Virus record (IMG/VR): IMGVR_UViG_3300042904_000069 | Location: 1-30,764 of that record | Strand: one strand, 5' to 3' | Source: a virus | Length of the DNA: 30,764 nucleotides | Program-made: the position numbers and the translations under genes | Notes under the pieces: generated by a model | The model's database searches: none | Told to the model about the DNA's origin: nothing | Seen by the model: only the letters and a program-made list of their open reading frames with translations | Shown: piece after piece, positions 1 through 30,764 of the stretch | How positions within the stretch are numbered: the stretch's first letter is position 1 | How the letters are laid out: every line of letters begins with the position of its first letter

Positions 1-410
1 CCATCCGACACAACCACGGTTTGTATACCGTTGTCGTATAGGTAGTCCGTGAATCCAACAGGCCCAGAGGTTGTGCTGAAGAAGCCTACAAACGTAGCTG
101 CTGTGGTGGAGGTAGCCACATCGTATACATGAAGGGTGTTGCCCACCGCCCAATAAAGCTTCTGGAAATCTGAGTTAAAATGAATGCCCCGGGCATCAGC
201 ATCCGCTGCGGCTTGGAACACGGCAGTTCCGGGACGTTTTACAATGTTGTAATCGTTCTCGCCAATAGATTTATTCTGGACAAGCTCCACGAACACATTG
301 AGGTAGTCCACATCCGCACCGGGGGTCACATCTCGGGTGAACTCTGTGTTCAGCAGAGGCACCATTTTGGTTTGATAGGTTGACTGAACTGGTGTTTTAC
401 TGAACGCCAT
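1..410 (-). CDS. Head-completion / packaged-DNA stabilisation protein, P22 gp10-like (partial, N-terminal 136 aa)
   Basis: Reading leftward from ATG at 410, the frame stays open to the window edge, so the C-terminus is missing. The N-terminus (MAFSKTPVQSTYQ...) is followed by repeated short beta-rich stretches such as FQKLYWAVGNTLHVYDVAT, consistent with a beta-propeller-like tail-accessory or portal-plug protein. In P22-type phages such a protein (gp10) follows the gp4 adaptor and closes the portal after packaging. The start overlaps the stop of the upstream adaptor gene as TAATG, so translation is probably coupled. Family assignment rests on gene order and general character, not on a diagnostic motif. 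It could instead be another tail-hub component. Confidence 0.6.
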   Translation of the reverse strand, partial: MAFSKTPVQSTYQTKMVPLLNTEFTRDVTPGADVDYLNVFVELVQNKSIGENDYNIVKRPGTAVFQAAADADARGIHFNSDFQKLYWAVGNTLHVYDVATSTTAATFVGFFSTTSGPVGFTDYLYDNGIQTVVVSD

Positions 411-1123
411 TACTGCCTCATCATGGGAGCAAAATACAACGAGGACTCATCAGTTCCGAAGGACGTTGCTTCCGCTGTGTAAATCTGCATCTCCTGCATG
501 AGTAGCTGACGATCACTGAGCGGCACACCATATTCCGGGGCAAGGGCTACAGCGAGTTGGTAAATGATGGCCTGGTGCCATTCCTGGGGAAAGTCCGGTG
601 TGTCCGTGCCAGAAACAAAGTCCTCAAAGGGACGCTGATAAACAATTTTAATTTGTTTATTTGTAATACCAGCTGTGTCAGGTGTGGGCCATACCGTAAT
701 GGCTCCATAATTGACCAGCGGCTGGTAGAACATCTGAATGGGACTGCCGGTGGAGCCTGTTGAGTAAATGGTGTTGTATTCGTAGATGGAGTGAATTTCC
801 ATCTCAATGTTGGCACCAGAAACTGTGTCCACCAGAAGAGCTTGCTGCATCTTCAAGGGGAACGGAGTTGCCAGAGTTTTGCCTACGCCAATCTCATAAG
901 TAGCAGTACCAGCCACGGGAGTAAAGACATATTCCTTGCGTGCCCACAGAGGCATTCCCAGCGTCTGTAGCTTGGCTACAACTGCATTCAGTGCCTGAGC
1001 ACCATTGGTTAGGTCTTCTGAATCCGCTGTTTGCCCCTTAGCCAGTACACCCAGCTTGCGCAGCGCAGCGGAAATCAGTTGATCCCGGGTTAGTTCAAAG
1101 AGGGTGAATCCACTGGTTGCCAT
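410..1123 (-). CDS. Portal adaptor / head-completion protein, P22 gp4-like
   Basis: This 237-residue protein begins MATSGFTLFELTRDQLISAALRK and continues with an alpha-helical region and a later segment of short strands. A helical start of the type TRDQLISAALRKLGVLAKGQ is common in phage head-tail adaptors that dock under the portal and extend the DNA channel. P22 gp4 is shorter (about 166 residues), so this one has an extra domain or belongs to a longer subfamily. It lies three bases downstream of the zinc-ribbon gene and overlaps the next gene by one base (TAATG). Function is inferred from family resemblance and position. Confidence 0.6.
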   Translation of the reverse strand: MATSGFTLFELTRDQLISAALRKLGVLAKGQTADSEDLTNGAQALNAVVAKLQTLGMPLWARKEYVFTPVAGTATYEIGVGKTLATPFPLKMQQALLVDTVSGANIEMEIHSIYEYNTIYSTGSTGSPIQMFYQPLVNYGAITVWPTPDTAGITNKQIKIVYQRPFEDFVSGTDTPDFPQEWHQAIIYQLAVALAPEYGVPLSDRQLLMQEMQIYTAEATSFGTDESSLYFAPMMRQ

Positions 1124-1126
1124 GTG

Positions 1127-1429
1127 TTAATCCGGTAGGTTGTAATAGAGTCCCGGTGTCAAGCATCCAGGGATAGCGGTTCCGGGAATTGCCATGCTTT
1201 GACCCAACGTGCAGAAGGTCACGAAGGTGTCTGCTGGCTCAGGACGCACCCAAGGAGGCGCAATTGACTCCCTAGGTGCCCTGATGTAAAGCTGTGGATG
1301 CTTTACTTCCCAATCCTTAGAACAGACCTTCAGCCCGTCCCAACGATCTTTAATTTCGTTTGAAGGGAACTCAAAGCCGCATACATCGCATACGGCAAGC
1401 CAAGTTCCGGGCCAAGGTTGTTTTCTCAT
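1127..1429 (-). CDS. Small zinc-ribbon structural-region protein
   Basis: The 100-residue product has a CDVCGFEF pair near residue 15 and a second cysteine in VCSKDWE near residue 36, with a histidine in the following KHPQL, resembling a minimal zinc ribbon. The remainder is proline-rich (APPWVRPEPADTF). Similar small zinc-ribbon proteins sit between capsid and adaptor genes in many podoviruses, but their role is not established. The start overlaps the stop of the upstream membrane protein by four bases (ATGA), so the two are probably co-translated. Confidence 0.6.
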   Translation of the reverse strand: MRKQPWPGTWLAVCDVCGFEFPSNEIKDRWDGLKVCSKDWEVKHPQLYIRAPRESIAPPWVRPEPADTFVTFCTLGQSMAIPGTAIPGCLTPGLYYNLPD

Positions 1430-1671
1430 GGTTTACTTAGCTGAGATTTAACGGTTGTTTCAAACCTATCTAGCCGGTCCCACAACTCCTGCTTAAATTC
1501 GCGGAAGTCTTCCCGGCGCAAATAGTGTTCTTGGAAATGTTGTTGCCTTAGTTGGAGGTCTTTGATTTCCTGGCGGGCCGTGTCATGGCTGTTACGCATC
1601 TGAAACATGACGACACCAAGCAGGCCATTTAGAAGAAACGTGACGATCAATACAATTACTGCGGTGTCCAT
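1426..1671 (-). CDS. Membrane-anchored coiled-coil protein
   Basis: This 81-residue protein has one N-terminal hydrophobic segment (about residues 4-23, AVIVLIVTFLLNGLLGVVMF) followed by a charged, heptad-like coiled coil (HYLRREDFREFKQELWDRL). The architecture resembles inner-membrane spanin subunits and other small phage membrane proteins. A lysis or DNA-ejection role is possible, but no partner gene or motif proves it. It lies within the late structural operon and overlaps the zinc-ribbon gene by ATGA. Confidence 0.55.
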   Translation of the reverse strand: MDTAVIVLIVTFLLNGLLGVVMFQMRNSHDTARQEIKDLQLRQQHFQEHYLRREDFREFKQELWDRLDRFETTVKSQLSKP

Positions 1672-1697
1672 TTAGTTCCATTTCTATGCCCCTAGGG

Positions 1698-1991
1698 TCA
1701 TGCCCCGTAGCCAACATAAGCAACGGCACCCGTACCTGCCACCACCACGGTTAGACCAATATCACAACGCAAGGCGTTAACAAACACCACGGCGTTATAG
1801 ACACCAGTAGCTGGAATCTGTAGGACCGCGACAACCTTACCTGTTGCCGTTACTTCGTCATAAATCGTGACAGTTGCAGCGTTGGTGCCGTCTGCCGTCA
1901 GCTGAATGCTGTTTACCGTACCCTTGCCGGTACTGAGTAGGGTTGTGCTACCCGCTGCGAGGGCACCACTCGTTAGTGCTGTGGTTTTCAT
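1698..1991 (-). CDS. Putative minor virion / decoration protein
   Basis: The 97-residue product is rich in Ala, Thr, Val and Gly and dominated by predicted beta strands (for example GTVNSIQLTADGTNAATVTIY), typical of capsid decoration or fibre-like domains. No catalytic motif is visible. It lies downstream of two capsid-region genes, separated from the preceding one by a terminator-like hairpin at 2001-2028, so its level may be set by read-through. Virion location is inferred from composition and position. Confidence 0.5.
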   Translation of the reverse strand: MKTTALTSGALAAGSTTLLSTGKGTVNSIQLTADGTNAATVTIYDEVTATGKVVAVLQIPATGVYNAVVFVNALRCDIGLTVVVAGTGAVAYVGYGA

Positions 1992-2000
1992 ATTTCCCCT

Positions 2001-2028
2001 TAAAAGAAGAGGGAGCCATAGCCCCCTC
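2001..2028 (-). terminator. Terminator/attenuator-like hairpin, leftward
   Basis: On the minus strand, GAGGG at one arm (plus 2009-2013) pairs with CCCTC (2024-2028). An inner GC/GC pair follows a single mismatch, the loop is CATA, and the RNA then runs into UUCUUUU. The stem is imperfect and the U-tract is interrupted, so partial termination between the 2037-2468 and 1698-1991 genes is more likely than a full stop. Confidence 0.45.
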
Positions 2029-2036
2029 CCTATTGT

Positions 2037-2468
2037 TTAACGCACGTAGCGAATGGTGATGTAAAGCTCGCCTGCCGTTGGGTTGCCGGTCGTAGCTGTG
2101 CCCGTGAAGAGCAGAGCAGTATCGGACGCCAGCGGAAGGTCATTGCCTTGCATAATCAGTGTTACGGGGGAAACAGGACCAGCTGCACCGGCAGCAGGGG
2201 TGTTAACATCAAAGGCACTGGCAAACTTAGTTGCCGTACCAGTCACGCCAATGCTGAGAGTTGCCGCAGTAACACCGTTGCCTGAGAAAGCCGTTTTCTT
2301 CCAGTAGTCAAAACCAAGGATGGTTGCATCTGCTGGGAGAACAGCTTTCACGGAGGCAGCACCGCCGGTCGTGAAGTCTGCAAACGTCAACTTAACAACC
2401 TTCACATGGCAGTCTTTGTCCATGTTGGTTGCAGTTGGGTTTGCCTGCTCATTAAAATTAATTGCCAT
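2037..2468 (-). CDS. Putative virion protein downstream of the major capsid gene
   Basis: This 143-residue beta-rich protein (MAINFNEQANPTATNMDKD..., ending LYITIRYVR) lacks any enzymatic motif. The high Ala/Thr/Gly content and strand pattern suit a decoration, head-fibre or spike-base protein. It follows the major capsid gene across an intrinsic terminator, which suggests it is made at a lower level than capsid protein. Function is inferred from context only. Confidence 0.5.
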   Translation of the reverse strand: MAINFNEQANPTATNMDKDCHVKVVKLTFADFTTGGAASVKAVLPADATILGFDYWKKTAFSGNGVTAATLSIGVTGTATKFASAFDVNTPAAGAAGPVSPVTLIMQGNDLPLASDTALLFTGTATTGNPTAGELYITIRYVR

Positions 2469-2479
2469 TTGTTTTCCTT

Positions 2480-2502
2480 AAAAAAGGAGCCCGAAGGCTC
2501 CC
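2480..2502 (-). terminator. Intrinsic terminator after the major capsid gene
   Basis: In the leftward direction the transcript forms GGAGCC-UUCG-GGCUCC (plus positions 2486-2501) with a stable UUCG tetraloop, followed by six U residues (plus 2480-2485). It sits eight bases beyond the capsid stop codon, a classic way to cap expression of genes downstream of the major capsid gene. Confidence 0.85.
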
Positions 2503-2509
2503 TTAAAGA

Positions 2510-3418
2510 TTAGGCACCAGCAGAGCCGAACAGCGCACGAGGGTCCGTCCAACCGAAGCTGAAACGCATCGTGGCCTTGTACTTGGCGTTTTCGGTATCA
2601 AAGTCCTCGTCCATACCAAACTCATCAGCACGGCGCTCGAAATACTTCATGCCGTCCTTGACATCGGTGCGGATAAACCATGCATCGGTGTCGGTGAGGT
2701 AGTGGTTGGTGACAATCTTCGGGATCATGCCCATTGTCTTGAGAGCGTTGAGGTCGTTGTTTTCAGTACCAACACGACCATCGCTCTTCAGGATGCGGGA
2801 TGCTTCAAAGATCGACTGACGCGGAATAATCAGAGCGTCCGGGCGGACGGCAATGGTTAGGCCACGGTCATTGGTGAAACCGGCGATGTCGATACAGGCC
2901 TGCTCAAGAGCAGCTTCTGACAGGTCAGAGGCGGTAGCCAGTACGTTGGACCAGGTGCCACCAGCGTAGTTGGGGTGAGCGCTGTTAATCAGCGAAACAC
3001 CATCACCACCAGTGTAGGAAGCGTTGAATGCGCGGTTGTAAACGTTGGCAGCAATCACTTCCTTGGTTTGACGCATAGAGAAAGCCAGGCCCTGAGCCTT
3101 GCGTTGACCAACTACGTCATACTGGTCATCCTCATACACCTCACGGGTGATGACGAAGCCCGAGGCATACACCACATGGGTGTAGCGGGAAATGAAGCTC
3201 TGACGCTCGCTATCGTAGGTGATTGGGGCACCTTCAGCCTTGACCGCAGCCAGGCCAAATGAGCTAACACCAACGTCCTCTTCAAATGCCTTGCGGCTTG
3301 AGAACTTGTCGAATAGCTTGTCCCACTCAGCGGGGTATTCGGCATAGGCCTTGCCCCACCAGGCATTGACGCCAGGCCACAGAGCTTTTGCGAAATTGGA
3401 ACTGGTAATAACTGACAT
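2510..3418 (-). CDS. Major capsid protein (Mu gpT-like, HK97 fold)
   Basis: The 302-residue product has the hallmarks of the Mu gpT-like major head subunit family. These include an N-terminal WWGKAYAEYPAEWDKLFDKF, a central FVITREVYEDDQYDVV that resembles the E-loop/P-domain region, the conserved NSAHPNYAGGTW segment and a C-terminal RFSFGWTDPRALFGSAGA. Members assemble the icosahedral shell around a scaffold. The gene is followed immediately by a strong terminator and preceded by scaffold and accessory capsid genes, the expected order. I am confident it is the capsid subunit. The exact subfamily is from memory of conserved segments. Confidence 0.85.
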   Translation of the reverse strand: MSVITSSNFAKALWPGVNAWWGKAYAEYPAEWDKLFDKFSSRKAFEEDVGVSSFGLAAVKAEGAPITYDSERQSFISRYTHVVYASGFVITREVYEDDQYDVVGQRKAQGLAFSMRQTKEVIAANVYNRAFNASYTGGDGVSLINSAHPNYAGGTWSNVLATASDLSEAALEQACIDIAGFTNDRGLTIAVRPDALIIPRQSIFEASRILKSDGRVGTENNDLNALKTMGMIPKIVTNHYLTDTDAWFIRTDVKDGMKYFERRADEFGMDEDFDTENAKYKATMRFSFGWTDPRALFGSAGA

Positions 3419-3433
3419 TTTTTATCCTTCTAG

Positions 3434-4015
3434 TTAAGCCACACCAGCAGTGTTACCTGCAAGGTTGGACGAGTTGAGAGTAACTAGAAGCTTCCAGTTG
3501 GCCGAATCAGACATATCCGAATCAGGGCGCTGCGCCACACCTAGCACTTTGAGGGGAAGAGTTGCGGTAGTTGCACCAGCACCACCCAGAGCGGTCATCG
3601 CGCTCAGGCCAGTCGTGGTGTTCACTGCCGTGTAGTTCAGACCCATGTTCATACCAATTGCCGTAATGGCAGTGGCTGCACCAGCTTGAACTTCATAAAC
3701 AACTGACGGGTCAACACAGACACGGGCGTAACGAGCGGTGGAAGCCGCACGATATTGCCCGGGAGTGTTGAGGTTGGAGAAGTCAGGCTCAAAGCCAACA
3801 ACCACACCAACGGGAAGACCCGTATCCGCCGAAGCGCGGGTAATAGAAGCAACGCCGTTAGCGTCAGCAGTACCACCCCAGTTAACTACGTCACCAACGC
3901 CAACAACGGTCGCATCAGCGGCCAGTAGGGCGAAAGTCTCTACAGCACCGTTCCAAGCACTACCATTAACGTGCTTGACGGGGCGCAGGCCCGAAGGCCG
4001 GCTTACGTTTGCCAT
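3434..4015 (-). CDS. Capsid-associated structural protein
   Basis: This 193-residue, Ala/Thr/Val-rich protein begins MANVSRPSGLRPVKHVNGSAWNGAVETF, a start often seen in phage head proteins encoded directly before the major capsid gene. Predicted strands predominate and no enzyme motif is visible. It may be a decoration or cement protein bound to the shell. It lies 15 bases upstream of the capsid gene in the same operon. Confidence 0.6.
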   Translation of the reverse strand: MANVSRPSGLRPVKHVNGSAWNGAVETFALLAADATVVGVGDVVNWGGTADANGVASITRASADTGLPVGVVVGFEPDFSNLNTPGQYRAASTARYARVCVDPSVVYEVQAGAATAITAIGMNMGLNYTAVNTTTGLSAMTALGGAGATTATLPLKVLGVAQRPDSDMSDSANWKLLVTLNSSNLAGNTAGVA

Positions 4016-4042
4016 TTACATTCTCCACAAGGGAGATGCACT

Positions 4043-4447
4043 TTATGATCGGGAGATTTCAAAACTACCCTTGTGACCTTTTAGCGCATCTTGTTTAATT
4101 GATTGTTCTGATGCGTCTACGCGTGCCTGTTTTTCAGCCTGATCTTCTTGAAACCATTCCTTGTCAATTGACATGAGAACGGAGAAATCACCCTGACCTA
4201 CAGAAACGCGAGCAGCAGAACCAGCTACAGAGGCGGCGTTAACTCGGCGATCACCAATTTGATGGTCTTCGGCCTTTTCAACTACCCACCCATTTTGTTG
4301 AAACATCTCAACACGACCGTCTTTGTCGTTGACAAATCGGTATTCACGGCCTTCTTGCTTGTTGGAAACATGTAGAATGCTCTTTGAACCGACTGGTGCC
4401 CGCTTCGGGCGGCTACCTCGTGTAACCTTCGCAATTTCTTTAGTCAT
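4043..4447 (-). CDS. Hypothetical protein of the head cluster
   Basis: The 134-residue protein begins with a basic stretch (TRGSRPKRAPVGSK) and contains GREYRFVNDKDGRVEMFQQNGW, a short fold often seen in phage head-cluster proteins of unknown function. The C-terminus is charged and helical. It sits between scaffold and capsid-associated genes and two bases after the scaffold stop. A role in head assembly is inferred from location only. Confidence 0.5.
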   Translation of the reverse strand: MTKEIAKVTRGSRPKRAPVGSKSILHVSNKQEGREYRFVNDKDGRVEMFQQNGWVVEKAEDHQIGDRRVNAASVAGSAARVSVGQGDFSVLMSIDKEWFQEDQAEKQARVDASEQSIKQDALKGHKGSFEISRS

Positions 4448-4449
4448 TT

Positions 4450-5250
4450 TTAAAGCCCTTTAGCTTTTCGTAGATCGGCCAGGTATTGCTCTTTAGTCAG
4501 TACCTTGCTTTGAACTAGGTTGTTCATGATTCGACGTTCTGTGTCAGTAAGCTCGATTTCCTTTGAGGAAACACGGCCCTTAGCAGAACTCCCCTCCACT
4601 GCGGAAGGCTTGTCTTTGTTGGGGTTGCGGAACTTGGTAGGAAACTCGGCACGTACGGCCTTCTCAATTTCCTTCAGCACCTGATCGGGGGTCATGGTTT
4701 TAGCCATAACAGCCCCTCGGAACTTGGCCCCTACCTCATCCGCAAATACCCGCATGTGAGGTTGTGTCTCATACCAAGTGTTTTGAGCCATCCAGCCTTG
4801 CAGCACAGGGTGAACTTCAGGTTCAACCGGGGCAGTTAGCTCTTGTTTAAGGGCTCCGTGCTCTTCCTCAATTTCCTCACGCCGCTCATTAAGTGCGTGA
4901 TACTTGGTAAGGTCACCTTCCTCAACAGCAATTTCTTGCTGCTTCTTGAGGTCGGCCAGAGCACGTTTGTATTCAGTTTCCTGAACCTTGGTGTAATGTG
5001 ACTTCATGCCGTCAAGTGCGGCTTCAAGTCGTTTCAGTTGTTTGTTTTGATTGGCAATTCGTTCAAACAGCGGTTGACGCTGCACAAACTCCTTGGCATC
5101 AATGAAATTCTCATCATCGCCTTCAAACTCTTCCTTGGGACGCCAGCCCATCTCGATGGCTTTTTGCTCAATCGGAGATAGCTTTACCTCTTCGGAAGGG
5201 GTTGCTTCAGGTGCCGACTCGGGCACTAGTTCTTGGTTTTCTTCACTCAT
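4450..5250 (-). CDS. Scaffolding protein
   Basis: The 266-residue product is highly charged and mostly helical. It has an acidic, Pro/Glu-rich N-terminus (MSEENQELVPESAPEATPSE) and a long coiled-coil from about residue 60 to 140 (NQNKQLKRLEAALDGMKSHY onward). The C-terminal half has basic helices. Internal scaffolds of P22-like and other podoviruses have this make-up: they co-assemble with capsid protein, bind it through C-terminal helices and are expelled on packaging. It starts within the stop of the GroES-like gene (ATGA overlap). No protease motif is visible, so it is not a fused maturation protease. Confidence 0.75.
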   Translation of the reverse strand: MSEENQELVPESAPEATPSEEVKLSPIEQKAIEMGWRPKEEFEGDDENFIDAKEFVQRQPLFERIANQNKQLKRLEAALDGMKSHYTKVQETEYKRALADLKKQQEIAVEEGDLTKYHALNERREEIEEEHGALKQELTAPVEPEVHPVLQGWMAQNTWYETQPHMRVFADEVGAKFRGAVMAKTMTPDQVLKEIEKAVRAEFPTKFRNPNKDKPSAVEGSSAKGRVSSKEIELTDTERRIMNNLVQSKVLTKEQYLADLRKAKGL

Positions 5251-5582
5251 TCAGTTGTCTCCCACACCATGACGATGTCCTCGTCGTTGACCACAAGGTA
5301 TTTCTCATCGGGGTTACCTGGGTTTTTCAGGATTTTCCCGCCGTGTCGAGCATAGGAAACTCGATCACCTACCTTGCACCAAGCATCCACACCTCCGCGA
5401 TCACTGAAGGCAACTGGACCTAGTTGAAGCACAATGCCTGAATCAATGGCGGTGGCTTCTTTCCGTTCGTCTGCTTCTTGCAAAACAATGCCGCTGCGCT
5501 TGGCTGCTGCAATAACGGGATCAAAGGTTTCCAGGGTGTCTGGTTTAATTAGTACCCGATAACCGGGCGTTTTGGGAGTCAT
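5247..5582 (-). CDS. GroES-like co-chaperonin
   Basis: The 111-residue product starts TPKTPGYRVLIKPD, the conserved Cpn10 opening. A loop follows with SGIVLQEADE, where the IVL tripeptide corresponds to the GroEL-binding mobile-loop hydrophobic motif. Later come VGDRVSYARHGGK and YLVVNDEDIVMVWE, the Cpn10 C-terminal strands. Phage GroES homologues (T4 gp31 is the classic) replace host GroES to fold the capsid protein in a modified GroEL cage. Placement between portal and scaffold fits that role. It is somewhat longer than bacterial GroES (about 97 residues), owing to an insertion between residues 40 and 65. It overlaps both neighbours by ATGA. Confidence 0.85.
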   Translation of the reverse strand: MTPKTPGYRVLIKPDTLETFDPVIAAAKRSGIVLQEADERKEATAIDSGIVLQLGPVAFSDRGGVDAWCKVGDRVSYARHGGKILKNPGNPDEKYLVVNDEDIVMVWETTE

Positions 5583-5776
5583 TGATTAACGTCCTCAACA
5601 TCTGTGTTGATAATGTCTTCTACGGCTTGGATGTAGCCTGAAACGTATTCCAGCTTTTCCGGTTCGCCACGTAGATTTTTAAGCACGTTGTATTTGTGCT
5701 CTTGGAGACCAGCGAAGAAATTTCGTGTTACTTCGAGTTCTTGCCACTCTTTAAAGGCTTGCTTTGAGGTTGCGAT
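5579..5776 (-). CDS. Small protein overlapping the portal 3' end; probable AUC start
   Basis: The frame reads (M)ATSKQAFKEWQELEVTRNFF and continues to ...DIINTDVEDVNQ, 65 residues, ending in the ATGA that starts the GroES-like gene. No ATG, GTG or TTG lies in frame before residue 32. The frame is closed by TAA at 5782-5780, directly followed by two ATC codons. An AAGGAG Shine-Dalgarno (plus 5785-5790) ends eight bases before ATC at 5776 and five before ATC at 5779. The likeliest reading is initiation at AUC. The gene overlaps the portal coding region by 49 bases. The product is charged and helical. Its function is unknown, though similar-sized proteins occur between portal and scaffold genes in related phages. 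Confidence 0.6.
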   Translation of the reverse strand: MATSKQAFKEWQELEVTRNFFAGLQEHKYNVLKNLRGEPEKLEYVSGYIQAVEDIINTDVEDVNQ

Positions 5777-7821
5777 GATTTAAGCTCCTTAGCTTGAGTA
5801 ATCTTCTGTTGATGCTGTTGTGCGTTTTGTTGGAGCTTTTGGGCTCCCTGCGCTGCCGCCTGCGCTTGGAAAATTCGTTGCTTATGGATTTCAGCAGCTG
5901 CGGTGATTTGGGCCTTCTCGCCCTCAATCTGCATTTGTTGCGCATGTTGCTGCGCCTTCATGTGCATTTGCAGCTCGGCATCACGAGCCTGCAACTCCAT
6001 CTTCTGCTGTGTTTCTTGAAGCTTGATGCCAGCCTTTTGCTGTTCCATCTGAAGCTTCATTTGCATTTCCATTTGCTTGGGATCAGGACCGGGCTCTGGA
6101 GGAGCACCTGTCTGAGCCACTTGAGGATTCAATAGCTGCTGCCAGTTGGGTTGTTCCTGAGCCTCTAGGACACGGGAAATAACCTCCACTGGGTTCATGA
6201 GGGGACCCGCCATACCCATAAGCTCTAGGAGGCCCTGCGCCTTCATCAGCTTCTCGCTCTGGGAAACAGCGTTGGGGTCTGCACCTGGGCAGATGTCATA
6301 GCCCTTGTCCAAGAAGTCGTCTGGTCCAATAGGCTCGTCCAACACTTCCGCCTCTGTTTGAGGATCAAGATAAACACCATTGAGGTAATAAATCTTTTTA
6401 AATTCTTCATCCAAACTGCGGAAAATACGCTTATACACAGCCGTGAAAACCTTCATGCCCTGTTCAACCGTAGCCATCGTTGTGGTTGCCGGGGTGTTCT
6501 GTCCAGGCATCTTGCCGGTGAAGATTTCAGCAACTGAGGCCAGTTCCTTACCAGAGGTAATCAAACTGCCCATAAGCTGGAACAGCACGTTGCTGGGGTC
6601 CTTAGCCGGAAGCGGCACAATTTGCTTCTTCAGGTCATCCCCAGTGGCATTCACTGGTTTCCACTCGCCGGGCTGCATCCGGGTATCACCAGCCTTGAGC
6701 CGCAGGCCCTTGCCGATAAAGCCACTCTGAAGGTTGCTCAGGGTGCCAGCATCGACCAGCTGGTTAATCAGGGTGTTTACAGACTCGTTAATCGGACCAA
6801 GTAGTACGCCGAAACCAAGGCTGTAAAAGCTACCATCAGGGTTAGGCACAAAGGAAAACTTTGTGTAATACTGCTGGGCAGTGATTTTGGATACTTCGCC
6901 ATCGGCATTAAACTCTACGTCTTCTTCTGCAAAGCGGGCTACAATACGCAGTACCCGACCCGTTTCCTTGTGGAACGTAACAATGTAAGGCTCTTCATAG
7001 CCGTCATCGTCTAGGTCAAGGTAGGTGTGCTGCTCAATCAGCGTGTAGGGCGTGGTTTCATCAATCGCCCCATCAAAGGGTGAAATCCGCTGATTGGGAT
7101 CGGTTTGTGGTTGAGGCTGGGTGCCTAGGTCCACATCAAGGAACAGGCCCTTGCGGACCCGCTCTTTGAGAACCCGAGGAGTCATCTCAATGACTTCGGA
7201 AACGCGCTCGGCATCTGACAGGCAATGTGCCCAGTAGTTGACAACGAGATTCTTAGGCAAGATCAGGGTGCTTTTAACCTTCTCAGTGCTGGGATCGTAG
7301 AAGGTCTTCTTGAACACAGTGCCAATAATGGGCAGCATCATTAGCAGCTTGTCCATGTCCTCTTCCCAAGACTTCATGTCATGCATGAGTTGGTAGGACA
7401 TAAAGGTGGCTACTCGGTCTGCCTTGGCTCGCTTTTGACCGTCAAGGTCTTTGCCAATAACCTTACCCTGCACCACCTTGCCGTTTGACGGCACCAGACT
7501 TGGGTAAGCCCGTGCGGCAAACTGCATGGCAGCTGTGGACAGTAGGGGGTATTTGATGTTGGAGGCTTTAGGCCAAGGGAAGCTCTTTTCCTTGCGGACC
7601 TGCATTGCAAGGTCAGTCCACTCGTCTAGCTCCTTTTCCCAGTCTTCTCGGCTCTTCTGGTCCCGCTCAAAGCCGGTTTTGCAGGAGTTGCCAATGTCCT
7701 CTAGCGTCTGTTCATCCAGCGTTTCCGCAAGGTTGGTGGAGGCTAGAAGTCGCGTAACGGTGTTAATATCCTGTGAGTTGGCTACGGCCGGACTCCCCAT
7801 CTCCGCTTGTTCTAAGTTCAT
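5728..7821 (-). CDS. Portal protein (P22-type)
   Basis: The 697-residue product is the right size for P22-family portals (about 725 residues). It contains the N-terminal helical region (CKTGFERDQKSREDWEKEL), the FPWPKASNIKYPLLSTA segment and a wing/stem region (YSLGFGVLLGPINESVNTLI; GQNTPATTTMATVEQGMKVF), which are conserved in portals of this type. The C-terminal 140 residues form a Gln/Lys/Met-rich coiled coil, equivalent to the P22 barrel that projects into the capsid. I chose ATG at 7821, preceded by AGAGGA eight bases upstream, over a TTG at 7866 that has a poorer context. The start lies inside the 3' end of the terminase gene (59-base overlap). Confidence 0.85.
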   Translation of the reverse strand: MNLEQAEMGSPAVANSQDINTVTRLLASTNLAETLDEQTLEDIGNSCKTGFERDQKSREDWEKELDEWTDLAMQVRKEKSFPWPKASNIKYPLLSTAAMQFAARAYPSLVPSNGKVVQGKVIGKDLDGQKRAKADRVATFMSYQLMHDMKSWEEDMDKLLMMLPIIGTVFKKTFYDPSTEKVKSTLILPKNLVVNYWAHCLSDAERVSEVIEMTPRVLKERVRKGLFLDVDLGTQPQPQTDPNQRISPFDGAIDETTPYTLIEQHTYLDLDDDGYEEPYIVTFHKETGRVLRIVARFAEEDVEFNADGEVSKITAQQYYTKFSFVPNPDGSFYSLGFGVLLGPINESVNTLINQLVDAGTLSNLQSGFIGKGLRLKAGDTRMQPGEWKPVNATGDDLKKQIVPLPAKDPSNVLFQLMGSLITSGKELASVAEIFTGKMPGQNTPATTTMATVEQGMKVFTAVYKRIFRSLDEEFKKIYYLNGVYLDPQTEAEVLDEPIGPDDFLDKGYDICPGADPNAVSQSEKLMKAQGLLELMGMAGPLMNPVEVISRVLEAQEQPNWQQLLNPQVAQTGAPPEPGPDPKQMEMQMKLQMEQQKAGIKLQETQQKMELQARDAELQMHMKAQQHAQQMQIEGEKAQITAAAEIHKQRIFQAQAAAQGAQKLQQNAQQHQQKITQAKELKSSQPQSKPLKSGKNSK

Positions 7822-9286
7822 CAAGGAAATCCTCTTCGTCTTGTTCCTCCCTTGTGGGAGCTTCAACCAGGTTGTTTAAAAGCAAACCAAGGTAGGAAAA
7901 TGCATCCACCTGGTCGTCGTGTGTGTCTCGGGGGAACTTGGTAAGCTCATCCTCGAATGTGGGAAACCAGTCTGCTTCCTTGTCAAAGAAAACCGACTTG
8001 GCGCGCATACGGGCCTGCATACCTCGCGCACGGGTTAGCTTGTCCTTGCCCTGGTGCTTGAGTTGCACAAGGTTGATAAACACCCCGGTGCGAATCATTT
8101 CTTCCCGCAGGAAGGGGCCAATGGACTTGGAAACCTGCATCTCTTCAATACCGACAAACTCCGGCTGGTAGATGCGCTGGAGAGCAATAAGCTGATCCAC
8201 GATTTCGCGGCCATCTAGACGTTCACGCACAACCTGTAGGATGTGGATTTGCCGGTTCTCGTCCACACCAGCCACCACGAACACCGAGTAGTCGGCACGT
8301 TGTTCCTGCGAAATCGCAAGGTCAACCGTGATGTAGATGTGCAGCTTCTGTTGCCGAATGTCCTTGGGACACTCTAGGAAGTCTGTGCGTTTGAAGAATG
8401 CCGATGCCTCATCAAGAGGCACGTTAAGGTATTCCTGGCTGTAGCCGTCTGCCATGCCGCTTGCAGCAAACTCAGCCTTCTTCTCAATAAACCACTGAGC
8501 AGGAAACTGCTGCGGCCAGAGAATGTGCTGGAAGTCGTCGCTGTGGGCTCTGTACTTAACCCCTCGCCACCCTGCCCTCTTACGCTCGCTCCAAAGCTTC
8601 AAGGGCTCCTTGCGGGTCCACTTGTCATACACAACCGGCATCATGTTTTCCAGCAAGCTGTCTGTGTGCATCACAGTGCCTACCACACGAATAATGCCGT
8701 TGCGGCTCATGGCCGGAACAAGCGCCTTGTAAAACCAGTGCTTCATTTTCTCCCGGCGTTCCTTGTTCATGACGGCTTCGTCGTTCTCAAGGTCGTCGGC
8801 AAGGATGATGTCTGGACGGGAGCCAAGCCAGTTCAAGCCCCGTAGGCTTTGTCCAGCACCCTTGGCAATGATTCGGAACTTGTGTCCGTCTGCCATTTCC
8901 ACAATGACATCGGTTTCCGTATCCTTGACAAACTGAACCTCACCCTTTTCGTTTCTCTTCAGATCGAAGATACCGGTTAGGGCAGAGTTGTTTTGCAGGT
9001 GGTCCTTCATGGAGGACAGGAACATCACCGCCTGGCCTTCCGTGTCAGCGACAAGCACCATGTACTTGCGTTCGCGGAAAAGCAGCACAGACAGGCCGTA
9101 GGCTACGGTGCCGCCAGTGGTTTTTGCGTGGGCTCGTGGAGCGGCAATTGCAACCTTCTGGTCACCAGCGCAGAACAGTTCCCACATCTCGCGGTGGAAC
9201 GGGGGGCTTTCTACAGCACCATCAAAGCGGGAGGAAAGTACAGTTCGGGAGAAGCCTGCGATTGTTTCGGCCGTTAACAAACCCAT
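7763..9286 (-). CDS. Terminase large subunit (packaging ATPase and nuclease)
   Basis: The 507-residue product has an ATPase domain with a deviant Walker A (APRAHAKTT, residues 49-57) and Walker B followed by catalytic acid (ILADDLENDE, 161-170). An RNase H-fold nuclease follows, with D322 in YITVDLAIS, E381 in FVGIEEMQ and D457/D461 in THDDQVDAF. This is the two-domain order of viral DNA-packaging motors, which dock on the portal. The acidic tail (REEQDEEDFLDEL) overlaps the portal start. The start at 9286 has only a weak Shine-Dalgarno sequence, so expression may depend on upstream coupling. Confidence 0.9.
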   Translation of the reverse strand: MGLLTAETIAGFSRTVLSSRFDGAVESPPFHREMWELFCAGDQKVAIAAPRAHAKTTGGTVAYGLSVLLFRERKYMVLVADTEGQAVMFLSSMKDHLQNNSALTGIFDLKRNEKGEVQFVKDTETDVIVEMADGHKFRIIAKGAGQSLRGLNWLGSRPDIILADDLENDEAVMNKERREKMKHWFYKALVPAMSRNGIIRVVGTVMHTDSLLENMMPVVYDKWTRKEPLKLWSERKRAGWRGVKYRAHSDDFQHILWPQQFPAQWFIEKKAEFAASGMADGYSQEYLNVPLDEASAFFKRTDFLECPKDIRQQKLHIYITVDLAISQEQRADYSVFVVAGVDENRQIHILQVVRERLDGREIVDQLIALQRIYQPEFVGIEEMQVSKSIGPFLREEMIRTGVFINLVQLKHQGKDKLTRARGMQARMRAKSVFFDKEADWFPTFEDELTKFPRDTHDDQVDAFSYLGLLLNNLVEAPTREEQDEEDFLDELRTSGDGESGRSQLTGY

Positions 9287-9350
9287 AGGGCTAGTAGGAG
9301 AGACACCATAATTAATGTCTCTGGCCTAAGTAGGGAGGTTGTTTGATAAT

Positions 9351-9725
9351 TCACTTTGGCTTGCCCGTAATGGTGAGGTACATACGTTCACCGAAAATGA
9401 AACCAAAGGGCATGGTGACTAGTTGGGCGCCCACCTCTGCAAATGAGGGGAGTGCCACAATGATGAACAGTCCGGCCAAGATGGAAACGCCAGCGCCTAG
9501 GTAGCGGAATGAAGCCCGAAGGTCCACAACCCACTGGGAAGGTGTGCCTCCTGGTTGATCTAGCTGGGCCAGTGCGGTAAGTTTGCTGATGTCTGCGTTT
9601 TGCAGCTTGATTTGGTCGTCAATGGAAAGTCCAACCCACTTGCGTGTGATTGCACCAAAACCATTTTTAAATAAATCAATTACCGCAGGCGCCACAACAG
9701 ACGCAAGAAGTCCTTCAAGAATCAT
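9351..9725 (-). CDS. Holin-like membrane protein (three-TM GTA holin family)
   Basis: The 124-residue protein has an N-terminal hydrophobic stretch (ILEGLLASVVAPAVIDLF), a polar middle containing QWVVDLRASFRYLGAG, and two further hydrophobic stretches (GVSILAGLFIIVALPSF; a weaker one around FGFIFGERMY). This matches the small holins described for gene-transfer agents and many phages, which permeabilise the inner membrane at lysis. Its location between small and large terminase genes is unusual for lysis genes. No endolysin is in the window. It overlaps the HNH gene by ATGA. Confidence 0.65.
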   Translation of the reverse strand: MILEGLLASVVAPAVIDLFKNGFGAITRKWVGLSIDDQIKLQNADISKLTALAQLDQPGGTPSQWVVDLRASFRYLGAGVSILAGLFIIVALPSFAEVGAQLVTMPFGFIFGERMYLTITGKPK

Positions 9726-10039
9726 TTTTTCCTCTCACGTCGACTGGTTTGGGATTTCATACTCCCATCCGCGTTGCGTGCAAAGGAGCGATTTTGGGAG
9801 GCCGGCACAACACGCAGGTTGCTTTTGGAATTGCTACCTCCCTTGGAGAGAGGCTTTTTATGGTCAATGTCCCGGCCGTCGCCACGGGAAACCTTGCCAT
9901 CCTTGATGGCCTCATTGCGAGCCATCGTGCGTTCAGAGCGGGCTTTGCGCTGCTCTGGGCGGGAGTTGTAAAGCTCCTGCTCTCGCTTGTAATCGCGTAC
10001 TGACTTACCCGTTTTCGGGTCCTTCTTCATGTAAGGCAT
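9722..10039 (-). CDS. Small HNH-type protein beside terminase
   Basis: The 105-residue basic protein has an N-terminal charged helix (VRDYKREQELYNSRPEQRKA) and a compact core GRDIDHKKPLSKGGSNSKSN followed by LRVVPASQNRSFARN. The D-H pair, the two glycines and the Asn residues form an HNH-like beta-beta-alpha metal site. HNH proteins beside terminase genes are known in many phages, and some are needed for cos cleavage or packaging. No cysteine zinc knuckles are present. The start lies 35 bases inside the small terminase gene. Confidence 0.65.
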   Translation of the reverse strand: MPYMKKDPKTGKSVRDYKREQELYNSRPEQRKARSERTMARNEAIKDGKVSRGDGRDIDHKKPLSKGGSNSKSNLRVVPASQNRSFARNADGSMKSQTSRRERKK

Positions 10040-10613
10040 CTGGCTCCCCTGTGTTCTCCACGTAAATCACATCGGTGACCACCACGGGAGCTTTTGTGTC
10101 TTGTTTGTCGGCAAATTGGGCAAATTGCTGCGCAAGCTTTTCCAGCTTGGACACAACGTTTTCTTCGTGAACCTGCACAGCTTCATTGGTTTGCAGCTTC
10201 AGCTTGCGGTCAGTCATGTCCACCGCCACACGATGGATATCCCGCAAAGCCACCGGCTTTCTCACCATTTTTCCGCTTTTCTGGTCATAGATGAAATCAC
10301 CCTTGTCCAACCGATCCATGACCAAATCTAAACTTTTGTCTACGATTTTTTTCATGCGGTTGGAAAGCTCAAGGTTTTCCATGTCCTTGATGTCTTTCAC
10401 CATTTCCTGCCACCACTCCTGACGCTGCCAGGAACGAATGGTGACCTCGGGAATCTTCAAGGCATGGGATGCAGCACGTACACCGCCAAGTAGCAGGTAG
10501 GTTTGCACCGCCTCAATTTTCTGTGTGTCACTCCACCGAACGTTCGTAGGAGCATCCACTGCACGCCTCTTAGGCGCTTTGTGCGTTTGAGCACGTTTGT
10601 TGTCTGTTAGCAC
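10005..10613 (-). CDS. Terminase small subunit
   Basis: The 202-residue protein has an N-terminal helix-turn-helix (SDTQKIEAVQTYLLLGGVRA followed by SHALKIPEVTIRSWQRQEWW), followed by helices for oligomerisation and an acidic tail. This is the usual small-terminase plan: recognise packaging sites and recruit the large subunit. I chose GTG at 10613 (VLTDNKRAQTHK), which has AAGGAA a few bases upstream. The frame stays open to 10751, but that extension would pass through the promoter at 10648-10676, so it is rejected. It is the first gene of the leftward late operon. Confidence 0.75.
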   Translation of the reverse strand: MLTDNKRAQTHKAPKRRAVDAPTNVRWSDTQKIEAVQTYLLLGGVRAASHALKIPEVTIRSWQRQEWWQEMVKDIKDMENLELSNRMKKIVDKSLDLVMDRLDKGDFIYDQKSGKMVRKPVALRDIHRVAVDMTDRKLKLQTNEAVQVHEENVVSKLEKLAQQFAQFADKQDTKAPVVVTDVIYVENTGEPDALHEEGPENG

Positions 10614-10647
10614 AATGTTCCTTAAAACACTAAAAAGCCTTGCGGTA

Positions 10648-10676
10648 ATTATAACACAATTAAAATAGAAAGTCAA
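10648..10676 (-). promoter_or_regulatory. Sigma70-like late promoter, leftward
   Basis: On the minus strand, TTGACT (plus 10671-10676) and a perfect TATAAT (plus 10648-10653) are separated by exactly 17 bases. Transcription would start near 10641, about 28 bases before the small terminase GTG. This is one of the best core promoters in the window and can explain expression of the whole packaging/capsid operon. Confidence 0.8.
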
Positions 10677-10820
10677 GAGATTATTGACACAACAATACTT
10701 TTCATGGTAGATGTCGCAAGCTCCATCTCCGCCTGCTCCGCAGGAACACAACTGAGGGAGAAGACAGCCATGTCTTCGACCGACACAACAGAGGAAAGCA
10801 CACCTGTGAAACAGGGGGGC

Positions 10821-10848
10821 TTGACACGTATGCTACCCTATCTAATAG
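10821..10848 (+). promoter_or_regulatory. Possible rightward promoter beside the AT-rich tract
   Basis: A perfect TTGACA (10821-10826) is followed after 16 bases by TAATAG, the first part of the AT-rich tract. The -10 is weak by sequence but lies in DNA that melts easily. No gene follows for 800 bases, so a transcript could prime replication or act as a leader RNA. Confidence 0.35.
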
Positions 10849-10900
10849 CATATATATATATTTATAGTATTATATATTTATAATATTATTAATAGCTAAT
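10843..10900. other. Very AT-rich tract, candidate replication-origin unwinding element
   Basis: These 58 bases are almost entirely A and T (long runs of TATATA and TTATAATATTATTAAT) in a genome near 50 percent GC. The tract is bordered on the left by TAATAGC and on the right by TAATAGCTAAT, and is followed at once by a GC-rich hairpin. Such tracts serve as unwinding elements at phage origins. T7's primary origin pairs an AT-rich region with promoters in the same way. Assignment is by composition and context. Confidence 0.45.
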
Positions 10901-10916
10901 GCGTGCGTGTGCACGC
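10901..10916. repeat. Inverted repeat GCGTGC-GTGT-GCACGC
   Basis: A perfect six-base stem with a four-base loop lies directly beside the AT-rich tract. It could be a protein-binding dyad or a primer-hairpin element of an origin. Confidence 0.5.
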
Positions 10917-11057
10917 GAGAGGCAGCGAGGCCACATGCCGAGCTGGTTGTTCGCAATTCATGAACTACGAACATTGCAATGTCTCACAACATGTGTCCTA
11001 GTGAAAGGATCAGGTGTGTCACTAGACGCCATGCCGACCTGCGGGAGGCAATGCGAA

Positions 11058-11093
11058 GGCCCTGGGAAGGGCCCTAGAAGCCTCTACAAGGCT
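11058..11093. repeat. Two adjacent hairpins
   Basis: The first is GGCCCT-GGGA-AGGGCC (11058-11073) and the second is AGCCT-CTACA-AGGCT (11079-11093). Both stems are perfect and only five bases separate them. No U-tract follows, so they do not look like a terminator. A structured leader or small RNA is possible. Confidence 0.4.
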
Positions 11094-11280
11094 CTAAAAT
11101 AGGTAACAAGCACCCCATGTAGCCACAACATAGAAAAACGCCTTAAAACCCGTTTAAATCGGAACATCCTGTTTTATGGAAAATTTCCAAATTTTGTCTT
11201 GGTGGGTTACGCCGAACCCAGGGCCACGAAGTTTTCCCCCCACCCCCCTCCCAGGATGGGTGTTTTTCTGGTGAGAGCCA

Positions 11281-11313
11281 GCCTGTAACAGGGGTTCGAT
11301 TCCCCACACAGGC
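11281..11313. other. tRNA T-arm-like minihelix
   Basis: GCCTGT (11281-11286) pairs with ACAGGC (11308-11313). Inside, GGGG (11291-11294) pairs with CCCC (11302-11305) around the seven-base loop TTCGATT, an exact tRNA T-loop consensus. Upstream, CTGGTGAGAGC resembles a D-arm half. No full cloverleaf with a 5' acceptor strand can be drawn, so it is not called a tRNA gene. It may be a captured tRNA 3' fragment, an old attachment core, or a tRNA-like element. Confidence 0.4.
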
Positions 11314-11454
11314 ATCACACAGCCCCTGAAATCAACAGCTTGGCATTGATGTGTGTAGAAGCTCCTCGCCTGTCCTACCTAACCTAGCCCTAGCCCCCTC
11401 ATGTAAGGGGTGTGCCTAGCCCCAGCTAGGATGTCTAGGCCCCCAATAGCTAAT

Positions 11455-11466
11455 GTTAACGTTAAC
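11455..11466. promoter_or_regulatory. Perfect palindrome GTTAACGTTAAC
   Basis: A 12-base perfect palindrome made of two tandem GTTAAC units sits between the second AATAGCTAATG copy and the early promoter. It is a plausible operator for a dimeric regulator. The regulator is unknown. Confidence 0.4.
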
Positions 11467-11490
11467 GTACAATTGGCTTGAGGCAGGTCA

Positions 11491-11511
11491 AATGTATACA
11501 CTGTTTACATT
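11491..11511. promoter_or_regulatory. Operator-like dyad AATGTA-N9-TACATT
   Basis: AATGTA (11491-11496) and TACATT (11506-11511) form a perfect inverted repeat with a nine-base spacer, the size expected for a dimeric HTH protein. It lies 116 bases upstream of the early promoter at 11627. Confidence 0.4.
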
Positions 11512-11532
11512 CAGCCCCCTATCAGCCCCCTA
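11511..11532 (+). repeat. Tandem direct repeat TCAGCCCCCTA x2
   Basis: Two exact, contiguous 11-base copies (11511-11521 and 11522-11532). Related CCTAGCCCC-type words also occur at 11380-11440, giving this part of the control region an iteron-like look. Confidence 0.5.
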
Positions 11533-11626
11533 GCTTCCACACAGCACAATAGGTTTTTACAATGACAAAGCCGGTTGCAATAGCCACTTTTCATTGGCTT
11601 GGCCCCGCATTTTTTTCCTTTTTAGG

Positions 11627-11655
11627 TTGCTTTTTCCTTTTTCTTGAAGCACAAT
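11627..11655 (+). promoter_or_regulatory. Early promoter of the T-rich family (copy 1)
   Basis: TTGCTT (11627-11632), a 17-base spacer beginning TTTCCTTTTT, then CACAAT (11650-11655). The same spacer pattern precedes two other early genes (12123 and 13377). It would drive the first rightward gene, whose ATG is at 11687. Confidence 0.5.
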
Positions 11656-11686
11656 CTAGACATCGCAACACGCAACGGAGAACAAC

Positions 11687-11881
11687 ATGACCCGCACAGC
11701 AGATCAAATCTTTGAAGAGACCCTTGTGTTGCGTGAGCAGATGCGTGCCTTGTTGCAGAAGAATGGGAACGCGCCCCGGGCGGGTAGTCGTAAGGCTGCT
11801 GAGTGGGATGCTCTGGCCGACAAGCTGGAACAAGCCAAGCGCGAGTGGGCCAATGCTGACCGGGCCGAGCGCCATTCCTAA
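11687..11881 (+). CDS. Small helical early protein
   Basis: This 64-residue, strongly charged protein (MTRTADQIFEETLVLREQM...) is probably a helical hairpin or coiled coil, with the repeated pattern DALADKLEQAKREWANADRA in its second half. No known motif is seen. It is the first gene of the rightward early region, with GGAGAAC six bases before ATG. A host take-over or regulatory role would be typical of the position but is not shown by the sequence. Confidence 0.6.
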   Translation: MTRTADQIFEETLVLREQMRALLQKNGNAPRAGSRKAAEWDALADKLEQAKREWANADRAERHS

Positions 11882-11908
11882 CCAACCTGACACATAGGCG
11901 AACACATC

Positions 11909-12067
11909 ATGAAAACAACCTTCCCGTGGTACGCAATCCACCGTGATACAAAATTCATTGTGGCAGGGTTTGTGTCTCACGATGATGCTGAGAAGTTTTG
12001 TGCAGCGTTTACGCACGGTGCCTATGTAGTGCGTGATTACGTCACGGTAGAAGCATTCAGCGCCTAA
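11909..12067 (+). CDS. Small early protein (52 aa)
   Basis: The frame MKTTFPWYAIHRDTKFIVAG continues through VSHDDAEKFCAAFTHGAYVV to a TAA at 12065. It looks like a small alpha/beta fold of the kind found in many phage early proteins. The ribosome site is weak (TAGGCGAACACATC). It lies 27 bases after the previous stop in the same transcript. Unknown function. Confidence 0.5.
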   Translation: MKTTFPWYAIHRDTKFIVAGFVSHDDAEKFCAAFTHGAYVVRDYVTVEAFSA

Positions 12068-12122
12068 CACCAACATGCCTACCCAGCGACATGTAACAGC
12101 GCCGGTTTGGCCTACAAACCTC

Positions 12123-12151
12123 TTGCTTTTTCTTTTTTTCTCTTTTATACT
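12123..12151 (+). promoter_or_regulatory. Early promoter of the T-rich family (copy 2)
   Basis: TTGCTT (12123-12128), a 17-base all-pyrimidine spacer, then TATACT (12146-12151). The predicted start site falls at about 12158, on the first base of the next ATG. The T-rich spacer matches copies at 11627 and 13377. Confidence 0.6.
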
Positions 12152-12157
12152 TTTCTC

Positions 12158-12379
12158 ATGGCGTCGGGACAGTGTGTCCCAATGCAACATCCGGAGAAGC
12201 CCGTGTTGAATGAGTCCCAAGCTAACGAGATAGCCCGCATGAAGGCGTATTTCCCGTATCGGATCGTTTTTGGCGTCATTGATAAAAACACTGGGGAATT
12301 TTTCGTGTATGCCAAGCCCACCAAACACACAATGAACAAGCTGGCGCGCGACGGTCACCAAGTGTTCACCCTGCAATGA
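12158..12379 (+). CDS. Small early protein, possibly from a leaderless mRNA
   Basis: Starting at ATG 12158 gives a 73-residue protein (MASGQCVPMQHPEKPVLNES...). A second ATG at 12182 would give 65 residues. Neither has a clear Shine-Dalgarno. The promoter at 12123-12151 predicts transcription from the ATG itself, or a 24-base leader containing a GGGACA/TGTCCC dyad before the second ATG. The body (PYRIVFGVIDKNTGEFFVYA) is a small beta-rich fold. Function unknown. Its stop overlaps the next start by ATGA. Confidence 0.5.
   Translation: MASGQCVPMQHPEKPVLNESQANEIARMKAYFPYRIVFGVIDKNTGEFFVYAKPTKHTMNKLARDGHQVFTLQ
12166..12180. promoter_or_regulatory. Dyad GGGACA-GTG-TGTCCC just downstream of promoter copy 2
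   Basis: A perfect six-base inverted repeat with a three-base centre is placed at about +9 to +23 of the predicted transcript. It would suit a repressor operator or a 5' hairpin controlling translation from ATG 12182. Confidence 0.4.
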
Positions 12380-12534
12380 AGCCCCTTGCAGATTTGCCGA
12401 ACATGGCAGGGTTTCGGTTTCGTGGCGTGCTGAAGGATCAGACTTTAGTGGAATGTGTCACGGAGCGGGGGCCGGATGGATGCTACCGGATCGCCGTAGG
12501 TATGTACCCGGAACTTATAGGATGGTTTCTATGA
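12376..12534 (+). CDS. Small early protein (52 aa)
   Basis: The frame MKPLADLPNMAGFRFRGVLK runs to a TGA overlapping the next ATG, with ATGA overlaps at both ends. This tight linkage is good evidence that it is translated. The sequence suggests a small beta-sheet protein (FRFRGVL, LVECVTERG, CYRIAVG). No homology is recognised. Confidence 0.5.
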   Translation: MKPLADLPNMAGFRFRGVLKDQTLVECVTERGPDGCYRIAVGMYPELIGWFL

Positions 12535-12728
12535 ATAATCTTGACGGATGGGTGATCTTGGATAAACACGGGGTCATTCACTGCACCATCGGGTGTAGGC
12601 ACCACTTTTTCGGGAGCGTGCAGACTCGTGAAGCCCCGGGTGTTGACGAATTGGCACGGCTTTCGCGTGACTGGCCCGGACTGGCACCGTTCACCTTGCA
12701 CGAATTCCGCGTCACCAAGCGTGCCTAA
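12531..12728 (+). CDS. Small early protein (65 aa)
   Basis: ATG 12531 overlaps the previous stop, giving MNNLDGWVILDKHGVIHCTI and an ending TLHEFRVTKRA. A Cys-Arg-His-His cluster (GCRHHFFG) might bind metal, but no second pair of ligands is obvious. The open frame extends upstream to 12453, but that extension lies inside the preceding gene. Function unknown. Confidence 0.5.
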   Translation: MNNLDGWVILDKHGVIHCTIGCRHHFFGSVQTREAPGVDELARLSRDWPGLAPFTLHEFRVTKRA

Positions 12729-12758
12729 CACCCGCGTTTGGACTGAAAGGAAAACGCA

Positions 12759-12947
12759 ATGACTCAAGCAGCACTTCTCACCTGGATCAACTCCCATGAC
12801 ACAGGTGTGTGGCCTGCGGCTGTGTTGACACCTCAGAACACGGCTGTGATTCGGTCTACCGGCTACAACAGTGCCACTGACGAACACTTTCGCTATGAAG
12901 ATGAGGTGTCTAGCTACGCTGATGCCCGTAGGGTGTTGGGCTACTAA
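12759..12947 (+). CDS. Small early protein (62 aa)
   Basis: MTQAALLTWINSHDTGVWPA... ends EVSSYADARRVLGY, a compact helical/strand mix that ends with a short helix. A good GAAAGGA ribosome site lies upstream. Function not recognised. It is the last gene before the H-NS-like gene. Confidence 0.55.
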   Translation: MTQAALLTWINSHDTGVWPAAVLTPQNTAVIRSTGYNSATDEHFRYEDEVSSYADARRVLGY

Positions 12948-12994
12948 TAACGCCGTGAAGACGCTATACTGGTGTTTCTAACAAAGGAGCATCT

Positions 12995-13300
12995 ATGTCC
13001 CTAGCTGACCTACTGAAACAGAAAGCCGAGCTTGAGCGAGTAATTGCACAGCAACAGGCAGAGGAACGCGGCAATGCACTGATCCAGGTGCGTGAGCTAA
13101 TGCAGACTTACGGCCTGTCTGTGTCAGACCTAGCGCCACAGAGGGCACCTACCCGCCGCACAGTGGGTAAAGGCATCAAGGTAGCTGCCAAGTATGTCAA
13201 CAAAGACACGGGGGAATACTGGACCGGCAGGGGCCTGCAACCCAAGTGGCTGCGAGCCAAGCTAGCAGAAGGTGCCAAGCTAGCTGACTTCGCCACCTAA
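12995..13300 (+). CDS. H-NS family nucleoid-associated protein
   Basis: The 101-residue protein has the N-terminal helical oligomerisation region (residues 1-45, ending LMQTYGLSVSDLA, as in betaproteobacterial H-NS proteins), a basic linker (RAPTRRTVGKG) and the C-terminal DNA-binding domain YVNKDTGEYWTGRGLQPKWL. The core GRG loop that enters the minor groove is kept, though the usual second basic residue is Leu-Gln. Phage H-NS proteins can silence or antagonise host xenogeneic silencing. The gene has its own AAAGGAG site, a possible -10 (TATACT, 12965-12970) and a terminator after it, so it may be a separate unit. Confidence 0.85.
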   Translation: MSLADLLKQKAELERVIAQQQAEERGNALIQVRELMQTYGLSVSDLAPQRAPTRRTVGKGIKVAAKYVNKDTGEYWTGRGLQPKWLRAKLAEGAKLADFAT

Positions 13301-13305
13301 GACAT

Positions 13306-13326
13306 GCCACCTACGGGTGGCTTTTT
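13306..13326 (+). terminator. Intrinsic terminator after the H-NS-like gene
   Basis: GCCACC-TACG-GGTGGC (13306-13321) is followed by five T residues. The stem is perfect and begins five bases beyond the stop. Confidence 0.85.
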
Positions 13327-13376
13327 CATGTCCGCTGAGTAGGCACGGAAAATAGATGTAACAGGGTGTAACTCAC

Positions 13377-13405
13377 CATCTTTTTCTTTTTTAGGGTGTT
13401 ATAGT
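13377..13405 (+). promoter_or_regulatory. Early promoter of the T-rich family (copy 3)
   Basis: TATAGT (13400-13405) is preceded by a 17-base spacer starting TTTCTTTTTT. The -35 position reads CATCTT rather than TTGCTT, but the CTTTTTCTTTTTT block aligns exactly with the copy at 12123. It lies between the H-NS terminator and the next ATG at 13442. Confidence 0.5.
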
Positions 13406-13441
13406 CTCTCCATAGACACTACATCTCCCTGGGAGCGCATC

Positions 13442-13651
13442 ATGGAAATCAACAAGGCAAAAGCACTGGTCTATGGGAAACAAGTCCACTGCCCGGCAGA
13501 CCGAGGTGACCCAGCCTACACAGGTGTTGTTCGTCATGTCAGTACAGATGTGAACAAGAACATCCATGGTGTGGAGTATGTGTGGGTCACTGTGAGCAAG
13601 GTTGGTAACGGGCAAACCAGCCATGTGTGGCCGTCCAATCGGCTCGGCTAA
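13442..13651 (+). CDS. Small beta-rich early protein
   Basis: The 69-residue MEINKAKALVYGKQVHCPAD... looks like an SH3-like or small beta-barrel domain (ALVYGKQVHCPAD, YTGVVRHVST, GVEYVWVTVSK). The pattern of a glycine-bounded strand followed by a cysteine is common in small phage proteins. A good GGGAG ribosome site precedes the ATG. Function unknown. Confidence 0.55.
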   Translation: MEINKAKALVYGKQVHCPADRGDPAYTGVVRHVSTDVNKNIHGVEYVWVTVSKVGNGQTSHVWPSNRLG

Positions 13652-13655
13652 TACC

Positions 13656-14096
13656 ATGCGCCTCATCCTAGCCCTTGCTGTGGCCGTGTGCGCCCCGGTA
13701 CAGGCAGATATCATTGGTGCGCACTTACATAGCCGTCACGAGTCGGAAACACACGTTGTCACTGCACCAGATGGCACAACCTTCACCCAGCGATACAACA
13801 ATCAAAACCGTGGCATCTACTACATGCACAACAGTGGGCTGACGGCAGGCTTCTACCGCAACAGCTACAACAGAGACACGTTCTACGCTGGGTATACATG
13901 GCAAGGGCCTACCTGGGGTCCTCTCCGTCCTGCTGTGTCTCTCACAGGTGCCACTGGTTACAGTCAGGTACACGATGTGGGTAAGATTCGCCTGCAAGTG
14001 ATGCCGTCTGTTCAAATCTTTGGATTTCTGCGTTATGCTGTAGCTCCCGCTAAAGGTGGTGTTCTTCAACATATTTCTATAGAGAAAAATCTATGA
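13656..14096 (+). CDS. Secreted beta-barrel-like protein (candidate moron)
   Basis: The 146-residue product begins with a clear signal peptide (MRLILALAVAVCAPVQA, cleavage expected after VQA). The mature part has alternating aromatic strands (NRGIYYMHNSGLTAGFYRNS; DTFYAGYTWQGPTWG), as in small outer-membrane barrels found in phages and host envelopes. It overlaps the following lipoprotein gene by ATGA. An exported protein encoded among phage early genes suggests alteration of the host surface, for example superinfection exclusion. That role is inferred. Confidence 0.6.
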   Translation: MRLILALAVAVCAPVQADIIGAHLHSRHESETHVVTAPDGTTFTQRYNNQNRGIYYMHNSGLTAGFYRNSYNRDTFYAGYTWQGPTWGPLRPAVSLTGATGYSQVHDVGKIRLQVMPSVQIFGFLRYAVAPAKGGVLQHISIEKNL

Positions 14097-14488
14097 AAAC
14101 CGTGATTTTGTTGGCAACTTGTGTCTTTTTGCACGGTTGTGCATCTAGAGATGGTGTTGTTGTGAAGGCCGCGCCCCTTAATGGGGCTTCTGCACGTCCG
14201 GCATCCAGTGAACCTGTCTGCCTACTGCCAGGGTCTATCAACCTGCCCCACACTGTTGTGGGCAATGTGGTTGCCACCAAGCGCAGCTATGGACAAGTGG
14301 ATGAGCTTGCACCCGAGGTTGCTAAGTCAGCCCGTCGCATGGGCGGCAATGCCGTGTTCAATTGGGCACCGTCACAGCGCTTCAAAGGCCCGGTTGCATG
14401 GCGCGCCGTGGCCCCCACTGGACAGGGGCTTGTCGTTTTTGTGCCTGAAACATTCAGTTGCACACAACTTGGTGGACAAGTCTTTTAA
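14093..14488 (+). CDS. Phage-encoded lipoprotein (candidate moron)
   Basis: The 131-residue product has a short lipoprotein signal: MKTVILLATCVFLHGC, with lipobox LHGC and lipidated Cys16 followed by Ala (no +2 Asp, so outer-membrane sorting is likely). The mature domain contains NVVATKRSYGQVDELAPEVA and ARRMGGNAVFNW, a pattern reminiscent of YbjQ-like small lipoprotein domains. Coupling to the secreted barrel-like protein suggests they act together at the envelope. Function is not shown by sequence. Confidence 0.65.
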   Translation: MKTVILLATCVFLHGCASRDGVVVKAAPLNGASARPASSEPVCLLPGSINLPHTVVGNVVATKRSYGQVDELAPEVAKSARRMGGNAVFNWAPSQRFKGPVAWRAVAPTGQGLVVFVPETFSCTQLGGQVF

Positions 14489-14506
14489 GAAAAATGCCTA
14501 AAGTTG

Positions 14507-14535
14507 TTGACTTGATCGAAAAGCCGTCCTAAAAT
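14507..14535 (+). promoter_or_regulatory. Sigma70-like promoter
   Basis: TTGACT (14507-14512), 17 bases, TAAAAT (14530-14535). Expected start near 14542, 24 bases before the ATG at 14566. It gives the following gene its own transcript, closed by the terminator at 14981. Confidence 0.7.
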
Positions 14536-14565
14536 TCCCAACATCTTGTGCAGAAAGGAACTAAA

Positions 14566-14955
14566 ATGCCCTTTGTTTCACCGAACTTCCAAGACGCATC
14601 CTACGAACTCAAGTCAATTCCTAAACCTAAAATCGTAAAACCAATGGCAAACCCCAAGGCTCTTTCCCCTGTTCTCATTGCTTCCATGATTCGCAGCGCG
14701 GCAACGCCGGGCAGTGGTGTTACCCAAGCATCCCTGCTGTCCCTGGTGATTTCGAGCACGGTGATGACCTATGGCACCCATGCCGCTTCCTTTGAGAAGG
14801 AGCGTCCTGGTGTGTACGTGGTGAGCTACTACCTTGAAGGCACAATGGTGGATCAAGTGCAAGCCGCCAACACCGCCGAAGCAAAGAGCCTCGTGATTGA
14901 GTATCTGGTAAATGCCGCGCGAGAAGAAATTGCAAAAGAAAAGCAGAACGCCTAG
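14566..14955 (+). CDS. Early protein of unknown function (129 aa)
   Basis: The protein begins MPFVSPNFQDASYELKSIPK, with AAAGGA a few bases upstream. A Thr/Ser/Ala-rich, moderately hydrophobic region follows (SPVLIASMIRSAA; QASLLSLVISSTVMTYG), with a beta-helix ending in VEYLVNAAREEIAKEKQNA-like charged helices. It is flanked by its own promoter and terminator, so it may be expressed independently, possibly during lysogeny. No family is recognised. Confidence 0.55.
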   Translation: MPFVSPNFQDASYELKSIPKPKIVKPMANPKALSPVLIASMIRSAATPGSGVTQASLLSLVISSTVMTYGTHAASFEKERPGVYVVSYYLEGTMVDQVQAANTAEAKSLVIEYLVNAAREEIAKEKQNA

Positions 14956-14980
14956 GATTAACGCCCTCCCCCCAAACCAA

Positions 14981-15004
14981 GCCCGCCACTGAGCGGGCTT
15001 TTTT
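14981..15004 (+). terminator. Intrinsic terminator
   Basis: GCCCGC-CACTGA-GCGGGC (14981-14998) followed by six T residues. Strong and unambiguous. Confidence 0.9.
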
Positions 15005-15123
15005 GTGCCTGGGGCATTGGTAGACGTGCAGAGCATCGGAGGTTTGCGACGATGCAATTGGTCGGCACCTATCGTTCTACGGGTAAGCACCTAGGAAAAA
15101 GGTAGAAAAATAGGAAAACGCAG
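15005..15123. other. Intergenic spacer
   Basis: No gene is visible between the terminator and the promoter at 15124. It contains an A-rich segment (GGAAAAAGGTAGAAAAATAGG, 15093-15113) that resembles the reverse complement of the T-rich promoter spacers. Confidence 0.5.
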
Positions 15124-15152
15124 TTGCCAAAAAGGAAAAACAGGCGTACATT
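15124..15152 (+). promoter_or_regulatory. Sigma70-like promoter
   Basis: TTGCCA (15124-15129), a 17-base A-rich spacer, TACATT (15147-15152). It precedes the gene at 15194 and the long run of overlapping cistrons after it. Confidence 0.6.
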
Positions 15153-15193
15153 ACACACATGGGCACAAATCACCCATTAAAGGAGAAAACCAA

Positions 15194-15370
15194 ATGACTT
15201 CCATCTTTGTGTCGCCCTCTGATGGGGCAACCCGCGAGTTCCACGGCCCCGAGTGTGAGGCCAACATTTTGTTCGGCGGTGTTTTGCTGATTGTTTGTAG
15301 TGAAACCGAGCAACACGCCTGGGCACCAGGAAGCTGGCACAGCTACCGCGTTACCAAGGATCAGCAATGA
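15194..15370 (+). CDS. Small early protein (58 aa)
   Basis: MTSIFVSPSDGATREFHGPE continues to SWHSYRVTKDQQ with a strong AAAGGAG site. Probably a small beta domain. The ATGA overlap with the next gene supports it being real. Unknown function. Confidence 0.6.
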   Translation: MTSIFVSPSDGATREFHGPECEANILFGGVLLIVCSETEQHAWAPGSWHSYRVTKDQQ

Positions 15371-15690
15371 ACCTCCACGATCAAATCATGAAACTGTCTG
15401 ATGACGTACAGCCGGTAGGCGCAGAGGACCCGTTCTGTCGTGGGTACAAGTTCGGTCACCGCGATGCACGCGACCGTGCTGCGCGACTGGCGATTGAAGC
15501 AGATGTTGCTATGGAGGTTGCTTGTAAACACGCGTCCCGCCAAGCTGCACAAATCCGTGAACAACGTGAACTCATTGAACAGATGGCGGAGGTGATTCGG
15601 TCAGCCCGGTGCTGTGTGAAAGACGGAAGCGCCATTGCACAACGCATCGACGCCGCCCTATCCGCTGTACGGGAGTACAGCAATGGCTGA
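15367..15690 (+). CDS. Small helical protein with a GYxxG motif (107 aa)
   Basis: The sequence has FCRGYKFGHRDARDRAARLA, then a long amphipathic helix (RQAAQIREQRELIEQMAEVI) and a final helix. The F-x-x-G-Y-x-x-G element recurs in three other small proteins of this window (23541, 24056 and 27474). Related phage and plasmid proteins are common but uncharacterised. Coiled-coil oligomerisation is likely. Confidence 0.55.
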   Translation: MNLHDQIMKLSDDVQPVGAEDPFCRGYKFGHRDARDRAARLAIEADVAMEVACKHASRQAAQIREQRELIEQMAEVIRSARCCVKDGSAIAQRIDAALSAVREYSNG

Positions 15691-15772
15691 CCTTCAATTC
15701 TGGACCTCGTTGGCAGTGCTGCTGGCATTCATTTACGTACTTGCACGTGTGTTGGCTATTTGCTACGAATAG
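15683..15772 (+). CDS. Single-TM micropeptide (29 aa)
   Basis: MADLQFWTSLAVLLAFIYVL followed by ARVLAICYE is one transmembrane helix with a short tail. The start lies eight bases inside the previous gene. Such peptides often tune host membrane enzymes or lysis, but there is no direct evidence here. Confidence 0.45.
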   Translation: MADLQFWTSLAVLLAFIYVLARVLAICYE

Positions 15773-15782
15773 GGGAACTAAA

Positions 15783-15875
15783 ATGAGTGATGTTTTCTTT
15801 TTTCTTTTTGGTGTAATCTTTGCACTTGTGTGTGAAATGGTGCTGTCCCTCTTCACGAAAAGGATTGAGCAATGA
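15783..15875 (+). CDS. Single-TM micropeptide (30 aa)
   Basis: MSDVFFFLFGVIFALVCEMV continues LSLFTKRIEQ: one hydrophobic helix with a basic end. It has a GGGGAACTAAA ribosome site, lies 10 bases after the previous micropeptide and overlaps the next gene by ATGA. It could work with its neighbour. Confidence 0.5.
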   Translation: MSDVFFFLFGVIFALVCEMVLSLFTKRIEQ

Positions 15876-16021
15876 CTTTCGACTTCTACCTTGATGCCTG
15901 GAAATACGCAGTGCGGCACCGCATCGCGGCCAAACTTATTAAAAAGATTAAACGATTTGATGAAAAGCACCTGTGTTTTCAGGTGGTCTATCAACTTCCC
16001 AATGTGCGAGGTGTCAAATGA
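15872..16021 (+). CDS. Small basic protein (49 aa)
   Basis: MTFDFYLDAWKYAVRHRIAA then KLIKKIKRFDEKHLCFQVVY. It is amphipathic and basic, and the stop overlaps the start of the next gene. The base composition changes sharply from here onward. Function unknown. Confidence 0.5.
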   Translation: MTFDFYLDAWKYAVRHRIAAKLIKKIKRFDEKHLCFQVVYQLPNVRGVK

Positions 16022-16413
16022 ATGTGTCTGGAGCGTGTGAAGGCCCCAGCGAGTGGGTGGAGCAGGCGGTTTTCCTCGCTGATGAGTATGTCGACGCTGC
16101 GCTCGGCCATCACCTGGGCCACCGCCAGAAAACAGTTCGCCGCGCCCTGCGCGCCCACCTCGAAGCCAAGGAATGGGAGCACCAAAGCGACCGCGAAGTG
16201 ACTGTCAAGGTCTGCAATGAGATGGGTGCTTTGCAGGCCCTGGTGAAGCAGTTGGTGAACGCGCTGGCCGGAGAGAGGCACATGCGCAACCTGGGACAGC
16301 AACCAGACGTGCATTGGGAATCTCTGCGAGACATGCGCCGCGCGGCATGTGAAGCCACGGACGCCGCCCTGGCGGCCCATCGACAGCATGTTGCAACTCA
16401 GGAGAAGACATGA
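16018..16413 (+). CDS. Hypothetical helical protein of the GC-rich cassette (131 aa)
   Basis: The product begins MNVSGACEGPSEWVEQAVFL and contains a helical heptad region (VCNEMGALQALVKQLVNALA) and a C-terminal helix with Arg-rich ends. No motif is recognised. It overlaps the preceding and following genes by ATGA. Confidence 0.5.
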   Translation: MNVSGACEGPSEWVEQAVFLADEYVDAALGHHLGHRQKTVRRALRAHLEAKEWEHQSDREVTVKVCNEMGALQALVKQLVNALAGERHMRNLGQQPDVHWESLRDMRRAACEATDAALAAHRQHVATQEKT

Positions 16414-16913
16414 GCAACGAGAAGATGCCGCACCCAATGCAGCCGCTTGAGCCTGATGAGCACGGCGTGCTCCGATTCCGAAGAAACAAGATCGTGGACT
16501 ACCTCCTCGAATGGTCACGCCCCCGCGGCATGGGGCTGAACGAGCTTCGCGCTGTCGGCTTCGATGATGACGAGTGGCAGCAGTTCGCGCAGTTGATCGG
16601 CTACAGCCTGAGCGGATGGGGAACGCTTTCGTTCGTCTCCGATGCTGAGTGGGACAACGCGCAAGCCGCCCTCGCCACGCAACGGCAAGCCGAGCCGGTG
16701 GAGGACGGGGACTACTACAGCGAAGAGGCTGACGACATTGCGAAGTCACGCGCCCGCGCCGCCGACGAGGTGACGGATGCGCAGCGGGAAGCGCTGTGGA
16801 AGCGGTGGTCTATCTCGCCGTGCGAGGACGGTTGGCATCAACAACCCGAGGCGTACCGAATGAAAGCCGCCTTCATGGCGGGCCTCGCAGCCATGCAAAA
16901 GGACACCCAATGA
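16410..16913 (+). CDS. Hypothetical protein of the GC-rich cassette (167 aa)
   Basis: The sequence includes LRFRRNKIVDYLLEWSRPRG and FDDDEWQQFAQLIGYSLSGW, a conserved-looking region seen in many Burkholderiales phage proteins of unknown function (recalled, not searched). A second part has an acidic helix and SPCEDGWHQQPEAYRMKAAF. It is possibly modular, with two fused domains. ATGA overlaps at both ends. Confidence 0.55.
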   Translation: MSNEKMPHPMQPLEPDEHGVLRFRRNKIVDYLLEWSRPRGMGLNELRAVGFDDDEWQQFAQLIGYSLSGWGTLSFVSDAEWDNAQAALATQRQAEPVEDGDYYSEEADDIAKSRARAADEVTDAQREALWKRWSISPCEDGWHQQPEAYRMKAAFMAGLAAMQKDTQ

Positions 16914-17701
16914 CAACACCGAAAGAACTGGCGGACAAGGCTAAAGCGTTTTCAGAAAAAGCGGAGCACCTTGCTGCTTCTTACTTCACTCAGGAAGAAG
17001 ACTTGCCTGAATTCGAGGCCCCCTATCGAGAAGTAAGGGCGAAGCTGAACGCCACCATCGACCAACTGCAAGCGATGGCCGAGGCGCGGCAGGGCAGCGG
17101 GGAGCCAGTGGCGTCAGTGCTGGGGCTGACCCGCGACGTGAACGGCATGTGCGTCGTCACCGTCAACGACCGTGAAGCGATCCGCGATAACGGCGACATC
17201 ATCAACCACTACACAGCGATCAGAGAGTTCGCCCCACCCTCTGCGCAACAGGTGACGGGCTCTGGTCAGGTGCTGACGAAGGCCCTCGACCTCCTCAAGC
17301 AAGCGACCCGCTATACGTGCAGCCGTGAACAATGGTCGTCCGACTTGACCGAGGAAATCGCAGTGTTCCTTTCGGAGCACGCAGCCCTCGCAGCGGCCAC
17401 CCAGGCGCAGTCCGAGGCAACGGAGCACATCGACGCACTGGCACTTTACAAAACCGTTCGCGACATCGTGGCCGAGGCGAACGCCGTGGACACCGTGATA
17501 GGTCGCCCTGCCGTGCTGATGCGAAAGCTGCTCGATCTTCAGGAACGCCTCGGGCGATTGACGGGGGACATTCCGGTCGCCGCCCCCACTACGGGCAAGC
17601 GCGAGCCGGTGATGCGCGAAGGTTGCAACTACCTCTGCGACGCCGGCAGCGTGTGCAACAAGTGCGGCCACGTTCACGGCATCACCGGGGAGCAGCGATG
17701 A
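16910..17701 (+). CDS. Coiled-coil protein with C-terminal zinc-ribbon-like end (263 aa)
   Basis: Residues 1-60 form a coiled coil (MTTPKELADKAKAFSEKAEH). The middle contains a strand-rich piece (VTVNDREAIRDNGDIIN) and further helices. The end has four cysteines in CNYLCDAGSVCNKCGHVHG with two histidines, which could bind zinc. The open frame could begin at 16796 but would run inside the previous gene, so ATG 16910 is chosen. A patchwork built from common phage accessory domains is likely. Function unknown. Confidence 0.55.
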   Translation: MTTPKELADKAKAFSEKAEHLAASYFTQEEDLPEFEAPYREVRAKLNATIDQLQAMAEARQGSGEPVASVLGLTRDVNGMCVVTVNDREAIRDNGDIINHYTAIREFAPPSAQQVTGSGQVLTKALDLLKQATRYTCSREQWSSDLTEEIAVFLSEHAALAAATQAQSEATEHIDALALYKTVRDIVAEANAVDTVIGRPAVLMRKLLDLQERLGRLTGDIPVAAPTTGKREPVMREGCNYLCDAGSVCNKCGHVHGITGEQR

Positions 17702-17910
17702 CCCTCGCACAAGTACGCCGCGCCGCGCGCCTGTACCTCCTGGCAAACACGGCCTGCCTCGACCTCGGAGGGTGCTCTACCGAAGAAGAGGGATTCGTCG
17801 TCGCCCAGGCCATCAGGGACGCCCGCGCCGCCCTGGCCCGGTATGACCTCGAACCGTGCCAAGTGGGCAGCGTGCAAGCCTGCATTGACCTTGCCAAGAA
17901 AGGAACCTGA
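17698..17910 (+). CDS. Hypothetical small helical protein (70 aa)
   Basis: MTLAQVRRAARLYLLANTAC continues to a helix-rich end (QAIRDARAALARYDLEPCQV). The length and Ala/Arg content are typical of short regulators or structural fillers in cassettes. No motif is seen. It overlaps the previous gene by ATGA. Confidence 0.45.
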   Translation: MTLAQVRRAARLYLLANTACLDLGGCSTEEEGFVVAQAIRDARAALARYDLEPCQVGSVQACIDLAKKGT

Positions 17911-17911
17911 C

Positions 17912-18316
17912 ATGCAAACCAACCAAACGCCGGAAGCGCTGGCGGAAGAGATCAAGCGGCTTGCGAACGAAGCACGCGATGGGTTTTCGCGGTTCGAGTT
18001 CGAGGAAAAACGATACCGTGAAGGCAACGGGCACTGGAGTCTGCGTTTGGAGGCGTTGAACCACACACACGCGACCATCGACAGCCTGGAGTTCTGCGCA
18101 TCTCGCCTGCGCGACATGACGGCCAGCGGGGCGGGGCTGTCTGACGAAGCGCCGTCCTCACAGTGGCCGCAGCGCGCTCGGGTTCTCGTTGCCGAGATGT
18201 TTATGGCCTTGGAGAAGGCGAAGCGCGTTATGGACCGCGATTGTGCGATCTCTATCCCGGAGGTTGAGGCGGCCATCGAGCGTTACGCCGCAGAGGTGAG
18301 GGGAGACGCAGCATGA
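17912..18316 (+). CDS. Hypothetical helical protein (134 aa)
   Basis: The start ATG 17912 follows AAAGGAACCTGAC. The product is helical (LAEEIKRLANEARDGFSRFE; LEALNHTHATIDSLEFCASR) and ends in a further helix (EVEAAIERYAAEVRG). A frame extension to 17843 would overlap the preceding gene and lacks a ribosome site. Function unknown. Confidence 0.5.
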   Translation: MQTNQTPEALAEEIKRLANEARDGFSRFEFEEKRYREGNGHWSLRLEALNHTHATIDSLEFCASRLRDMTASGAGLSDEAPSSQWPQRARVLVAEMFMALEKAKRVMDRDCAISIPEVEAAIERYAAEVRGDAA

Positions 18317-18504
18317 CCCCCGCCTTCGAGCAGTATGTGGCTTCGCAAAGCTCCAGCCATCCGAAGGTCTATCAAGTAGGCTATCTGGTGCGTTACCAAC
18401 GCATTGGAGAACAAAATTATTTCTTTTCTTTTGACAGAGCCAGTGCAGAGGGATATGCAGTTAAGCATCACGGCACTGTGCATATCATGTTGGAACAGCC
18501 GTGA
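18313..18504 (+). CDS. Chimeric small protein at the cassette edge (63 aa)
   Basis: The first about 18 codons (MTPAFEQYVASQSSSHPK) share the GC-rich composition of the cassette. The rest (VYQVGYLVRYQRIGEQNYFF) has the AT-richer composition of the later genes. This looks like a gene fused by recombination at a domain boundary. It overlaps both neighbours. Function unknown. Confidence 0.5.
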   Translation: MTPAFEQYVASQSSSHPKVYQVGYLVRYQRIGEQNYFFSFDRASAEGYAVKHHGTVHIMLEQP

Positions 18505-18830
18505 GTAGGAAACATGCAATCACCGCACTCATCTACAACAAGCGTGGTCGCCTTATCAGCATGGGGCAGAACTCTTACGAAGTTACGCACCCTCTACAAG
18601 CGCGTTGCGCCCAGGCCGTTGGCGAACCTCATCGCATATTTCTACATGCTGAAATTGCCGCGTTGGTGAAGTTGAAAGACTGGGGCACGGCCCACAGCAT
18701 TCATGTAGCACGCTACACCCGCAATGGAGAGCCCGCAGATGCCCAGCCCTGCAAGGCGTGTTGCCATGCCCTGAAGCTAGCTGGGATTAAAAATATTTCT
18801 TTTACGGTGAGCAAAAGTGCCATGCATTAG
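18501..18830 (+). CDS. Cytidine/dCMP deaminase-like zinc protein
   Basis: The 109-residue protein contains HAEIAAL (His49, Glu51), and PCKACC (Cys84, Cys87), spaced as in the zinc-dependent nucleotide deaminase superfamily: the His and two Cys bind zinc and the Glu is the proton shuttle. The N-terminal strand (MSRKHAITALIYNKRGRLIS) and a final strand complete a short deaminase core. It is shorter than typical phage dCMP deaminases (about 130-190 residues), so substrate could be free cytidine, dCMP or a base in DNA/RNA. It starts with GTG overlapping the previous stop. Confidence 0.7.
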   Translation: MSRKHAITALIYNKRGRLISMGQNSYEVTHPLQARCAQAVGEPHRIFLHAEIAALVKLKDWGTAHSIHVARYTRNGEPADAQPCKACCHALKLAGIKNISFTVSKSAMH

Positions 18831-18859
18831 CTCATCCAGTGAGCCACAGGAGGCCAACA

Positions 18860-19222
18860 ATGGCTACAAGCTATGAAGACATGAGTGAGTGCAGCTGGCG
18901 AGACCTGCATGCCGAGTGGCTAGATGACATGGATCAAGGAATCAACCAAGTTTTTCGGGAAGATTTTCTTAAAACGTGTAAAAAGCCCAACATCCACACT
19001 TTACCTGTTGTAGAATTTAATGGCGTTTTTGCAAAACGGGTAGAACTTACCCTAGATGATGTGCTAGACGACCTTCTCCTGAACAAGGGGGTGAAAGACG
19101 CTCTCATTGACCTTTTAGCCAACAGCACGTGTGTTCATTCTGAACACCTGCGGAGCCAGCTTGCAGGCTGCTACGCAAACACACACGGCGCACAACTAAA
19201 CGAACTACTGGGGAACCCATGA
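18860..19222 (+). CDS. Hypothetical protein, possible paralogue of the next gene (120 aa)
   Basis: ATG 18860 follows AGGAGG with good spacing. The protein contains WRDLHAEWLDDMDQGINQVF and ends GVKDALIDLLANSTCVHSEH and LRSQLAGCYANTHGAQLNEL. The C-terminal pattern (V-K-x-A-L-x-x-L, then V-H-S, then L-R) also appears in the next gene, suggesting tandem duplication and divergence. Function unknown. Confidence 0.55.
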   Translation: MATSYEDMSECSWRDLHAEWLDDMDQGINQVFREDFLKTCKKPNIHTLPVVEFNGVFAKRVELTLDDVLDDLLLNKGVKDALIDLLANSTCVHSEHLRSQLAGCYANTHGAQLNELLGNP

Positions 19223-19521
19223 ACAAGCAAGCCGAAAGCCACGAGCTTTACGAAGCCTTTCAGGAAGATGTATGGGACAACCTATACAACTTCATGCACG
19301 ATGGATTTAAAAATTACAGCGAGGATTGGGAAATTGCCTTTGCAGAGGCATCCCAACATCCCGATGTTAAAACCGCTCTCCTTCACCTCATGAATCAAGA
19401 CGGCGTGCATAGTGTATTGGCTTTGCGTGACCGATTCAAGCATTTGTGTGCGAAAGCCCATGCAAATGTTAATGTTAATACTGAAGTCGCGCGCCTTTGG
19501 GCAATCCGCGAAACCTTTTAA
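19219..19521 (+). CDS. Hypothetical protein, possible paralogue of the previous gene (100 aa)
   Basis: MNKQAESHELYEAFQEDVWD leads into DVKTALLHLMNQDGVHSVLA, which lines up with GVKDALIDLLANSTCVHSEH of the preceding product. The start overlaps the previous stop (ATGA). Small acidic helical protein, function unknown. Confidence 0.55.
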   Translation: MNKQAESHELYEAFQEDVWDNLYNFMHDGFKNYSEDWEIAFAEASQHPDVKTALLHLMNQDGVHSVLALRDRFKHLCAKAHANVNVNTEVARLWAIRETF

Positions 19522-19538
19522 GACCGGAGGCACCCAAA

Positions 19539-19760
19539 ATTCGCTGCACATGCTGTAACAAAGTTCTGAATGACTATGAAGCCACCCTTCGCCATGCCGA
19601 AACAGGGGAGTTTCTAGATACCTGCCTCAAGTGCCTAGATGGCCTGGGCATTAAAACCAAGGGGCGCCCTGACCTAAACAAACGTGAGGTGCCAGAGGAT
19701 GATGAAGCCGACCTGTCGGAGTTCCGGGCATTCTTTCGCTCGCTTGGAGAAGAAGAATGA
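19539..19760 (+). CDS. Small zinc-finger-like protein; probable AUU start
   Basis: With initiation at ATT 19539 the product is (M)RCTCCNKVLNDYEATLRHAE and continues to FFRSLGEEE, 73 residues. CTCC and CLKC form a pair of CxxC zinc ligands. GGAGG (19526-19530) ends eight bases before the ATT, the best ribosome-binding site in the area. The alternative TTG at 19497 has no such site and overlaps the preceding gene. Related phage proteins begin right at the first CxxC region, which supports the AUU start. Possibly a small DNA- or protein-binding adaptor. Confidence 0.6.
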   Translation: MRCTCCNKVLNDYEATLRHAETGEFLDTCLKCLDGLGIKTKGRPDLNKREVPEDDEADLSEFRAFFRSLGEEE

Positions 19761-19981
19761 AATATTTTAAAAAGCCCAATTACAAACTTTGCAAGTGGGA
19801 CCTCCTTTATGCACTGTGGTGGGTAGGTATTGTGCCCGGCATGGTGCTACAAGGCATCACTCTGGGGTGGTTCCGCTATTACGACATGGGCAGTGACATT
19901 ATTGAGAACGTGTATCAAGAAGAGCTACGCTGGGAGAACGAGCGGGCCAAGGCACGCTTGGAGCGGCAGCGTGGCAACTGA
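19757..19981 (+). CDS. Small membrane protein (74 aa)
   Basis: Residues 15-40 are hydrophobic (WDLLYALWWVGIVPGMVLQG). A charged helical tail follows (EELRWENERAKARLERQRG). It overlaps both neighbours, including the primase gene (TGATG). Its role next to replication genes is unknown. Confidence 0.55.
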   Translation: MKYFKKPNYKLCKWDLLYALWWVGIVPGMVLQGITLGWFRYYDMGSDIIENVYQEELRWENERAKARLERQRGN

Positions 19982-20721
19982 TGCACACAGCCTGCTTAAA
20001 CCCCTCCTGTGGGTCATCTGATGCAAGGTATGTCTACAAGGATGGCTCTTCCTTTTGCTTCTCCTGTCGCAAGTCGTTCCGAGGCAATTGGAACCCATAT
20101 GCGTACACAGAAGAGCCTGTTAAACCGGCTGGCATTGCTTTGCCTGATGACGCCTCCCATGACTTTCCTGAGCATGTGGTTGCTTGGGTTGCTAAATATC
20201 ACCTAACGGTGGAGGACCTGCTAAAACATGACTGCTATTACTCCACAAGCTGGGACCAACTCATCTACACCTGGAGAGACGGAGAAAACAACCTTGTGCT
20301 CTGGCAAGGGAGAAACTTCCGACCAACAGCCAAAGTCAAGTGTTTTACCCAAGGAAAGCCCGACGAAGTTTTGCCGCTCTACCATGTGGGACCAACAGGC
20401 ACAAACGACACGCTTGTGGTTGTGGAAGACCCCGTAAGTGCAATGCGTGTAAGTGCCTTTGCAACTGCCATGCCAGCCCTAGGCTCTGACCTGTCACCAA
20501 ACAAGCTAGCTCGTGTGACGCGCCTTCCTGGTCTATCAAAGGTGGTGGTGTGGCTCGATGCGAACATGTACCCCAAGGCACAGCGCATGGCACAGAGGTT
20601 CCAGATGTTGGATGTAGAGGCTCGGGCAGTGTTCACAGAGGAAGACCCTAAGGCTCTGACCAATGCCACCATGCAGGAAATCCTTGGGAAAGATGTAAAG
20701 TTGCTAGACAGCTTTTCCTAA
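19981..20721 (+). CDS. DNA primase (zinc-binding plus TOPRIM)
   Basis: The 246-residue product has a zinc ribbon near the N-terminus (Cys5, Cys10, Cys26, Cys29, as in T7 gp4-like primases) and a TOPRIM fold with VVVEDPVSAMRV (Glu149) and VVVWLDANMY (Asp193). These match the metal-binding acids of primase catalysis. Unlike T7 gp4, the helicase is a separate gene 650 bases downstream. It makes RNA primers for lagging-strand synthesis and, with the helicase and polymerase fragments, forms the phage replisome. Confidence 0.8.
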   Translation: MHTACLNPSCGSSDARYVYKDGSSFCFSCRKSFRGNWNPYAYTEEPVKPAGIALPDDASHDFPEHVVAWVAKYHLTVEDLLKHDCYYSTSWDQLIYTWRDGENNLVLWQGRNFRPTAKVKCFTQGKPDEVLPLYHVGPTGTNDTLVVVEDPVSAMRVSAFATAMPALGSDLSPNKLARVTRLPGLSKVVVWLDANMYPKAQRMAQRFQMLDVEARAVFTEEDPKALTNATMQEILGKDVKLLDSFS

Positions 20722-20733
20722 ACGCGGTACAAT
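20705..20733 (+). promoter_or_regulatory. Sigma70-like promoter inside the end of the primase gene
   Basis: TAGACA (20705-20710), 17 bases, TACAAT (20728-20733): five of six matches in each box. Start expected near 20740, 12 bases before the ATG at 20752. It would boost helicase and downstream genes. Confidence 0.65.
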
Positions 20734-20751
20734 TTTTTCTAGAAAGAAGAA

Positions 20752-20886
20752 ATGGATAAAGAAGAACTAGTTAGGAAGTACAAGAGGTTCTTGGAGAACA
20801 GCCTGGGCTACTCCCCCTCGCGTGCCTATGATGAAGCTGCTGTGTTGCTTCAGTTCCTAGACGACTTGTTTAAGGATGACAAATGA
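20752..20886 (+). CDS. Small acidic protein (44 aa)
   Basis: MDKEELVRKYKRFLENSLGY continues SPSRAYDEAAVLLQFLDDLF. It is amphipathic and helical, with ATGA overlap to the next gene. Located between primase and helicase, it could be a loader or cofactor, but nothing proves that. Confidence 0.5.
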   Translation: MDKEELVRKYKRFLENSLGYSPSRAYDEAAVLLQFLDDLFKDDK

Positions 20887-21020
20887 GCGTCCACCCACTA
20901 CCACCACACTTTGTGTTTGATGACCTAGAACGTGATATCTGGCGCATGGAGGACATCCGAGATGTGCAGATGGTGCTTCTGCAAGTGCTACAAATCATTC
21001 GGGACATGAAAGATGACTGA
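20883..21020 (+). CDS. Small protein between primase and helicase (45 aa)
   Basis: MSVHPLPPHFVFDDLERDIW then RMEDIRDVQMVLLQVLQIIR. A proline-rich start is followed by an acidic amphipathic helix. It overlaps neighbours on both sides. Function unknown. Confidence 0.5.
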   Translation: MSVHPLPPHFVFDDLERDIWRMEDIRDVQMVLLQVLQIIRDMKDD

Positions 21021-21381
21021 TCGTGACACCGATAGGCTCCTGTTGGCGAAGGCTGCTAAGGCTGCTGGCCTGACTATTCGCCATGACATTGAGACAGTAG
21101 ATTGTTTGGCAGTAACAGACCCAGCAGGGTACTGGGAGTCCGATCATATGTACTGGAACCCACTCACAGATGATGGTGATGCGCTGCGGCTGGCTTGCGA
21201 CCTGGGTTTGCAGGTCTACCCCATCGCAAGAACTGCGACCGGCCGCGCGTGCAGCGCGGTGGCGTCAGCAGCAGGCGAACGCCTGGCGGAGGTGGCCGAC
21301 ATGATGCAAGAGACGTATTCCGCCACCCGCCGCGCCATTGTCCGAGCCGCTGCTGCCCTAGGGGGAGAATGTGCAAGCTGA
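21013..21381 (+). CDS. Phage ABA-sandwich-like protein (122 aa)
   Basis: Contains WNPLTDDGDALRLACDLGL, a segment I recognise from a widespread phage domain of unknown function (phage ABA sandwich). The second half is Ala/Arg-rich and helical (GERLAEVADMMQETYSATRR). It overlaps both neighbours by 8 and 11 bases. Confidence 0.6.
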   Translation: MTDRDTDRLLLAKAAKAAGLTIRHDIETVDCLAVTDPAGYWESDHMYWNPLTDDGDALRLACDLGLQVYPIARTATGRACSAVASAAGERLAEVADMMQETYSATRRAIVRAAAALGGECAS

Positions 21382-22618
21382 ACTTTCGATTGTGGCTGCG
21401 TTCCTGTGCTATGGGGTTTGGGACAAGTTCCATTCTGATGTGTCCACCCAGGACATGCCGGAAGACCTTCAACCAATCTATCGCACACTGGATTCGTGGC
21501 ACAAAACACAGAACGAAGAGCAAGCTGACCTACATGTTCAGGACCTAGCTGCGCTTTTCTTCGCACAAAACAAAACAAATAAAGAGTTTTACGGAAAAGT
21601 ATTCGATACACTGGGTAGCTACACACCCAATGTGTCTGTGGTTAGGGAACTCATTCAGTCAGTTAGGCGTGCCAAGCTGCTGCGTGAACTAAGCCTAGCC
21701 TCCTATGACGTAGCCGAGGGTAAGAAGAGTTATGAGGAAGTGGCTCGGATCAACACACAGTTGGCCCAGCTGGACGAGCAGCACGAGCCCACACAAGAGG
21801 CGAGCGAGTTTGTCACCAATGACCTAGATGAGCTACTAGACCACACCTACCAGACACCGGGCTTGCGATGGCGTCTCAACTCCCTTAACAGGGCACTAGG
21901 AAGCTTGCGCAAAGGCACCCTAGGGGTGGTACAGGCCAGGCCAGAAAGTGGGAAGACTACTTGGTGTGCCGATCAGTTTAGCTACATGGCTGAATGTTTG
22001 GAGGACAACCAAGGCCCGGTACTTTGGTTTAACAACGAGCAGGAAGGCGAAGCTGTAATGCTGTATGTCTACCGCGCAGCGTTCGGCATTTCACTGGAAG
22101 AGTTGTTGTCTAACAAGGCACACTGGAAGAAGGAATACGCCAAGCGCATTGGCAACAAGCTGCTGGTGTATGACAACGCCAAGATTGATAAGAACACCAT
22201 TGAGAAGCTATGCAAGAAGTACAGGCCTAGCCTTATTGTGGTGGACCAGCTAGACAAGCTCAAAGGTTTCAAGGCTGATCGTGAGGACCTAATGCTAGGC
22301 GAGGTCTATCAATGGGCACGTGAAATGGCAAAGCAGTGGGCACCCTTCATTGGTGTGTGTCAGGCAGGGGCCTCGGGCCACAACAAGAAATGGTTGGACA
22401 TGGGTGACATGAACAACAGCAAGACCGCCAAAGCCGCTGAGTGTGATTTCATTCTAGGCATTGGGAAGATTGCCGACCCAGGTTGGGAAGATTTTAGATT
22501 TTTCCACTTATCTAAAAATAAATGCCTGGGCGATCCCGACACCGATCCTGTAATGCGACATGGCCGCTGGGAAACCAAAATTGATGTGCTGCGCGCACGC
22601 TACGGAGATATCAAATGA
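21371..22618 (+). CDS. Replicative DNA helicase (RecA-fold, DnaB/T7 gp4-like)
   Basis: The 415-residue protein has an N-terminal helical domain (about 1-150), then the RecA core with Walker A ARPESGKTT (189-197), a sensor-like NNEQEGE (221-227), Walker B LIVVDQLD (288-295) and downstream DnaB-type QAGASGHNKKWLDMGDMNNS. It would form a hexameric 5'-3' helicase at the fork, loaded with the primase encoded upstream. Walker A has Glu where Gly is usual (PESGKT), a tolerated variant. The start is GTG after GGGGGAG, with a short spacer of three bases. Confidence 0.8.
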   Translation: MQAELSIVAAFLCYGVWDKFHSDVSTQDMPEDLQPIYRTLDSWHKTQNEEQADLHVQDLAALFFAQNKTNKEFYGKVFDTLGSYTPNVSVVRELIQSVRRAKLLRELSLASYDVAEGKKSYEEVARINTQLAQLDEQHEPTQEASEFVTNDLDELLDHTYQTPGLRWRLNSLNRALGSLRKGTLGVVQARPESGKTTWCADQFSYMAECLEDNQGPVLWFNNEQEGEAVMLYVYRAAFGISLEELLSNKAHWKKEYAKRIGNKLLVYDNAKIDKNTIEKLCKKYRPSLIVVDQLDKLKGFKADREDLMLGEVYQWAREMAKQWAPFIGVCQAGASGHNKKWLDMGDMNNSKTAKAAECDFILGIGKIADPGWEDFRFFHLSKNKCLGDPDTDPVMRHGRWETKIDVLRARYGDIK

Positions 22619-22818
22619 AATCCAAGCTAAAGAACAAGCAGCAAATCTATGTTGTTGTACGTGTCGCCTCCGGCACCGGGCAATCTGTAGTCCTCGATAG
22701 CTTCGCAACACCGGATGCGTGTATGGACAAGTGCGACGAATACACACAATATTTTAAAGATAAAAATATTGCGGGCTTTGTTTTCCAACCACAAACTAGC
22801 GCATTCTACGACCTATAA
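22615..22818 (+). CDS. Small early protein (67 aa)
   Basis: MKSKLKNKQQIYVVVRVASG continues VLDSFATPDACMDKCDEYTQ. A basic, compact alpha/beta protein. Its start overlaps the helicase stop (ATGA). Unknown function. Confidence 0.55.
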   Translation: MKSKLKNKQQIYVVVRVASGTGQSVVLDSFATPDACMDKCDEYTQYFKDKNIAGFVFQPQTSAFYDL

Positions 22819-22827
22819 GGAAAGAAC

Positions 22828-23124
22828 ATGGAACACAAACACGCAGCCATTCTGCGGGCCATTGCAGACGGGAAAGAGATTCAAATTAGGCATGGGAACT
22901 CCGGCGCCTGGACCAGTTGTGTAGCGAGTATATTCTTCTACTACGCGACCACGGCGAGTGTGCAGTTCCGCGTCAAGTCAGAGCGCATTAGTGGGTGGAT
23001 TAATATGTACCCGTCAGGCGTTATAGGCGACCTGTATGAAACGAAGGAGGTTGCCGACGGGGAAGCAGACTTCTACCGCATTGCATGTATTCCAGTCGAG
23101 TTTAATGAAGGAGATGGGCTGTGA
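22828..23124 (+). CDS. Small early phage protein (98 aa)
   Basis: MEHKHAAILRAIADGKEIQI with TSCVASIFFYYATTASVQFR resembles small phage proteins of the K-H-A-x-x-I-x-A-x-A-D-G type that occur beside replication genes, whose function is unresolved. A clean GGAAAGAAC site precedes the ATG. Confidence 0.55.
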   Translation: MEHKHAAILRAIADGKEIQIRHGNSGAWTSCVASIFFYYATTASVQFRVKSERISGWINMYPSGVIGDLYETKEVADGEADFYRIACIPVEFNEGDGL

Positions 23125-23297
23125 ACCTCATTGACACCGCAGGTATTGCACAAATTCTTGGTGTATCTCGTGCTCATGTAACGGATAGGCTAACCAAGCA
23201 ACACGACTTTCCCAAGCCATTCATCAATCGTTCCCAGAAGCTGCGGCGCTGGAAACAAGATGATGTGTTTATGTGGGCCACTAAGGGGAGCAAATGA
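23121..23297 (+). CDS. AlpA/excisionase-like HTH protein (58 aa)
   Basis: MNLIDTAGIAQILGVSRAHV continues TDRLTKQHDFPKPFINRSQK then LRRWKQDDVFMWA. This has the exact plan of the AlpA/MerR-type winged HTH: I-x-x-A-x-x-L-G-V-S, then F-P-x-P, then R-R-W. Members act as excisionases or transcription activators. It is the only such small HTH in this window. It lies about 1 kb upstream of the convergent integrase gene, suggesting a role in excision. It starts at GTG overlapping the previous stop. Confidence 0.7.
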   Translation: MNLIDTAGIAQILGVSRAHVTDRLTKQHDFPKPFINRSQKLRRWKQDDVFMWATKGSK

Positions 23298-23422
23298 AAC
23301 TGGCTTGGCTTGTATATCCTTATGAGGATGATCCCCACACCTGTGAAATTCAGTTTGGTGAGCCTGAGCGTTGGCTCTATTACAAGGTGGTACCAATCTG
23401 TTATGCAGAGATTCAGCGATGA
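23294..23422 (+). CDS. Small protein (42 aa)
   Basis: MKLAWLVYPYEDDPHTCEIQ continues FGEPERWLYYKVVPICYAEI. ATGA overlaps at both ends support translation. Function unknown. Confidence 0.5.
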   Translation: MKLAWLVYPYEDDPHTCEIQFGEPERWLYYKVVPICYAEIQR

Positions 23423-23544
23423 AATACCTAACCACATTAGCCCTAATCGGCATGGGAATGTATGGATTGCAGCAAGGTGTCCAATACAGTGGGTGGGTTT
23501 TGTTTGTTGGCTGCTGTGCGGCTCTGTCAGTGAGGTTTGAATGA
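23419..23544 (+). CDS. Small two-helix membrane protein (41 aa)
   Basis: MKYLTTLALIGMGMYGLQQG then YSGWVLFVGCCAALSVRFE: two short hydrophobic helices. It overlaps both neighbours. Its role is unknown. Confidence 0.5.
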   Translation: MKYLTTLALIGMGMYGLQQGVQYSGWVLFVGCCAALSVRFE

Positions 23545-23876
23545 AGTATCGCCTGTTTGATACCCAGTGGATGAATGTGGTGAATAACCCCGAGGTAATG
23601 GGTGCCTATGATGTCGAGCATGCAGTTGCCATCGCGGTAAAACTCACTGAGGAGGCAATGGCAAAAAACATTGAGGCTAATAACTGGCCTAAAACCAAGC
23701 CATGCCACAGCCCCTACTGTGAGTGTGACGTAGGGAAATGTACCCACCCAGGTTTCTATGACGCTCGACATGAGCCACAGCCCTCCACCATCCCCGCTGA
23801 CGCATCACCTGACTACATTCGTGGCTGGAAAGATGGTGTAAAGCACGGAGCCTGGTTGAACACTCGTGAGGTATAA
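23541..23876 (+). CDS. Small Cys/His-rich protein with a GWxxG motif (111 aa)
   Basis: Contains CHSPYCECDVGKCTHPGFYD, with four Cys and two His that could bind metal. The C-terminal YIRGWKDGVKHGAWL matches the Y-x-x-G-W-x-D-G element seen in other small proteins of this genome. It may be an adaptor. Function unknown. Confidence 0.5.
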   Translation: MKYRLFDTQWMNVVNNPEVMGAYDVEHAVAIAVKLTEEAMAKNIEANNWPKTKPCHSPYCECDVGKCTHPGFYDARHEPQPSTIPADASPDYIRGWKDGVKHGAWLNTREV

Positions 23877-24059
23877 ATGCACACAATAACAGTTTGGCTA
23901 CTAATTGCAATGGGTGCAAGTTTTAACTCGTCGCCGACAGTTGTGGGCCGCTATGCGGACAAGGCCGCGTGCGAGGATGTACGCAACTACCTGGTTAAAG
24001 GTATGGGCTATATCTATGAACGCTCATCTGTCTGTGTGCGATCAGTGGAGCTACGATGA
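23877..24059 (+). CDS. Small probable exported protein (60 aa)
   Basis: MHTITVWLLIAMGASFNSSP is a hydrophobic start that could be a signal peptide or membrane helix. The rest includes RYADKAACEDVRNYLVKGMG and ends YERSSVCVRSVELR, with paired cysteines that could form a disulfide in the periplasm. Periplasmic or membrane location is inferred. Confidence 0.45.
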   Translation: MHTITVWLLIAMGASFNSSPTVVGRYADKAACEDVRNYLVKGMGYIYERSSVCVRSVELR

Positions 24060-24193
24060 ATGATTCCGAAAACTATTATGAATGGCAACGTCTAGAAGAT
24101 GAGTTGGCTGCTGACATTGAGGATGAAACCTACTGGCGTGGGTATGATGATGGCTTTGCTGCTGCTGTTAAACAATATTTAAAAGAGAAATAA
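24056..24193 (+). CDS. Small acidic protein with GYxxG motif (45 aa)
   Basis: MNDSENYYEWQRLEDELAAD continues YWRGYDDGFAAAVKQYLKEK. It carries the same Y-x-x-G-Y-x-D-G element as the 15367 and 27474 proteins. ATGA overlap with the previous gene. Function unknown. Confidence 0.5.
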   Translation: MNDSENYYEWQRLEDELAADIEDETYWRGYDDGFAAAVKQYLKEK

Positions 24194-24313
24194 ATGACAC
24201 CACAACTGTTCTTCACTTGGTTTGTAACCATTTACTGTGCTGTGCTGCTCATTGCTGTTGCAGCCGGTGTTGGCTATCTGTTTTACAAAGACACAAATGA
24301 AAAGGCCCTCTGA
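24194..24313 (+). CDS. Single-TM micropeptide (39 aa)
   Basis: MTPQLFFTWFVTIYCAVLLI then AVAAGVGYLFYKDTNEKAL: one strongly hydrophobic segment and a short charged tail. It starts at the base after the previous stop. Its own stop lies in the loop of the integrase terminator hairpin. Confidence 0.5.
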   Translation: MTPQLFFTWFVTIYCAVLLIAVAAGVGYLFYKDTNEKAL

Positions 24314-24321
24314 CGAGGGCC
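24300..24321 (-). terminator. Intrinsic terminator of the integrase gene
   Basis: Read leftward, GGCCCTC-GTCA-GAGGGCC (plus 24304-24321) is followed by four U residues (plus 24300-24303). The perfect stem lies 20 bases beyond the integrase stop and contains the stop of the convergent micropeptide gene. It may also slow rightward RNA polymerase. Confidence 0.8.
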
Positions 24322-24340
24322 GGTAGAAGGGGCTAGTTAT

Positions 24341-25369
24341 CTATGCATCTAGCTTGCCAGCAATCTCAGTGGCACTCGTTCTAAAGTACGTGTTGAGCAA
24401 GATACTCAGGTCCTTGTGGCCCGAGATTTTTGCGAGAACAAGGACATCCACTTTCTTAGCAAACCGGGTAAGCGCATCTGCCCGTGCATCATGAAAGTGC
24501 AAGTTGTCAATTTGCAAATTGGTAGTTGCTTTACGAAACAAGGCGTCAAGAGATGCCGATGAAACAGAGAACAACTTACGCCCCCCAGCGGGGGCCTCTT
24601 CTCCAAGCGGGAAACTGGTCAGCACAGACAGCAGACGAGTAGCATGTTTGGACAAGGGAATATCACGAGGACGGCCAGTGATGTGCTCGGTTTTATGAGA
24701 CACAGAGGCTACCCGCCTATCCAGTGAAACATTCTTGGTGGACAGAGACAAGATTTCCCCAGCACGCATACCAGTGCGCAAGGAAACCAGAAAGGCATAG
24801 GCAGTTTCAGCTTGTTTGGAATGCGGAATTGAGTTGGTGATGTATCCGAGCCAACGGCAAATAGCCTTAACCTCCTGCCACTTTGGTAGGCGTGTGCGAG
24901 GTGGGTTGTTGCCAGGGGTTTTCATTCCCTTAAAAGGAGACTCGGAAATCCATTTCCACTCATCACGTGCAATAGAAAAAACATTTCTCAAAAGATTGAT
25001 GTCTCGTTGCACCGATCCTTTGGAAACAACTTTAAGACGTGCGTCCCGCCAAGCAGCAATGTCAGGTGTGCCAATGTCAGCAAGTTGCTTGTTCACCAGT
25101 TGGGGGAACTCACGGGACAAGGCATAGAGGCGGAGACGTTCAGAGCGCATACCACGCTTGGTGGGGGACACCTCTTCAGCGTAGCGGTCTAAAGCGTCCT
25201 GGAAGGTCTTAGAGGGAAGTCCACCGTTACGCACCTTGATGAGTTCCGCCTCCTGGGCCACAGCCCAGTTGTTGGCCTCGGCTTTAGTGAGGAAGACCTT
25301 GGAGGTGCGAGTGCCATTGCGGACAACTTCAGCCCTCCACTTGCCAGCTTGTTTCCTGAGGTATGCCAT
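24341..25369 (-). CDS. Tyrosine recombinase (phage integrase)
   Basis: The 342-residue protein has an N-terminal AP2/arm-type DNA-binding domain (residues 1-45, QAGKWRAEVVRNGTR), a core-binding domain (about 60-155) and a catalytic domain. The catalytic residues are Arg202 (TGMRAGEIL), Lys226 (SHKTEHI), His293 and Arg296 (HFHDAR), His318 (SGHKDL) and Tyr328 (NTYFRTS). It would catalyse site-specific integration between attP and attB. ATG 25369 is preferred: an AAGGA site lies eight bases upstream. A frame extension to 25447 has no ribosome site. The N-terminal domain closely matches that of the neighbouring nuclease. Confidence 0.9.
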   Translation of the reverse strand: MAYLRKQAGKWRAEVVRNGTRTSKVFLTKAEANNWAVAQEAELIKVRNGGLPSKTFQDALDRYAEEVSPTKRGMRSERLRLYALSREFPQLVNKQLADIGTPDIAAWRDARLKVVSKGSVQRDINLLRNVFSIARDEWKWISESPFKGMKTPGNNPPRTRLPKWQEVKAICRWLGYITNSIPHSKQAETAYAFLVSLRTGMRAGEILSLSTKNVSLDRRVASVSHKTEHITGRPRDIPLSKHATRLLSVLTSFPLGEEAPAGGRKLFSVSSASLDALFRKATTNLQIDNLHFHDARADALTRFAKKVDVLVLAKISGHKDLSILLNTYFRTSATEIAGKLDA

Positions 25370-25370
25370 G

Positions 25371-25588
25371 AGCGTAATCCTTGAGAGTGCTAGCGGAAGG
25401 CTAGCGTACAGAGCATGCAGGATACCGTAGGAAATAGCGTAAAGCAAGCGTCCTTGATCTGCCCAATTTCACACATCTACATAGGAGAAGACAAGCAATG
25501 GTAGGAAATGTTCTGGTGCCCCCGGCAGGGGTCCTTAGCACCTATGAAAAACACGCCTTCAAGCGTAATCCAAGCGAGGCAGCGTAAA
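25371..25588. repeat. Integrase-nuclease intergenic array: four AGCGTAA repeats, candidate attP arms
   Basis: AGCGTAA occurs at 25371, 25436, 25562 and 25581, all in the same orientation. The first copy is extended as AGCGTAATCC, identical to the third. Copies two and three extend to AGCGTAA-NN-CAAGCG. The first overlaps the integrase ribosome-binding site. GCTAGC-GGAAG-GCTAGC (25389-25405) is a hairpin between them. The array is placed as expected for arm-type sites of an integrase and for operators of the two divergent genes. No core crossover site can be defined without the host sequence. Confidence 0.55.
25498..25587 (+). CDS. Micro-gene upstream of the GIY-YIG nuclease (29 aa)
   Basis: MVGNVLVPPAGVLSTYEKHA then FKRNPSEAA. 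ATAGGAG lies a suitable distance before the ATG, and the stop is directly followed by the nuclease ATG (TAAATG), indicating coupled translation. Two of the AGCGTAA repeats lie within it, so it may be a leader-peptide gene whose DNA doubles as a binding site. Confidence 0.5.
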   Translation: MVGNVLVPPAGVLSTYEKHAFKRNPSEAA

Positions 25589-26070
25589 TGGCGTCCGTCT
25601 ACCAATTTCGGGACAAATGGCGGGCCCAAGTCTGTCGCCGAGGGACCCGCATCTCCGGCATGTTCGACACACAGGAAGAGGCCAAGCAGTGGGCCGCAGA
25701 GGCTGAGGAGCGGCTGAAGCCGGCCACAGCACGTAGCAAGGCACTTGCCAACCCAGACTTGGTGAAGGTGATGCCTCCAAAGGTCCTGGAGGCTATGCAG
25801 CGGGTCAAGCATTCGTTGACGGACCTTGTGAGTGCTAGCCACCCAGCCCCAGACACGTGTGGCGTGTACTTCCTGATTCGTGATGGAGTAGTCACCTATG
25901 TAGGGAAGACCACCAACGTACTGGCCCGACTGACCAAACATCGACGCATGGGCAAGGTGTTTGACTCCTTCACGTTCATCCCATGCGCTGAGTCTGAGAT
26001 GACCCAGCTGGAAGGCGACTACATCATGGCCTATTGGCCTGCTGAGAACCGTGCAGTGGAACTGTCATGA
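25588..26070 (+). CDS. GIY-YIG nuclease with the integrase's N-terminal DNA-binding domain
   Basis: Residues 1-43 (QFRDKWRAQVCRRGTR) align without gaps to integrase residues 1-43, with 20 identities by my count. After a linker (44-85) comes a GIY-YIG domain: GVY (92-94), YVG (104-106), Arg114 in LARL and Glu142 in LEGDY, with Asn154 later. These are the essential residues of GIY-YIG endonucleases. The 160-residue size is close to minimal. It is divergent from the integrase and likely under the same control. The combination suggests a nuclease that binds the same arm-type sites as the integrase. That specificity is a hypothesis. Confidence 0.8.
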   Translation: MASVYQFRDKWRAQVCRRGTRISGMFDTQEEAKQWAAEAEERLKPATARSKALANPDLVKVMPPKVLEAMQRVKHSLTDLVSASHPAPDTCGVYFLIRDGVVTYVGKTTNVLARLTKHRRMGKVFDSFTFIPCAESEMTQLEGDYIMAYWPAENRAVELS

Positions 26071-26345
26071 AGCTACGTAAGAGGGCCCGATGGCTCAAGC
26101 GCACACAGAGGTGCTGGATCGTGGTGCGGGACCATCCCCAGTGGGGAGCCCTGCTAGAGAGGTGTGTACCGGGGCGTGTCAGGCCCTTCAGGGGACCTAC
26201 CCGCTATGTGGACTGGGATGCGTTCTATAGGTCTGTGGTTGACCCCATACAGGCTCTGGAGTGTGGCCTTATGGAAGCGGCCCGTGCCTTGGTCAGTGGT
26301 GTGGAGGTGGACGTAGATGCGGTACTAGACCCGGAGGATGAATGA
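26067..26345 (+). CDS. Basic protein of unknown function (92 aa)
   Basis: MKLRKRARWLKRTQRCWIVV with a strongly basic N-terminus, then a compact aromatic region (GPTRYVDWDAFYRSVVDP) and an acidic end. It lies between the nuclease and polymerase genes with ATGA overlaps. Possible nucleic-acid binding is suggested only by charge. Confidence 0.5.
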   Translation: MKLRKRARWLKRTQRCWIVVRDHPQWGALLERCVPGRVRPFRGPTRYVDWDAFYRSVVDPIQALECGLMEAARALVSGVEVDVDAVLDPEDE

Positions 26346-27496
26346 CGGTTCTAACTTTCGATTTTGAGACAACCACCTACAGCAATGGCTCTGTCTTTGA
26401 CCAACGCAACAAGGCGGTGTGTGTTGGTTTCCAGGAGGAAGCCCAACACGGGGAATGCCTCTTTGACATGGACACGGAGGACGTCCAGCGCCGCATTGAC
26501 GGGTGCTCCTGGTTGGTTGGATTCAATGCCAAGTTTGATCTGCACTGGCTACGCAAGATTGGTGTGGATATCAGCAACGTGAGGGTCTGGGATTGCCAGT
26601 TGGCGGAATTCTTTTTCGAGGGCCAAACCAACCCCTACCCTAGCCTGAATAAAGCAGCTGAGAAATATGGATTCCCTACCAAGCTAGACGTTGTGAAAAC
26701 CGAGTATTGGGATAAAGAAATTCAGACAGATGAAATTCCACGCGATGTACTAAGTGAGTATTGCCTGTATGACATCGAGCTAACCTACAAGGTCTATCAA
26801 AAGCAGCTGGAGCAATTTCAACAACAACCCGCCCTGTTCAAGCTGTTCAAGATTGCGTGCCAAGACCTGCTGGTGTTGGAGGAAATGGAGTGGAACGGTA
26901 TGCGGTATGACCCGGCGCTTTGCGCCGAAAGGAGCAAAGCAATTGAGGCCAAACTGGTTGAGATTAAAAAGGAGTTGGACAGTATCTATCCTGATATTCC
27001 CATTAACTTTGGGTCTGGTGACCAGCTTAGTGCTTTTCTATATGGCGGGGTGGTTAAGCAAGACTCTAAAGAGCACATTGGCTTTTATAAAACGGGAGAC
27101 AAGGCCGGACAGCCCAAGTACAAGAACATTGTGATTGAACACAGGTTGCCTAGACTGGTGGAGCCGTTGGCTAAATCAGAACTTAAAAAAGAGGGTTATT
27201 GGAAAACAGATGAAGCAACTCTTAGAAAACTTAAAGGACCGGCTGCTAGAAAATTCGTTGGTCCTCTACTTGAAATGGCTAAGCTGGACAAACTCAATGG
27301 CACGTATTATCTCGGACTACCGAAGTTGGCTGAAGAGTGTTACTGGTCGCCAGGAATGATTTACGGGAACTTCAATCAGTGCGTAGCGCGCACCGGGCGC
27401 CTGTCCAGTACCAAACCAAACCTCCAGAACCAGGCGGGGGATGTGCAAGATGTCTTCGTATCGAGGTATACAGATGAACCTGTTGAAGCTGGGTAA
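26342..27496 (+). CDS. DNA polymerase A, N-terminal fragment (3'-5' exonuclease plus thumb/first palm part)
   Basis: The 384-residue product has all three proofreading motifs: Exo I DFETT (D7, E9), Exo II GFNAKFD (N62, D66) and Exo III YCLYD (Y140, D144). The polymerase domain then begins and runs through the template-binding motif ARTGRLSSTKPNLQNQ (TGRLSS 351-356). It stops at TAA after VFVSRYTDEPVEAG, just before motif A should begin. The rest of the enzyme is encoded in the same reading frame from 27635, after an inserted gene. This half alone could be a functional exonuclease but not a polymerase. Confidence 0.85.
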   Translation: MTVLTFDFETTTYSNGSVFDQRNKAVCVGFQEEAQHGECLFDMDTEDVQRRIDGCSWLVGFNAKFDLHWLRKIGVDISNVRVWDCQLAEFFFEGQTNPYPSLNKAAEKYGFPTKLDVVKTEYWDKEIQTDEIPRDVLSEYCLYDIELTYKVYQKQLEQFQQQPALFKLFKIACQDLLVLEEMEWNGMRYDPALCAERSKAIEAKLVEIKKELDSIYPDIPINFGSGDQLSAFLYGGVVKQDSKEHIGFYKTGDKAGQPKYKNIVIEHRLPRLVEPLAKSELKKEGYWKTDEATLRKLKGPAARKFVGPLLEMAKLDKLNGTYYLGLPKLAEECYWSPGMIYGNFNQCVARTGRLSSTKPNLQNQAGDVQDVFVSRYTDEPVEAG

Positions 27497-27638
27497 CACC
27501 ACGTCTTACACGACACGAGAAATTAAATATTTTCTTTCATTTATTCGTGAGATTGAAGCTGAGAAGTTTGTAGCTGAGTTGTGCCAAGCTGCTTATGACA
27601 TTGGCTTTGAGGATGGGTGGGAGGACGCGGGCGAATGA
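27474..27638 (+). CDS. Inserted cistron splitting the DNA polymerase gene (54 aa)
   Basis: MNLLKLGNTTSYTTREIKYF then LSFIREIEAEKFVAELCQAA and YDIGFEDGWEDAGE. It starts inside the 3' end of the first polymerase fragment (23-base overlap), with GAGG seven bases before its ATG, and its stop overlaps the second fragment's ATG (ATGA). The Y-x-x-G-F-x-D-G element matches other small proteins of this genome. No nuclease motif is visible, so it is not a typical homing insertion. It may help join the two halves or be a neutral passenger. Confidence 0.7.
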   Translation: MNLLKLGNTTSYTTREIKYFLSFIREIEAEKFVAELCQAAYDIGFEDGWEDAGE

Positions 27639-28369
27639 TCGTAAGCGTCGATGCCAAGGCGTTGGAGTGGCGCGTGCTAACAGAACTGGCAGGCGACGCT
27701 ACCGCACTACAAGAAATTGTAGATGGGCAAGATGCACATGAGCTTAATCGCGCAGCGTTCAATCTCCCCTCCCGCCTAATTAGCAAGAAATATTTGTTCC
27801 GTACGATTTACAACCGTGGCAAGGGCTACGCATTTACGGTTGATCCAGAGTTTATGCACGTATCTACGTCGCAGAAATATTGGGACGAGGTAGGACGCAA
27901 GTTCTACACCAAGTATGCAGCCATTGAGGAACTATATAAGAAGAACACCAAGCTGGTGATGGATGGCACGGACATCGTTGGACCGCTCGGCCGCTTCTGG
28001 CCCATTCGCATGCAGCGGGATTTCCGAGGTGACCTTGTTGTTCCAGAAACCTTAATTGTTAACCACCCAACTCAAGGCACCGGACATGATGTGATGGCGA
28101 TTGCTCGCGTTTCATTCACCAATCGTCTCCGTCGCAAGGAGTGGGGTAAGTGGGTTAAGCAAATTGGCACGATTCACGATTCAATTTTAAGTGACGTACC
28201 TAACGAGCTAGTACAGGAGGTGGTGAATCTCTACTACCAAGTATTTGATGACCTACCTCTGAACATCAAGAAACTATTTAACTACGACTGGAAGACACCA
28301 CTAGGGTGTGAAGCGTCTGCCGGTCCCAACATGAAAGATTGTGTGGAAATCCCACGCACTGACAAGTAA
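27635..28369 (+). CDS. DNA polymerase A, C-terminal fragment (palm and fingers)
   Basis: The 244-residue product opens with motif A, VSVDAKALEWRV (D6, E11), has motif B RLISKKYLFRTIYNRGKG (R47, K51, F55) and later motif C TIHDSILSDV (the catalytic Asp). Phe55 lies where T7 polymerase has Tyr526. The usual HDE reads HDS. ATG 27635 is preferred. GTG 27617 gives six more residues. Neither catalytic acid is in the first fragment, so activity needs assembly of both products. Confidence 0.85.
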   Translation: MIVSVDAKALEWRVLTELAGDATALQEIVDGQDAHELNRAAFNLPSRLISKKYLFRTIYNRGKGYAFTVDPEFMHVSTSQKYWDEVGRKFYTKYAAIEELYKKNTKLVMDGTDIVGPLGRFWPIRMQRDFRGDLVVPETLIVNHPTQGTGHDVMAIARVSFTNRLRRKEWGKWVKQIGTIHDSILSDVPNELVQEVVNLYYQVFDDLPLNIKKLFNYDWKTPLGCEASAGPNMKDCVEIPRTDK

Positions 28370-28371
28370 AC

Positions 28372-28944
28372 ATGCAATTTCAAATCTCTGTTCTAAACGT
28401 CGACAAGATTTCCAAAACCACCAAGACTGGCAACAGCTACTTCCAGATTGAAGTGAGCTACAAGGAACTTGGTACGGGCAAGGTTAGCAGCAAGAAAATC
28501 ATGCCATTTGGCTCGACTGCCGATGCACACAAGAAGCTGATTGATGCCAAGCAAGGTGAGGTATTCACCGTTACGGCTGAGAAGGGTGAACCCAATGCCG
28601 AAGGTAAGAGCTTCTGGGAATGGCAAGGTGTTGTGCAGGCCGCTCCTGGCTCTGCTGCGCCCTCTGCGCAAGCTTCTGCTGCCCCCGCCTCTGCCCCAGC
28701 TGCTCGCTCTGGTGGCTCCTGGGAAAGTCCTGAAGAGCGCGCGGCAAAGCAAGTGCTAATCGTTAAGCAAAGCTCGCTGAATGCTGCTGTTGCCACACTG
28801 GCTCCTGGTGCCAAGGGTGCTTTGGACCCAGCTAAGGTAAAGCAGCTGGCACAGGAATACACCGACTTCGTGTTTGGTAAAGAAGAAAAGAAAAATCTTT
28901 TTGATATGCCAAGCGACAACATTGACGACGATATCCCAATGTAA
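28372..28944 (+). CDS. Single-stranded DNA-binding protein
   Basis: The 190-residue protein has an N-terminal OB-fold-like domain (about 1-88, MQFQISVLNVDKISKTTKTG; FWEWQGVV), an Ala/Pro/Ser linker (about 90-112), a helical segment and an acidic tip NIDDDIPM. The tip closely resembles the DDDIPF ending that SSB proteins use to recruit partners. It directly follows the polymerase C-terminal fragment, consistent with a replisome role in coating the lagging strand. The final Phe is Met here. Confidence 0.8.
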   Translation: MQFQISVLNVDKISKTTKTGNSYFQIEVSYKELGTGKVSSKKIMPFGSTADAHKKLIDAKQGEVFTVTAEKGEPNAEGKSFWEWQGVVQAAPGSAAPSAQASAAPASAPAARSGGSWESPEERAAKQVLIVKQSSLNAAVATLAPGAKGALDPAKVKQLAQEYTDFVFGKEEKKNLFDMPSDNIDDDIPM

Positions 28945-28953
28945 GGATGGCAT

Positions 28954-29019
28954 ATGACCCTCGCCTACTGGTTCTTAGCGCTTTTGCTAATTCTCTGGCT
29001 AACCCATACAAACGAATGA
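28954..29019 (+). CDS. Single-TM micropeptide (21 aa)
   Basis: MTLAYWFLALLLILWLTHTN ending in Glu: one transmembrane helix. AAGGA is six bases before its ATG, an ideal spacing. Its stop overlaps the peptidase ATG (ATGA). The in-frame ATG at 28947 for the peptidase has no room for a ribosome site, so the micropeptide explains the arrangement better. Confidence 0.5.
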   Translation: MTLAYWFLALLLILWLTHTNE

Positions 29020-29279
29020 TTCCAAAGAAATTCAAACTGGGGGGAGTGACTTGGACGGTAAGCGAGGTTCCTCGTATTGCAGGTGACAACATGGGTTACT
29101 GCAATATGTATGACGCTCAAATCCAAATTGTCAAGCACCTCAAGCAAGACATCAAAGAACAAACCTTTGCCCATGAACTCGTCCATGCACTTTTGTTTGC
29201 AACAGGCCGCATGGAACACGATGAGCAGTTGGTTGATTCCATCGGTGTGTTTCTACACCAATACTTGAAGCAGCAATGA
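29016..29279 (+). CDS. HExxH metallopeptidase-like protein
   Basis: MIPKKFKLGGVTWTVSEVPR then TFAHELVHALLFATGR, with the HELVH zinc motif (H-E-x-x-H) and a further Glu/Asp-rich segment (RMEHDEQL) that could supply the third ligand. Small ImmA/SprT-like peptidases of this length and opening are common in phages. They often degrade repressors or host proteins, but the substrate here is unknown. The start at 29016 gives 87 residues. Upstream ATG 28947 is in frame but lacks a ribosome site. Confidence 0.7.
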   Translation: MIPKKFKLGGVTWTVSEVPRIAGDNMGYCNMYDAQIQIVKHLKQDIKEQTFAHELVHALLFATGRMEHDEQLVDSIGVFLHQYLKQQ

Positions 29280-30067
29280 CCCTACTTATTGTAGACGGGG
29301 ATCACATATCTCATCGAGCAGCCTCTTCTTGTGAACCTACTAAGGCCAAGCCATTTACAGCGAGCAAGGACATTGCCATTTCCCGCTGTGTCTCTATGGT
29401 GGAAAACCTAAAGCGGCGTTACAACGACCCCGAGATGGAGTTTCATATTTCAGGTGAGGGCAACTGGCGCTATGACGTATATCCCGAGTACAAGGCCAAC
29501 CGCAAGTCAATGACGCGGCCTACATGGCTGGATGCCGTCAGAGAGTTCATGGTGTTGGAGTACAAGGCCAGTATCACCAACGACATGGAGGTGGACGATA
29601 TCTGTGGCATTCGCCTTACCCAAGAGCGCGAGCGGCCTGAGAAGGTGGTTTGTGCGTCCCTAGATAAGGACTTGCTACAGCTACCCGGATACCACTACAG
29701 CTGGGAAATCAGCGGCACTACCTCCACAGGAAAGACCTGGGTGCGTGAGGAAAGTGAGGTGCTAATTACTCCGCTAGATGGGTTGCGCCGCTTCTACGGC
29801 CAGGTGATTCAAGGAGACTCAGCAGACCACATCCCCGCATTCGATGGCAAGTTCCGATCCTCCACACCACAGTTTGTGCAGCGACTTCTCAATCCTCTTC
29901 AGGAAATGACAGAAGAAAAAGAAATGTATGAATATTGTTTATCTGTATATGAGGACGAGTGTGGCAATCCACTGAGGTTTGAAGAGGTTAAGCAAATCAT
30001 GCACCGCAACGCATCTGTTCTATACATCATGAAAGACTACAACGACAAATGGAACCCGCCGACCTAA
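29276..30067 (+). CDS. 5'-3' exonuclease (FEN/PIN fold, T7 gp6/T5-like)
   Basis: The 263-residue protein opens LLIVDGDHISHRAA (D7, D9) and contains the acid-rich metal-binding segments YKANR, MEVDDICGI, SLDKDLLQ and GDSADHIPAF, in FEN family order. It would remove RNA primers and trim 5' ends during replication and packaging. It overlaps the peptidase gene by ATGA. The helical arch region is short. Confidence 0.75.
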   Translation: MTLLIVDGDHISHRAASSCEPTKAKPFTASKDIAISRCVSMVENLKRRYNDPEMEFHISGEGNWRYDVYPEYKANRKSMTRPTWLDAVREFMVLEYKASITNDMEVDDICGIRLTQERERPEKVVCASLDKDLLQLPGYHYSWEISGTTSTGKTWVREESEVLITPLDGLRRFYGQVIQGDSADHIPAFDGKFRSSTPQFVQRLLNPLQEMTEEKEMYEYCLSVYEDECGNPLRFEEVKQIMHRNASVLYIMKDYNDKWNPPT

Positions 30068-30192
30068 TCCGACGATGTTACATCGAACTGCGAGAGGTGC
30101 TGGACAGCATCAACCAACACAGCATTCACTTTGACGGGGATGACTTCCACGAACTGTTGAATGACTTGGAGGCATACCTTGGAGTGGACTAA
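30049..30192 (+). CDS. Small protein (47 aa)
   Basis: MEPADLIRRCYIELREVLDS continues HFDGDDFHELLNDLEAYLGV. It is acidic and helical. It starts 19 bases inside the exonuclease gene and ends within the HNH gene. Function unknown. Confidence 0.5.
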   Translation: MEPADLIRRCYIELREVLDSINQHSIHFDGDDFHELLNDLEAYLGVD

Positions 30193-30604
30193 GGGGCGCT
30201 TACAGGCATGGGTGATTGCTGGGTTACGTAGCCTGTCCCGCAAGTATCCGCCTCGCTATGAAACGCTTAAAGAGGCACAGACAGAGAAGAAAATCAATGT
30301 GAAGACTGGGAGACTTGCACAGCATTATGAATGCAACGAGTGCAAGGCAGATTTCCCAGCCACTGAGGTACAGATTGACCACATTCGGGCAGTGGTTGAT
30401 CCAGCTACCGGCTTTGTAGATTTCAACACCTACATTGAACGACTCTTCTGTGACAAGAGCAATCTGCAATGTCTCTGTAAGCCCTGCCATCTAGAAAAAA
30501 GTAATCTGGAAAAGAAATGCAAATCAAACAAATCATCCAAGGCAAAGACGGAACCTACAGCTTCCAAGGCTCGCTCACGGAAGAAGAGCACACCTTCCTC
30601 CTAG
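30179..30604 (+). CDS. HNH endonuclease, probable TTG start
   Basis: TTG at 30179 follows GGAGG by six bases, giving (M)EWTKGRLQAWVIAGLRSLSR, a start I recognise in related phage HNH proteins. The core has CNECKADFPATEVQIDHIRA and NLQCLCKPCHLEKSN: two CxxC zinc pairs around the H-N-H site (DH, N, H). The C-terminus is a basic tail (SKARSRKKSTPSS). An ATG at 30161 has no ribosome site. It probably cuts DNA, perhaps as a replication- or recombination-associated enzyme. It is not obviously a homing insertion. Confidence 0.7.
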   Translation: MEWTKGRLQAWVIAGLRSLSRKYPPRYETLKEAQTEKKINVKTGRLAQHYECNECKADFPATEVQIDHIRAVVDPATGFVDFNTYIERLFCDKSNLQCLCKPCHLEKSNLEKKCKSNKSSKAKTEPTASKARSRKKSTPSS

Positions 30605-30702
30605 AGCTAGGTCTATCAATTCTGCTAGAAGAGAACGGCTTGCCTTTCACCTCCATTGATCCAGCCCAAATGTCGCTGGACTTTAGCGAGGAACAACACT
30701 GA
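30517..30702 (+). CDS. Small protein overlapping the HNH gene end (61 aa)
   Basis: MQIKQIIQGKDGTYSFQGSL then TEEEHTFLLELGLSILLEEN and MSLDFSEEQH. It overlaps the HNH coding sequence by 88 bases in another frame, and its stop overlaps the next start (TGATG). The sequence resembles a small acidic alpha/beta protein. Unknown function. Confidence 0.55.
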   Translation: MQIKQIIQGKDGTYSFQGSLTEEEHTFLLELGLSILLEENGLPFTSIDPAQMSLDFSEEQH

Positions 30703-30764
30703 TGCGGCACTTCGTGTTGCCAGATTGTCAGGTGCGCCCAGGGGATGACTTCACATATCTAACG
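30702..30764 (+). CDS. Phosphoesterase-like gene (partial, N-terminal 21 aa)
   Basis: MRHFVLPDCQVRPGDDFTYL starts like phage calcineurin-type metallophosphoesterases (M-[RK]-x-x-V-x-P-D-x-Q). The gene continues past the right edge. Only the first metal-binding Asp is visible. Confidence 0.5.
   Translation, partial: MRHFVLPDCQVRPGDDFTYLT

Follow-up and report, generated by a model that had tools for sequence, protein, structure and literature searches.

A Pol I-like DNA polymerase gene cut at one residue into two cistrons throughout a phage clade

Introduction

A family A DNA polymerase divided between two open reading frames (ORFs) was reported in 2023 from the MEP401-type phages of the Zobellviridae, with an intron suggested as a possible explanation (PMC10580990). 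Other replication genes of phages also occur in pieces. In the T4 gene series 39-mobA-60, the gene is divided by an inserted endonuclease, and ribosomes bypass a gap of 50 nt close to where the second piece begins (PMC3014915, PMC2988022, PMC5009743). The halves of the split gp43 of Aeromonas T4-like phages and of the split NrdA of Aeh1 are reported to reassemble into active enzymes (PMC2988022). In synthetic constructs, hops over a stop codon between matched codons have been described as "stop-hops" (PMC5009743).

Here, we describe a split family A polymerase in a 30,764-bp virus record (hereafter, the window, meaning the whole stretch of DNA analyzed). The initial annotation of the window took the arrangement to be one not known in family A enzymes; the MEP401 report had already described it (PMC10580990). 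Judged from sequence comparisons, what is new beyond that report is that the split is clade-wide and falls at one residue, that the insert is variable, and that an intron or bypass across the gap is unsupported.

Results

Two polymerase pieces in the window

The window includes terminase, portal, head protein, primase, and DnaB-like helicase genes, a gene content that identifies its virus as a tailed phage; a tyrosine integrase suggests that the phage is temperate. The polymerase region comprises the following features, of which two are characterized by comparison with a sister locus, L002:

26342..27496, + strand: DNA polymerase N-piece, 384 aa, with the 3'-5' exonuclease, the thumb, and the first palm segment carrying TGRLSS...PNLQN (Pfam/PHROGs; AF2 pLDDT, 92.2; VIA-align)
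27389..27430, + strand: TGRLSSTKPNLQN motif, the N-piece share of the polymerase active site (A4 invariant columns)
27473..27496, + strand: N-piece tail DEPVEAG plus stop, an out-of-frame read-through (comparison with L002 4498-4860)
27474..27638, + strand: intercistronic ORF, 54 aa, probable passenger (97% nucleotide identity to L002 4840-5004)
27635..28369, + strand: DNA polymerase C-piece, 244 aa (Pfam; A3 invariant columns; AF2 pLDDT, 95.7; VIA-align)
27653..27670, + strand: C-piece codons 7 to 12, AKALEW, intact in the window and broken in 25 of 167 distinct relatives

This layout agrees with the initial annotation, which had described two frames, an N-piece stop codon at 27494-27496, and a 54-codon ORF overlapping the N-piece by 23 bases on its left and the C-piece by an ATGA on its right. 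Its assignment of family A motifs to both frames was borne out by Pfam DNA_pol_A, which matches the left piece at profile positions 52-130 (E 1e-16), in addition to DNA_pol_A_exo1, and the right piece at positions 154-378 (E 4e-13). The features of family A (PF00476 and PF01612; invariant columns) are divided accordingly: exonuclease motifs I to III (i.e., Exo I D7/E9, Exo II D66, and Exo III Y140/D144) and TGRLSS are found on the N-piece, and the motif A Asp (D6, with E11), the R..K..F..Y of motif B (R47, K51, F55, and Y59), and the HD of motif C (H181 and D182) on the C-piece. Across 40 to 46 relatives, the invariant columns include G352-R353-L354-S355 and P359-N360-Q362-N363 of the N-piece (the residues G, R, L, S, P, N, Q, and N of the TGRLSSTKPNLQN motif) and D6, E11, R47, K51, F55, H181, and D182 of the C-piece. 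A search of the whole contig, which makes up the entire virus record, returned no second C-piece.

Complementary folds and a composite active site

Each piece was modeled alone as a single chain with AlphaFold; both models are confident, but the last residues of the N-piece have low confidence. The N-piece model aligned with residues 313-650 of Bst Pol I (VIA-align Z about 19.7; rmsd, 3.7; 325 aligned residues) and also with residues 349-704 of E. coli Klenow, and the C-piece model aligned with Bst Pol I 648-876 (Z, 23; rmsd, about 2; 216 to 218 aligned residues). Together, the pieces cover the Pol I fold with no domain missing (VIA-align; Foldseek), and the cut lies five residues before the catalytic Asp of motif A. 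We take the active-site residues to be equivalent to E. coli Pol I R668 on the N-piece side and to D705, E710, R754, K758, F762, and D882 on the C-piece side. By this correspondence the active site would be composite, and a working enzyme would therefore need both pieces. The complementary folds and the composite catalytic residues support the earlier proposal that the enzyme must be assembled from two polypeptides, and we infer that the two-piece polymerase physically assembles and is active.

One split site and a variable gap across relatives

Relatives were collected from IMG/VR by searching with the C-piece, with the N-piece, and with a profile using patterns off the split point, and further relatives were taken from bacterial genome contigs and phage records. 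The patterns of two scans exclude the split point, so those scans do not select for split genes. A DNA-level phage search gave one weak match, and protein-level searches were therefore used instead. The bacterial genome contigs yielded only four loci, all in MAGs.

All 155 distinct loci with both pieces were cut at the same residue and none was fused. Split examples in GenBank include Alcaligenes phage QDWS535 and Methylophilales phages MEP401/402. The N-piece ends at profile positions 382-385 in all loci except one, in which an intron lies just before the end, between P and N, and the start codon of the C-piece (ATG, GTG, or TTG) falls on profile position 1 in 123 of the 130 undisrupted loci. 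In a tree that included fused outgroups (StenR_269, CRP-235, HMO-2011, Bf7, and Nodigi), the split rows occupy one side of a branch with 100/100 support. The window is cut at the same profile positions and lies on the same side of this branch, which places it in the MEP401-type clade. Since even the nearest fused relatives share only about 28% identity, it is from the tree that we infer a fused ancestor.

The distance between the cistrons ranges from -17 to 3,598 nt with all three frames represented (41/33/56), and in 24 of the 130 undisrupted loci the cistrons overlap or abut, leaving no room for a gap ORF. The gap holds nothing in QDWS535 (TAATG overlap), a 77-aa ORF in MEP401/402, an R67-like ORF in MW202697, and seven genes, including methyltransferase and stomatin-like genes, in MW202796. 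Small gap ORFs form several clusters, one present in 34 loci (MEP401 gp14-like) and another in 21, and endonuclease genes occur in the gap of a minority of present loci. The gap of the window contains no endonuclease but only the 54-aa ORF, which matched no family and no nuclease in Pfam and PHROGs and which, among the loci sampled, is common to the window and L002 only. Because gap size and frame vary and the content differs among relatives, the 54-aa cistron is probably a passenger. Its insertion, which the initial annotation had regarded as the cause of the split, does not explain relatives that carry other ORFs, seven genes, or nothing at the same position.

Comparison of the gap with that of the sister locus

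The polymerase pieces of L002 are 89% (N-piece) and 85% (C-piece) identical to those of the window at the amino acid level. The gene order of L002 is N-piece, 96-aa ORF, 54-aa ORF, and C-piece, with ATGA overlaps throughout, and its N-piece ends in ...SRYT*, about 0.3 kb upstream of the bases that read GGG-TAA in the window. The window lacks the 96-aa ORF; as a consequence, the N frame continues out of frame into the 54-aa gene, gaining DEPVEAG and the 23-base overlap. The GGGTAA bases are the Gly-Asn coding sequence of the 54-aa ORF in L002, so the GGG-TAA pattern and the seamless junction are both by-products. The sequence joined at VEAG/MIVSVDAK is indeed smooth, as noted initially, but the comparison with L002 leads us to reject its ancestral status, the tail having been gained where the 96-aa ORF is missing.

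The window and L002 are 93 to 98% identical in most genes after the polymerase and 67 to 70% identical in parts of the C-piece; such a localized drop in identity is consistent with repeated exchange at the polymerase gene. The C-piece is under purifying selection between the two (dN, 0.12; dS, 1.0).

Group I introns at three active-site motifs of relatives

In relatives, three active-site motifs of the gene (i.e., TGRLSSSKP^N, motif B, and QG) hold group I introns. The corresponding positions of the window are as follows:

27418..27419, + strand: P359/N360 site, without an intron in the window; group I-like break in L002, L037, L097, and L207
27800..27806, + strand: motif B position, without an intron in the window; group I introns in L077, L093, and L094
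28073..28080, + strand: QG position, without an intron in the window; group I intron in L248

The P359/N360 insert of L002 matches RF00028 (E 0.003), includes an HNH/helix-turn-helix ORF, and shows a U at the 5' splice site, an internal guide GGGCUU pairing with exon AAGCCU, and a G at the 3' end. Insertions at this site were also found in L097 (E 7e-5), L207 (E 3e-5), and L037 (recognized by an HNH ORF of the same family), and three of the four breaks contain an HNH ORF of this one family. Rfam scores were E 2e-9 for L077 and E 0.01 to 0.02 for L093 and L094 at motif B and E 0.005 for L248 at the QG site. All of these matches score below the Rfam gathering score of 50 bits (48.7 bits for L077) and were counted because they lie exactly at breaks of the gene.

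A second break in motif A of relatives

Of 167 distinct loci, 25 have a short break in the C-piece, always within the codons D-A-x-x-L-E-W of motif A, which are intact in the window; the break falls a few codons past the catalytic Asp. The breaks measure -1, +1, +2, +4, +5, +6, +7, +8, or +10 nt, and the in-frame +6 cases all include a TAG; break detection is blind to in-frame changes without a stop. Introns aside, the rest of both pieces is open in the broken loci. In two further loci, L135 and L206, it is the N-piece that has a short interruption. On a quick tree of the N-piece with several long branches, the 22 broken rows require 20 changes, so the trait is scattered.

Recoding presupposes a broken gene that is functional and the only copy. 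In each of 10 records, including a complete circular genome, no C-piece other than the broken one is present, and a second intact copy behind the broken loci was accordingly rejected for these 10 records. Between pairs sharing one break, C-piece dN/dS values are 0.065 (dS, 0.43), 0.11 (dS, 0.78), and 0.03 (dS, 0.21). Given a sole copy where this could be checked and purifying selection, ribosomes would have to slip or hop.

Of 24 broken loci, 9 have an HNH-like endonuclease (PHROG 3322 or PHROG 374) immediately upstream, compared with 1 of 131 intact loci (Fisher p 1e-7, kinship ignored); in L024, L040, L071, and L145, the endonuclease is itself preceded by a truncated older copy of the start of the gene. 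Broken loci have a stronger Shine-Dalgarno sequence (mean match, 6.6 vs 3.9; p 4e-13), and their start-codon region pairs with codons about 7 to 10 (stem score, 16.7 in broken vs 10.9 in intact loci; p 1.5e-10), scores of at least 14 being reached by 19 of 25 broken vs 7 of 127 intact loci. When leaders were exchanged among broken loci, none of 20,000 permutations reached the score of the matched leaders; the same test in intact loci revealed no matched pairing. No signal was obtained for a stem-loop 3' of the break (3' z, +0.11 vs -0.4; p 0.13), and a separate hairpin upstream of the Shine-Dalgarno sequence was no stronger than in intact loci (p 0.88).

Take-off and landing codons for the same amino acid occur in 9 of 22 independent cases vs 9.8% of simulated ones (p 1e-4, by a test devised post hoc). 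Several groups, CTT..CCC and CTT..TTA among them, lack a good take-off/landing pair. CTT-TAG-CTT in L032 and CTA-TAG-CTA in L094 resemble stop-hops.

An intron at the motif A break was rejected, with no Rfam match there in the eight loci scanned and a start codon-to-Trp distance only -1 to +10 nt off. A suppressor or special tRNA as a general explanation was also rejected: the only candidates were tRNA-Leu(UAA) in L004 and L047, tRNA-Gly(UCC) in L047, and tRNA-Trp in L062. We favor, by a small measure, the reading that these relatives host mobile cassettes of a homing endonuclease and a recoding signal and that ribosomes slip or hop across the motif A break to make the replicative polymerase.

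Discussion

Origin of the split and alternative explanations

We consider it highly probable that a single ancestral fission produced separate cistrons whose products must associate, with the gap ORFs as passengers and, most likely, an endonuclease at its origin. A Pol I-like replicative polymerase gene would have been split once, in the ancestor of the phage clade, at the turn that links the palm strand after TGRLSS..PNLQN to the strand bearing the catalytic motif A Asp. The halves would be expressed from one mRNA as separate cistrons with their own start and stop codons and with overlapping or closely spaced starts, and their association would form the active site, the TGR arginine coming from the N-piece and D6, K51, and D182 from the C-piece. 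Passenger genes, the 54-aa ORF among them, are tolerated between the two cistrons. The most likely origin would be a homing endonuclease gene inserted at motif A with a start codon re-supplied, by analogy with T4 genes 39/60; the gap of the window is today without an endonuclease.

It is very improbable that the insert is instead removed at the RNA level as an intron, or bypassed from GGG-TAA to a downstream GGG, to give one polypeptide. The pieces of the window share one frame and join smoothly, group I introns occur elsewhere in the gene of relatives, and an intron was considered possible in the MEP401 report (PMC10580990). However, no group I, group II, or other Rfam family matched 26300-28500 at gathering and relaxed thresholds (up to E 5), and no conserved group I catalytic core was found in the insert by this search; neither a conserved take-off site at the end of the N frame nor a downstream frame dependent on landing was found for it. 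The cistrons of relatives overlap in some loci and lie as much as 3.6 kb apart in others, with up to seven intervening genes and in three frames, and the start codon of the C-piece is conserved at exactly one residue. In L002, the N-piece has already ended upstream of the GGG-TAA bases, which are coding there, so the bypass initially suggested at this site falls away; bypassing is a serious idea for the relatives, inside motif A, but not at the gap of the window. An assembly error or a decaying pseudogene, which a nonsense codon in a polymerase resembles at first sight, is practically negligible as an explanation, because the same split recurs in the 155 distinct loci and in the GenBank records of QDWS535 and MEP401/402, the catalytic residues are all invariant, dN/dS is well below 1, and the ORFs are joined by ATGA-type overlaps. 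These features uphold the earlier reading of the locus as organized expression.

The intercistronic protein could also act as a third subunit, bridging or tuning the halves. Small, probably helical ORFs in the gaps of many relatives (the clusters of 34 and 21 loci) are compatible with such a role, but we regard it as unlikely: the window ORF has its only counterpart in L002, unrelated genes fill other gaps (e.g., the methyltransferase and stomatin-like genes of MW202796), and the 24 loci without room led us to reject a conserved third subunit as a general rule. The origin of the fission could also have been a simple mutation (i.e., a nonsense codon plus a new start) without an endonuclease, a route that we hold possible, if somewhat doubtful. 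QDWS535 and several contigs have only a 4-nt TAATG/ATGA overlap, and the clade split and that of Vibrio phage ICP2, about 15 residues apart, arose separately; against this route, present-day phages carry endonuclease genes at both split sites or next to them, and T4 and Aeh1 reach the same result by endonuclease insertion (PMC2988022). Fission by an endonuclease is the origin we prefer.

Implications

A replicative polymerase cut through its palm, and fixed in this state clade-wide, would imply that an essential active site can be shared permanently by two polypeptides. Such natural split polymerases have defined ends and would be useful for biochemistry and engineering, and annotation of these phages will give truncated or missing polymerases. 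If the motif A breaks are decoded, about 20 independent recoding sites, varying in gap lengths, codons, and stems, would replace the single example of T4 gene 60, and the explanation of bypassing as endonuclease resistance would become testable. If the cassette reading is true, T4 gene-60-like recoding sites would be recurrent and mobile in the catalytic motif of a replicase.

Comparison with known systems

The closest system is that of MEP401/402, which share with the window a family A polymerase in two ORFs, the same cut residue, a small ORF of no known function between them, and membership of the same clade; the window differs in its insert ORF and in having an integrase. Vibrio phages ICP2 and VP41s3 (Icepovirus) also have a two-ORF family A polymerase, but the cut is about 15 residues earlier (LQNISN* / MSDIKRCI). 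The ICP2 gp51 gene between the halves reads as an HNH endonuclease, and the ICP2 record annotates the polymerase as a join; the nearly identical ICP2_2013_A_Haiti has a 9-nt gap and no insert. ICP2 and VP41s3 group on the tree with the fused Bf7 polymerase, so theirs is a separate fission; polymerases of this kind have thus undergone at least two fissions, close to each other in the gene.

As in T4 genes 39/60, an essential replication enzyme would have been split by an HNH gene, and in some relatives a coding gap lies near the start of the downstream piece. The T4 enzyme is a topoisomerase with one 50-nt gap in one phage, in contrast to the 25 loci with changes of 1 to 10 nt described here, for which recoding is deduced. 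The Aeromonas gp43 and Aeh1 NrdA genes are likewise genes in pieces; they encode a family B polymerase and a ribonucleotide reductase, respectively, and their splits are sporadic, whereas the split of the family A polymerase is fixed in a large clade.

Genes at and upstream of the split polymerase

A GIY-YIG nuclease ORF, which may be a free-standing homing endonuclease, lies two genes upstream of the family A polymerase and adjoins a tyrosine integrase gene.

24341-25447, minus strand, tyrosine integrase
25588-26070, plus strand, GIY-YIG nuclease ORF

An AP2/integrase-arm-like domain stands at the N terminus of the nuclease ORF product and, over 34 aa, shares 53% identity with the N-terminal end of the adjoining integrase. 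Several small ORFs of the window (23541-23876, 24056-24193, and 27474-27638) were seen by eye to have in common a motif of the type (Y/W)xxG(W/Y/F)xDG(W/F/V) near the C terminus.

Divergence and disruption of polymerase genes among relatives

When window positions 26342-28369 were compared with the sister locus L002 and with L011, another relative, divergence was mosaic along the compared region: the genes downstream of the polymerase are mostly 93 to 98% identical, and identity falls to 67 to 70% in parts of the C-piece, the cistron containing motif A. In the following relative loci, motif A of the C-piece is interrupted by an indel of 1 to 10 nt or by TAG.

L004, L013-L015, L024, L032, L034, L039, L040, L042, L047, L053, L054
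L062, L066, L071, L094, L095, L097, L111, L120, L145, L162, L248, L250

The break is accompanied by a strong Shine-Dalgarno sequence and, in most of these loci, by a start-codon hairpin; in the 10 records checked, the broken gene is the sole copy. Directly downstream of the broken gene are tRNA genes in two loci.

L004, 5971-6054, tRNA-Leu(UAA)
L047, 2231-2391, tRNA-Leu(UAA) and tRNA-Gly

Group I introns occupy three distinct active-site positions in the polymerase gene of relatives (i.e., one in L002 [3796-4500], L097, L207, and L037; another in L077, L093, and L094; and a third in L248). Genes also lie between the polymerase halves in L094 and L254.

L094, 3138-3641, RNA ligase domain (PF09414)
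L254 (Vibrio phage ICP2), 3718-4167, HNH-like ORF

The HNH-like ORF separating the ICP2 halves is absent from ICP2_2013_A_Haiti, and the ICP2 record annotates the two halves as joined in a single CDS.
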